Source: Daedaleopsis sinensis
Lineage: Eukaryota > Basidiomycota > Agaricomycetes > Polyporales > Polyporaceae
Direction of reading: 5' to 3'
Length of the DNA: 64,000 bases
Assembly: GCA_033807695.1 (NCBI GenBank)
Contig: CM066302.1
Location: 2,108,001-2,172,000, forward strand
Shown piece after piece: positions 1 to 64,000 of the stretch. The translations under genes were made by a program, and so were the position numbers. The notes under the pieces are model-generated. The model searched no databases, had not been told where the DNA came from, and saw only the letters and a list, made by a program, of their open reading frames with translations. The stretch's first letter is position 1. Each line of letters begins with the position of its first letter.

Positions 1-724
1 TCGGGATGTACATCGAGCAGGAGCCGTACGTGCGCGAGCTGATCGAGGCGTACATGAACAACCGGTTCAAGTCCGTCCTCGAGATCCTCGACCGGTACTC
101 CGTCAGTGTCCACGCCCACATCCTCCCGCCCCGTGCGCTCGATGCTGACCCCCGCACAGACCCGCCACCAGATCGATCTGCACCTGTCGCAGCACGTCCC
201 GGCGCTGACGAACCTGATCCGGAGCAAGGCGCTCGTGCAGTACTTCCAGCCGTTCGCGTCCATCCGCCTCGAGCGCATGAGCCAGGCGTTTGGCTGGTCC
301 GTCGATGAGCTCGAGCAGCAGGTCGTCAGCCTCATCCAGTCCGGCGAGATCAAGGCGCGCGTCGACCGCCAGAACAAGGTGCGTGCTCCCTCTCCCCTCC
401 CTCTTCCACTCCACGCAGCGGCTTCGCTGACCCGTCGCCGCGGACAGATCCTCAAGGCGAAGGAGACGGACCAGCGCGCGGCGCTCTTCGCGAAGGCGAT
501 CAAGAACGGCCAGGCCGTGCAGGCCGCGAACCGCAAGCTCCTGCTGAGGATGCGGCTGTGCGTGCCCCATCCACGCGTTGCTCCCCGGCCTGTCCGTCGC
601 TGACACCCGGTCTCTGTTTTGCAGGCAGCAAGCGGACCTCGTCGTGAAGCCGCCCAAGGGCCAGCAGAACTACCACCACCAGGTTATGCAGATGGCCGTC
701 CACTCGGGCGAGTATGATTACTGA
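1..724 (+). CDS. csn1: COP9 signalosome complex subunit 1 (C-terminal part)
   Basis: This is the 3' end of a gene whose start lies left of the window. Four exons (1-101, 160-378, 448-557, 625-724) join in phase with GT-AG introns of 58, 69 and 67 bp and give 175 residues before the TGA at 722-724. The product resembles the PCI-domain end of CSN1: a helical stretch followed by the winged-helix part with RYSTRHQIDLHLSQHV and IRSKALVQYFQPF, then a basic tail. CSN1 is a scaffold subunit of the COP9 signalosome, which removes Nedd8 from cullins. The proteasome lid subunit Rpn7 is a paralog and the main alternative, but the tail fits CSN1 better. The family call is confident; the missing N-terminus cannot be judged. 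Confidence 0.85.
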
Positions 725-1029
725 GCGGTGCGCTGCTCTCCACTGTCCATCACTACTGTCGCCAGACTAGCATCAGCATGAAGACTAGAGAGGAGAGGAG
801 AGGAGTATCGGGGGCTCACTGTCGAGCGGTGCTTGTGAAGCCACAATGTCGAGGATCTCTTTCATTCGTGAAGATGTTGTACCACTACTTACATAGTCAT
901 AGTTTCGAAGTCAAATGAGCTGACGAAGCGCAAGGTGTTTCACTCGCCCTGCGATAGACTGGAGGTCCCTCTGTAAGCGTAACGCATATTCGTCAATGCC
1001 TAGCAAAAGAGAAGAAGGACAAAAACCAA

Positions 1030-1103
1030 TGGCCAACGCCGGGGTCGAACCGACGACCTTGGCGTTATTAGCACCACGCTCTAACCAACTGAGCTAGTCG
1101 GCC
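1030..1103 (-). tRNA. tRNA-Ile (anticodon AAU)
   Basis: Read on the minus strand this folds as a complete cloverleaf. It has a 7-bp acceptor stem (GGCCGAC with GTTGGCC), a D arm with AGCTCAGTTGGTTAGAGC, an anticodon stem TGGTG/CGCCA around the loop CTAATAA, and a T arm with GGTTCGACC. The discriminator base is A at 1030. There is no intron and CCA is not encoded, as expected in a eukaryote. The A and B boxes of the internal Pol III promoter are the D-arm and T-arm motifs. Confidence 0.95.
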
Positions 1104-1284
1104 ATGTAGGAGAGGAAAATAACGCTGTCTATTATCTGCCCTACATGAGTGCATAATGCTGCGTGATGTCGTCGCGTCCGGCGCGTCTCCCGTAGAACCA
1201 TATACCAAACTCATACGAACCACTTACCAGCTTGAAGCCAAGCGAGATACGTTCTAACACCATCACTATTGTAGCTCTCCAGTC

Positions 1285-2401
1285 ATGTCGACCCGTGTGA
1301 TATACGAGAATATACCCCTGAACCGTCCAACGCTGGAGGAAAGCTTCGAGGTCAGTATAATTACGACTTTGTCCACTTCCATGCACTCCTCACGGTTCAC
1401 AGGAGCGACGAATAGCGGACTACTTGCACGCGTACCGCACCACCGGCGGACCCCCAGCACCATGTCCTCAACTGCCGAAGGATCCGCAGCAGCGCGCGGC
1501 CCTGGGGCTGCCCCCACTTTTCGAACCGTTCTCGGAGATCGAGAGTGGCGCGGAATACCAGCTGTTCAAGCCCACGAAGCAGCAGGACGACAGCGTGCTC
1601 CAGTCCATCTCGGCGCAGCCCGAGTACTTCGACTACTCTCCAGAGGTACAAGTCGCCGTCCGTCGCGGCGTCCAGATCCGAGTCTAATGCGCACGCACAC
1701 GGTGCAGGAGCTGCGTGCAGAAGCGTACCGGCTGGGGAAGAAGCCCGCCGGGAGCGGCCCTGCGCCGGGGCCCTCGACCAGCGCGATCCCCGCGATACAG
1801 CCCCGCCGTAAGCCTTCGCGTCGTTCTGTTCGGCGAGGCGACCGCGCGCTCACGAGAGTCCCAGCCGTGCCGTTCTCCGGGGCCATCGCAGCCACGATGA
1901 ATCCGAGTCCGCTGCCCCCTCCTGACACCCTCCAGAGTCTCAACAGCGCCCCGCCCTACCTCCAGCACAGCTTCGAGGTGCGCCACTCTGCCACTCAGCC
2001 GTCTCATCTGTGCATTGGGTGTGGTTACGGCCGGCTGACTCGCAGCGTCCCAGGAGCTCCGGGTGGCGTTCTTGCGGGCAGGGCGACAGCTCACCTCGCC
2101 CGAGATCGTTGCCCAGAATGCGGTCCTGAAACTGACCGTATGACTGCCTATACCCTGTACACTCGTCTTGGTGTATGTGCTCGCACCACGTCGTATTGAT
2201 ATCGCTCGCTTTCTGCCTTGCGGAGGACGTGTGCTTCTGCCACCACAGGCCTAATCTCCACAGGTGCGAGACATTGACTCCGAGCCCGGGCCCATGTATA
2301 GTATGGCTTCCACGATCCATCAGACAGCCTCGCACAACGCGCACGCCTTCAGCGTTGACATAGCGTTTACATGTCGTTCTTGTCGTCTACTCCCTCCATA
2401 G
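1285..2401 (+). CDS. small uncharacterised proline-rich protein
   Basis: I do not recognise the family. Six exons join in phase (1285-1350, 1403-1645, 1708-1807, 1865-1977, 2054-2137, 2264-2401), giving about 247 residues from an ATG at 1285. The central part is rich in Pro and Ser. Two short segments look like repeats of one motif, each starting with ELR and followed by an aromatic or Leu-rich helix and a basic residue (at the starts of exons 3 and 5). No signal peptide or membrane helix is visible. The first five exons are well supported by splice sites and phase. The last exon (126-bp intron, stop at 2399-2401) is the weakest part. Confidence 0.55.
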
Positions 2402-2612
2402 CCCGTTCATTTCCGTTTAATCAGAGTGGTGCGTGCATGGCCTTCTGTTCGCCATATGGATGCCGATAATGGACGGTGTGGAAACGTCTAAATCACTGGC
2501 CCATAGGAAGAAGGTTTAAAAAAGGTATGTCTTCGAGCATAAGATATCATCATAATACACAGGTCGGGGTATGGATACAGCTCGCACAGCAATACAGACG
2601 TGCATTACGCAC

Positions 2613-3590
2613 TCACGACCGCCGACTCTGTCCCGCCGTGGACAACCAGGACCACGCGCGCGCGATCTTCTCGATCCGCTCCATCTCGTCCCCAGACACC
2701 TCGCCCTTCCACACGCTCCCGATGCTCTCCTCCTCGTCGATGCACTGCAGGATCTCCTCCGCCGGCCTCCCCGCGACGAACGCAAGATAGCACCCGAGCA
2801 CGCACATCGCGTCCGTCGTGCGCCCGCGCGGGGTCGACACGAGCACGCGCACCGCCGTCTGGTCCGGGAGCGCCGCGGCCGCCTCGGGCAGCGCCTCCGC
2901 GATGAAGTCGCGCGCGGCGCGCAGCTGCGGGCCGTTCAGCGCGAGCGCCGCGCGCCCCGCCCACGTGCGCGCGGCCTCGGGCAGCACGACGCGCAGGCGC
3001 TGCACGCCCCCGGCGGCGTCCCAGCGGCGCTCGGCGCTGCCCCCCGTGAACGCGACGCCCTTGGCGTAGCAGATCTCGACGATGTGCGTGAAGCCGGCCT
3101 CGTACGCGCGGCTGCTTGTGTCGTTAAACGCGACCCACACGGCGGGGATGATCGCTTGCAGCTGCGGGTCGTTGGACTTGGGCGGTGAGAGGGGCGTAGG
3201 GAGTGCTGGGGCTGGGGCTGGGATGGGGGCGGCGAGCTTGGAAGGGTGCTCGAAGACGGGCGTCTTGACGTCCTTGAAGTTTGCGAAGCACGGCTTCGGG
3301 TTGCGGCGGCGGGGGAGGTGGCCGCGGTGCGGTTGGAGGTTTCCCTTGGGCGACCGCGCGCCCATGGGCTTCGTCAAGGACTGGTAGGGGGCTTCGATGT
3401 GGAGCGAGAGGCTGAACCCGCAGCGGTCGCGGAGCGGGCGAACGCACGGGGCGGGCGGCGGGAAGACGCCGAGCGGGCTCGTTGGGTATATCGCGATTGT
3501 GTCTGAACGCGACTTGGACCGGCCGCTGGTGGCGAGTGCGAGCGGGGCCAACGCTGTGTGGGCGGGATTGAGAACTATTGTGGAGGACAT
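2613..3590 (-). CDS. dual-specificity-phosphatase-like protein without catalytic residues
   Basis: A single exon of 325 residues from ATG 3588-3590; an upstream in-frame Met exists, but this start gives the usual compact N-terminus. Residues 1-140 are Pro-rich and probably disordered. Residues 145-315 follow the order of a dual-specificity phosphatase: an AGFTHIVEIC strand, a LRVVLP strand, a long helix, then strand RVLVS followed by a loop and a helix ending CYLAFVAG. The signature loop HCxxGxxR(S/T) is replaced at 252-260 by STPRGRTTD, so the catalytic Cys (now Thr253) and phosphate-binding Arg (now Thr259) are gone and only Gly256 remains. I infer a pseudophosphatase that binds but does not hydrolyse. 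Fold assignment is by eye and moderate. Confidence 0.6.
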   Translation of the reverse strand: MSSTIVLNPAHTALAPLALATSGRSKSRSDTIAIYPTSPLGVFPPPAPCVRPLRDRCGFSLSLHIEAPYQSLTKPMGARSPKGNLQPHRGHLPRRRNPKPCFANFKDVKTPVFEHPSKLAAPIPAPAPALPTPLSPPKSNDPQLQAIIPAVWVAFNDTSSRAYEAGFTHIVEICYAKGVAFTGGSAERRWDAAGGVQRLRVVLPEAARTWAGRAALALNGPQLRAARDFIAEALPEAAAALPDQTAVRVLVSTPRGRTTDAMCVLGCYLAFVAGRPAEEILQCIDEEESIGSVWKGEVSGDEMERIEKIARAWSWLSTAGQSRRS

Positions 3591-3916
3591 ATCGAGTGAG
3601 TGTCGATGTGTGTGATTTGGGGGGGCGATTGGGGGGGTGAGCACGGGGTGTTGTGAGGAAGGTGGGCGAGAAACAGTAAGGGTCAAGTCGCAGACCTGAG
3701 AGAGAAAGATAAGTTGTGGAAGTGGGAGCGCGTGGAGGCGTACTGACTTTATGTACTGCAGAACACGCGGCGGAGTGCAAGAGAAGCGGAGTACACGAGG
3801 TGGGTGCTCGTTATCCTTTGGGGTCTTTGAAGGCGATTGGAGATTGTGTTCGAGTGTTGGAGTGGGGACGAGGAGGGCACTGGTTGGTGGTCTTCTAGAG
3901 TCCTGCGATGGCGGTC

Positions 3917-3922
3917 TTTATA
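3917..3922 (-). promoter_or_regulatory. possible TATA box upstream of the phosphatase-like gene
   Basis: TATAAA on the minus strand, about 330 bp upstream of the chosen start codon. The distance is long and would imply a long leader, so this is only a candidate. Confidence 0.25.
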
Positions 3923-4336
3923 CACCCACCTCGTATCCGACGAGCTTCGCTGCGTTGGGGGATTTCGCAACCCGAGCCATCGGAGTTGGAGAATGGCTTA
4001 TCCGCCCCGGCTAGAATTCCCAACCGGCCGTAACGCGCAGCCTACGCGTACCTTGGGCTCAGCCTGGAGTCCAACGGAGTCCAACGGACGCAAACCGTTC
4101 CCGCTCCGCCCCAGGGCGGCCCGCACATCCGCCCCGAGCACCAGCTCCCAAATGCAGTAATCGCCCGGGCGTCAACGGTGGTCCCGCAGGCTGGTTGCGA
4201 ACTCTCGACAAGAGCGATTCGGACAAGTACGCGCGCATAGCAGCGGAAGAAATCGTCAGGAGTCGTAATCGTATTGGTACACAGGATTCTCCGAAGTCCC
4301 CTAGACAGCATACAGAACCCACATCCGAGCATTTTC

Positions 4337-5296
4337 CTAGTTCTCGTGCGCCGACGCCTTGAACATCCGCGAGCGGACGCGGCCAGAGGCCTCCCGCGCC
4401 TTCAGCTCCTCCTCCTTGCGCGCGGCCTCTATCCTCGCCGTCTGCACGTGCATTGCGTCCTTCATCACCTGCGCCCACTGCCACGGCTCGCTGCTGTCCG
4501 GGAGCGCGTTGAAGTACTCCCACCCGCCCACGCCGCCCCAGCCCGTGCCGTACTTCTCCATGAGGTTCCCGATGCTCGTCACGACGTTCTCCGGACTCAC
4601 GTACCCAAACCCGTTCGCCGGGTTCGTGAGCACGAGCGCGGTGACACGCGCGGGGTCGATCCCCTGCTCGTACTCGATGATCCGCACGTACTCCTCCTCA
4701 GGGAAGAACGTGCCGAAGCCCGAGTAGAACTGCGCGTTGTACCAGTCGATGAGGTGCCCCATGTTCGCCTCGAGCGCGATGTAGTCGAACCCGGACAGGT
4801 TCCCGCCCTCCGTCAGCGCGGACGCGACGGGCGCGAGCGTGACGATGAACCCCGCGCCGAAGTCGTTCTTGAGCGTCGTGATCAGCCGCGCCATCACCGC
4901 GGGCGACACGGACTGCTCGACGTCGAGGTCGAGCCCGTCCAGCTTGTACGTCGCGATCACGTCCTGCAGCGCGGGGTAGTACGTCTCGAACTGGCCGTCC
5001 GCGAGGCAGTCGTACGTGCCCGGCGCCGCGCCGCCGAGCATCCCGATGAGCTTCGTCCCGTTGCCCTGCAGCATCGCGAGCTCGGGCCACATGGGCGCGA
5101 AGGACGCGTCCGCGGGCACGTCGTTGTTCAGGTGCACGATGTCGGGCCCGACGTGGCCCATGTTCAGGTGGAACGCGGCGAGGAGGAGGTGCGTGACGGT
5201 GCCGATGAGCGGGAGCGGGGACACGTAGCGGCCGTTCGTGTACTGCGTCTGGTAGTACATGACGACGCGGTTCGCGATTGCCGCGGCGCTAACCAT
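4337..5296 (-). CDS. glycoside hydrolase family 18 (chitinase-like)
   Basis: An intronless gene of 319 residues. The GH18 catalytic motif DxxDxDxE is intact as D120-GL-D123-L-D125-V-E127, with the general acid at Glu127. The flanking strands (LIGMLGG before it, FIVTLAP after it) and a late GGWEYF fit the TIM barrel. GH18 enzymes cleave beta-1,4-N-acetylglucosamine links in chitin or N-glycans. There is no signal peptide, so this copy probably acts inside the cell, or in wall remodelling after lysis, rather than as a secreted chitinase. The C-terminus carries a charged helix rich in Glu, Lys and Arg. An endo-beta-N-acetylglucosaminidase-type activity is the main alternative. Confidence 0.85.
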   Translation of the reverse strand: MVSAAAIANRVVMYYQTQYTNGRYVSPLPLIGTVTHLLLAAFHLNMGHVGPDIVHLNNDVPADASFAPMWPELAMLQGNGTKLIGMLGGAAPGTYDCLADGQFETYYPALQDVIATYKLDGLDLDVEQSVSPAVMARLITTLKNDFGAGFIVTLAPVASALTEGGNLSGFDYIALEANMGHLIDWYNAQFYSGFGTFFPEEEYVRIIEYEQGIDPARVTALVLTNPANGFGYVSPENVVTSIGNLMEKYGTGWGGVGGWEYFNALPDSSEPWQWAQVMKDAMHVQTARIEAARKEEELKAREASGRVRSRMFKASAHEN

Positions 5297-5389
5297 GGTG
5301 GGCGGTGGGCGGCGGGGACGGGAGGCGGCGGCAGAGGGTTGGGTTTCGCGGATGAAAGCCCAGAGGATGAGAGGGGCGGTTGGCGTGGC

Positions 5390-5395
5390 TTTATA
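5390..5395 (-). promoter_or_regulatory. TATA box of the GH18 gene
   Basis: TATAAA on the minus strand, 94-99 bp upstream of the GH18 ATG. This is a normal spacing for a fungal core promoter. Confidence 0.45.
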
Positions 5396-5396
5396 C

Positions 5397-7251
5397 TGCC
5401 CGCGCTCTGGGGATGCGCGGACGGCGAGCAGCTTGAATCGTAAAAGAACCGCCAGCGAGACGCCCCGTTGTTCGCTAGGTACGCGGTCACGAGCATCGCG
5501 GTACGTAGCGAGTGCATGTGGATGAGAGCTATCGGGACGACCGCTGTGTGCAATAGAAGATGTCCATCTCTCGGCATCAAGGAATCATCCGGACATACAA
5601 CGTCCTGTATTCCTCGAGAACTTCGTCCGTGTGATATGAATGCATGGCCTGCTGGGTTCTACTCTGTTCTCTGGCAGCGGCGTGATTATGTGGTCGAATT
5701 TGTCAGATCATCACGGCGACATGCGGACTGGTTGCACGCAACTCTACCCTGCAGACGTCCATCTGCCACTAGGCATGCTGAGTATCGGATACTTGAAGAG
5801 GATAAGGGCCTACGCTGGCCTACGGCGCAGATGGTTTCGGCATCTCAGTTGCCAAAGCTACTCTCGACCCCAGTCATGGGGATACGACATCGTCCGTTGC
5901 GAGCTGATCGTCTGATTCTGTCGGAAAAGGGTGCGATAAGCTGATGATGGGCTCGTTCCGAGAAGGCAACCCGAATCTCAAAGACCGAACGCCTGTAGCG
6001 CTTTCCATGTCGGCGCCGAAGTACAAGGTAGCGTACCTTCCCGCCGCACTGGCTGCCGCATTTGTAGTAAGTGTTGAGCATGTCCGTGCATAGGGACATA
6101 CTTCACGCAAGTACATACCGTCAAGACCGAGGTGGAGCAGTTGCTGGACAGCCTGGACGGCAGTAGGGTGCACAAGGCTTTACGCAGCATCGGGACCCGT
6201 ATGATGATGTTCTTCGCAGCAGCGCCACGTGGTCGAGATAGGATCTGGCGACCCGAGGTCCTTCCTCCGAAGTACAGCTCCGATGAAGAAGCGTCTCCGT
6301 CTCAAGCAGCTTCGGCCATTCACTCACTGATTGAGAGTGAGTAACTCCGGAGCCGATGAAAGATATCGTTTGAACCTCACCGTTCGACCAGCGGGGATGA
6401 TGATAGTGTGAGGTCAGTGAGGACTCCGAGTATAGCTGCTCAGTCAAGTAGACTCAATTCCACTGACTCAGCCTCGATGTGCCCCTGGCTATCATGTGTG
6501 TGTCTTCTGAGCCTCGCGGGCTTCTGCGGGGTCTGTTCTGCACGCTTTTTGACATGTCCCTGGTCTCTGCTCCCATGTCATGCAAACCTCGGACTTGCCT
6601 ATTCACTCATGGTCTTGGCACTGGTCGGATGATCTTGTTACGCCTTCCAAATGCCTCTACCTTACGCCGATAGTACTGAGGCCCCGCGGACGTTGACTCG
6701 TTCTTCAAGGGCGGAATGGTCAGTGTCCCCAGGCGCAACGGCCGGATTGATGACTAACTCACCGTTCACGTTGGCCAGGATATCGAGCTATACATTGCGA
6801 ATTGAAAGTCTGCACGAGCTGTCTGGATCGCGTCAACGGTCATGAACAAGCTGAAGGCAATTTTTGGGTATAATCGTGGTTTCGTGGCATGTAGTAAGTA
6901 AAGGGCAGGTGGTAAAGGGCAGGGAGGCAGATAAGATAAGATTGCGTGTATGTGCACAGCCTTCGCATATGGTACTCCAAGTCTGCCCTGGCGCCACCCG
7001 GGGGCCGGCAGTGACCGCAGTCCAACCTGTGCGCGGACTCTCGGCCGCGCAGCGTAAAGTCGGCACAGCACAAGTTAAGGGCATCGTTTGCATTGACAGA
7101 ACCTCACCCTTTTCCACTACCAACAATCCATTCAGGTGTGCATTTCTGTGGCTCCTATGAGGAAGAGTGACCCCTCTCAGGCTGGCTAACAATATCCTTG
7201 TCGCATGTTCTCTACTATCTTGCCGGCTGTATACCTAGCTCTACTCAAACA
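5397..7251. other. intergenic, no convincing gene
   Basis: Several open frames of 60-160 codons occur on both strands (for example around 5470-5940 and 6120-6450). None shows a recognisable domain, consistent codon use or joinable splice sites. The last 100 bp are the promoter side of the gene at 7252. Confidence 0.4.
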
Positions 7252-8590
7252 ATGATCCTTGATAAGGCACCTCTACCCGGGGATGAAGTCGAGATTCAAG
7301 ACGCTCCTCCATCATACGATGCGCTCGATGATCTACCCCAAACGCGACCCGACGAGAAAGCAGCAGGCCCATCCACATCTCGCCTTCCCAACACACCCAC
7401 ATCTCTAGGTTCCGGACCAACTCCAACCTCCACTTCGACCAGCGGGAGCTTCCCCAGCTCATGGTTCCCCTTCGGCCCCACCGCGCGCGCAGCACGAGAA
7501 GTCCGCACTACTGTGCTCGGCCTCCTCCGCGACCTTGTCAAGCAGGAGGACACCCAGGGCGCACAGGGCATCCTGGAGAGCTGCGTGGACGCGTGCAAGC
7601 GATACGAGCTCTCGTTGTCGTCCGTCCTGCAGGAGAAGAGCGCGGAAGGCCACACCCTCCTGTACTGGGCGATCGCCAACCATCCGGACCTCCCGCCCCG
7701 CCCGGAGGACCCCGACCTCGTCTCTGCGCTCCTCTCGCACGCAGCCCCGCTGACCGACGCGACTGTGGACGACATACGTCTGGCGTGTATGAACAAGTCT
7801 AGCCACGCCCTGTTCCAGAAGCTACGGCGCACTCCGGCGTTTGCGCCCTTGTCCGGGAGCGAGGAGCTGATCACTAGGGGGAGCACGCCCGTCGACGATA
7901 TCGACGTGGAAGATGTCAAGGACGACGAGGGGGCGTTCGTGGTCAAACTCAAGATTCCCATGTTCAACAGACGAATGCGGTTCTCCCAGTCAGTCAGGCT
8001 CGAGTTCATCGCGAAAGGTACGTGCCTCTGCCGTCATGAGCAAGGCTGGAAGCTGACGTGGACACCAGCGCGGCTATGGGAGCTCTCCTTTCTGGTTGTG
8101 GAGAGACGAGACAGACGGCTAAATCGGCACGACAGACGAGAAGGCAGCTGGGTCGTCAAGCTCGCTCTGCTTCCCCATAGCCCGCCAACGTGGATCGACT
8201 CGCGTCTAGTGATCGAAGATCCACGTACTCAGAGCGAACAGCCTTCGCAGAGCATCTCGTCCTGGAGCGCGGCGGGACCGAAGCTGAAGCTGAAGCCCCC
8301 GATAGACCTGCGCTTGAAGAGCTCGGAACAGCTCACGGCCCCACGCTCCTCCTCGTCGCACGATGGCGCCATGATTGTGGTTTCCCTCGAGGAACATACT
8401 TTGGCCAACAAGTTGCAGTTCAGGTATGTTCGCAAGGTGGACCTTTCGTCGCTGTTGAGCTAAACTCCGCGACTTTGGCTTGATCAGCGACTGTCCTTAC
8501 TTTGATAGCGAGGGAACACTTGTCGCGAGACTCGAGGCTCGACTCGCGCGGAATGCGTTCCCTTCATCGGAAGACTGCGTCGTCTGCTGA
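7252..8590 (+). CDS. PPSY/CaaX protein, tandem paralog 1
   Basis: Unknown family. Three exons (7252-8017, 8069-8423, 8488-8590) give 407 residues. The start is set by comparison with the downstream paralog: both open with a short Met-Ile peptide followed by PLPGDEVE. Near the N-terminus DAPPSYDAL contains a PPxY motif, the ligand of WW domains such as those in Nedd4/Rsp5 ubiquitin ligases. A disordered Ser/Thr/Pro stretch follows, then a helical domain resembling ankyrin-type repeats (GHTLLYWAI) and a beta-rich part. The protein ends DCVVC, a CaaX-like box suggesting farnesylation and membrane attachment. Intron 1 is 51 bp and stop-free, so its retention would add 17 residues. The splice model is strong because the paralog has the same intron positions and phases. 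Confidence 0.7.
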
Positions 8591-9220
8591 TCGCAATGAC
8601 CGTGGCTCAGAATCTTTTAATCTGTATTGTAGTTATCGGCCCATCCGCAACATTCACATCCTGCTACCAGGTACTACCATTCGACTGGCTCTACAGAGGA
8701 TGAGGAGGACTTGCCTCAGTACAGAACCTTGATGGCTTTCAAGCATTTACATAGTCGCTTCTCCGCCTGAGGCTGGGAGTTCAAGTTCAAGTTGTTGATG
8801 GGCAGTTGCAAGCGCCTCCGAGCGGCTGGCGCACACTGTAAATGGATATATGCCGCAGCGTGACAAGCCAGCTCACCACGTCTGTACTCGCACTCCGCAG
8901 CTAAACCTATGCACGAAGCAGTCAACCAATTGTAAGAGGAAGCCCAATGCCATCAGCCTTCGTATTCCGCAGCACTAGTCGACAAATCGGTACCGGTGTC
9001 GATACCTGCTTGACTCTGACTCATTTCAAGACACCTTCAACATCCACCCCAACCCGACTGCTACAACGACTGAGTCCTGACCCGCTCTCCCCCTCGACAG
9101 TGTTTTGATTCACACATAGGACGGTCAGTTACTACTCTCCCATCTGGTACTACAGCGTACTGTGTGTCCTGATATCATCGAAAGACTGTTGAAAGCCTAC
9201 TAGCGCTCTAGTGTTTTGCT
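8591..9220. other. spacer between the tandem paralogs
   Basis: No coding signal seen. This 630-bp spacer holds the 3' flank of the first paralog and the promoter region of the second. Confidence 0.5.
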
Positions 9221-10682
9221 ATGATCGTTGACCAGCGTCCACTTCCCGGAGATGAAGTAGAGGGATGGCAAGACGCACCCCCTTCCTACGAGACACTTGC
9301 AGACGTGCCGCCGCCGCCGCCGCCGCAAGACGAGAAGGCCCAACCATCCAGCGTGGTCCCACAAGGAGGCGACTTGCCACTTCTACCCGCCAGAGCTTTA
9401 CTGTCTCTCAGCGGCGCAGGCAAGAACGGTGCCAAACGCCCCTCCGCATGGTTCACCTTCGGCGCGAGCAGCCGCGCAGCCAAGGAGGTGCGCGCGACGA
9501 TCATAAGCCTCCTCCGCGACCTCGTCAGGCGGGGCCACCCGCAACCGGGCGCGCTCGGCGTGCTCGAGAGCTGTGCGGACGCCTGCGCGACGTACGACAT
9601 CTCGCTCTCCGCGCTCCTCCAGGAGCACAACGTCGAGGGCCACACCCCGATATACTGGGCGATCATCAACCGCCCGAGCCCTTCGCCGCGCGCGGGCCTG
9701 AAGGACCCCGAGCAGGACCTTCTCTCCGCCATCCTGTCCCACGCTGCACCGCTCAAGGACGCGACCGTCGACGAGGTCCGCCTGGCGTGCCTGCACACGT
9801 CCGACCACGCGCTGTTCCAGACGCTGAGGCGCCTGCCCGCGTTCTCCCCGCTCTCTCCGACGGAGGAGCTGATCATGGGGAGCACGGTGGCAGCGGACGA
9901 CGTCGAGGTGCAGAGCATCAAGGACGATGAGGTTGCGTTTGTGGCCATATTCCGGATACCAATGTTCCAGAGACGCATGCGGATATCGGAGGCGATCAGA
10001 CTCGAGTTCATCGCAAAAGGTGCGTGCGCGAGGATGACTCTGAGCTGCGCGCGTCCGATCCGCTCAGACGGACCAACTGCAACCTCCTCAGATCGTCTAT
10101 GGGAGCTCGCGTTTCTCGTGGCCAAACAGGGGGACACGCGTTTCGGAGGCAAGCAGCCCAGCGCGGGCAGCTGGGTCGTCAGGCTCTCCCTACTCCCACA
10201 CAGTCCACGCACCTGGCTCGATGCGCGCCTGGTCGTTGAGGATCCCCGCGCGCCGCCGTCTCCCGCCATGCACGAATCGAGTGTCCCTGCCAGCTCCGGC
10301 CCTCCCACGTCTCTTTTCGAGGCGATCGCGAGCATGTCGCAGGCGGAAGTCCCGCGGGGTCCGAGGGCGAGGCCCCCGATAGTGTTGCGCCTTCGGGCGC
10401 GCGAGCAGCTCACGGCCCCATCACCCTCGAGCGCGCGCGACGAGACGGCGATGACGCTGTCTGCGATCTCCGTGCCTCTTCAAGAGAACCGACTGGCCGA
10501 TGGCTTGCAGTTCAAGTGCGTGTAGTCTTTATGATATATATCCGGATAGGAGGGTGTAAACTCACAGCCGACTGTTTGAACTTTGTCGTAGTGGGTGCCC
10601 ATACCTCGACGACGACGGAAGTCTGTCAGCCAGGCTGGAGGCCCGTTTGGCAGCTCCTGGAACGGATTGCACCATATGTTGA
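9221..10682 (+). CDS. PPSY/CaaX protein, tandem paralog 2
   Basis: Paralog of the gene ending at 8590, same strand, arising by tandem duplication. Exons 9221-10019, 10092-10515 and 10592-10682 give 437 residues. It keeps every landmark: PLPGDEVE, DAPPSYETL (PPxY), the WF-FG block before a basic helix, GHTPIYWAI, FIAK just before intron 1, and RLEARLA near the end. It finishes with CTIC, again a CaaX-like box. It differs by a polyproline run after the PPxY motif and a longer linker before the last domain. Intron 1 (72 bp) is also stop-free and a multiple of three. Function unknown; a membrane-attached adaptor that recruits a WW-domain protein is an inference from the two motifs only. Confidence 0.7.
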
Positions 10683-13600
10683 CAGCCCGCGCCGAACTTC
10701 TTGTATGTACCACCATCGAGGACTGTTCGAGTATGTACGATATTGTGTTCTTTTGTCATTCCTCTCGTTGTAGTACTTGTCCCTCACTCGCCCTTGCTCT
10801 CGTCTGCATGCTTATATTTTGGGGTTTCTATCAGAGTCAGTATCTCATTGTAGTATTTTGGATCTCATGAGGCTGTTGCTCATAGTATGCTTCTGCCGCT
10901 ACCAGCTTCAATATCACACCGTTGAATGAATAAAACGAACATTTTCGTACGATGGATGAACCAGGAGTAGAACAGCATGCAACGCTACATGATCGGACAT
11001 TCGCCTTCTAGTACGCGTGCATTGCCAGCGTTTGGCCAGCGGTCTCGTCCGTCCGTCGGTCCATGTGTAGCTGAGCCGAAGCTGAGCATGAGAATTGCAT
11101 CGTCTACAAACCGGTATCAACTCCCTCAACTGCGCGTCATCGGTCTATGGTACTAAATGACAATGACACAAATTCCAGTCAAGTCACCTTACGACGGATG
11201 CAAGCCACCCGCGCATGCTGAAGGGTGCGTAGGGCGGCACGGCGTCGGTTGACAGCAGGGTGGTGCTTGGGTCCTTGGGATGTGCGCTGTCTATAAAATG
11301 TGAATAAAATGCATCACGAAGATTGCAGGCACCAGGCCATTATTAGCAGCGATTGGCTAGCAACGCGCCGCAAGCGAGACGAGCCGCGAGAACTGTGACG
11401 CCTGGGGTCTGGACAGACGTTCGCCGAGCGAAGGAGTGCCTCAGCCTGCCGCGAACCGCACGAGAAGGCGTGCAGGGGTGGAGGACTCCCCGCCAAGTAC
11501 TTCGCCGAAGCACACAGGAAGCACATCCATCCGGGGCCCGCGCGAAGCTCGCGGGGTGCACGCACGCTAGCGCAGAAGCTCGCCGGCAGTATCAGCAGAA
11601 CACACAGGAGCACTCGAGTGAGTGAGTCATGACGATACCGGTGCGCGCGTCGAGGGCTGAGCCTGCAGAGCCGCGGAGTTGTACTTTATCAATCGCGGCT
11701 GGAGACGGGACGTAATGAAACGCAGCAGGGCGCGTGCCGAGCGACTGTGGGTGCGCATGATCGGGCGCGTGCCACGGGAGACGGTGCGGTTAAGTCTGCC
11801 GGGAGCAGGCTGGCAGCAGCAGACCGACGTCGCGGGCAGATGGGATGAGGTGAGGGCGGTGAATCAGCGTGTGCAGGAGGCGCGAAGCTTTGGGGGACGA
11901 CCGGTATCTTGGAATAATTGAGTGCGCAAGCGGTCGCCAGTCGGGCTATCGGGGTTCGCGCTGCGTCCGAGCCGCGAGCGAACTGGCTCTCTGATAACGT
12001 ACAGTCAATTGGCACCGTGCGGTGCTTCGTCAGGGTGGTCATCCGGGGAGTGTGTGATTTCACCGCATGCCACACCTGAGCGGAAGCTCAAGTGCATACA
12101 TTGGATGAGCTTACCAGATGGGGCTGCTGAGGATACTGCGAGATGACAGAGACACTAGTATGAGGCCGTAAGTTAGTATTTCGAATGAGGCCAGCACATA
12201 CTGTAATATCATGGAATCATTCAAACAGTGGTCGTCCAGCCTCCGGTTCGTAAGAGCGGGTGGTGTTGCGTAATTCAGTACAACCAAACCCCTGAGGAAG
12301 CCCTTCAAATCACCGCAGTCAGTGTCAGGCCGTGATACGGCGACAAAGATCACAGTGTAAACGCGCTACGTACCCAGGGCCGCACACTGTCAGGACTCAG
12401 TAAGAAGTATGCATCACGGCGTACTTGGGCCTGGGTATGCAGCCTGATGGTGAGTCGCACGGTGCGCCTCGCAGCCAGGGTTAGCAAATGATCGTGAATA
12501 CCAATCGGGGAGCCTGACGGCATAGGATGCCAGCTCAAAGGAAAGGCGGGGCTCATCTCCGACCTCCGGCGAGAACCCAACAATGTCGATGGCATCAGGA
12601 AAGTGGTTCAGGTCCTGGGCGACGCGGGAGGAAGCGGCAAGGAATTCGAAGCGGCTCGGCAGCGACAAAGACGAAGTACTGAAGCACGGCGATTCCTGCT
12701 TAGGCGTAAGGCCTACGTTTATACACGAATCCAATCCCTGCGTTCGATAAATCCTTGCTTAGTGGAGGTATCGCTTGGAGGGGAAAAATGCACACACATG
12801 AGAGATGGATTGAAGGCCGCCCTTTCGACACACCCAAAGTAAGAGAATGTAACCCAGGATGATCAGGTACATAAGTAACTTGGAGCGGGCGGCATGTCGT
12901 GAAGCGGTTGCCGTGCCAGACTCGGGTAAGGGGTGCCGGTGAGGTTTATGCTGGTTTATGGCGCTCGGAGGCTCGGAGGCGGAGTTCGGAGTTCGACAAA
13001 GAGCAATTTCGCGGGGGGACGTTACACTCCAGATTATTGAAGCAGCAGTGGTGGATATTGCGGTGAGCCTCAGTGAGGGGAGCGTTGTGTCCGAGTGTGT
13101 GTTATCGATCTACACCACATTGATCAGGGATTTCAACTGGAAGATATGCATATGTAGTGAAAGACTCGCGATCCTATCACAAGAACTTCAAACGCCACGA
13201 TGTAGGAGGATCATGATATGGGCGTTTCTACTGGAAAACGCCACGATCTGAGCACCACCTGGGCCCCACAACGAGACCAACTGGATTGAAGATTGCACGA
13301 GAGGGAACAAGACGGAGAGTGGCAGCGGTGGTGGACTGGGCAGCTGGAGGATGGTGGAGGCGTATGTTGTGTCCGCGTCGAGAGCGTTCCGCACCGCAGC
13401 TGCCCGCGGCGAACTTAGGTAATGGAGGGGATCAAATACGTAACCCGATCTGGGAACGCGAAGCGCTGGCCGCTTAGCCCGATTTGGGGGGCGCGTCGGT
13501 CAGTTGGTCGCTCGCCCGTGTTCTCGGCCTGCTCCTCCTCCTATCTTTCTAAGCCTTACTCTCTGCTATTAATCCATCCCCGTTCCATCCTCTCTACGCT

Positions 13601-13710
13601 CCTTTCCTTCTTGACCAGAACCCCCCGGACGTCCACCCTGCCCCCCCTCGCCCACGAGCGCGACCACGACTGTCACGACCTCGCCCAGCTCAACCTCATG
13701 TCCAGCCAGC
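10683..13710. other. 3-kb region with no supported gene
   Basis: I see no recognisable protein. Open frames (for example 11689-12075 and 12414-12734 on the minus strand) lack domains and joinable exons. A TATAAAA string lies near 11292. The last 200 bp are pyrimidine-rich and probably form the promoter and leader of the gene starting at 13711. Confidence 0.4.
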
Positions 13711-15547
13711 ATGTCTTCGAATAACACGAGTGGACTAGAAGGTGCGTTGCTCGTGCGTACACCCACCAATCCCGCTGTGTCCCAACGCGTGCGCGCCCTC
13801 CAGACCTCAGTATGAGCACCGATATGTTCGTTTCCCATCTCATCTCCGGGTTTGCCTGGTGAGTTTCTCCGCCCGCGGATCTACCTAACACGAAACGAAA
13901 AGACCCTGCTCCATTCTAGCTTGAACTTCTTTTCTACCTTCTCCTGCGATGTGGACCTTGTCCGGGGAAAAGTCGGCTGTCGTTCGAGCGCATTCCTGTT
14001 GTACTTCGGCTGCCGCTACTTCAGCGTACTCTCGATGGTCACTATGCTCATTTACAACGACGTGTACTTTGCTGCTGCCATACAGGTTCGTCACATCTCC
14101 TTGATTCGCGCCCACGTGGTTCTTGGCTCACTCCGCCTGCACGCACGAAGCCCCTCAACCTCATCTGCCAGGTATGCCCGGGCCGTCCGAAGTACTCATA
14201 ATCAGTGATTCTTCTACTGACGTATGCGCTACCGCCCACAGGGAACAGCTAGTTTGTCTTTGGGTTTTGCGTACACCATCATGGCGGTTCGAATGTACGT
14301 TCATTCCTTCATCTCGCAGTCGCATCCGCTCATCACCCGTTCATTAATAGATATGCTCTTTTCCCGAACGTTTATTTCGGTATTGGGCTGCAGTTATTCT
14401 GCTTGGCTCTCTGGGCGCTTCTCTTCACAGGTCTGTCGTTGGCATTGCTAAACGTTATGCGAATGCCTCACTGACCTTCCTTTCATCAGGAATACGGGAC
14501 ATTGCTCGCCCCTGGACGCCGCATTTTGCCATCCATACTGCTATCAGCATCATGAGTGAGGGCTTTCCACATCCCGTGGTCACGTAGCTGCTCGCTCACT
14601 ACACGCACACAGTGCTCTTGATGTCCACGGGCGGACTAACCCTCACTGCCGTTCATGCATTCTATCTTTGCAGGCATGAACACCACTTCAACATCCGCGC
14701 CTGCTGGAGAGCTGTATGGAAGGACAACGTCCCTGAGTTCGCTCTCATATGGCTCATATCGGTCCCGGGCACAGTGGTTTTCTACCTCAACAAATCGACT
14801 GTCTGTAAGTAACCTCTCCGTTGTGGTCCAGCACGTATACCACTGCTGATACTACTCCCTCTCCTCGACAAGTCTGGCATCATTTCGTGCGTGCTTCTAT
14901 CTTCTTTGGCGCTATAAGCATACATTGACACCTGCAACAGGCCATCACGTATAGTTCTTGTGAGTACAATGCCTCTTCACTCCCAACGCGTAGCTCATCT
15001 CGCCTCTTCGCCTCTTCGTAGTCGTGATTGTGTGAGTGTTGGCCCTTCATCCTACTCCGCCGGGCGCAACTGATGCACGTGTCCTTCCTATATAGTACAG
15101 TCACATCTTGTCGTTTGTATCGAACCATGCTCCAACGCTTCGACGTTTGCCCAGGAGGCAGGCAGTCCAATCTGTTCGGCTGGTACGTGCTGGCTAACAA
15201 CCATTCGTGAACTACTGCTCACCCTGTGGTTCATAGGATCAGAACCGTCGCAGTCTTCATCGCCAGTCTATTCCGGTCCGATGACGATTGGTTCGAGCGA
15301 AAATTCCTTCGTCGGTCGGCTAGTGACCGTGTGCACCACCACACCGCTTCGGGACGCACTGTATCCTTCGCGGCGTGAGCAATATTCCCCTGCTATTCAC
15401 GATGTAATTATTAACCTACATACCACTACTAGTCCCGGCCTACGGCACGGAGGCCGCAGACGCAGCGAATCGTCGTGCATCCCTGCCAACTCGCGGACTA
15501 CATACGCGCACTCCTCGCTCTACGACTCGCGCGAGGCGGCCACATAG
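13711..15547 (+). CDS. seven-helix membrane protein with many small exons
   Basis: Fourteen exons join in phase to 348 residues: 13711-13741, 13804-13858, 13920-14085, 14151-14171, 14242-14294, 14351-14430, 14490-14555, 14613-14804, 14873-14886, 14941-14959, 15022-15031, 15096-15182, 15237-15374, 15433-15547. Four exons are only 21, 14, 19 and 10 nt. Seven hydrophobic helices are visible, with RIYALF after the third and FWHHFAITYSSF opening the seventh. The topology and the placing of charged loops recall the DUF6533-like proteins further right, but the sequence is divergent and I cannot place the family. The C-terminal tail is Ser/Arg-rich. If the last intron is not removed the protein stops at 15376-15378. 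Function unknown; a surface receptor-like role is only a topological guess. Confidence 0.7.
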
Positions 15548-16943
15548 TCCGCCACGGGTCCCTCCGACCCTCTTCGTGAACGGTCCGGGGCAAGGCGGCA
15601 CAGCATCAGGCGGAGTCGAGGGCGCGATGGGTTGTTCGGTGAGTCTGCCTGTCCTCGCCGACCGGGCTGGTGGTAATGATTGAGGAGACGCGCGCGCTCT
15701 TCCTCCTCCCCCGTTGTCCCCCTCGTCTGTCGTCTGCCCAGGCCGTTCCATCGCAATCATCCATCGCAATCTCCACACCCCTCAACACCAACACCGCACC
15801 GGCCTCCTCGTCCCCCGGCCTTCGGCGACACAACCCGTCCCCCACCCGCCCACGCGTGGCTCGGGCCGCCCGAGATCCCCGCTCGAAGTTGCTTGCGGAA
15901 CTACGTGCACCCACCGCACTGCAGGCGGACGACACCTCTGTACATATGCGTCTGCCCCGCTACCGTACATACTATGCATCATGCACCCCCCAGTTCCGCC
16001 GTCCGCGGGACCTGCGAGGGCGCGCGACGCCTCCGAGTCCGAGTCCTCCGGCGACTCTGGATCTGGTCCCCGTGCATACTCGCTTCCATTCAGCCGCAGC
16101 CAGCGCCGCACACGGAATACGTGTCCTTCCGTATTCCAGAATGCGCACTCGCCCGGTCCTGCACGGCGTACTGTACCCACGGCCCGCTCTTGTTCGGTCT
16201 TCGTTTCCAGCGGGGCACCCACCGGCCGCCCACGTCGCCCGTTTCGTCTCCCTCTCCCTTTCTCTTTCTCGTCATCGGCATGCGTTCCACACTGCTAGAG
16301 ATTCCTCTTCCGTCTTCACCGTAGCACACTCTCGAGCCCGTTCGGTATCGGTATCGGTATCGTCGTCCTTAACTAGTACTACTGCTACAGCTGGCACTCG
16401 GCTATGCGGGCCGTTGCGTAATGTTAGTGTACCTCCCCTGTCTCAGTGTCTGTCGCTCGTGTGCTCGGGAGTTGCGTGCTTGTGCGCAATGCCGCCCCCG
16501 GCTCGACTTTGTGCGCTGAACGCAAGTTGAACGTTGAAGTTTGAACCGGACTGGAACGTGAAGCAGCGCAGGACCACTGGTTCTCTGGCTGCGTGTTCGT
16601 GCAAAGCAGGCGAGGCGGATCGTACAAGAGCATGATAATGTCCTTGACATGGGATTGCGGGAGGGACGCTAGCCACAACGTCAGAGGAGACTCAGAGTCA
16701 CAGCGAGCGTGCGCGACAGCGTTGCCGTGCTCGGAATGAGTAGTGGGTATGAATTTGGGGGAATACATGCGTCAGATGCGGCATATACGGTCAAGCAATT
16801 GCAAGCAGATTTTTGAGAAGAACGTTTTGCATGCCAGTGGGCACTATTACTGGCCATGGGTGAACCGCGCAGGTCAGTCGGAACTCGGCGTGGCCTCAGC
16901 GAGACAGACAATCGCCGCGCGGTCCACCATCTCCATCTCCGCC
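15548..16943. other. GC-rich region between convergent genes, no gene seen
   Basis: Long overlapping open frames on the plus strand (15670-16530) are rich in Arg, Pro and Ser in all three frames, which is what GC-rich noncoding DNA gives. A short run of the hexamer GGTATC is near 16345-16365. The right part is the 3' flank of the P450 gene. Confidence 0.4.
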
Positions 16944-19620
16944 TCACTCGTCCCGCGGGGCGAGCGAGACGCGGAGCGGGAGCTGCACGCCCTTGTCGAG
17001 CTCGCCCTCGAGCGTGGGCACCATCACGAGCGCGGTCGTCTTGCGGATGCGGTGGACGTCCTCCGTGAGCTCGAACTGGAAGTTCGAGACGAGCTCCGTG
17101 AGGAACGCCTGCAGCTCGTAGATCCTGTGTGTACGAGCGCGCGCGCGCGTCAGCCATCATGTCATAGTCGGAGTCGTCCTCCGCTCTCGCGCTCATCGGG
17201 GTCAGGTGCGGGCGCATGCATGGGGCGGAGAGTGGGGGAGCTGGGGAGCGGGGAAAGAGCGATGCTCGTGCCGCGTGCCCGAGGGGGCGCCGATGGAAGC
17301 GTCCATCGCGCAGCGGAAGAAGAAGGGGAGTGGGGGATGGGGATGGGGGGAGGTGGAGAGGAGACCAGTACGCACGCAAAACGCCAGCCGATGCACGCGC
17401 GCACGCCTCCCGCGAACGTGAGCCTGCCAATTCACGGCGCGCGCAGAAAGTGAGCGTAATGGGTACCCCCGCGATCACAGGCGGCGCGCGCAAAGGGTTC
17501 GAGGGCGTCAGGGAGAGGATCGGGTGGTCAGCGTCGGCGCAGAAGGCAGAAAATGGAGGCGCGAGGGCGAGAGTGACGTACAGGTTCGAGTAGACTCCGA
17601 CGGAGGAGCTGCGTCTGCCTTTGGCGTTGAGCCACCGCTCCGGGTTGAATACGTGTGCATCTTCGCCGAACACGTCCTTCTCCCTGTGCGTCGCGCCCCG
17701 ATGGTGATCGGAGGGTGGTGTGAGCATCCGCACTTCGCGCGTAGAGAACGAGGCATAGAAGAAAAGGAAGAAATGGGGAGCGCGCGAGGACGAGGGACAA
17801 AGACGCGTTCAAGGTAAGAAGTGGCTGAGCGCGTTCGCACCTATTGTAAGCACACACAGACAGGATCAGCCTCAGTCCGGCGCGGATGGGGATCTCCGAG
17901 ATGGTCTTGCCCGAGCGGGTGGTGATCGGCTTTGAGAGAGGTAGGACGTCGTCGTGTAGGCTCTGGCGGAACGTGTGCGGGACGGCGGGGTAGAAGCGGA
18001 GGATCTCCTTGAGAACGGCCTGCAGGTACGGCATCGCCTCAAAGTCGGCGACGGTGAAGTCGGCGTCGCCGCGCTCACGGATCGTACGCTCCATCGCGTG
18101 CACCTCGTTCCGGAGGCGTGTCTGGATGTACGGCTGCTTGGCGAGCTCGAGGAGGGCCCAGCTGAGCGTGTTCGAGGTTGTTTCTTGCCCGGCAACCATG
18201 ATCGTCCTGTGCACATCGTTCAAGTAGATGTACAAGGCAAGCTGTCAACAACTTGGTGTTCCGTACCTCATCTGGGAGACGATCTCTTGGTGGGACATGC
18301 GAGCATCGCCAGTCTCGTTCGCGTTCTCCTTAACTGTGTAGAATTAGCGTAGGCTCTAGGGGTCTAGAATCATAGAGCTTACCGAGGATACTCATCACGT
18401 CCCGCCTGTCCGTACCCATCAACAATGCCTCTGTCTTCATCTCCAAGAGCTCGTTCGCGACCTTGTGTGCGACATCGCGGTTGCAACGCGCTTTGTCGAG
18501 ACCCTTGCCAGGAAGGTGGTCGTAGAAGAACTGCTGTAGCTCCATCGGAATATAGTGTGCGATGCTTTGTATGAAGATCTTCGCGTTCGATGGTGCAGAG
18601 AAGATGGTAGCGCTAGTATTGTGTATGAATCTATGGGACTTCGGTATTGTCGAACACAGTTTGACTTACGTCAAGTTGTTATACGCTTTCCCAAGTTCGC
18701 TCATATCATCTTCCAGCGCACCAAGTTTGTAGTCGAAGGCAGCTGATGAACCATTCTAGAGTCAGGGCACCTGGCCACGAAGTCTCCGCAAGTATTATTA
18801 CATACCTTCACCGATAGCTTCCAAGGTTGCAGGAGCGATATTTTCATGAACATTCAACTTGATCGAGCCCTCGCCGTGGCCGGTTAACATATCTTTCCAC
18901 CTCAGCGTAACCTGCTCTGCATAATGCCTAAAGACGGGCAGCAGCGCCTTGGACTCTGGAACTCCAAAGGCAGGAAGCATTACTTTGCGTTGACGCTTGT
19001 GAATGTCACCTACATGCATATTTAGCAAGCACGGCGATGATCGCAGCATAGTGCAGCAGGAGCCTGAATTTGATCGCCGAAGCTCACCTTCCGCCCACGT
19101 CAGGCCCGTATCACCAACAAGACGCGAGAGAACACGGCGTCCCTGCTGCTTCGGGAATCTATATCCGGCTGTCTGGTAGATGTACTGCAACGCTTTGGGG
19201 TCCGAGATCAACAGCATGTCCTCCTAATCGAACGTGCGGCCATAGCGCAACGATCGTACAGTGAGCGAACCAGACAGTCTCCAGAGCGAATCAGCAGACG
19301 TACCCCCAGCGGGGCCTTCACGCGCACCACACCTCCATACTGCTGCTGCCACTTGAACTCTCTCTCTCCCGATGGGGTCTGGAAGAGTTCGGGCAGATGG
19401 CCTGTACAGTGTACGTCACGGTGTGTGCGACGTTGTCATGGACGTCTGTGTGTCAGCGGGCTTCTCCGGAGAAAAGAGCGACTCTCGGATGCGCACCTAG
19501 CCAGAAGGACTCTGCCTGGGGGCCTGGGATGTCGGCCACTGAGGGTCTGGTCAAATAGCGATAGAGAGCATAAAGGAGTGTGAGTCCTCCGAGGACGACC
19601 GCAAGCTCCTGGGGCTGCAT
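16944..19620 (-). CDS. cytochrome P450 monooxygenase
   Basis: Eleven exons join in phase to 542 residues: 19620-19497, 19401-19304, 19223-19088, 19009-18806, 18742-18670, 18612-18383, 18333-18267, 18206-17841, 17683-17582, 17423-17376, 17124-16944. An N-terminal membrane helix follows the start, then a proline hinge ending IPGPQ. The I-helix AGQETT lies at 316-321, the ExxR pair is E378/R381, and FNPERWL is followed by the heme loop FAGGVRACIG with ligand Cys477. All hallmark residues are present, so the enzyme should be active as an ER-anchored oxygenase using a reductase partner. The CYP family and substrate cannot be told. The neighbours do not form an evident biosynthetic cluster. Confidence 0.93.
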
Positions 19621-20739
19621 CGGCGGGGCTGTCTGGGGAGTCGGTGAGAGTCAGTGAGAAGGCGGACGGAGTGCGAATCGGCAGAGAGCCTATACATACT
19701 AGGGGCCTGATCCGGGTAGCTAGGGACGTCTCCCGGACGTCCGCTAATCTCACTTACACTGCTGGGAGTGGGAGTGGACGATGTGCGGCATATCGTTTGT
19801 GAATACAATTCAGTTCATTAACGGGAGTCAATGATTCATCCCCGGAAGAGGTGTCGCACGCTGGGCTCTTCCTGAAACTTCGAAGCAGCTTACGAAGGTT
19901 GGGAGCTGCTCATGTGGCCTGTGGGAGCGAACGCAGTCAACAACGGCCAAGAAGCACATTGCGTTGGTCTCACCCTGTCCGCCTGTTTGCCTGGGAGTGA
20001 TCTGCCTTTCTCAGAGGTTCGTCGCGGGAACGACATTGTCCTGCGTACGTAGGCACTGACTCCCATGCCAGCAGCAGGTTTGTGACTTCCCGATCTCGTC
20101 GCAATCTACGTGCGGCCTCCCACGTCAGCAGCCAATTTGCTCATAGAAGACGTTACGGCATCGACAATGAATGATGCGTGGTACTGGTTGATGCGTGGGT
20201 CCGGATCCGCTTCACGTACTCAAAGTTACTGAGCATGTTGTGTAGAGCATCATGAATGATATTGAATCACCTATTAGTTGGAAAGGAAAGTTCAGCACTT
20301 GGAGTTAACTAAGACTTGATATTCACCAACTTATATCCAAGCGTTCTAAGATGTTGCCACACGCTAGGATGACCGTAGTTGACTCTGCTTCTCGGTATGA
20401 AAGTACCCGTTTGTAGGTGAGCTCAGGGTGGGTTGCCAGCTGTAGTAACCGTAACTTTGAGTATTACTGTATGTAGCTAGGCACTGCAGGGCGTCTAAGT
20501 ACATGTTACAATAACGTAATACTGACTCGCGTGCCGAAATACAGTAACGGTAGTAGTAGTAGTACTAGTACTCTTCCTCCTCCTCTCGGTCAATCGTCAA
20601 CGTCTTACTGTGTGTGCTCGATGCTGCCCAGTTTTGCAGCCTGCTGTACGCTCAAGAGTGCAGAAGCGCTCGCTCCTGATCGATGATCTCCCGAACACGA
20701 CCGCGCGACCGCCTGCGACCGCTCGCTAGCTCAGAGGCC
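19621..20739. other. intergenic region upstream of the P450
   Basis: No gene seen. It contains a short GTA/TAG trinucleotide run at about 20549-20571 followed by TCC repeats to about 20586. Confidence 0.45.
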
Positions 20740-21310
20740 CCCGCGAAGACGGCCGAGCTCGAGAAGCAGGTCGCAGAGCATACCTGTACATCTTCTATGC
20801 GAACATCAAGGGGAAGACGAACGTCGTCACGACGAGCTACACCAGCCCCGCGATGCGCGAGCTTGAGGAGGAGATCGAGTTGTAAACGAGATTGGCGTGG
20901 AGTTTGGACCCCGGGGTCGACCACCTGTTCGCGGTCAAGTCGATTGTCGAGGTGCACGCAAGGGTGGAAAGGTGCGTATCTTACAACGTCAAGAGTAATT
21001 GAGCACAGTGCCATACGAGTCGCGCAGGGCAAGGGATTCCATTCGTACTGCGACCCGCGCCGGAGTGTTCTGACAACCCGCTCGGCTACAAGTTCTCGTA
21101 GTTTCCTCCTGAGGGCGGTCTCCTCGAGCTCCTCAACCCCGCGTCATACCTGTTGAGTGCGGCGAAGCCGTACTACATCACACCCGCGTTCGGGTTCGTC
21201 GCGTACCCGAACTGCGCCTCGGTCTACTTTCGTGAGTTCTACAACATCCCCGAGGCGGGGACGGTCGTCCGCAGCACGCTTCGGTACCAGGGCTTCCCTG
21301 GATGGACACG
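20740..21310 (+). pseudogene. broken saccharopine reductase (Lys9-like) copy
   Basis: Pieces of an NADP-dependent saccharopine dehydrogenase (glutamate-forming), the penultimate step of fungal lysine synthesis, appear in order but in different frames. They are NVVTTSYTSPAMRELEEE (from about 20817), then LDPGVDHLFAVKSI, then FHSYC, then PAPECSDNPLGYKFS, then LLELLNPASYL, AKPYYITPAFGFVAYPN, and finally YNIPEA and TLRYQGFPG (to about 21303). Breaks include a TAA after the first block, at least two frameshifts, and a TAG after GYKFS (near 21101). A recognisable intron (about 20971-21027) is retained, so this is a decayed genomic copy and not a retrocopy. The N-terminal Rossmann region and the C-terminal end are missing. 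A functional gene presumably exists elsewhere in the genome. Confidence 0.8.
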
Positions 21311-21790
21311 GCAAATAAAGTGTGGGTCAACGTGGGTGGACAGGAAGGCGACCCGGGTGCGTTTCCACTCTTTGCCCTTCTTGCCGACTCGCGCGAGACT
21401 GGGCTGACTTTTCGGACGTTCGTGCTGCCGGACACGGACACGTCGACGCTCGAGCGTACGACCCGTCGGGCTACTCCGCGGAGTCCGCGTAGTCTGCGTC
21501 GGCAGTGCGTGTGGGATCGTCGTTCAGCTCGTGCTCGACGGTACGTTCAGCACCCGCACCCCGGCAAGGGCACCGGTACTGAGAAATCCTCGAGTCGGGA
21601 CGGAGTCGCATGTCCAGCTTGATAAAGCACGCTTGAACAAAATCCGAGCATATGCACCCTTCACGATCGCCATCGTGCCAAATCTAATCCTGTCAAATCC
21701 TCTAGTAGTATATACTAACTTGAAATTGACGCATGAATCGGATGCGTTGACAAGCATTGATAGCGGACTCGCATGTACAGGAAACCATAA
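21311..21790. other. region after the Lys9-like relic
   Basis: No further match to saccharopine reductase is evident beyond about 21310. No independent gene is supported. Confidence 0.35.
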
Positions 21791-24026
21791 TCATACATGT
21801 GGACGCGATAATATCTTAGTCGGGAGCATGATGAAGTCGTCGTCGTCTGATATCGTCGGAGAGGTGGGCGCCCTCAGTTCTGTCTCGAGGATCCGCTCCA
21901 GCCTCCCCGCCATGTTACGAAGCACCTTGGTGGGGATGCCCGGCGGCGGATACCAAGAGAGGATGGTCCCATGATGGCCGGGCAAAACGAACCGCGGGTA
22001 GGATATTGTGCTTTCCCACCCACCGTCCCACCAGCGTAGCTCCTCGCCAAGCAGCGCGCAGCAGAGACAACACTTCATCGGGACACCAATCCGAATGTTG
22101 TGCCGATTTTGAGGTGTCGTCTGTTGTGTGGGTCTCACGTCAACAGTAGAGCAACAACACGTCGGGGAGAGCGGCTGACCTGTAACACGTCAAAGGTTAG
22201 CTTGCCTTCTGCTACCTGGACGGCAGCGCCCATCAGTGCTGCCTCGGCGTGGACTGTCACCAGCAGAGGGTGTTTCAGCTTCTCATCTAAGAGTGTACGC
22301 AATTTCTCGGCCTGGGTGTCGTTTAAGTAGAGTGTCTTCGTCAGCCTTTGCTGGGTCTGGTCAATCCAGTCGCGGTTGACATCGATCCTCGGGGAGCCAG
22401 TGAGGGCGACCATCGACACGGACACCTCAGTAGCGCTATCGTCGAACGATCTGAACAAGTATCTGAAGATGGCTCTGGATGCGGACAGCGAGAATGCCAG
22501 AGACGAGACGTAGCGGATGACGGCGATGGAGAGTGTGCGGTCGAGACAGTCAATCTGAACATCTCCTAGAGTGATCATGAGACTGATTACCGGTTCACTA
22601 GCCTGAAGTACTGCGCACCAGGCTTAGACTCTTCCGTGGATGTGATTGAGGCAGCATCGTCTTCATCTATCATGTCTACAACAGAGTGAGTCAATCGGCC
22701 GACGCCAGCGAAATATCATGTACCTTCGCTATTGTTGTCGTCGTCTACAGACCCCTCGGAGGTACCAGGCTCTGATATTGACCGTCAATATCATATGGCT
22801 ATGGTATGTATAGGAACATACCTGCACTGGATTCATCCCTGCTCTGAGTTTCTGCAGAGGGGTTTTCGTTTCCTGGCTGATATGAGACACAAATTGAGAC
22901 GCGCGAAGTCGCGAGCTCGTACCTAGCTTGGTTGCGTGTTTTTCGTACCTGGTGTGGAGATCCTCGGCGACGGATCTGGTCAGGAGGTGTGCAAGAGCAT
23001 TCGAGGACACAAACTGTTCCAAGACGAGGATGGCCTCGAGAAGGCGCACACGATCGTCCAGAGGCGCCGGGGATATCTCATACTTGTCATCGTCATCGCC
23101 GACGCCGACGATTGCGGTCAAGCCTGTCTGCGCCTCCATGTCCTGCAGAGCATTCAGAAGGACTTGTACCCATTTTTCCGCAGTGTTCGCATTCAGGAGA
23201 AACGTGTTCTCATCGGAAGCTTGAGGGACTCCATTGGTGCTGAGTATGCGACGGACGGTGGGCTCCTTTATATGTAAGGACTGATTGCCAAGCCACGACG
23301 ACTCGGGGGGAAGGGGTGTGCTGGACCATCTCCTATGGATGATACGGATCGGATTCGTGCCCCAGGTCTGCGGTCCAACACACAGACGGCTGACTAGTTT
23401 GCGGTACGTGCGAATGGCGGTGAAGACGGTGAAGTGGGGGAGATTCCTGGGTCTTTTGTCGGGAGACAGCGTCAAGCAGTGAAGGAGGATGATGAAAACG
23501 TCGCGGACGTGATTTTCGAATTCGATATCCCTGAAGTAAAAACTATATCATCAGCAACGGCGATGGGATGTCAGGAATTCGCCACGGTAACGCACTTCTT
23601 GGGATCTTCTAAGAGCTCCCTTGCCTTGGCTGCGTTGTGTTGGACATGGATAGGGACGATGCATGGGATCTGTGCCTCAGATATCGCCTCTACCTCCCCA
23701 TTCAGGTTCGAGGGGAGGGCACGACTGTCGTTTCTAGCTACGACGGCTGCCGCAATTGTGTAGCCATCAGCCGCGATCTCGACATTTCCGGTCACAGCGA
23801 CGACTCTACTGCGAGTGTTCCTCCCCGGTGTGGAAGTGCCAGTGCTTAGCAAGAACGCGAGATTGCGCCAGAACTCGAGCTGCTTGTCCTTCAAAGGGTG
23901 TCGTGCTGTGGACAGATCTACTCGATTACTTTGATTAGTGCTAGTGAGGAGTGTGCTGAGAACGTAGATATCAGAGCGCAGCGCGGCTTCAGACGCCGCC
24001 TCAGCATGAGAAGTAGATGTCGCCAT
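21791..24026 (-). CDS. OTT_1508-like deaminase-fold protein
   Basis: Six exons join in phase to 652 residues: 24026-23596, 23530-22822, 22769-22724, 22675-22619, 22565-22180, 22120-21791. The first 400 residues are a helical region of unknown role. The C-terminal third carries the zinc-deaminase signatures: HAE at 520-522 (His ligand plus catalytic Glu), and KCCLCC at 559-564 for the two Cys ligands. This HAE plus CxxC pair within a long fungal protein matches what I know of the OTT_1508-like deaminases, a family expanded in basidiomycetes whose substrates are unknown and which has been linked to effector or nucleic-acid-directed deaminases. The family name is from memory of its layout. The start is the first ATG of the long open exon; an upstream exon is possible. 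Confidence 0.7.
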
Positions 24027-24773
24027 AGCAGGAGTTTCAAGCAAGCGACTCCAGATACTAGGCGCCGAAGGTCGTCTACTCCGGCCTGACCTCCTCTAGA
24101 TCTGACTCACATCGGTACCTCACGTCGATTGCTCAGCGCTCATGTCTCAAGCCTTGATACTGATATGACCTTCATGCACGATAGTGTTGGTAAATAACTG
24201 TGCCACGACTCTCAGAGCTCACTCTAAGGTGCGCCAAGACTTGCCACAGTTCTCGGAAAATTGTTTACTTACGATTGCTTACCACAGCTTACCACTAGCT
24301 TAGACACCCCGACAAAGATAAGACCCGCGTAATCAAGGGGAACGAGAAATTTGAAAGTTCTGTCGATATCCTGGTACCCTATGCAGTCTGTCTCTCCGTA
24401 TAACCCTCTTCCTCCATCATATATGTAGAAGTTTAACAAGGTATGTACTTGCTAGCTACTTGTGCACAAGATGCAACTACCGAACTTTGTCTAAAGCACT
24501 CTGTATAATTTTCCCAGTTGCGTTTGTCATGGTCGTCGGTGCCTTGATCGAGACATACCTTATCGCACTCCTCCGCAGATCACGTACCACGTTCTCGCAA
24601 TCGACCAAGATGATGTTCAGTAATACCTCGCGGTCTAGACATCCCTTCCACCTCTCCTTGTACGAGTAGTCATCCGACTATCAACGAGATGTTCGGGGTT
24701 TCGGACTCGTTGCTGGGTCATCGTTCGAGCTACTTTCGTTTGCCACCCCCTCTCTCACTGCACCTCTACGAGC
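24027..24773. other. divergent promoter region
   Basis: The spacer between the minus-strand deaminase-like gene and the plus-strand transporter. No coding exons are supported. Confidence 0.45.
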
Positions 24774-26681
24774 ATGACTTCACAAAACAGCGCGAGGTCG
24801 AGCGCGGAAACAACGAGACGACAGCTGCCATCAGCGTCGACGTCGACGACCGAAACACTCCCTGCGATCACCGTAATGGTTGATGGACACATCGACGACA
24901 GTTTGGAGCCTGAGGAGAGCCCCGCGGCCGATCTTGGTTTCTTGCCTATACCACGACACCTACGTCATGACAAGGATAAGCCGGCCAAGTTTGGGATGGC
25001 TATGAACATCGTATTCGCCCTAGCAAGTACATTCTGTAAGTCGAATTGTTTCGAAGAGCTTGAATGGGAACGCTGATCCTTCATGAAGTCATCGCAAACA
25101 CATATTATTGCCAACCTCTACTGAGCAAGTGGAATATCATTCACGCACCCTTTGCAAGCCATTCTAACATACTAAGCCCTTAGTCCAACTTGCGGAAGAG
25201 TTCGGAGCGACCTACCATGAGGTGTCAAACATCCCGACGCTACTACAAGCAGGGTGAGCCTCTCCTCGAACCAAGCACCGATTCGCTCACTTGACCCGTC
25301 GTCCAAGCTATGCGGCAGGCCTTCTCGCCATCTGTCCACTCGGAGACCTGCTACGACGACGCCAGCTAGTTCTACTCTTCACCTTCCTCGCGGCCACGCT
25401 CACGATCGGCCTCTCAGTCACCTCCAACCTGCGCGTCTTCGAGGGGCTCTCCTTCCTCGTCGGCCTGTGCAGCGTCGTCCCCCAGATCCTCACGCCGCTC
25501 GCCGTCGACCTCTCCCCTCCCGAAAAGCGCGCGGCCTGCCTCTCCATCATCCTCTCAGGGCTCATGCTGGGTGTCCTCATCGCGCGCATCCTCGCCGGGG
25601 TCGTCGGCCAGTTCGTCTCCTGGCGCGTCGTGTACTACATCGCGATCGCGGTGCAGTACGTGCTCTTCGCGGCCCTCTACTGGATGCTCCCGGACTACCC
25701 CGCGAAGAACAAGGGCGAGACGTACATGGGCATCCTCCGCAGCATGGCCAAGTACGCCGTCTCCGAGCCGCTGCTCGTCCAGGCGATCATCATCAACATC
25801 TCCTCGAGCGCGTGCTTCACCAACTGGTGGGTCACCCTGACCTTCCTGCTCGGCGGGCCCCCGTACAACTTCTCGACGTGAGTGTCCCTAGTCCCTCACG
25901 CTGCGGGATGCGCTCGCTGACTCTCTGGCGCTGCAGAATGACGATAGGCCTGTTCGGGCTGATCGGCATCCTGGGCATGGTCCTCGCGCCGTTCATCGGG
26001 CGCACGATCGACAGGTTCGTGCCGTGGTACGCGACGCTGCTCGGGATCAGCATGCAGCTCGTGATCTTCGTCGTGCAGACCGCGGCGGTCGGGCTGCACG
26101 TCGCCGTCGTGATCGTCATCTGCGTCGGCATCGACCTCTTCCGCCAGACGCAGACCGTCTCCCTCACGAGCGCGGTGCTCGGGATCGACGCGAACGCGCG
26201 CTCGCGCATCAACGCCGTGCTCATCCTCTCGGTGCGTCCTTGCCTTTGTTGCACGTTTCCACAGTGCTCGTACTAGTCGTACTAACCTCGGTCCCGCCTG
26301 TAGCTGCTGTTCGGTCAGGTGATGGGCACAGCCGTGGGCTCCAAGGTTTTCACGCAGTACGGGTGGCGCGCAGATGCGTCGCTGAATGTCGGCTGGACGG
26401 TGCTGACGGTCCTGGTGCACCTCGCGCGCGGGCCGCACGTCCCGAGATACACATGGTGGGGCTGGAAGGGCGGCCACAGGCCTCTGCATAAGCAGACGAA
26501 GCAGCCGCAGGTCGAGGAGAAGGATCGGAGTGCCGTCGGGTCGGACTCGGTGAACGAGGCAGAGGACGACGGTGCTGACGGAGGTGCGGTGGTCGAGCGT
26601 GTCGGAGAGAAGGGTGAAAGTCTAAAAACGCGAGCTGCGTCCTCTACTACGATTGCTGAGAAGGGCGACATGATGGTTTAA
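24774..26681 (+). CDS. major facilitator superfamily transporter
   Basis: Six exons (24774-25035, 25089-25124, 25184-25253, 25308-25877, 25937-26231, 26304-26681) give 536 residues. A charged cytosolic N-terminus is followed by about twelve membrane helices and an acidic C-terminal tail. Helix 1 ends in ANTYYCQPLL, and the loop between helices 2 and 3 holds the MFS motif-A sequence GDLLRRR. The overall pattern fits a drug:proton-antiporter-like or general-substrate MFS protein of the plasma membrane; the substrate is not predictable. The second intron must be removed at a GCAAGT donor (25125) to keep frame and restore the conserved helix-1/loop sequence, so it is a GC-AG intron. It is divergent from the deaminase-like gene. 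Confidence 0.88.
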
Positions 26682-27067
26682 GAGTTTTGCGGATATTGGG
26701 GCTACTGGACTAGAACAAGATGAATAGATACGCTCCGGGGGCGTAGTCCTGGCGCACCGTATCGAAACTTAACTTGGAGATCTATATCGTCGCACACCAT
26801 TGTCATGTGCGGCATCCTATCGTTCGGAGAAGGTAGCTGTTTGTTCCATGTGTTCATCGCTTCAAGGAGGAGTGCAGACTGTATCCTAATAGCGACGAAG
26901 AAGAATGGCAGTGACGAGGGAGAGACTTTATAAGAATATGTAACCTATCAATCAAGACGCCCTAAGGAATGGTATATTATAGAGGTGAGGTGAGGTGTCC
27001 GTGGTATATATGCAATCAGGTATCGGCGCTGAGCGCTGAAGTACAGGGTATGAATACAGACCAGGAA
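26682..27067. other. convergent 3' spacer
   Basis: A 386-bp spacer between the 3' ends of the transporter and the first DUF6533-like gene. Nothing else seen. Confidence 0.5.
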
Positions 27068-28800
27068 TCATGATCGCGCACCGTGACTGAGCACAGGCAC
27101 GGACTCCTTCAGGCCTGTCGCGAACGGATCGCTCGAAAACGTCGGCCGCTCCTCCTCGGACTCGTGCTCGGCGCCAGCGGCGTCGGCATACGCGTGCTCT
27201 TCGCTGTACGCAACAGTGGCACCCAGGTTGCCGACGAGCCTGCAGGAGAAGCTCGGATTGCGCACGAGGCACGCGCGCGACTCGGAGCACGGCAGCGGCA
27301 GGCAGTCCGAGTTTCCGAGACACTCGTCTTCGGCGTCGTCCGCGTAGTAGATCTCGCGGAGGGCAAGGATGAAGCGGGAGAGGATGATGGTGGTGAAGCT
27401 GGGTGGCATGCATTGTGAGGGGGAGGGGGTGTGGGTCGTGCGTGCGTCAGCGTTCGACCCGCCGCTCCGTGGGAGTAGATTGGCTGATGCTTACACGGGA
27501 GAGAACGCTGCCCAGAACGCAATGCCAATGACTCCTGCGACTTGGTTTTCCAGAACCGAGAAGGGTGTTAGCGTGTATAGTAGGTTAACGACTGCGTTGG
27601 ACAGGCAGAGTCTTCAGGAAGCAAACACATAAGCGTTTCGTCAAGAGTGTGTGCGGAAGGGCGGGTGCTCACATGAAATACATAGTCCCTGGACGCAGTC
27701 AACCGGTCAGTCGCACGTCACCAATGCTACTGTATATATGTTAAACTCACCGTCGCGGAGGAGAAAGTCTTGGATTGCGGTATGACATGTATACACGTTC
27801 ACGAGTTCCCTCTTAACCCTGAATGTCCTGCACCACGTCAATATGGCGAAAGCGCAATTCGCACCAACGGTGGTGGCAATTGCGACGAGATGCACTGCAT
27901 GAGCATGAGCTAGACTGACGTAATGACGCGGCGAGAGACCTCGTACATCTGAGGGGAAGGTCAGGGCATATCGTGAAGGAGCTGTTTGTGCACTCACGGA
28001 GTCTGCAGAGCTGTTGCCCAGGAGGTAGTAGTCTCTGTGCACTGCCCGAGGTTCAGCCATTCATCGAAGACAGTACTCGAGCCGACGTTTTGGAGCTGCA
28101 ACTCGTCTTAGTATATATTTTTGTGTGTGGCTGCAGGTAATCACTCACGATGCGAAGAGCAGGATCTACGAGCCCCAACACTGCAACTACGAGGAACGGG
28201 GCCCACTTCCTATCCCATATGACATACACCCGCAGCGCGAGCATCACTATGCGATTGATCCCACGTCAGTATCTCTTCGTTATATCACTGAACGACTCTC
28301 ACATGTAGCCGCGGTCTCAGATACGATTGTCAATGTGTCGGAAGAGCGCTCCAGGAGCTTGCAGACCTGTAGGAGCAGCCGAGAAAATGAGTCCCGGTCA
28401 GTGTTGACACTCGAGGAGGGGTAGCTCACCTGGGTACCAGTAGTCTCGCTCCATGGCTGGATCTCGAAGATGAGGATGATACGGTTAAGGAGTGTGGAAT
28501 ATCGGAGGAGCAGGAATATGACAACAGCCCCAGAGAACTTCCGCCGCCATACCCGCTGAATTTCGGAGAAGAAAGTCAACGTGAAGTCGTAGAGTAGCAG
28601 TACTTGCGTGAGAGGCTCGATCAGCGTAGCATATGATGGCTTGAGACGACCGAGCTCACCTGCGGACGCGACAGAGAAATACATGATGATCATCCTGTTG
28701 CAAGATTAAGGAAGCCATATACACAGGAGAGGTAAGAGACGTACGAAACAAGGTATTCCTCCCGGGTCGCTGGTAAGGCCGCTGAGTCCTTTCCGGACAT
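27068..28800 (-). CDS. DUF6533-like seven-helix membrane protein A
   Basis: Start ATG at 28798-28800, stop at 27068-27070, about ten exons. After a short first exon come LLLYDFTLTF and the basic loop EIQRVWRRKFSG, the signature of the DUF6533 N-terminal region, then RYSTLLNR, RVYVIWDR after helix 3, a TWCRTF block and a final helix containing TTIILSRFILALR. The tail keeps the motifs VGNLGA and DPF-x-x-GL shared with paralogs B and E. The tail also holds four extra Cys residues. In the middle, two introns flank a possible 2-nt exon at 27947-27948. Here a single-intron alternative (acceptor after TACGTCAG) also preserves frame and would insert a short Leu/Ala/His-rich stretch. Role unknown; such proteins are abundant in polypores. 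Confidence 0.75.
27947..27948 (-). other. candidate 2-nt exon AT in gene A
   Basis: Flanked by CTCAG and GTACGA, between introns of 49 and 52 bp. It would complete codons CCA and TTG (Pro-Leu). It is not strictly required here because another acceptor also keeps frame. Confidence 0.45.
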
Positions 28801-30600
28801 ACTTAGCAGTCGGGTTCGAATTCGGGGTTTGGGGTGGTGTTGCCAGCGAAGCTATTTGGAAAGAGTGAGGCCAGTACTTATACTGCAGGGACTCGGAAGT
28901 CAGTGGTGGCGACCATCGTAAGTACACGTGAAGCATTGAAGAATGGCAACCATGTATAGATCTATCACTTCCCAGTGGCGAAACACACCGCCCACGATAC
29001 CATTTGTGTTGTTGCCCGCCAGACACTGATCTTGAAGATCCTATATGCGTCCAGGGCATAACTTCACCAGGGGCCTGCCTCAATGATAGTATTCCATTTC
29101 GTAGACGACAGGGGAGCAGTGGTTGCTTGGAGTCGAGATGTATAGCATGGCGGTTTTGCGTCGGGTGCGAGAGCATCTGTCAGCCACATCCTAAGATGAA
29201 GATGTACGACGGTGTATCCATCCTCCAACTATTTCAGTGCGACTTCAATCTGATGGTTGTGAGACTGGCCATGGTACCGGTATGAGTACGATCTCAAGAC
29301 AAGCATCGTGTGGGACTCACTGCTGAAGTGTACACGATGAGTATGTACCGCCAGAGAACACTGCGCGTTGCGATTCTCAAGCTGCGAAAGATGTCGATGG
29401 GGTACGTATGTTACGATCGCATAAGTTCTAGGCTTGTATGCATGCGGCCTGTGACTACTATCACTTCATGCGGTGTTCGTCGCGCTCGTTGAAGGGAGTG
29501 TGGACTCTGAAGCTATGACTGGTTGCAGGAGAAGGATGTTCATGATCAAGAATGGAGTCTCAGGCTGGAACAGACAGCAACCTCGTACGATAGAGCGGCC
29601 ACGGTGTAAGTCCGCGTCGGAGTACGTCGGAGGTCGACGTCCGATCGAGGCTGTATTCTCATAGACAGGCCGGCGCCTACAATGCTACCTCAATACCACC
29701 GCGACGATCTTTCACCTCCGCCTACCTCCTCCTCCGAGATGAGAAACACACTACGTGGAGGTGATTCGTATCGCGCGCTGCGCAAGCCATTGTGGTGTTC
29801 AAGAAGAGCAGCAGCACATGAACATGCCTTGGCAAGCGTGATATGCAGTCTTGTGGTTGCCAACAAGGTACTCGAACGGTGAGTTGCATCTCGAATCTGG
29901 TCGGCGTTGTGGGACGGGAGCGGTCGCGGGGATAGAGGATGTTGCAATCAGAACGGGAGAGGGCAGGCCAAGGGCAGGACGATAGTGGAGAACCCCGGTA
30001 GGCGAGACAGGCGAATAGACACGGATCGCTCGACTTCGCGAACTCGAACACGGATGTCTGGTAGGCATGTGCCTCTTCTGCCTACGCGTCAGGCCTCCTT
30101 CGTGCTGTCCCTTAACCTCGCGGGAGAACGTCGGTCTATGTCGTTACGGCCCCGCGGGTTTGCCTCAGTTTGCGCCAGATATGGCCTGTGTCCGGTTCTC
30201 GGCGAAACCATGGCCTTCGTGGGGAGCAGGCTGCGCGTCATCCGCGCGAGATTGCGGATTTCCGACGCGCGAAGGGAGCACTGGAAATTGGAATGGGCGC
30301 GGATGGAGAATGTCCGGAGGCTCGACGCGTTCGCGGGCTTCCCAACGGCTTTCTGCTCGACTAGGAAGTCGACGTGGTTCTGCGTCTGCGCGTTCGCCAC
30401 ACTCATCCCTCTCTGAATCTACACCACCGAGGCGGGGAACAGGATGCAGCTCGACTTAGCTCGTAGCATGCACCGCCCATCCCTGTCCGCATCGATATCA
30501 GCGGCGGACATTCCTCGGCCTCCGTGCCGGCCCACCGACCATATAAACCTGCCTCGTACGCTCACCACGTCCTGATAAGCACGGTTGCTCGGGGTGCGAG
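28801..30600. other. 1.8-kb region with no supported gene
   Basis: Short plus-strand open stretches around 29200-29400 look like possible exons (a hydrophobic segment, then a basic one), but no complete gene can be joined. The rest shows nothing recognisable up to the lactonase promoter. Confidence 0.35.
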
Positions 30601-31792
30601 ATGGTCCACCATATCCTCGTCGCGTCGTACACGAACGAGGTCTCGACACTCGCGTTCGACCCCGACGTGCCCTCGCTCACTCTCTCCTCCGCTATCTCTG
30701 TCGGACACCATCCGTCGTGGATCACGCCCCATCCGACGGACAAGAGCATCGTATTCACCGCCCTAGAGCAAGCCGACGGCAAGATCATCGTTCTCAAGCT
30801 CGATGACCACGCCCGTGCGACCCAGGTCGGAGATGCGCCGAGCGGAGGTGCAGATCCGTGCACATTGGTGGCTGTCGATGACCAGTTGCTGCTCGGTAAC
30901 GTGCGTAGCCCATTCATTCATTTTCCGTGGGACCACCAAGAGGATCGCTTACGACAGGCAGTCGCTTCGATAGTACTCGTCCGGGGTGTTCAATGCCGTA
31001 CCCCTTTCTCCGGAGCCGCCGCACATTGCGCCCGCTCAGAGCTCCGTCATCACATTTACGGGAACGGGGCCAAATGCGGACCGTCAAGAGGCATCCCATC
31101 CCCACCAAGTCATCCCACACCCCACCTACAACGAGGTGCTCATTCCGGACCTCGGCGCTGACAAGACGCACCGATTGGTCCGCGGTGCGGGCGGCAAGTG
31201 GTTAGTGCAGGGCGCAGTGTCGTACAAGCCCGGGGCGGGACCCCGACACGTCGCATTCCACGGTTCGTGCTCGCGTAGTACTGCACGAGCGAAAGGAACA
31301 CTGAACCCGCCGATAGGTGACGTTCTGTACACGCTCCTGGAGCTGTCGAGCGAGCTGTCCGCCCACCGCCTCCCGCCGCTCCCTGCGGAGCCGGCACTGC
31401 TCGACACCGTCTCGACGATGGCGCAGATCCCCCCGCCCGAGGCCGCCAAGGACATGCTCGCCGCGGAGATCCTCATCCCGCCGCCGAACGCGTCCTTCCC
31501 CACCCCGTACATCTACGTGTCGAACCGCAACGACCCGTCGCCGGAGGGCGACACTATCGCCATCTTCTCCCCGGTGGATGCGGACGGGAAGATCGGCTAC
31601 GTGGCCGAGGTGCGGTCGGGGCTGAACCACCTGCGCGGGATGGTGTTTGGCGGGCCGGACGACAAGTGGCTCATCGCTGGCGGAGCTCTGGGCGGGGGTG
31701 TCAAGGTGTTTGAGCGCGTCGACGGAGGGAAGGGGCTTAAGGAAATTGCTACGGTCCATGTCGACAGACCGACTGGATTCTTGTGGATATGA
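30601..31792 (+). CDS. lactonase-type seven-bladed beta-propeller (6-phosphogluconolactonase-like)
   Basis: Three exons (30601-30900, 30974-31262, 31317-31792) give 354 residues. The N-terminus HHILVASYTNEVSTLAFD, the HPSWITPHP segment of blade 1, GPRHVAFH and a late IYVSNRN fit the Pgl/lactonase-10 family of cytosolic propellers. Members hydrolyse sugar lactones or cycloisomerise muconates. There is no signal peptide. The second intron (54 bp) is stop-free and a multiple of three, so an unspliced transcript would still encode a full protein with 18 extra residues. The exact substrate is not predictable. Confidence 0.85.
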
Positions 31793-32209
31793 ACGCCTGG
31801 CTATGAGAGGCCGTATCGAATCTGAATATGTACCAATATCCATATGTTGTCGTCGTACTATGCGAACCACTATCTATGACCCTTGTGTACTGTCGGTCGT
31901 TCCGAAGCTGAGCGTCGTTGGAAGATAACCGTTAAATATTCTCTACCAGAGAATTTACAGCGGTAGTACGTACTAGTGTAACCCATTTCGAGCATCGATA
32001 TCGTGACCGTCACTGAGATGTATTGCTACTGCTTACCGGCTAACTTGAAGAAGTGCTTACATACTTACCGTATCTACTCTGACTGCTTGCTCTACTACCT
32101 ACCAACTTTCTCCCACTACTACTACCTCTACCTACATCAACTACTGGCGACATACTACACTGGCATATTATCTACAGGATCTTCACAACACCCCGGCCTC
32201 TAATGTGCC
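31793..32209. other. intergenic, pyrimidine-rich
   Basis: No gene. The segment 32020-32160 is rich in CTA/CTAC repeats and lies between the convergent 3' ends of the lactonase and monooxygenase genes. Confidence 0.45.
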
Positions 32210-33457
32210 CTAACCCTCACGCCGTTCTCCAACGTTAGCTGCCACCTCCTCCATAACCTTGTTGAACCAGTCGACCACCGCCGCAGGTGTGTTCGGACCC
32301 ACAAACAGGTTCAAGTTCGCCATGCTCTTGCCAGAGACGCGCCCCGCCATCGCGCACATCTTCTCCTCGCACGCCTGGATCGCCGCCTCCCTCGCCGCGG
32401 CGTCCCCCAGCCTCCCCTCAGCCGCGAGCGCCAGCCCGAGCTCGAGCGCGTCCAGCATCGCGAGGTTCGCGCCCGCCCCCGCGAACGGGCTCATGAGGTG
32501 CGCCGCGTCCCCGACAAGCGTCGCCCCGGGCACGTGCGCCCACGCGTGCCCGACGGGGAGGATGTACAGCGGGCGCGGGTAGATCGCGGCGTCGTCGCAG
32601 TGCGCGATCAGCTTGCGCAGCCACGGCGCCCAGCCGTCGAACAGCGCGAGCAGCGCCGCGCGCGCGGCGTCCGGGGCCGCGGGGAGCGTCCAGTCGGCAG
32701 GCCCGCGGAAGTACGCGTACGCGCGCACGCGCCCGTCGCCGTTGCGCTGCGCCGCGAGCATCTTCGAGTCCTGGAGCGCGGATGCGGTGCCCAGTCCGAC
32801 GGCCGCGATGACGTCTGCGTGCTCGGGGCTGGCGGCGACCGCGGGCGCGAGCGAGACCTCGACGCCGATGAAGCCGGTGAAGAAGGGGGTGGCGGGGGAG
32901 ACGAGGGGCCGGACGCGCGAGTACGCGCCGTCGGCGCCGACGAGGATGTCGCACACGGCCGTGGTGCCGTTCGTAAAGGTGAGCTCGTGCTGTCCGTTGG
33001 CGAGCGCGCGCGCGGAGGCGAGGGCGTGGTCCCAGTGGATGGAGTCCGCGGGGCACGCGTCGAGGAGGATCTTGCGGAGCATGGTGCGGTCTATCTCGGG
33101 GCGGATTTGAGTGGGGTCCTGGGGGGTCCTGGCGTCGACCCCGGGACCGTCGTCGAGCCCGTGGTGGAGGTGCAGCTTGCCGGAGGCGTCGTATATTCTC
33201 ATTTCCTCGCCCTCGGGGCGGGAGTGTTTGACAAACTCGTCCTGGAGGCCATTCTCGCGGAGAGCGCGTTGGCCGCTCTCCCAGCCGAGGTCGAGCTGCC
33301 CTCCGAGGTGGGCGCGTGAGTTGAAGGCCGGGTCGCGTTCGTAGAGCGTGGCGGGCACTCCGCGGCGGTGGAGGGTGAGGAGGAGGGAGAGTCCAGCAAG
33401 ACCGCCGCCGACGATGGCAATCTTGGGTTGAGTAGAGTGGGAAGGGATGCCTGACAT
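32210..33457 (-). CDS. FAD-dependent monooxygenase
   Basis: An intronless gene of 415 residues. The dinucleotide-binding motif GGGLAG is at 17-22, the GADGAYS (DG) motif at 174-180 and the GDAAHLMSPFAGAG ribityl-contact motif from 316, with Asn331 following. This is the standard order of class A flavin hydroxylases, and the overall pattern is close to TetX-like and salicylate-hydroxylase-like enzymes. It should use NAD(P)H and oxygen to hydroxylate an aromatic or polycyclic substrate in the cytosol. Absence of introns and very high GC at third positions set it apart from most neighbours, which could reflect transfer or an intronless basidiomycete lineage. Confidence 0.9.
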   Translation of the reverse strand: MSGIPSHSTQPKIAIVGGGLAGLSLLLTLHRRGVPATLYERDPAFNSRAHLGGQLDLGWESGQRALRENGLQDEFVKHSRPEGEEMRIYDASGKLHLHHGLDDGPGVDARTPQDPTQIRPEIDRTMLRKILLDACPADSIHWDHALASARALANGQHELTFTNGTTAVCDILVGADGAYSRVRPLVSPATPFFTGFIGVEVSLAPAVAASPEHADVIAAVGLGTASALQDSKMLAAQRNGDGRVRAYAYFRGPADWTLPAAPDAARAALLALFDGWAPWLRKLIAHCDDAAIYPRPLYILPVGHAWAHVPGATLVGDAAHLMSPFAGAGANLAMLDALELGLALAAEGRLGDAAAREAAIQACEEKMCAMAGRVSGKSMANLNLFVGPNTPAAVVDWFNKVMEEVAANVGERREG

Positions 33458-34338
33458 CTGCGGTAAAGGTCACTGTAGAGCTCTGCAAGTAGGTGTGAGG
33501 AGGCTCACCGAGGGATATGTCTGCTGGTCGCACTCCAGCATAACGATCGTGGCCATTATGTAGCTTTCGCTATGCCCCGGTGCTGGCACGTTCAATCTTG
33601 GAGTCCGCCAGCAACTAGACCGGATTCAGCAAGTTGCAATTGAGGTTGTCGCAGAGACGGCGTGTCGTACTGCCGAGCTGCTGCCAGTACTAGTGCCGCG
33701 CTAGCTAGACGGCCGGCATGTCCACTCCGAGTCTCCGACTATGAATTTGAATACGTGGACAGCGGGCTGCACTCCGCCGCAGCGTGCGGCAGGAATGACT
33801 CACTCCAAACTCACCTGCTGCTTTGACTCAATCACGAGTCAGAATGATTCTATTGACATCATCACCCTACACTGGTGGCGCCCTCGTACGCGTAAGCTTT
33901 CGGCCTTCCTCTAACTTCTCTCACCACGTAGTTCAGACTCAAACGCCGTATGATGGCACGACACCTCAGAGAGAGCGTGATAGATACCAGGCACTCACTT
34001 ATCGAGATCGTATAAGCCTGATTGAAGATGTATGTGAGTATTTAGGAACATGTTACATGCTCAGGCTGAACCCACTCACTAGCACTCCGAGTTGCACAGG
34101 CTGCCTTGCTTTAAGTGAGTGAAAGCAAATCACTTGACAATAGTTTCGAAAGCAACGATCAGAATGAGGATCAGGCTTTACACTGTGGTCCGAGGCTATT
34201 CGACGGTGTGCATGATTATGATGGCGAAAGAACAGTGGACACTGGAGAAGTGTCCTCAGCCGCTCTCGACCGCTCACAAGCGAGCCGGGGCATCGGCTTC
34301 AACCTTCCAACTTCCAGACTAAGGCAGAATACTGCTTG
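33458..34338. other. intergenic, no gene seen
   Basis: The spacer holds the promoter of the monooxygenase and the 3' flank of the F-box gene. Short open frames have no domain. Confidence 0.45.
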
Positions 34339-35961
34339 CTATGCAATGTCTTCAAACCACTGCACGTCCAGCCTATTTTCCCTCAGCCTCTGAACTATCG
34401 CCCCGTCTTCCAATGCCGAGTCACACCTATCTAGGACGAGTGTGCCAACAGTGTGGAGCTCTGCCAGCAACATGGACAGGGAGCCCAGAAAGTCATCGGA
34501 CACGACGCACCCCGCCATCGTGACCGATTCGAGCTCAGGTACCAGCGGTTGTGTCGAGTGCGCCCGCCTCTGTGCGATGAACCGCAGGACGTCCTCCCCA
34601 CAGCTGGTGTCGAGCGTAAGGGACTTCACGAGGGGGACGGCGCGCAGGACGCGCAGAGTCCGCGCACGATCCCGGAAGCCCGCGAGGCGCAGGTTGCGGA
34701 CGTTCTCAAGGAAGGAGTGGGCGAGCATGAAGTCGAGGAAGCTCTCGAACGCGCGCTCCATGTCGTCGTCCTTACATGCGGTTCCGAACGTGATCCTGAA
34801 GTCCAGTGTATTACCACTGAGGGCAGTACGCGAACCACGGCCGGTCATACTGCGCCCGTAGCATATAGAGAGGGAGTGTAGGCGTTCGAGGGCAGGTATG
34901 GAGCGACGGGGAATCGAGGAGAACATGGAGAATCCTCCGCGCAGGAGCTCGGGGTTCCACTCGCGTCCGGCCCAGTGCTTCATGTCTGTCACTGCGATGT
35001 CGATCGTCGAGAGCGTGTGTGCCGAAGTTGCGATGTTCTCCAATACCGCGCCGATGGTCTGTATGTACATCGAAAGGGAAAGATGCCGAAGGAATTGGAG
35101 CGTCGCGGGTGGACGAGAAGGTGCGGGATTAGAGGTCGCTTCGAACGCCGAGATGGGTGGATGACGAAGTGTGAGGTCTACAAGGTCGGGACAACTCGCC
35201 AGAACATCGATGAGCTGACCGTCCAACGTGCTGGAATAGCTCTCATAGTCTAGGACAGAATCAGCCTTCGGTAACAGTGGAGGACTGTGGTAATCGATGC
35301 AGAGTTTTCGTAGTCGACAGTATTGTTCAGGATGGTATGGAATCCTGCAGTTGATGAGGGTCATCTCCGACACCTCATTGTAGAGCAGAGGAGTGACGAG
35401 GCAATCGGCCCAGCTCGAATGGGCAATCCCGCCGTCTATGAGCAGGGTTTGGACTTCCGGTGGCCAGGATCTCATCAACCACTTTGTGTTTTCTGGTTTG
35501 AGAGAGAAATTGAGCAGGGAGAGCTTGCGCACGCGTGGTTCGAGTCTCCAGAAGGCGGCCTGGTTCCCATCCCAGAACGAACGACAATCGATTGTGAGGT
35601 CCAAAGCAGCCCCTTCCATTTCCGTCAAGTACCTGATGATATCTCTTTTTGTGTTCGGCAGGGTGAATTCGGCCCAGAAGAGGGAGGAGTCCAAGCAGAG
35701 GTTCTGCCATCGGGTGCAAGTGTGCATGACGAGGTACTTGTACTTCGGATCTGGTGTTGCGATTCTGAAGATGGGTAAAAGAATCTCGTCCGGCATGGTG
35801 TTGATATTGACCAGAGAGTTCCGGTGTCGACGAAGCAGAGTGCTTACGTCCGTGAGCAGTTTACTGACATCCTGGAGGGCTTCGTCTATACTGATGAGCA
35901 CAGACTCTACCTTCGAGATCATGTATGTGTTGGATTTACCACATGGGCTATGAGAAGGCAT
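34339..35961 (-). CDS. F-box protein with leucine-rich C-terminal region
   Basis: A single exon of 540 residues. A short coiled segment precedes an F-box-like motif at about 54-100 (MPDEILLPIF, then CTRWQNLCL and FWAEFTL). The rest is made of irregular leucine-rich repeats typical of basidiomycete F-box/LRR proteins. F-box proteins bind Skp1 and present substrates to the SCF ubiquitin ligase; the substrate here is unknown. A 5' exon is possible but not seen. The gene is related in layout to the F-box gene at 53.8-55.6 kb, although the two are not close in sequence. Confidence 0.8.
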   Translation of the reverse strand: MPSHSPCGKSNTYMISKVESVLISIDEALQDVSKLLTDVSTLLRRHRNSLVNINTMPDEILLPIFRIATPDPKYKYLVMHTCTRWQNLCLDSSLFWAEFTLPNTKRDIIRYLTEMEGAALDLTIDCRSFWDGNQAAFWRLEPRVRKLSLLNFSLKPENTKWLMRSWPPEVQTLLIDGGIAHSSWADCLVTPLLYNEVSEMTLINCRIPYHPEQYCRLRKLCIDYHSPPLLPKADSVLDYESYSSTLDGQLIDVLASCPDLVDLTLRHPPISAFEATSNPAPSRPPATLQFLRHLSLSMYIQTIGAVLENIATSAHTLSTIDIAVTDMKHWAGREWNPELLRGGFSMFSSIPRRSIPALERLHSLSICYGRSMTGRGSRTALSGNTLDFRITFGTACKDDDMERAFESFLDFMLAHSFLENVRNLRLAGFRDRARTLRVLRAVPLVKSLTLDTSCGEDVLRFIAQRRAHSTQPLVPELESVTMAGCVVSDDFLGSLSMLLAELHTVGTLVLDRCDSALEDGAIVQRLRENRLDVQWFEDIA

Positions 35962-37368
35962 CGTACGTAACGCGTTAGAGAGTACTTTCGCCTTTCGCGA
36001 TCAGTACTTACGACGAGGCCTGGGTTCTGAGGATAGAGCCGGTGACATATATCTTGACTTTCTGTCCTGCGCACACTACCCCGGAGAGCATGGCGTATAT
36101 GTCTTCGAAACTTATATCGTCATGATAGACCATCGTCGCAGAGATACCACTAGATTATAGTCAAAGATAGCCCTGCGAGGAATAATAATGCTGAAGCTCA
36201 CGACGCCGCCGACTCACCATGCAGTGACGGTGGTAGAAGTTGTCGACGGTGCTTCTGGCGCTTGCTTGACTCCCGATTTCGAGCGGAGAAACCAGGTTTG
36301 CTCGGAGAAAGTGCCTGGAGCGCTGAGCGCCATTAATCTCCGACCCAATGTAACTGGCCGCAGACGATCGAACTCCAACGGATTTCTAATTTGATCATCA
36401 TTTACTATCTCCCTCTCTCCACTGCCTAATAGCTACGACGCTGCTGTGACTAGATTTTTTTGACCATATCATTCTCACTCAATCCATCTGCCACCACCGC
36501 TGCACGGAGTCCAATATGGAGAGAATCCCGCAAGGTCCACGGATATTCACGGGGGTTCCCTTGGCTCCCTTGCCAATGCCAGACCCACGAGGTACAGGTC
36601 CTATTTGAAGGGGGGGCCGGCCCTGTCTACCGGTGCTCCATGAACACAGCATAAAGAAGACATGCCCTACAAGCCTGTGTACATTAGTTGGGCGCTCTGT
36701 CGTTGCGAATCTCCGGTCCTAGATCACTGCCGGAGTCCAGAGATTGTACATAGTTTGGGGCAGTCTTCGCCGTAAGTTAATATTGCGACTGCGACTCTTT
36801 GGCAGATGCTGATGAACTCCCACTCCATCCATGATACGCCCCCAGCCACGGCCAATATGAACGTATGGACGATGCGCTCTCGGTCAGATCCTTGGTCCCA
36901 TTTCCACCTTTCATTCTCATGGTCGCAACCGCGGCTGAGGTCCCAGACTGCACAGCACTGCAACCCACGACAGCTGCCGCCGCGAGATCGGTGATATGGA
37001 ATCGAAATAAGCGTCAGAAACGGTCCTAGAAAGGTCCTGGCACGGCCAGCTACTTCGGATAATCTATTCAAGCGAACGAACACATATATCCTAGGACATG
37101 CCTCGCGGCGCACTTTGACATCGGCGTTCTGACCATGCCTATCTCTGACACCTGTTGCCAACTCCGGCTCCGGTGCTGAGCGTATACTTAGTTCAAGCTG
37201 CCACTTCGGGCGGTGACGTCTCCCACTAGGCTCAAGTGCTCACATATATATGTGCAGGTTTACGTGACCTGAGTTCGAGGTCTTTGCCCTACAAGACTCC
37301 GACGGTAGGACTGTCCACGATCCCTCTGCGAAGTCCCAATCGCCGTTTTACCGCGCAAAATCACCATC
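35962..37368. other. 1.4-kb region with no supported gene
   Basis: A 145-codon minus-strand open frame (36724-37161) has no recognisable domain and I do not call it. The right end is the promoter of the next gene. Confidence 0.4.
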
Positions 37369-39310
37369 ATGTCACAAGAGGTTGATGGCTATTCGAGATT
37401 GTGCGTGCACGCTATTTGCTGTCTGCGTATGCTGATCCAGCGGCCAATACTTCTTCCTTTAGAATAGTTGAGAACTATTGCATTGTCGCCACAACGGGTA
37501 CGTGGCACACGTTCGACATCAAAGTCCATTAAGCATGCATTGAGCCTACGACCTCCATACAGCCCTGCTGTGGTTTGATTTCAGCTTAACGTTCACAACT
37601 GAAGTCCGACGCATATGGAGGCGAAAGTTCTCTGGCGCAACCCTCGTATTCCTCTTTATGCGCTACTCCGCACTCTTAGATAGAGTACTGTTCGTCCTCG
37701 AAGTCCTCTTATGGAAATCAAGTGATAGGGTAGGTCTTCGTATTGACTATACTCCAGTCCCCCAGGCTAACCCTGCATCATAGACATGCTACATGATCGA
37801 AAGAGCGGATGATGTTCTCGTTGTACTCAACTATCTCTCGTTTGCAGGTGCGCAGTGATGTTCCCTTCATTTCAACTCTCGCTGCCCCGCTTCCCTTTCG
37901 ACTCATTCACATCTACTATAGCGTTCACAATCCTTCGAGTATATGGTGTCTGGGGACGAGATTGGAAACCGCTTCTCTTTGTGGTGCCTTTGGCACTTGT
38001 CAAGCCCGTCTTATATGCTGTGAGTGTATTGCCGTCTCCCGTCGGGTTTCGTACTGATTATCATGGACATTAGTATGAGAACGTTAGCTATACACCCGCT
38101 CAAGCTGGACCACCCTTCGGATGCGTCCTCAGCTATGATATCTCAGATCATACTCTAGCGACGTGAGTGCTTTCGAATCGTGTCGCTCCGCTGGGTTTCT
38201 TGACTAACACAGAACTACTAGATGTGAGATCCTACTTCTTGGTCTTGGTCTCTGGTAGTCCCGTTGCACCGCTGACAATCGGTTGAGCAGTTTCGGTCAT
38301 CGTGAAAGTCACAACCATCGCAGCAGATGCGATACTCATCGTGCTTACTTGGATTAAAACCTTTGGAATCAACAAAGACTCCTTGAAGCTCGGCATGAAG
38401 ACTCCGCTCGCGACCCTGCTCCTGCGCGACGGTGAGTTTAATTCTCACGCGTGAAGGAAGGCGCAATGTACTCATGCCTGCCATCTGGTTCGGCACAGGC
38501 ACTGCTTACTTCATGTGCGCTCTCTAGCTATTTCTGCGCACAGCGAAGTTGAGCTCACATGCTCTGCAGTATCCTGCTGTTGATTCAGATTGTGACGATC
38601 ATCACCAGCCAAATCGGCTCTGTAAGTTCGTTCCATAGTCAGCCCAACTTCTCCTTCTCACGCGTACATTATTTCCGAACAGTCTCTCACTGTATGGCTC
38701 GTGTGGCCATACTTCGACCAAGTGTACGTCCTGTCGACTCAACGTTTGGCAGCCTGCTGACTCCGCCGCCGACATAGCCTCACAGTGATCTTCCTCTCGC
38801 GCTTCATGCTGGACCTCCGCGGGCTCTACTTCGCCGACCGGCCGGACACACTGCAAGGCTCGTTCTCTATCCCCGGCTTCTCCGACATCCGCTTCACCAC
38901 TTCGATCATCGTGGGCAACCTCGGCGCGCCCCTCTCCGACGCGGATGGCAGCAACAACTCCGAGGTCTCGTCCACCCATTCCGCATCATCTCCGACGCGG
39001 GGCCCTCGCGATGTCGAGGATATCGCGGGCGTCACAGGCGAAAGCGCTGCCCAGGAAGAGAAGTACGGCGCGGAGTGGTACGAGGACGAAAAGCCCGAGT
39101 ATGCGCGGGACCCGTTCAAAGAGGGCATGAGGCCCCCGCTTGCCATTGAGTTTGGGGCGTCGAGGGTGGCGGAGGTCGAACTGCTGGAGATGGTTTCGCC
39201 CATCAGTCCGTCGAGTCTTGCTAGCCCGGTGAGTAGCGTCCGCTTTGTTCGTGCATCTCCGGACGCTGAACGCTGTGTAGGAGTCATCTCAGGGCCCGTC
39301 AACTTTATGA
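37369..39310 (+). CDS. DUF6533-like seven-helix membrane protein B
   Basis: The best-preserved member of the group. Start ATG at 37369; the first exons give SRLIVENYCIVATTALLW, then the DUF6533 loop EVRRIWRRKFSG and MRYSALLDR, RVYGVWGR, PPFGC, LTWIKTF, LLRDG, VWLVWPYF and FLSRFMLDLRG. The tail keeps VGNLGA and DPF-x-x-GM. The stop at 39308-39310 assumes removal of intron 39229-39280; without it the protein runs to 39423 with an unrelated tail. All exons join in phase only if a 2-nt exon (38222-38223) is included between introns 38163-38221 and 38224-38290. Seven helices predicted by eye; role unknown. Confidence 0.8.
38222..38223 (+). other. candidate 2-nt exon AT in gene B
   Basis: Lies in the context ACTAG-AT-GTGAGA. 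The exon before it ends with two bases of a codon (AC) and the exon after it opens with two bases (TT) before the frame of the LTWIKTF helix. Adding AT yields ACA and TTT. Every other acceptor that would fix the phase passes through a TGA at 38284-38286. Confidence 0.65.
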
Positions 39311-39802
39311 TGACTAGAAAGCACTGGTGGCGTGTCAACGACGATTATTTGTGTACGATATGCTACATAGTGGTACCTAGGATACCCCTGTCAAGTCTGT
39401 GCCTCACTCACAGCGCAAAATGAAGCTATACGTCTTCTCTCTATGTTATGAAGACAGAACGTGCGGCTTGGCTACTGAAGACATTTAGAGAAACCTCCCG
39501 TGACTTTCCGACTCCGCGGACCAGTTGTTCGGACCTGTCTCTGCCTGTGCATGCACCAGAGGAATCGACGGATCATCCTCTTCAGGCCACCTCGTCTGAC
39601 CGACTCTAACGTCCGATGAGTGTTCAATCTGACTGGGGACAATCGAGCTAGTTGCTCTGCGTAGGAGAAAGGCGTATCTTCGATTCGGTCGACGGCATTC
39701 ATACATGATTATCTCGAGAGCACATTATCATCGTGATCGTACAGCTTCCAAAAATTTCGCCTCTCGTCGCGCTGCACGTATTCCGTCGTCCACACGAGGC
39801 TC
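39311..39802. other. convergent spacer
   Basis: 492 bp between the 3' ends of gene B and the penta-EF-hand gene. Nothing recognisable. Confidence 0.5.
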
Positions 39803-40994
39803 TTACGGCAGACTGAGGACGGTGTGCAGGAACTGCTCGTAGTTGATCTGCACCCAGCCGTCGCGGTCCGTGTCGAGCTTCGTGAACGTCTCCGAAATCT
39901 GCTTGATGACGACGCACGCGCGCACGAAGCGGTCGAAGGTGATGCCTGGTGGGGGCGCGCCGTGGCCTGCGCGAGGGCCGGAGCCTGATGCGAAGTCTAC
40001 CCCACCAGGGGAGACGTGGTCAACGCTTGTCCGTGCACGATCGTAAAGGAGATGAAACCGAAGGGGAAGAGGGATAGCAGTAGAAGGGTGGCACCGCGCG
40101 AGTGATGGGATAGCAAACTGGACAGAATCAGTACTCACCGTACTTCGCCTCAACAAGGCGCAAGAGCTGTGGCGAGAGGTTGTAGCCAAACTGGCGCAGA
40201 GCCTCCTGCAGCTCGCTGCCTTCAATCGTGCCAGAGTTATCCCTGTCGAAGTGGCGGTAGACGTTTTGCCAATCCTTGATGTACTTCCACAGGCCGGCAA
40301 ACTCGTTGAACCCGATCGTGCCACTCCGGTCGGTGTCCTGAACAGATCAAGGTTAGCGCTTTGCTCTTCTTTGACAATCAGGTATCACGCACGAAGATCG
40401 ACATGAGGAGCTTGACGGTATCAAGGTCGAAGGCTGTGATGCATCGTCGTAGGGAATGAGTATAGCTATCGAACCACAGACGAACTGCCAAACTCACGCG
40501 TCCAATCTCCGTTTATCAGTGCTTTCTCTGGGGATGTCATATAAGCTACCCACGCGCAACCTTATGTGTTTCTTGACTCACGGAGCTCATTGACAGAGAT
40601 GTGGTTTGATCGGTCCACATCGACGGCTGTAAACCACTGCCACAACCTTCGCGCACACAACGGGTTAGGTTTTGCGTGTTCCAGCTTGGCCATTCATACA
40701 CTCACTGAGGATCTGCGCCCGCGGGAGGGCCAGGAGGTGCGGGTGCAAACCCGCCAGGACCAGGGCCTCCGCCGCCATACCCCGGAGGACCTCCACCGCC
40801 GTACCCCGGAGGACCTCCGCCACCATACCCTGGAGGACCGCCGCCGCCATACCCTTGCTGACCACCGTATCCGCCACCATATCCTCCACCTCCGCCGCCG
40901 CCGCCGTAGTTCTGCGTGAACATATCAATAGCCGCTACAACGCTGCAAGAAAAGACGGTAGATGTGGTGGCACAAGACTCACTCCGTAGGACAT
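39803..40994 (-). CDS. penta-EF-hand calcium-binding protein (PEF1/ALG-2 type)
   Basis: Seven exons (40994-40983, 40911-40706, 40646-40582, 40527-40498, 40433-40393, 40337-40139, 39945-39803) give 231 residues. The N-terminal third is a low-complexity Gly/Tyr/Pro domain with near-identical repeats of GGGGPPGY, encoded by 21-bp tandem repeats. Five EF-hands follow. Loops such as DVDRSNHIS, DTDRSGTIG, DRDNSGTIE and DTDRDGWVQ carry the acidic ligands at positions 1, 3 and 5, and the last hand would serve for dimerisation. The family acts as a calcium-dependent adaptor in ESCRT, membrane repair and vesicle coat functions. Exons of 12, 30 and 41 nt are notably small. Confidence 0.92.
40755..40870 (-). 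repeat. tandem repeat encoding Gly-Tyr-Pro motif
   Basis: About four copies of a 21-bp unit in the N-terminal part of the penta-EF-hand gene. On the plus strand the core reads CCGCCGTACCCCGGAGGACC. Copies differ at a few positions. Confidence 0.7.
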
Positions 40995-41480
40995 GTTTTC
41001 AGAGATATGTAGAGGGGTCGACGAAAAGCTTATCTGGGGGTTCGAGTTCAAGGGAGATTTGTGGTAGCGCGTACATGGCGGCAGTATATATACCTGTATG
41101 TGGGCCGCTTAGAGAGCACTGTGAGGTGAGGCGAGGCGAGGCGACCTATGCAGTGATGACTTCCGGTAGAAGAAGAGAGGCAGTAGAGCGCAGTAGGCGT
41201 TTGGGCGGTGCCACTGCCTTCATCTCGATACGCACGTCATCATCTCCCCGGCCCGGGGCTCCGGTAATTGTGCAAGTACTAGTTGTTGTAAGCGGTACGG
41301 TCCTTGGATGCCACCGTCGTGACCGTAGTTTCCGGGTGCAACAGCTCAAGGAGCGAAGTTGTATAGTCGACTCATCTAGTAGTTGTAGTATAGAAGTGCA
41401 TCAGTACTAGTCACCGTAGTACTATACTATGTAGTAGTCTAGTAGTACTTATTGTGCGGCATGGGCCTATCATGTCCGAG
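40995..41480. other. intergenic with short TAG/GTA runs
   Basis: No gene. The segment 41380-41455 is dense in TAGTAGT/AGTACT strings. Confidence 0.5.
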
Positions 41481-43222
41481 TCACTCATCTCCTTCCGCAA
41501 CATCCTGGCATCTCATGTCGCCCAGCTCATATCCAGGTTCAACATCACACGCTAAACCTGAGTGCGGAAGACAAGTCGTATACCGGGGAACTCGGGGTGA
41601 GTGAGAGTATGGCGATCCTGGGGAGTCGTGGCATCCGACATCCTTTTCGCTCTCGAAGAGAGGAGTGATGAGAGACGTCCTGAAGTCCACAAAGCCGATA
41701 GACATCATGGCCTGTCCATGAGTACCAGCACCAGCCAGGCCGTCCGAGTATTGAATGCCGCGGAGGTTGAGCATCAGACGCGACAAGCAGATCACCGTAA
41801 AGCTGCAGCAATAGTCAGTCACTACGACAAGTCAGAAATATAACATGACAAGCCGTACACCTGGTCGAAGTAGGATACGACGTGCCAAAATGGGAGAGTC
41901 TATCCATTCTAGGCATGAGAGGACGAAGGCACCAAATATGAGTGACACCACTCACATGGCCAAGTTCGTTGCTGATTATCTTCATGATGCCCATGAGCAG
42001 GAGCAGACTACATGTTAGTCGTTTAAGAATGTGAAGTCAAAATAGAACGGTGGAGAGAGCAAGGCGTACGTAAAGTAGATGGTCCCTAATATTGCATATT
42101 AGTAGCCCGCCCCATGCATAGAATTATACACATACTCACCATCGCGCAGAAGCAGAGTCGCAAGTGGTGTTCTTATTCCGAGTTTCGAAGATTCCATGTA
42201 AATACCGTAGGTTCTCACCCAAGTCAGCACAACTAAGAGCGCGTCTGCTGTAGTCGTCGTGACGGTCATCGCAATTGTAACTGGTGGGGTTCCGTCACAT
42301 TGTTAGATTGAGTAAAGACCTCCGACTTCGAGCAGTATGACGATATCTTACATCTAGCAACAGTCAATCCAGCAGAGCCCGAGCTGTGTATGAAGCACTC
42401 ACTTTGCGAAAGTATCGTCAGATATTGCGTAAATGATACCGCATCCGTAGGGAGGCCCGGTTTGAAGAGCTATATAGTGCGCGCTCTGGACCTGTCACGG
42501 CTGATGTTCAGGATACCCAAGTATGAGTATGGGAGCATTCGAAGCTCACAATGTATAGAATCGGCTTCACGAGTGTCAAAGGTACAATTGCGACAAGGGG
42601 CGTCCATGCTCGATCCCATACTCCATATACACGGAGGGACGTGAAAGCTAAGGGTTGATACAAGACGCAGCGTGAGTTACGGTTAATTAGTTGGTCAAGA
42701 GATAAATTTAACACACCTGCAAAAGTCAAGTAGTTGATGATCACCAGAATGTCATCCGTGTGGTAGATTGCTGAGCAAACCTGATAAAAGAGCTATAAGT
42801 ACATCATCATAGTCGTATCGCGCGGAGTTGGATGGTGACCTTATCGTTCGAGTTCCACAGGAAGATAACGAGTATGAAAAATACTCTGTCCGCCAACGCA
42901 CTGTAACGCATCAAGAGAATTACGAAGGTCGCCCCGGTTAGCTTGCGTTTCCATATGCATTGAACTTCAGCCGTGAAAGTTAAGGCGAAGTCGAAGAAGA
43001 GCCATGCTGGTTGTAGTGTTGGTGTTGGTGTTCCCGAGTCGTGAGTACTAGTGCTAGATACAGAGTTGAGGACTATACCTGTTGATGCGACAATGCAGTA
43101 GTTCTCAACAAGCCTAAGGTGGACTATATGTCAGCATCACGGAGGTGAGCGGATCTAAACTTTGCTACTCACAACCTCGGAAAATCGTCTATGATATCTT
43201 GCGCCGCGTCGCTCGACGACAT
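41481..43222 (-). CDS. DUF6533-like seven-helix membrane protein C
   Basis: Start ATG at 43220-43222, stop at 41481. The exons give LVENYCIVAST, FFDFALTFTAEVQCIWKRKLTG, MRYSALADR, a HTDDILVIINYLTF helix, RVYGVWDR, GPPYGC, LTWVRTY, LLLRDG and CLSRLMLNLRG, all matching gene B. The tail is shorter and lacks the VGNLGA and DPF motifs. Exons join in phase only with a 2-nt exon at 42352-42353, between introns of 49 and 71 bp. All other AG dinucleotides in the downstream intron give the same wrong phase. Seven helices predicted by eye; function unknown. Confidence 0.75.
42352..42353 (-). other. candidate 2-nt exon AT in gene C
   Basis: Context GCTAG-AT-GTAAGA on the minus strand. It completes codons AAA and TTT (Lys-Phe), matching Thr-Phe at the same place in gene B. 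Confidence 0.65.
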
Positions 43223-43709
43223 GGTACCGCTGGCAGTAGGTACAGTACACGCGTCGATAGAAGGGGGGAGCTTGAAGAAGTTGCAGCGAGGGCAACTCTA
43301 GACGGCGACACTAAGGCGACAAGAAAAGACGGCCATACTTATAGAGTTACCTCGACCGTAGACATCTACTAGAGATTGAGTTTGCTGTTACCCGTGTATG
43401 CAATCATCTATTGCTCCGACGTCGGGGTAGAGCCGCCGAGGAAGACTGAGATGTATACAACGACTTGGGTGGGCTTCCGCACATATTTGTCCATGCGGTG
43501 TTGATGTATGGCACCGACGGTGGTAAACCTGCGAATCCATACTACGTGTTTGTACATTAGTTGCAAATTAGGGGAAGGCTAGCATGTGTGACGTCTTCTT
43601 CATGTCGCTTTTGGGAAAGTGAACGATGCCTTTAGAAACCGCACTGCAGGGTAGATATCAGATCGAGAAGTCGTACGTATGACAGCTTCGACTTGAGGCT
43701 AACCGGGAC
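43223..43709. other. intergenic, promoter side of gene C
   Basis: Nothing recognisable besides the probable promoter of gene C. Confidence 0.45.
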
Positions 43710-44040
43710 GGACTAGAGCCGACTTGGTCGGCGTAGATAGCCACGCTTTCATCTGAGTGACATCCGCGCAGTGGTCGTGTTGAACTCGCTGATGGTCTCC
43801 TAGTCCATTGGAGTATATTCGGCGGGCATCAAGGATGAGTCGCGATATGGTTAGGATAATGATGCCGGCGGGTGCTAGACCCGGAGGTATTGTTCTGTAA
43901 ATACATGAGTGGAGACGAAGGCAAAATGCTCATACATTTCGTGGAAGTAAGGCCAGACGAGCCCGACGGTGACACTCCGCTATGCTTGTCATAGTATATC
44001 CCGACACGGTCAGACACATGTAAATACGTCCTCCTGCATA
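43710..44040 (-). pseudogene. C-terminal relic of a DUF6533-like gene
   Basis: On the minus strand SVTVGLVWPYFHE is followed by a possible intron and then GIIILTISRLILDARRIYS. These equal the last two conserved blocks of genes B-E (LVWPYF and ILSRF-x-LDLR). The frame stays open to a TAG near 43710. Upstream, one further short piece might correspond to the exon after LLRDG, but the N-terminal two thirds of the gene are absent before gene D ends at 44619. I call it a truncated copy; a transcribed fragment cannot be excluded. Confidence 0.6.
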
Positions 44041-44618
44041 GACTAGTCAGCGTGCGCCAGATATAGAAGAGCAGATCAGAGCCACACATTTGGAGTGTAG
44101 CCTAAGTTTAGTAGCTGGCAGTGACACCCTCACCCTCCTCGGAACCGGAGCCAGCGAACTACCCTTTCATCTTGATATCAGGGTGATACAAGGAACCATG
44201 TCGGTGGTCGATAAGACCGATGAGATGAGCGATGAGAAGGTAAGCACGTGTGATGCATGATCTATTCATCCGACCGCCAAATTCTCTCTCTGTTTGTTCA
44301 TCTGTCATTATCTGGAAAATGAGGGAAGAAGAAGTTCGTCAGACGGCCGGAATTATGACTGCGTGAGAGTAGTTCGTATGGAAGAAACTGTTTAGCGCCA
44401 CATGTAACTGAATTCAAGAATCAAGCTGACCAGTATAAATATGTACATCATCTCGCAAATTGCCCGGGTGACACGGACACAGCACTGAGAATGCTCCTCG
44501 GAGCGCAAGTGGTCATCGCATAACTTAGAGATTGCGACATCCTGTAGTAATATACCTATGAACATCGGTCAAAACTTGAAGAGGAGTAGTTCAAACTGTA
44601 CCTCATCGGCGATTCTAA
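44041..44618. other. spacer between relic and gene D
   Basis: A plus-strand ATG at 44198 opens a 14-codon frame ending at a good GTAAGC donor (44240), but no downstream exons can be joined with confidence. Confidence 0.3.
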
Positions 44619-46225
44619 TTACACGTAAGACTGCCTAGTCGCGGCCCCATATATATCTCTAGTCGGACCCGACGGTACTTGAGGGGAGCCTGGTCTTCCG
44701 TCCATAGGGAGAGTAGATTTGTATCCGATGAAGACAGGAGTCGCAATCATTGACCCTTCCGAAGTCTCGGAAGGTGTGCCCAGCCCACGTGCGTCGAGCA
44801 TGAAGCGTGAGATGATAATGATGTTCAAGCTGTGTTTGTTTGAACAAGGTTACCTGCAGTCGACGAAATGGACAAAGGGACATACATCTCGTAGAAATAG
44901 GGCCAGGCTAGCCATATTGTAGCTCTCTGTGTAGCAATATTGTCACAACGCAAAACTCGTTGGAGAAGCCGAACTAGTAGTCGATACGTACGTTTTCCTG
45001 TCAAACATCAGTCAGAAAATACGTAACGTATAGTAAGGTGCTCGCCATACGTTCGAAGCATAAAACTTGGCAAAGGCATTGAAGACGATGATTCTGAGCA
45101 TGTGCGTGAGGTTTGGGATTCGATCTTCATCCTCGAGCAACATACATCAGAAACACGGCCCCTAACATGAAGTTATTGGTGTCACTACAACCGAACCGTG
45201 GCATGATAAGGGGATATACAATCACCATCGCGGACCAGCAGGTTGACGAGCGGGGTTCGCATTTGACATTGCCGAGCAAGCCTCGAAATCGCCAGAGCTT
45301 TGTATGCGGTGACCGCAATCAGGACTGCATGTGAAACAAGCATTGTTGCGGACGCGATAATTGAGTCTAACGATAATTCAGAAGAGCTGTTATTCACTTA
45401 AGACAACGTCTTACAGCTTTACGACAGAATTTTGTTTAGCGATACAGCGAAGTTTATGCTTGGTGACTAACTTACAGGTTGAGAGTTTTCTCCGATAAAG
45501 TATATTCCCAGCCGCACCCGAACAAATATCTGACTTCGACAGCCTTGTACTGCGCTGTCTCTATCTGCGACATGTGGAGAATCAATATTCAATCTCGCAG
45601 CGGTGACGGAACAAAATTAATGAAACTTGATCTCACCGCATATAAAACTGGCCGGACGAGGATAAGAGGAACAACAATGAGTGTATACGCCCAGCATCCC
45701 GCGGAGATGCCATATATGCGGATAGTCACAACTATGCCGGTCGCGAGAAGGTTGATGATATATAGCACATCATTGAAGTGCGTTAAGATGCTGCATCTCT
45801 ATAGGATAGTAAGCGTGGAGCGACAGGGTGCCCGCTCGCGTTGAAGCACTCACCTGGTTGTCGAGCGTTGACAGAAGAATTGCCAGGACAAATGTCACTC
45901 GCGCACATAGGGCGCTGTACCTCATAACGAGGTATGCGATTGTGACCCATGTGGCATCCCGGCGCCATATTCGTTCGACCTCGGCGGTGAGCGTCAGACC
46001 AAAATCGTACCAGAGAAGTGCTGTGTGTCGTCACATATTGCGGTGAGGATTTCCCAGACCGGTCATGAGGGTATGAACCAACCTGACGTAGAGAAAACAC
46101 AATAGTTGATGACTGCTCTTGAAGTGTCCGGAAATGAGCATTGGAGGGATGTCATGAGTTAACAAGACAAACCTCCTTGACGACTCGGATTCAAGATTGG
46201 GATCATGATGGTATGAGTCCGACAT
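44619..46225 (-). CDS. DUF6533-like seven-helix membrane protein D
   Basis: Start ATG at 46223-46225 and stop at 44619. Visible blocks are RAVINYCVFSTSALLWYDFGLTLTAE (read across two introns), RIWRRDATW, MRYSALCAR, IRIYGIS, GCGWEY, LLVRDG, WLAWPYFYE and IISRFMLDARG. It has lost the intron before the third helix that B and C keep. Unlike its paralogs it joins exon IETAQYK to exon SSELSLDS by one ordinary 89-bp intron (45475-45387), so it does not need a 2-nt exon. The tail is short and lacks the VGNLGA and DPF motifs. It is AT-richer than genes A and B. Probably functional; role unknown. Confidence 0.7.
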
Positions 46226-47394
46226 GTCCAGCGATTGGCCTATATCGCTGCTTTGGCTGATAGGGAGGGGTTGAAGCAGCACAGAGGAGCGAGAGACGTC
46301 TCTGTTTATACCCTGAGAGCATCATGCCATCACGTTCGTGAATCCCTTGAAGAGAGAAAAACAACCTCAATGGGGTTTAGTGCGAGGCGGGACCACCTGC
46401 CATGCACAACTGCCATGCAAATGTCTACGTTGACGTTGACATCGAGTACAATAAACTACAGTCATCCACCGCCGAGTGGGTGGGCGTTTACCTGCCTCAA
46501 AATGGTAAGTGACCCATTCGCCGGGATGACTCACTCGGCGATGGATGACTGTAGTACCTGAAGGTTTGTTGGATGGTCGGTGGCACCTGAAACCCGATCG
46601 CGAGCCTGCAGACGGTAACTTGAATAAGTAGTGAGTTGTCCCACGAATGAACGCACATGAGCACGTACTGCTTCCTGCAGCAGCATGCAGTGAGCTTCAC
46701 GGACGTGAACTGCTAAGCCTCTCCCGCATAGTAACAGCCGAGCGAACAGTCAACATCTGCCGGCCTCTGTGTCTCTGCGCATGCCGGCGGTGTCACTGGT
46801 CCATGCGATATACTCACATACCAGGCCCGAACGTACGCGGAGATCGAGCACTCATGCGAGAGCGTCACCTATATGCGACAGGCTTGGGTGAAGTCACGTA
46901 GCACATTCTTTATGACGTTCACGTTGAGGGGTTTGAGGCCTTTTGGGGGTCGGGAGAAGCACTGCCAGGCGGAATTATACATTCCAGACAACGTGTAGAG
47001 CAGCATGGGAAAAGAGCTGACACAGATGTACGATCCGTCCGGACGAAGGGAGGGTAGCGTCTGAGGTAAGTCGTCGGTTAGACGCTCGCATTGAGTCGGC
47101 CAGCGGAATGCCTTTCCTGGCTTGAAGAAGACTTGGGCGGGTAGGTAATCGCTCTACTAGGCGCTCGCTGAGCCTCTGTTCACCCAAGCAGTCGACTCTG
47201 ATGTGTCAGTTCTCAGTTCTCACCGGCCGGCCTCTCGGCTCCCCCCTCCAAACCGGCGAGAGGTTTCACGGTTCTATGACACCGCTGTCACTGCTTCGGG
47301 CGGACCTGCAGTGATCATCACAGTGAGCCAACTCCAGTCATGAGTTCAAACGGGACGGGCGTTGAGATCTGAGATTTGAGATTGAGCCGTAGTG
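46226..47394. other. intergenic, contains a hairpin element
   Basis: No gene is supported. It includes the promoter of gene D and an inverted repeat at 46455-46555. Confidence 0.45.
46455..46555. repeat. imperfect inverted repeat (about 25-bp arms)
   Basis: The left arm starts ACTACAGTCATCCACCGCCG (46455) and the right arm, on the other strand, starts ACTACAGTCATCCATCGCCG (46555). They match over about 25 bp with two differences and are separated by about 47 bp. The element lies 230-330 bp upstream of gene D. It could be a small MITE-like insertion or a transcribed hairpin. Confidence 0.65.
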
Positions 47395-49031
47395 CTATAC
47401 GGGCCGACCGACGGCTCGACGCTCGTACACATTTTTGTGACAATGTGCTTCGGGGATAGCAAGCGAAGCCTTCAAGCCCAACTTAAACGGATCTCTCGAG
47501 AACTCCGGTACTTCGTCGTCTTCGTCCCATCCCTGGCGCATTCCATGACGGCCGGCAGAGTGGGAGCGGACAGTGGCTCCAAGGTTGCCGATGACGTTCG
47601 CAGTTTTGATGGGGACAGGGAAGACGAGCTCGGATGTCGTTGGTTCGAAATCGTCCGACTCTTCGAAGAGAAGGAGACGAAGGTCGAGGATGAACCTTGA
47701 GAGTATCATGGCGGTGAATCTGCATACCCACTGACTGAGCGCGAGAGCGGGAAGCCTTAAGAGGTGCGCACTCACATTTCGCAGAAGTACGGCCAGATGA
47801 CGAATACTGCGTTTGTCTATGATCTCGATATTTAGCATTGGGAATGGCCATTCAAATATTCATGACTCGATTGGCTTACACCGCTCTGTACAAGCTCATC
47901 AACGTATCTCTCGAGGTACAAGGATAGAGAGACCTACTACTGAGCTTGATAGAACTTGCATGACGAGATTGAAGAGCATGACACTAGGGAAGTGTCAGTA
48001 TATCTGTCAACTGCGACGCCGAAGAGGCCATACAGGAAATACAGTGTTCCTGCGGAAGTCGTTCATTATCAGCAGCGCACAGCATGCTAGACATTCATAC
48101 CCACCATTCCGTACCAGCACGTACGCGATAGGGACATTCATGCCAGACTGCAGCGACGCTCGCACTGCAGAAAAGGTCTTCCACCAGGTCAAGAGAAGAA
48201 CAATGCTGTTGGCAGCGATCGACGCTCCCAGGGATGCGTATCTCACTGAATGATCGACCTTAGGATCATAACACAAGGCATTCAAGTATACGCACATCTA
48301 CGAGTCGGGAAGGTGAACAACACAGATCTGATCTCCGGAGAACGGTACACTCACTGGAGCGATGTTGAATCTGAGAATTTGTACTGATATCGACATCCGA
48401 TAGGTGACGGGTCCTGCACAGGCTCGAACATTGTAGTCTCCACCTGTAACTATATCAGCAGCAGACCGGGACTTTCAAAGATATGCGGTACTCACGACGA
48501 GCACAATTGGGTTTACCATAGATAGGAGTAGTACCACAACAAGTGCTTTCACGTTCAGCGCAGTGACCGCATATACTCGTAGTGCTGTCAGCGCTGCGAC
48601 GGCGAAGTAATTCACATTGTATAGCACGTCGTCGACATGCAGTACGCTGCCACACATCTAGAAGATCCGTGAGTGCCTGTGCCTTGGAGAGACTGCCGCC
48701 GAAACACACCTTGTCATCTGTGGTCCACAACGCCTCCGACAAGATAACGACGCGCTCAATCAGGAGCGTGTAGCGAATACCGACATAGACGAGGGTGGCG
48801 CCGGACAGCCTGCGCTGCCAGATACCCTGCACTTCGGCAGGGAAAGTGATAGCGAAATCGAACCACATCATCGCTGTTGGACAGATTAGTATCTTGTGAC
48901 ATCCTTCTGACATGAACAGCCTTACCGGCGGATGCCACGAGACAGTAGTTTTCTACCAACCTGCATAATGCTTGTCGTAAGCAGACTACTTAACAATGAA
49001 AGATGTTGCGATCTCACCTGCTGTCCGCCAT
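47395..49031 (-). CDS. DUF6533-like seven-helix membrane protein E
   Basis: Start ATG at 49029-49031 in a 14-nt first exon (MADSR), stop at 47395. Blocks are LVENYCLVASAAMMWFDFAITF (across an intron), EVQGIWQRRLSG, IRYTLLIER, ALRVYAVT, PIGCRYQY, LLTWWKTF, LVRNG, VIWPYFCE and MILSRFILDLR. The tail holds IGNLGA and FSRDPF-x-x-GL, as in genes A and B. The intron before helix 3 is lost, as in D. A 2-nt exon at 48296-48297 is needed to join the GCRYQYKF exon to the exon encoding helix 5. In the region near 47.85 kb the acceptor after GATCATAG is needed to keep frame. Function unknown. Confidence 0.75.
48296..48297 (-). other. candidate 2-nt exon AT in gene E
   Basis: Context CGTAG-AT-GTGCGT on the minus strand. 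It completes codons CAA and TTG (Gln-Leu). None of the other AG dinucleotides in the interval gives the needed phase. Confidence 0.65.
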
Positions 49032-50431
49032 AGTACACGTGGCTACAGTGCAGCCGAGAGGAAAGAGCACACACTACGCGTGTTCGAGCGACAACGTACC
49101 TGCGCTTTATAGGAATGAACGTGGACAGATCAATGGAAGTGCGATATGGTTTGCACGTTGAATGTTGAACAGTTCCCCGCGGAGGAAACGCGGCCGGGAG
49201 CCAACTCATCGATGTACCCAAATCGAGGTATTCGTTTAGGTGGTCAAACACAGCTGTTATCAGTGTGGTCATTGGTCAAATCCAAATCACAGCCAGCGCA
49301 TCTAAAGAACTGGAAGAAGTTAGAACGATACGGGCGGGGCCGTAAGTGCGCGCATTGAGTGCAGAAGTCGATGCTAGTGCCACCTTCGCGGCCAAGGCCG
49401 TAAGCCCTCCTGGCTTCGAGGAACCGACTTCCTGGGAGCATCCCGGACGTCCTCAGATGATTTCATAGCCTACACCGACATCCTCAAACTAGGTCAAAGG
49501 AGCTCCTCAGCTTACCAATGGGCCACGTCGCAGCGCGTCCACACCCCAGGGGCACCCATGCATAGGTAATTGCTTGTCTCCCCTAGGCAGACGATGTACA
49601 GGGGAGAGGACGAACCGCACAAGATCTCCCGGCACCACGGCGCGGCTTTCCATGTTCTGCTTTCTAACAAGCTATGGGGTGTTCCGTGTCAGAGCTTCAG
49701 ATCCGACAACATATAGTTCAAGAATAGCTCACCTCCAAGCTTCATGCGGCAGCATGCACGATAGATGTGTCTACTACGATTGCAACCAGTGGCACTAGAG
49801 TCGATTTGATGTGGTAGAGGTGGGAATGACACACATCTCTGAGCTCTAGAAGTCCGCGATAGATTTGCGAGGAAAACAGATCGTTTGGGTATGGAGGCTC
49901 AGGCAAGATTCACAAGATGAGGGACTCAGCGTAAGCCTCTCGATGATTCGATCCTCGAAGTCGCAGATCAGGATGTGGGCGCCTATGCACTACCTCTTAC
50001 TCGTCGACCGTGACCATGATGTGTTTGTCTCCTCCAGCCAGCCCGTGAACATTTCGACGACTGCCGTTTCACTCTGAAGACTATCCATACACGCGAAGGA
50101 AAGTACATCCGGGGATGCGTTAGAACAGTAGTACAGGGGGGAGCAGTGCCACCAGGGGAAGGAAGGTTCGTCATCATGAATCTGAACGCGACTCTGGCCG
50201 CTGTCGGCCAATACTAAACTGTATGTTTCAGGAACGCATGGATGTTTGCACAACACACATATATATAACGAATGATAGCAACTGCGGAGCCGGGAGAATA
50301 GAAACGCAAAGTACAGCCCACCGAGTTCATTGCTCCTGCCAGTGATTGCCCACTGGCGAAACAGCATTTGCCTCCCTCACTGTACCCGAAGTCCCAATTA
50401 TCAGCGCGCGGGCGGCGAAACAGTGTGAACA
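49032..50431. other. 1.4-kb region with no supported gene
   Basis: Short open frames on both strands carry no recognisable domain. The left end is the promoter of gene E, the right end the 3' flank of the next gene. Confidence 0.4.
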
Positions 50432-51142
50432 TCAACACGCACTTGGATGTGGATCATACCGTCCGTGGACTGGGTAGGAGGAGTCCGAGAGCGCAATCGC
50501 GGTGGCAACGGACAGGGCGAAGAGCACCAGGACGATTGCCGTGTTCATCCATGCAAATGCAACGAGAACGGTGAGTAGGCGACATTGCCAGTATTGATGA
50601 CACCAGAAGAGATTGCCCCATAACTGCGGTTTCTGAAGACGTCCCCAAGGTGAGCTTCGTCATTTGTGGCAAATAATGACAGAGAGAGACATGCCTGTAG
50701 GACATTGATCGCGCCTGCCAAATAGAACGGGAGGAGGAAGACGAGCCCCAGTATTTCACCCCTAAGGGACAGGAGTTCGTCTCTCTGATACATGACGATG
50801 ATGCTGCAAGCGCGATTGACATCACGGTGAGTGCTGCCGTCCGTATAGAAGAACGCTATCCGTAATAACTCACAGGAACGTTGACCACAGAAACGAGAGG
50901 ATGGACGTCACCACGATCTCCGGGATGATAGGATCGTGGAACGGCTTTCCACCGTTGAGCGGATCGTTCGGCGGGAGGTTGAGCGTGTAGTTCAACCTTT
51001 TACCCGCCAAACCTAGAAGGACCACAGAAGACAAACACTGGATACCACAATGTGAGTCGCGCACACGAATCTTGAACTCGGTGGTCACGGTCTAACTCAC
51101 CAGGAGTATGTACAGGTTAAGACGAACTGTGTACGCGGACAT
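50432..51142 (-). CDS. MARVEL-like four-helix membrane protein
   Basis: Four exons (51142-51101, 51037-50874, 50803-50695, 50623-50432) give 168 residues with four hydrophobic helices. An N-terminal helix ends in LLGL, then a polar loop with NDPLNGG and FHDP precedes helix 2. After helix 3 comes a Trp/Cys-rich loop (LWGNLFWC, then CRLL) before helix 4. This order matches a polypore family of MARVEL-domain-like proteins, which organise membranes; the assignment is by resemblance. The third intron starts GCATGT, a GC donor, and is needed to keep frame and produce the conserved loop. The C-terminus is short and soluble. Confidence 0.7.
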
Positions 51143-51571
51143 AGCTGATCGCGATGGTTCACAAGTTAGGAAGGAGAAGGTCGTAACAGGGCGAGGATGA
51201 CATGTCCAAGACCGTAGGTGACCTTGATATACGTTCCAAGAGAAGGCTGTACCACCCCAAGTTACGTGCACTCATGGCGCCGCGCGTCGCGTCCTGGACA
51301 CAGTCGGTCACAGTGAAATGGGTTTTTTACGTCTACTTTCGTGCATCGTTGCCGGCGAATCATAATTGGGGAACAGCATGAAACACAGCTAACGCGTGGT
51401 CAACACGCGTCGACGCGCGACGCGTTATTTGTTCTTGTTTGTGTTTACTGCATGCTACCCACGAGGCTGTTTGAGTACGTTCAACCACCACGTTCTTCTC
51501 GTTCTCCGCTCCTCCCAACTCAGAGCACTGACAGTATAGCCTTTGAAAGTGTTGGAACCTCGCGGCGTACG
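51143..51571. other. divergent promoter region
   Basis: 429 bp between the minus-strand MARVEL-like gene and the plus-strand gene at 51572. No exons seen. Confidence 0.5.
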
Positions 51572-53142
51572 ATGCTGTTCAAGTCGCCGTTAGACCCGGA
51601 CATGAAGTCCACGCAGCAGCTTGTGATCCTCTGCCATGCGCAAGAACGCGTCTTGCTGCCACTGCCAAAATCATTCGAGGTCGGTATCCATGCTTATGAC
51701 AGTTAATATCCGCGTGGTCACTGAAAACCTGCACTCACGACGCACCGCAGGACGCACAGCACGCCGCGCGCGCTGAGTTCTCTCTCTCGGGCGAGCTGGT
51801 TTTCGAGACAGACGACCTCCTTGGCCCCGATCAACCTCGCGTTCGCATCCATCCCGCTGCATGGGAAGGCATCAACTCTGTCCTCCGCTGCGTGCATGTC
51901 AAAATCTCGCAGTCCCAGGGACAGGTGGTTGGCAGTCGCCCTCGCCCTTCGGAAGCGCTCGCTGCCGGAAGTGGCTCGCGCCGCGTCTCGTCGCAAAAGC
52001 GTATCTCGGTGGTCGGCGGCACGACGCCTTTCCGCCTCTCGAACACCTTGTCCCAGACCGCGGAGCGCCAGTCTCTCAGCGCGAGGAAGGCTCCGATTAG
52101 AGGCACGCCCTCTCCGCGGCCGAGTTCGATGTACGCTCCCGTGATAGTGGAAGCCGGGCCGTCCCGCAGCCCGCCACCGGCCTCGACTGTCAACACCCTC
52201 TCGACATCCAAGATTGAGGAGCTGGGCGATGACGACGACGAGGAGGAACTCCGCATCCGCTCGCCGACGAAGAAGGCCGCTCGCCAACGCATCATGTCCG
52301 ACTACGGGCTCGAGCCCGAAGAGGAAGATCCGCTGGAGGCAGACGTCACACATATCATCGAAGATAATGACGAGGAGTTCGATCAGCTGGACGACTCGGA
52401 GATCGTTAGCGCGGGTCTCTCAAAGTTGCAGATCAAGGGCAAAGTACCGCCGGCGAGCTCCTCCCGCAGTGGCAGTGGTTCCCTCGTAGAGCTGGACAGT
52501 CAGCCCTCGGAGTCCAACTCGCGCAAGGGGGAACGGTCTGCTTCAGTAAGACAACTGGATGGTGAGAGAAAGCTCATGGTCGGAACATCGTCCCCATCCT
52601 AACAGATGATCACGTATCCCCAGAGCCGGAGGCAAAGATCAAGGCGGAGAAGACCTCTACTAGGGCAGACCCCAAAGGTTGGTTAGCTGTATGGTTGGGC
52701 AAAACATGGTGAATCTGAGTAGTCATCGTCTAAGCAGCATCGCAAATCGACCAGCAGTCATCGCGAACACAAGCAAAGGCAGATGAGAGTTTCCTGATTC
52801 AGATCGAATACAATGACGATCCGGAGAGCCGCTCACTCTTCAAGACACGCGGAAGACACATGGTATCTAAGGTACTCATGCAAGCCTGCCGAACGTTTGG
52901 GCTAGAGGAGTACTATCGCAGGTGCGTAACACTTTGGTAGCTACTGCGGCCTCGAGATCTCACCGTCTACTCACAGCGCACGGCTCATCCTCATCGTCGA
53001 GGAGGAGAACGACGACGGAGACATCGTCTTCCAGCGCCGGTATGCGTGTGAACGTAACGACACGATGGCTGACGCTGGGGCAGAACCCAACGCGAGGTTC
53101 GTAGTCGAGTTGTTCGAAGACGGAGACGAGGAAGAGCAGTAG
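51572..53142 (+). CDS. uncharacterised acidic protein, possible C-terminal ubiquitin-like fold
   Basis: Five exons (51572-51679, 51751-52561, 52606-52677, 52738-52921, 52977-53142) give 446 residues. The N-terminal 90 residues look like a small globular domain with alternating strands. A long disordered Ser/Pro-rich and strongly acidic region follows (a DDDDEEE run and several SP sites), suggesting a nuclear, phospho-regulated protein. The last 110 residues contain FLIQIEYNDD, a basic RGRHMVSKVL helix start, then ARLILIVEEE, an NDTMADAGA turn and a final strand FVVELFEDG. That order resembles SUMO-like or Rad60-type beta-grasp domains. No diGly end is present. The fold is a tentative inference. 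Confidence 0.55.
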
Positions 53143-53755
53143 TTTGTGAGTCGAATCTTACGTCTCCGCAACTCTTCTGCTGACCAGGGGCCGGGATTTG
53201 ACGTAGAGTTATGTACCGCCCATGTTCCTATCCGAGTAAGTAGCGGAACTCGCAAAATATGTTGACCTATCGCACGTCCCGAGTTACGCGTCGAGCTGGC
53301 TATAAGAATATCAGACTGAAGAAGCCAACAAGCCTGTCGCACATGAAATGGAAGAGTCCATGCCCGCATATGGCTGTGTGTGCGTGTGTAGCCCTCCTGC
53401 ATGATCTAGCTCATTGCTCACGCCCAAGTAGGAGCACCCGCAGTTTCAGCCGTATGACGTGCTCACACGCACACTGTATTTCCTGACACCTGCTAAACGT
53501 TCGTCAGTCTGCAAGGGCACACAGGCTACTATATTACCATGTTGAAGAGCGCAGACGACGAGGTCTCGAGGAATGCGGGTTCGCTTGCAACGCCTTGCTT
53601 GCCTCGAGCTGCCTGGATTTGTGAACCTGCTCCATTCATGTATCCACGTGTGGAAGGTGGCGGATCGAGTAGTGGTTCGCTTCACATTCTTATCCGCTTC
53701 CGAGTTGCTACGGTCCTCTCGCCGTCCAGCAGGTGCTCCTATATCTACAACCACC
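53143..53755. other. intergenic
   Basis: No supported gene. The right end is the promoter and leader of the F-box gene. Confidence 0.45.
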
Positions 53756-55580
53756 ATGTTCGACTTGACCCCAAACCTGCATCCCAGCTTTGAGTCCAAG
53801 GTGACCTGGGAGGCCTCCCTACCGAAGCTGAAGGGTTTACACCTCGTCATGGACAACATTACGAACACAGGGTGAGCCGTCCTTCGTTGTTATGACTATA
53901 TGTGATCGACTCATCACCATTCCGTGCAGTCCTTGTGCGCAGAGCAACCCGCCACATACTGTGGACAGAGAAACACATTACAACACTGCGGAGGCGTCGC
54001 TCGCCACGAAGTTCCTCACATCCTCCGAGTCTAATGGTCAAGACGTCGTCACTGGCCGGCGCCACAGCTGCCCCGTGGAGCCCGTTTCGTTCAACACACT
54101 CCCCACCGAGCTCCTACGACCAATCTTCTTCGCTGCAGGCGACCAGAACGTAGACGATAAATTCGCTATTGCCGAGACCTGCATGCGGTGGCGAGACGTA
54201 TGTTTCACTTTCCCTCACTTTTGGACGACGTTCGAGCTGCCTACCTGCTACGCGAAGGCCGAGATAGCGCTACGTTTGGCCCGCCAAACAGGATTCCCGC
54301 TCCGCATCACCGTGGATTGGGCGGCGTTGAAGCCCAATGACGAATACCTCCTCCGTCTCCTCTCGGCCCATACCATCTACATCGAGCACCTGGACATCAG
54401 GAACTGGACAGGGAATTGGCTCTTAGACTCCGGTCAATCCTTCCCCCGACTCCGATCCTTGAACGTTGCTAGACTCCACGACAGCGTGTTGGGCCGCGTC
54501 ATCTACCCCGAAGTCGCCTGCGAATGGGACTTGAGAGAGGTCGTGCTTCACAACTGTCGCCTCCCGTTCATCCCCTCCTGCTACGTCCACCTAACCAAGT
54601 TGTCCATGGAGTTCGCCCACCAGGAAGCCCGTTACCCCGTCATCGGGAACTTCGACGGCTCTATACTCGAGTGTCTGCGCACGTGCCGTGACCTGGAGGA
54701 GCTCACGCTGCGCCGGGTCCCGGTATACTTTGAGGACGTCCGCAGTGTACTTTCACAGCACGCCGCCGTCGAGCCTGTCTACCTCCCTCGTCTGCGCGCT
54801 CTCGATCTTCAACTCTATCCAGACGATATGACGGTCTTCATGACCCTCCTCAGGACCACGTCTGCCCTGCGCAGCATCGTCTTCGACGTCGACCCCCTGC
54901 ATGCCCCGGAGCACGCGAAGTCAGAATGGGACCGCCTCACGCCGTACAAGCAGCATCTCCTCGCCCTCCCATCGGCGGAGTGCTTCCCAATGCTCTCCGC
55001 CATCGACACACTCGTCATAGCACACGGGGCAACGTCCGAGATATACGATGTCTCCAGCCCCGCCGAAGCTGGCAGCCCGCACGACGGCGGCTCGGCGTCT
55101 CTGCGCATCGGAATGGCTTGCAACATGCAGAGCCCGTTGAACGTTATCATGTGTGTGGCGTACGAAAATCTCTTCGGTTCTTTGCTGCGGCAGCACGCTT
55201 TGAAGCGCCTGGCCCACCTCTCCTTGCTCCTCTACCACGGCATCGACTCTTCCATACGAGAGCCGATCTCCTCAGTCCTGCGCACAGCGTCCGGGATTGT
55301 CCACCTCGACGTCGCTTCCCGTTGTCGGAACGGAGCAGAGAGCTTGTTCAAGCTCATCTCAGACGCTGCGCTGTCAGGCCGACCGGTGTTAGTCAAACTC
55401 ATGACATTCGTCCTCGAGTTCTACGACTCGGACGAGAGATCACAGCTGGAGAATGTCATCAACACTCTCCCGTCGCTGCGTGGTGTACAGCTCAAACAGA
55501 GTCGGCGCGGAAGACTTGAGGTGCCGGGGTTGATAGGACGCTTGCATAGAGATGGGCTGCAGGGCGACTGGGTGCAGTGA
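53756..55580 (+). CDS. F-box protein with leucine-rich repeats
   Basis: Two exons (53756-53871, 53930-55580) give 588 residues; the ATG at 53756 sits in a good context (CCACC before it). A start at 53892 inside the intron, leading directly into the long exon, is the alternative. The F-box lies at about 92-140 (FNTLPTELLRPIFF, then CMRWRDVCF and FWTTFELP). The rest forms irregular leucine-rich repeats. It is expected to bind Skp1 and choose substrates for an SCF ubiquitin ligase; the target is unknown. Confidence 0.8.
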
Positions 55581-55804
55581 TCGTCGTGTCTGCAGGTATA
55601 CGTAGCATAGCCCAGAGGTTATAAACGGACAAACTTCATCGTGTCTGACAGAAGCGAGCAATTCGATGATGATACAATAATCATGATCCACATATACGGG
55701 CGACGGAGACGGAGACGACAATACATGTTAATCAGAGTACGTTGCGAGCAGAGCCAACCAGCCGCACAGTGCACAAGAGAGTCAAGCAAGGTGTGTCGTT
55801 ACGG

Positions 55805-58800
55805 TTATGCGCTGGCCATGACGACTGGCGGGAACGGTTCGACCTTCGCTTTCTTCTTGCTCGGTGTGCCAGCTCCCTTCCCCTTCTTGGCCTCGCCCCC
55901 CGTGCTCGCTGCTGACATGAGCGACGGCGGACCCGGCGTAGAAGGCGGGAGGTCCCCTGCAGTGCCGGAACCAGAGGGACCAGCAGCGCCAGAGACAGAG
56001 CCAGAGCCGGGAGGGGCGGCGGGAGGCTTCGCCTTGCTCTTCTTCTTGGCTGTGCTGGCAGCAGGGGTAGCCTTGTTGACGGTACCCAGCGGACCGATCT
56101 TGGTGTGCGCTAAGCTCGGCGCCTCGTCTGGAAGCAGGATGACAGCAGAGGGTTCTGGGGGTATGGGTGGTGCATCGTTGGGGAAATCTCCTGCTGTGAG
56201 ACTCATGGCTATGGAAGCGAGTGTGGTAGGTGCAGGCGGAGGAGCAGGTATCGGTGGCAGTTCGGCGGGTGGAGCAGGTTGCCCTGATGTGGCGAGTGAG
56301 GCGGATACCTCGGATATACGGGTGTGATAGAATTGTTTGAGAAGACCGATCTGACTGTCGACAGTGGTAGAATCCAGGGGTATAAAAGGTGGAGGTGGAG
56401 GAAACGGTGGCGGAGGTTCTGTGGGTTTCGCGCTGTCATAAGGGGCAATGATGAGATATTGAATTAATACTTCGTCGCAGAGAGAAAGGTACGTACGCCG
56501 AAGGATCTTCCTTGACATTGCCCTTGCCCTTGCCCTTGAGGAGACGCTTGGGTACAGTGAGACTGGAGAGCCCAAACTCGTCTGCGATACCAAGCTCTTT
56601 GAGACCAAAGAAGTCGTCCCCGTAGGAATCTGCGAAGTTGCCCCTATAGAAAAGAAGTGTTAACTGCGCGTCGTGATGAGAGGGATGAGTACGCACATAA
56701 CAAATTCGCCTTCTTCCTCCTCGTCACCCTCCGTCCGAAAGAGGGCCTCATCGTCCCAAGCCTCTTCCGTGGTCTGACCGACATAATTAACGATCGCTCT
56801 CTTCAGGATGTGGGAGACACAGCTTACCGCTTCGCGATAGGCATTCGCGAGTTTCTTCTCGAGCTCCGATAGTCGCCCACCGTATCGGATGACATCGTCC
56901 TTGATATATCTCTCAAGATCGTTGATACGAGTGATTCCACTCTCGAATAGGGTATGTAGGATGATTTCCTACGTATGCGGATGAGAAGGACAATCTGCAG
57001 CGAAGACAAAAAAGTCTCACCTCCGAGGTCATCTGGTTACCGTATTTGTCGCAGAGAAATCGGATGGTTCTGCCAACGTTGTACATATACTCCGCAGTTA
57101 CGCTAGACAGTACGTCTAACGCCATTTTGGAGGTGCCTGGAGATCCACGTGAGTAACCAACAAGAACAGCTAACGACCCGCTTTTACCTTGAAAGCCGGC
57201 ATGTTCTAGCACTTTACTACCCATCCAACGCAAACAGTCGTTAGCATTTTGCTGTCCCATGTCGATCCCCGCGCCGATAGGCTTCCATGGCTGCTCATCG
57301 ATCACGTCATCGAGGTCTTCCGAGATATCCTGAATGGGCGGTTGGGTGATACCGCCCCCTTCTTCTAAACTCTGGTTGAGAGCAGAATACTTCGCATGTG
57401 TGGTCCGCACCCGGCGGAGTGTACAAATGTTGTTGTTCATGTGGTACAGCAGCGTATCAGGCCCACTGACTTGCTTCTTCCGACGACGACGACGACGTGG
57501 TTCTCGAGGAGGATCCATGTTCGCTGTAGATGAGGAAGAGGCGACCGCTTCGGAAGATGCGCGAACAAGGGTTGGGACACCATTCGCGACGAGCTCGTCG
57601 GAGCGCATGGCATCCCACCACAGCTCGACGACATCCTTGTCGCCCGAACTCAGCATGCGTGCTCGTTTGCGTGGGCGGTCATCGAGGAAGCCATTCCTGA
57701 ATATGCTCAGCATACATAGATACAAGACGTCGCTCCACTCACAATTTCCGTTTCGTGCCAACTTCACCGTCGATAGTGTTCAAGGAAACGCCCGCAGACA
57801 AAGAACTATCTCCATCTTCTGAAGAAGATACGAAGCGCGACAACCGTGCTTTCAGATTCAAGAGGGTAGGGTCGTCTTCGCGGGTCTCGCGCATCAGATG
57901 ATCATCCACCTCTCGCTCAAGCTGCAGGAATGTGCTCATGCCAGCTTGTGTTCGGACGAGAGCCGGAGATTCTTCGAAGGTCGTGTCGCGTTTCTTCGAC
58001 TGGCCAGGAACAGGTACGGACTGCTTGATCGGACTAGGTGACCGCAACCCTAAGCCATGGTGGCGACTTGAGCCATTCAGAGATGTGCCGTTCAGACGGG
58101 TCGCGGTACCCTTGACACGCACTTCACCAGGGATGACTGGGTCCGCACGCTCTCGATAGTCCGTAATGTTCTTGAGCAATCGTTCTGCCTTGACCTGGAG
58201 GCGCGATGCACATTGTCGGAGCGGATGGTCCTACGCGCGGCGAGACATTTGCCCAGGGCGGATTGTGCTAGAGGGTATGCGACTCACCTCCGCTGCGTTG
58301 AATGTAAAGCAATTGGACCATATTAAATCCAAATCATCCTTGAATTCCTTCTTAGATTTGTAATGCCGTTGTTTGACCTTCTTGAGCATGGTCTGAAGGT
58401 CCATCGGGTTGGAGATGACTACTCGTTGTCTGAGCGCAGGAACACGAACGAGACAGTTGAGACACGCACCTTCATAATAGTCAGGATACTCCGACCTCGC
58501 CACGGGCTTCAGAAACGCCTCTGGGTCGCGATTGTCCTTTAAACAAGCTTAACTTACGTGAATTGACTGGAGTGGCTGAGCAGCATCCTACCATTGTGAC
58601 CATCCGGAGGTCCTGGAGGAGACCCTCCAGAGAGTCGTAGAACGCATCCGCAAGCTTCGCCGGGTCATTCGAGGACCTCTGCGCGAGTGTCGGTATGTCA
58701 TGGACTGAGCGGGGACGCTAGCCACTTACCCGGGTCTCCTTAACGGCGCTTAGGAGTAGCTTGAGCTCAGATTCAGGTAACGACGACTTGACCTGGCTCG

Positions 58801-58884
58801 CGGTGAGAGTCCTAAGGAGGTTCTGAGTGTCGGAGTCGTCAGCGGCGAGAAAAGAGGATGGATGGCAGAGTGGCGCACGTTCAT
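55805..58884 (-). CDS. spt7: SAGA complex subunit Spt7 (bromodomain and histone-fold protein)
   Basis: Eleven exons join in phase: 58884-58879, 58822-58730, 58678-58592, 58536-58470, 58418-58288, 58230-57743, 57696-57188, 57136-57021, 56968-56697, 56643-56497, 56432-55805, giving 847 residues. The first coding exon is only ATG AAC; this start restores MNNLLRTLT, whereas the long upstream frame has no Met. The bromodomain shows EYPDYYEVISNPMDL and ends CFTFNAAE, with the acetyl-lysine-binding Asn at 125. A Bromo_TP-type histone fold is visible around 440-560 (GFQGTSKMALDVL, then MTSEEIILHTLFE), followed by the DDFFGLKELGI block and a Pro/Lys-rich tail. Spt7 holds the SAGA core together with Ada1 and Taf10. 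A possible extra 66-bp intron after YREA (from GTAAGC) would remove 22 residues in frame. Confidence 0.92.
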
Positions 58885-59182
58885 AGCCGGTCCATTCGTA
58901 GAGTGCGGTGGGGGTTGCGGAACAAGGAGAGCATTGGGACTCCGCCTAGAATCCTCGCGAGATGCCGAGGCAGTTTCGCTTGGGCTCCCGCCAGGCGGAT
59001 ATCTAAGTGTTCAGTCGGAGCATGAAGAAGAGAGGCTGACGTAACACGCGACGCGACAGGCTAACCGTCGCGCAGTGTTTGCCACCGTCCTCCGTCTCCC
59101 TCCTCCGCTCCGCAGGTCTCATGCTGGTTTACTCTTCCGCTCGACATCTTTGATCATCTTTCTTCCAGTCGACAACGCCACT
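58885..59182. promoter_or_regulatory. shared divergent promoter of spt7 and cdh1
   Basis: 298 bp separate the two start codons, which point away from each other. Both genes are regulatory housekeeping genes. No clear TATA box is visible on either side. Confidence 0.55.
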
Positions 59183-61094
59183 ATGTCAGGCCTCAAGAAC
59201 TCTCCGTTCGGCAAGCGCCTCCGAGGGACAGACGAAGATAGCCCCAGGAAAAACCGGTCTCGTTTCCACCCTGTCTTCCCCGTGCCCTCGGCTTCCACTC
59301 CGTCTCTGGACTCAAGGCAGGCGACAAGCGAAGGCGCAACTCCAGACAGCCCCGAGCGCAACGCACACCGGGACTATGGCGATCGTTTCGTGCCTTCGCG
59401 CGATGCTGGGGATATGCGAACCACTTTCCATCTTATGGAGGACGGTACCCCAACCACTCCATCCAAGAACCGCATCATTCCGACGGAATCCGACGCTATC
59501 AAGGAGCAGGCGAACACTATATTCACCTCGATCCTCCATACGGAAGTCACCCCCGCGTCGCCACAACGTTCAGGTTCGCCCGTGCGTCAACCGGCGTCCT
59601 CAACCTCCGTTCTGCCTTCGACCCCGACGCGTCGTCGCCTGTTTGCCTACAACTCCCCTTCTCGATCCAACCCAGCCACGCCATCACGACGTTTGGACTT
59701 GCCTACAGATGAGGCTTACTCCATGAGTCCAGTTCGTGCCGAGAGCCGACATCTGCTAGAAAGTCCTCGCAGGCAGTTGCGCAGCGTCTGCAAGACGCCG
59801 TATCGCGTTCTCGACGCGCCAGAGCTCGCGGATGACTTCTACCTTAATCTGGTGGATTGGTCGAGTACCAACGTCCTCGGTGTTGGTCTTGGGTCCTGTG
59901 TTTACCTCTGGACAGCGCACACAGCCCAGGTCTCGAAGCTCTGTGATCTCAGTCCCTTCAGTGACACCATCAGCTCCGTTTCGTGGGTGCAGAAGGTACG
60001 CGCGAGCCACTGATCATCCCCTTGTTCTGGTTGTCTGTCCCTTCTATCGCGTCGGCCTTCTCCATGGCTTGTTTTGTACCATCCCGGCTCTATCTCGCGC
60101 TGGCGTTCAAATCTGTCCCTCCTTTGGTTACTGTCCGATTGAAATAGTAGCTGATGCTCTTCCTAGGGAACAACGCTGGCCGTAGGTACATTGTCCGGAC
60201 GATTGCACATCTACGACGCCGGTACTCTTCAGTTGACGCGAACATACGAGCGCGCGCATACGCAACGAATAGGCGCGCTATCATGGAACTCGCACATCCT
60301 GAGCTCAGGTTCGCGCGATCGTACGGTTCATCATCGGGACGTACGCGAACCAGGATCCCGGCCATTCAAGCGCTGTCAGGGGCACCGACAAGAGGTGTGC
60401 GGACTACGATGGAGTGGCGATGGAGGACCGCAAGCTGCCACTCTGGCTAGTGGAGGCAACGACAACAAGGTCTGTATATGGGACTTGCGAGGGTCGAAGC
60501 GGCCGGGCGGCCTGGCGACCACACCGGGACGTGTGGGCAATGTCCCGGGAAGCTCAACTAGCGGGAACAGTGACGAAGGAGATGCGCCGCTCTGGAAGTT
60601 CCACGAGCATACCGCTGCTGTCAAAGCACTAGCATGGGATCCTCATGTGTCCGGAATCCTCGCTACTGGTGGTGGGACTGCCGACAAGCACATCCGATTC
60701 TGGAACGTGCAGACAGGCACGATGTTGAACGAGTTGGACACTGGCAGTCAGGTTAGTCGTCACAGTTCTACATGATTGGACCTGTCTGATTGCAGTTTAG
60801 GTGTGCAATCTCATCTGGTCGCTGACGTCGCACGAGATCGTGTCTACGCATGGATTCTCCTCCACGACGGCGCAGAACCAGATCTGCATCTGGAAGTATC
60901 CATCCCTCGACATGGTTGCCTCGCTGACGGGACATACACATCGGGTGCTTTATCTTGCTATGAGTCCGGAAGGAGAGACCATTGTCACTGGCGCGGGTGA
61001 CGAGACTCTACGATTCTGGAACACCTTCCCCAAGAAGGAGAACCACCAGGCAAGGCAAGAGAGTCGCCTCGACTATGGCCGTCTCATCCGTTGA
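59183..61094 (+). CDS. cdh1: APC/C activator Cdh1 (Fizzy-related, Ste9)
   Basis: Three exons (59183-59995, 60167-60751, 60801-61094) give 563 residues. The C-box DRFVPSR is at 67-73. A Ser/Pro-rich region with many SP/TP sites for CDK inhibition follows, then the seven-bladed WD40 propeller beginning at [17 protein letters not shown] and the C-terminal Ile-Arg tail (LIR at the end). The DDFYLNL wording and the long regulated N-terminus favour Cdh1 over Cdc20. It brings D-box and KEN-box substrates to the anaphase-promoting complex in late mitosis and G1. The start at 59183 gives a normal N-terminus; an in-frame upstream ATG at 59075 would add 36 residues. Confidence 0.93.
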
Positions 61095-63387
61095 GCGCTC
61101 TCTGTTCTTCCCTACACTTCCGTCGAGTCAGCCGTACCTCCTCCCCATTCCTCCTACGGTCTCGATCCGTTCGCTGTTTTGTCCGCCGGCAGGCTGCAGC
61201 CACTTCTCTCTCTTTGACCCTCTGCGTCTCACGGGTGCGGCAGGCAAGTCGTCGACTCATTTACTGTATGATCTTGTAGTGTCTTGGACCCCTCTGCCTC
61301 CACACGGTCTTTCCCCGGCCATCGTCCCATGGCTTCACGTATCCTACGCTGCTATCTAGTTCCTCCAAGGACCCTCTGCATATATGCTCCCACCACCTCA
61401 TCCCCACATCTACAATGTCCCCAATCATCCTCGCTGCAGCCTCAGCCGCACATACTACCCCACGCCCGCCATAATCTTTATCATTGCTCTCGGTCCAAGC
61501 TGTATCGGAACTCGTCTATCGTCCGTTGTTTCGTCGTCTCTCTCCCTCCCCTGCCACCCTGACTGTCCCTTAGTCTTCGCAACGCCTTCTTTTGCCTCTT
61601 CTCGCCATGTGACATTATGATTAGTGTTGTCTCTATATACGCTTCGTCCCGTCCCTTCCTCTCGTTCCTCTCCCTGTGTCTTGTAAGGCCAATTATGACT
61701 CTGGTCAGCCGCATGCCATCCATCCCGACTATCATCTCATTTTGTTACTCGATTCTGTCCATATGTTCCGTACACGCATACGCACATCGTATATGTACGC
61801 ACAGTACTCAGTATATACCGCTGCTTTTCCATATGTCGCAATATCCACATCACTGTATAGAGGTAGTACGTCGTAGTAGCCTAGCCGGTCTGCGCAACGC
61901 GCACCACTGCCTAGGCTCTACGCTGCTTGTGCTATGGTAGTGCCAGTCGTACCAAATCAATCCATTTGAGGTACGTTTGGTCGTCATTCCCGGGATCTAT
62001 CATTAGCTTACCGTTTTGACACTCCAGAAATCGTTTTCCTCGTGTGTTATTGCCGAATTTCCGACCAGTCGACGCTGCTGACACTGCGATTCCGAATAAC
62101 GGTGAATGCGTCATCCACATCCACACGGCATCCGGAACTTCGACATGCGTTTGCTTGGCGGCCCCTGAACAGCTGAATGGCCTCAACGTGTGCTGTGAGA
62201 AGGAGTCGGCCTTCGAAATTAGGTGAGAACTGCCTGAATCTGACTACCCTTCTCGTTGCATTCCTAGGTAAGCCTAGCTTCGCGTCGAATATTGATGCCG
62301 CAGGGCGCTGCTCACCGCCAATACAAGGTGCATTATCAGCATGGAGGCTTCACGGGTATGGTCCTAGCTTAAGCGTGCTTCTGTCAGGAACGATGCACAG
62401 ATACAGACCGCCACGAGTTCTGCGGTTATGCGACGGTGAGTGTTGGATCGATGATCTTTGCGCGCGCGAGTTCTGAATCTCTCCATCTCTCCATATCTGT
62501 GATAGTCTGGTGCATGTCTCATCGATGACGGCGAGCTCTGCCGTCTCACTCGTCCTTGGAGCGCAGCAGGGGGTTTCTCCCAGGCGGGCGCGACATGCAT
62601 CAGTTATGGCGTGCAGGCATTGGACGCGTGTCGCGGCGCCCACAAATGGTCACGCTGCTAGTCGGAGTCTCGCGCACACCGCCCAAGACGATCTTCCCCA
62701 TACTTCGTGAGGGCCGGTGCAACGGGGGGTAGCAGTGACAATACTTTCAGGATCAAGCGTCTGGACCCTGTACACATTAACGCCACATTTCTCGTCGTTT
62801 GTGCTCCGAGACGACAGTGCGGTCCCTGTCCGTCGCGTTGTCGATATACGGGCTTTGTCCTCGCGATGCTCTATCTACGTGAGTACAACGATGGTCCTTC
62901 TTCCCGTTTGACCGTGCCCTAAGCGGAAGACAATATTCAGTTATACATAAGTACTATGTCGCAAGCGCTTTTTGTATGCGATTTGTTCGGAATCAGGTCC
63001 TCCTACTGGTACCTCCCCCAATGGACACTTCCTCGAATGGACGAAACGCTTGAAATCCGCTGATGGGTACAGGGCGACTCCGGTCCAGTCTGTGAGTGCT
63101 TCTCTCGCGTAGTGTTGTTTGTTTGCTCCCGCACTGCCTTACCTTCTACTCCGACCATGCTCCCTAGATTTCCCTCCAGGACTGATGCATGTGTCTCCTC
63201 ACATGCGGCTGATGTCCTTCTGCGACTCTATCGGCTGACTCGAGCTCACTTACCTTAAAACGGGACCGCTCGTAGTGGACTCACTATCGTCTTCCCCCTG
63301 CTAGGTCCCTTGGCCTTTTATCTTCCAGAATCCACTCAGCGGTGGTCACGCCAGTCCCTGCACCCCTCTCTCCAGCCCTTGTTGTTT
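61095..63387. other. 2.3-kb region: 3' flank of cdh1 and unassigned DNA
   Basis: 61095-62000 is pyrimidine-rich and looks like a long 3' untranslated region. 62000-63390 contains short open frames on both strands without recognisable domains or joinable exons. Confidence 0.4.
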
Positions 63388-64000
63388 ATGATCATGGCCG
63401 CTGCAACTGATATGGGTCTCCTCGACATCGCTACTGGGATTCTCCTACTCTTGATCGTCATCCCGCTATTGGGCTTCCAATTCAGGCAGCGGCTTCCCAG
63501 CCGGTGCATGCGCACTCTTCAGGCAGCTCTCACCACCACCGACGGCCTGTACGACTACTGTCTCGAGTCCGGCCTAATGACCGAAGCGACTGCGACCAGC
63601 GCTCGCAATCAGCTCCTGGCGTATGTGAAGCGTTGTTCTCGTTGCACATCGTTGATACTCATCGTACCGTGGCGGCTCCCGCAGACTCCATGCTCGTGCA
63701 GGCGTATTGAACCTGCATGTCTCTCAGGCTGTCACTCTGGGTGACCACCTCAAGAACATGCGTCGGGGACTCGCGTCAGAGATCGACAGTGTACGGCGTC
63801 AGGTGGACGTCCTTCGTGCTCAGATCTCGGTATGTCCTGCAATACCCTCTCACCCGCCAAGTCGTCATCGACCCATTGATATTGTCACCAGAGCGTTAGT
63901 CTTGACGAACTTGAAGCTCAATTACACCCGCAATACCAAGAGTACGATGCCGACGTCAAGATGATGCCAAACCAGAGCGATGGTAAACGAACTGCTCCGT
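63388..64000 (+). CDS. membrane-anchored coiled-coil protein (5' part)
   Basis: The gene runs off the right edge. Exons 63388-63620, 63685-63829 and 63892-64000 join in phase. The N-terminus has one strong hydrophobic helix (GILLLLIVIPLLGF) followed by RQRLPSR, then a long helical region with heptad-like spacing (SEIDSVRRQVDVLRAQIS and ELEAQLHPQYQEYD). Acceptors other than those used here create frameshifts. The start could also be the Met two codons later. No family recognised; the visible part would suit a single-pass membrane protein with a cytosolic coiled coil. Confidence 0.5.

Follow-up and report, generated by a model that had tools for sequence, protein, structure and literature searches.

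A probable 2-nt exon recurring among the DUF6533 membrane-protein genes of Daedaleopsis sinensis

The interval in gene B and its counterparts in neighbouring genes

When two neighbouring exons of a DUF6533 gene of Daedaleopsis sinensis are joined directly the reading frame is lost, which raises the question of what the interval between them contributes to the mature transcript. The window, i.e., the whole 64,000-nt stretch of DNA analysed, contains five such genes, designated A to E. Gene B (37369..39312, plus strand), encoding a DUF6533 (PF20151) membrane protein, comprises 12 exons and 424 aa in a hand-made model. Against the PF20151 model it scored 46.3 bits with a cut-off of 24.1, which places the product in the DUF6533 family.

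The upstream exon of gene B (38074..38162, plus strand) encodes a conserved Gly-Cys and ends with the letters ...GCGAC at 38162, of which the last two (AC) would start a Thr codon. Putative intron 1 (38163..38221, 59 nt, same strand) reads GTGAGT...CTAAC...TAG and putative intron 2 (38224..38290, 67 nt) GTGAGA...CTGAC...CAG, the internal pentamers of both being branch-like. Between them stand two bases, AT (38222..38223), predicted to provide the third base of the Thr codon and the first base of a Phe codon. The downstream helix exon (38291..38431, plus strand) opens with the two bases TT, followed by TCG GTC. Both introns are similar in size to the other introns of gene B, which span 54–74 nt in the hand model. 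Omission of AT shifts the frame when the outer exons are joined. An 11-nt middle exon, starting after an AG nine bases upstream, likewise keeps the frame of gene B and ranked second in the frame-and-profile scoring described below (48.7 vs. 53.9); its AG lies only ~4 bases past the branch-like A of CTAAC and its added residues reduce the profile score. The exon that comes directly after the helix exon is itself short, having 16 nt (GCACTGCTTACTTCAT, window 38499-38514); a short ...YF stretch resembling it was seen by eye in two other loci of the family, L041 and L062.

The same arrangement, AG-AT-GT, was found in three further genes of the window, all on the minus strand. In gene A the candidate exon AT occupies 27947..27948 between introns 27997-27949 (49 nt) and 27946-27895 (52 nt), with GTACGA as the second donor. 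In gene C it occupies 42352..42353, between introns 42402-42354 (49 nt) and 42351-42281 (71 nt), and the second donor is GTAAGA, while in gene E it lies at 48296..48297, between introns 48354-48298 (57 nt) and 48295-48246 (50 nt), with the second donor GTGCGT. The introns flanking AT in genes A, B, C, and E thus have 49–71 nt. These sites had been proposed in an earlier note on this DNA, and inspection of the sequence with translation in three frames confirmed them together with their coordinates. The frame argument of that note also held in all four genes: the upstream exon leaves two bases at its end, the downstream exon opens with two bases, a direct join of the outer exons breaks the frame, and AT restores it. 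The junction residues Pro-Leu (A), Thr-Phe (B), Lys-Phe (C), and Gln-Leu (E) were reproduced.

Gene D, which the earlier note had presented as a natural control joined directly by one intron, did not retain this role. Its own AG-CT-GT, with a probable 2-nt exon CT at 45415..45416 (minus strand) between introns 45475-45417 (59 nt) and 45414-45367 (48 nt), obtained the top score of 18.9 in the frame-and-profile parser, the runner-up reaching 11.8. The 89-nt single intron is in frame as well, and on splice signals only the two readings are close (4.0 for the 2-nt exon vs. 2.7 in the same scoring). Gene D is probably best regarded as ambiguous and as no clean control for the 2-nt exon; because the 89-nt reading is also in frame and nearly equal on splice signals, this gene decides nothing.

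Splice-site parsing across the gene family

Matches to PF20151 were found in at least 138 places of the D. sinensis genome (51.6 Mb, 24 contigs). Dense DUF6533 arrays were noticed on contig C10 (~0.57–1.08 Mb) and contig C5 (~0.49–1.2 Mb). Of the 133 matches lying beyond the window, 110 were combined with the five window genes, giving 115 loci; the downstream helix exon was recognisable in 99 of them (16 were without it), in 95 at E below 0.01. Upstream anchoring by a simple motif missed many loci and was replaced by other anchoring. Among the 95 loci, 77 were anchored upstream for the frame-blind parse (18 were not), and 69 of the 77 gave a two-intron parse, eight giving none. From the window only genes B, C, and E entered this count, gene A being unanchored and gene D lacking a two-intron parse. 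Two loci on contig C11, L093 and L094 (1766659 and 1776247), lie ~9.6 kb apart, have identical junction peptides, and probably represent a recent copy.

The frame-blind parser used donor, acceptor, and branch-like scores only and selected, among two-intron structures whose middle exon could measure 0–40 nt, the one that scored best. The middle exon was exactly 2 nt long in 60 of the 69 parsable loci, the other lengths being 8 nt (three loci), 11 nt (two loci), and 4, 6, 29, and 36 nt (one locus each). With no use made of the frame, 53 of the 60 2-nt parses were in frame, as were all three 8-nt parses and one of the two 11-nt parses. The seven out-of-frame 2-nt loci carry the identical tiny exon in the frame-aware parse; another outer site or upstream frame had been picked in the frame-blind one. 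Three of the in-frame loci (L005, L107, L109) had an outer donor different from that in the later parse. Dinucleotide-preserving shuffles of the intervals gave a 2-nt exon in 43 of 1380 cases (3.1%), that is, in 43 of the 811 shuffles with any two-intron parse, and 30% of these 811 were in frame. Hence, the recurrence of the 2-nt exon is beyond chance.

The figure of 60/69 was obtained again without the branch term, with a larger kmax (60), and with a longer minimum intron; when GC donors were barred, the 2-nt exon was found in 44 of 57 loci, 37 of them in frame. Altogether, the frame-blind 2-nt result holds under five scoring variations. Locus counts are not independent because many paralogs are closely related. 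When the loci were clustered at 50% identity (28 clusters), 2 nt was the majority state in 20 clusters, in frame in 15 of these; at 40% identity (nine clusters) it was the majority state in five, of which four were in frame.

The same data bear on three other structures. One intron of ~105–145 nt, using other donor or acceptor sites and leaving no tiny exon, would find a precedent in the in-frame 89-nt alternative of gene D, and the best single-intron parse was indeed in frame in six of 75 loci; in the other 69 it broke the frame, as against 53 in-frame parses among the 60 2-nt loci, and the 128-nt interval between the outer exons of gene B is about twice as long as its other introns. We consider such a single intron very unlikely. 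The layout with two adjacent introns and AG and GT almost touching also resembles a stwintron or a zero-length recursive splice site, both of which are removed in two steps with nothing left behind. Each intron here has its own donor and acceptor, no external intron has its donor, branch point, or acceptor interrupted by an internal one, as a stwintron that leaves no exon base would require, and total removal of the interval breaks the frame in the same 69 of 75 frame-blind parses, so that the stwintron or recursive structure appears markedly less probable even than the single intron. The third structure, a longer middle exon (e.g., 8, 11, or 20 nt) delimited by a different AG or GT in most genes, falls between these two in its very low probability. 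It is true that the 11-nt option is second best in gene B and that, in the parse described below, 8 nt was best in seven loci and 11 nt in two; but lengths of 0–40 nt (to 60 in the second run) were allowed and 2 nt still won in 60 of 69 loci, and the longer choice in gene B lowers the profile score.

Coding behaviour, variants, and history of the probable 2-nt exon

The frame-and-profile parser combined splice-site scores with a family profile of the spliced peptide and was applied to the 99 loci. To build the profile, 49 of the 53 frame-blind 2-nt loci that were in frame were used (L005, L095, L107, and L109 were dropped); because it was built from 2-nt loci, this step leans towards 2 nt and is not independent. 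It assigned 2 nt to 80 loci, 8 nt to seven, 11 nt to two, one intron to four, and none to two, with 4, 31, 36, and 40 nt found once each. In the 80 2-nt loci the runner-up structure trailed by a median of 11 nats, which also argues against the single intron; the margin was below 3 nats in four of the 80. The claim of the earlier note that members of a paralog family share a conserved 2-nt exon at a single position is thus favoured, the tiny exon being bordered in 80 of 99 loci by an AG acceptor and a GT or GC donor, each belonging to a complete intron, and being found by the frame-blind parser as well. The length of two bases was conserved and the identity AT, also claimed, was not: AT was present in only 35 of the 80 loci, followed by AC (10), AG (8), GT (6), CT (6), GC (4), TT (4), CG (3), and AA, TC, TA, and CC (one each).

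The upstream exon ended in phase 2 and the next exon opened with two bases in all 80 loci, two other phase pairs having been allowed. The second base completes a Phe codon in 33 loci and a Leu codon in 31 (64/80). In 67 loci the following exon begins with T, and in 64 of these the second base is a T or a C, although hydrophobic residues would equally result from G or A. The second base of the predicted exon hence behaves as a coding base. The introns had median lengths of 60 nt (first; range 47–81 nt) and 59 nt (second; range 48–79 nt) in the 80 loci. A loose branch-like YTNAY preceded the first AG in 74 and the second AG in 72 of them; this motif, which has no shuffle baseline, again speaks for two introns in place of one. 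Spliced peptides of the 53 in-frame loci aligned nearly without gaps across diverged paralogs, with the exceptions of L107 and L109, which were misparsed, and L005 and L095, which have extra residues. GC donors were seen at the second intron in 18 of the 80 loci (AT|GCAAGT, e.g., L036, L049, and L079) and at the first intron in three; L062, which groups with the GC-donor loci, has GTAAGT at the second intron.

These data also touch the last alternative, namely that the two bases are omitted and ribosomal frameshifting restores the frame, or that these are pseudogenes. Nothing specific favours it beyond the existence of some loci with no usable model. The bias of the second base (T or C in 64/67) and the intact adjacent splice sites are at odds with both versions, as is a protein model of Daedaleopsis nitida having the predicted junction, and dozens of diverged paralogs would hardly have kept the frame if every one of them were dead. 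We regard this alternative as the least probable of all, close to negligible.

From the sites, phases, recurrence in 80 of 99 loci, and second-base bias read in the sequence, we infer that both introns are removed and that the exon is kept in the mRNA. Very probably, DUF6533 genes carry a constitutive 2-nt exon between two complete introns of ordinary size with GT/GC...AG borders. The upstream exon would end in phase 2, the two bases would fill the third position of that codon and the first position of the following one (usually Phe or Leu), and the following exon would supply the remaining two bases of the Phe or Leu codon. Since the acceptor and donor are two bases apart, so that U2 and U1 could hardly be bound together, the introns would be expected to be removed stepwise. 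Over the related genes the first donors outscored the second ones (5.05 vs. 4.32, Wilcoxon p 0.0009), which weakly suggests that intron 1 is removed first. Skipping of the exon would shift the frame. The idea of a regulated skipping switch was considered and rejected; the shifted frame meets a stop within 140 nt in only 36 of the 80 loci, which is nothing special.

Relatives deprived of an intron carry the same bases within a larger exon. L018 and the sister pair L025/L106 have no intron 1; their upstream exon takes in the two bases in frame and continues to the same second intron. One intron is truly the best structure for L018 and L025, which, together with the weakly modelled L092 and L097, make up what the single-intron reading can claim in this parse; no inference was drawn from the latter two. 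The top model for L106 was a 40-nt exon ending at the second intron (28.4), the one-intron model scoring 26.7. The 8-nt and 11-nt exons are, like the 2-nt one, 2 modulo 3, and the 11-nt exons of L100 and L104 still have T as their last base and keep the Phe codon, the extra length being three codons at the front.

A tree of 92 of the 99 loci was built, seven loci with low profile scores (three 8-nt and one 2-nt among them) being left out. The 2-nt state was distributed across the whole family; the 8-nt loci (four of seven included) formed one group and the two 11-nt loci another. The tree is unrooted, and the order of gains and losses is not firm because only 66 columns were available. Within the D. 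sinensis genome the exon appears to be old and inherited, with the 8- and 11-nt forms in two groups; in at least two lineages it is joined to the upstream exon, intron 1 being absent. Origin of the arrangement by intron duplication was unsupported, 6-mer sharing being 0.71 for introns of the same gene and 0.74 for those of different genes. In 31 of 80 loci the tiny exon is identical to the final two bases of the upstream exon, with 17.2 (sd 2.8) expected from shuffling, a match which relatedness alone could explain.

Relatives in other species, known systems, and biological meaning

For the gene B protein 82 database relatives were found, of which 60 cover the junction; the named ones we take to be Polyporales. 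Protein model P0001 of D. nitida reads TLATFSVIVK, in exact agreement with the Thr-Phe prediction for the gene B junction. The junction was gapless in 22 of the 60 relatives, a gapless protein not by itself proving a 2-nt exon in that species, and had insertions or deletions in 38, which we read as annotation trouble and which could partly be real. Five models (P0004, P0010, P0015, P0017, and P0058) read Lys/Gln-Tyr-Val at the junction, and we infer that this is the translated unspliced donor of intron 1, GTACGT. Inspection by eye of the 14 relatives of the L062 type showed one that is clearly gapless, D. nitida P0089, which reads NIIF; the remaining 13 show truncation, gaps, or divergence at the junction.

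An AlphaFold2 model of P0001 of D. nitida, a relative and not a window gene, was obtained with 46 of 96 proteins as input. It shows seven long helices with a mean pLDDT of 72, the number of helices reported for SNB1. The junction residue Thr163 is predicted to lie in the first turns of the fifth helix (158-196), so the 2-nt exon would sit where helix five of a membrane protein with seven helices begins. SNB1 of Coprinopsis is described as a DUF6533 protein with seven predicted helices, required for fruiting-body patterning (PMC10949477). Against the at least 138 PF20151 places counted here, four snb1-family members are reported for Coprinopsis, where the term may denote a narrower family.

Exons below 3 nt are not without precedent. 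One-nucleotide exons are documented in the plant genes APC11 and VPS55 (PMC4674806, PMC8831610). As these reports describe them, they share with the present case a coding exon of fewer than 3 nt, two complete introns, necessity for the frame, conservation in homologs, and absence from annotation; intronless APC11 genes also hold the base inside a larger exon. They differ in having 1 nt, in belonging to few-copy plant genes, and in being confirmed by RNA, whereas the exon discussed here has 2 nt, occurs in ~80 fungal paralogs, and is sequence-based. A 1-nt exon of Fusarium CYP621A was published in February 2026 in a paper that claims it as the first such exon in a fungal gene (PMC12940212); the same source cites exons of 2–5 bp for Arabidopsis, Drosophila, and humans. 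CYP621A resembles our case in being fungal, in its discovery through a phase mismatch, in its conservation in orthologs, and in an intronless relative serving as a length marker. By the account given there, it is distinct in its 1-nt length (AG-G-GT in all genes), its confinement to one P450 subfamily of an ascomycete genus, and its support by SRA reads.

With stwintrons (PMC5639578) the DUF6533 genes would share two adjacent fungal introns removed in succession; in stwintrons, as described in that source, a splice signal is split and no exon base remains, whereas here the introns are complete and two coding bases would stay. Vertebrate neural microexons (PMC10250204) and the microexon of Trichoderma Xlr2 (PMC11121469) are likewise very short, with splice sites close together and the order of removal likely forced, and the argument for stepwise removal has been made for short neural microexons too (PMC10250204). 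According to these sources, such microexons are longer than the 2 nt seen here, and regulated. Among the open-access papers listed by the literature searches, most of them judged by title and abstract opening, none was seen to describe a 2-nt exon in DUF6533 genes or in a fungal gene family. As far as these searches show, exons below 3 nt are already known, and what is new is the 2-nt length across a very large basidiomycete paralog family.

Tentatively, the 2-nt exon may be ancestral and family-wide in DUF6533 genes throughout Polyporales, perhaps Agaricomycetes, and hence present in thousands of fungal genes; we hold this extension to be possible rather than probable. If it were true, this would be the largest class of exons below 3 nt known, kept through large paralog radiations, changing in size by whole codons only (2, 8, 11), and skipping would offer an inherent means of switching a gene off by frameshift.

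Exons of one or two bases have been regarded as single-gene curiosities; here about eighty paralogs seemingly carry one in a single genome. These would provide natural replicates for looking at how the spliceosome copes with sites two bases apart, at the order of intron removal, and at the birth and loss of exons. Because 38 of the 60 junction-covering relatives of gene B are gapped there, many public genomes may contain faulty models, at the beginning of a helix, for a large membrane-protein family of mushrooms that shares its domain with the Coprinopsis fruiting-body protein SNB1.
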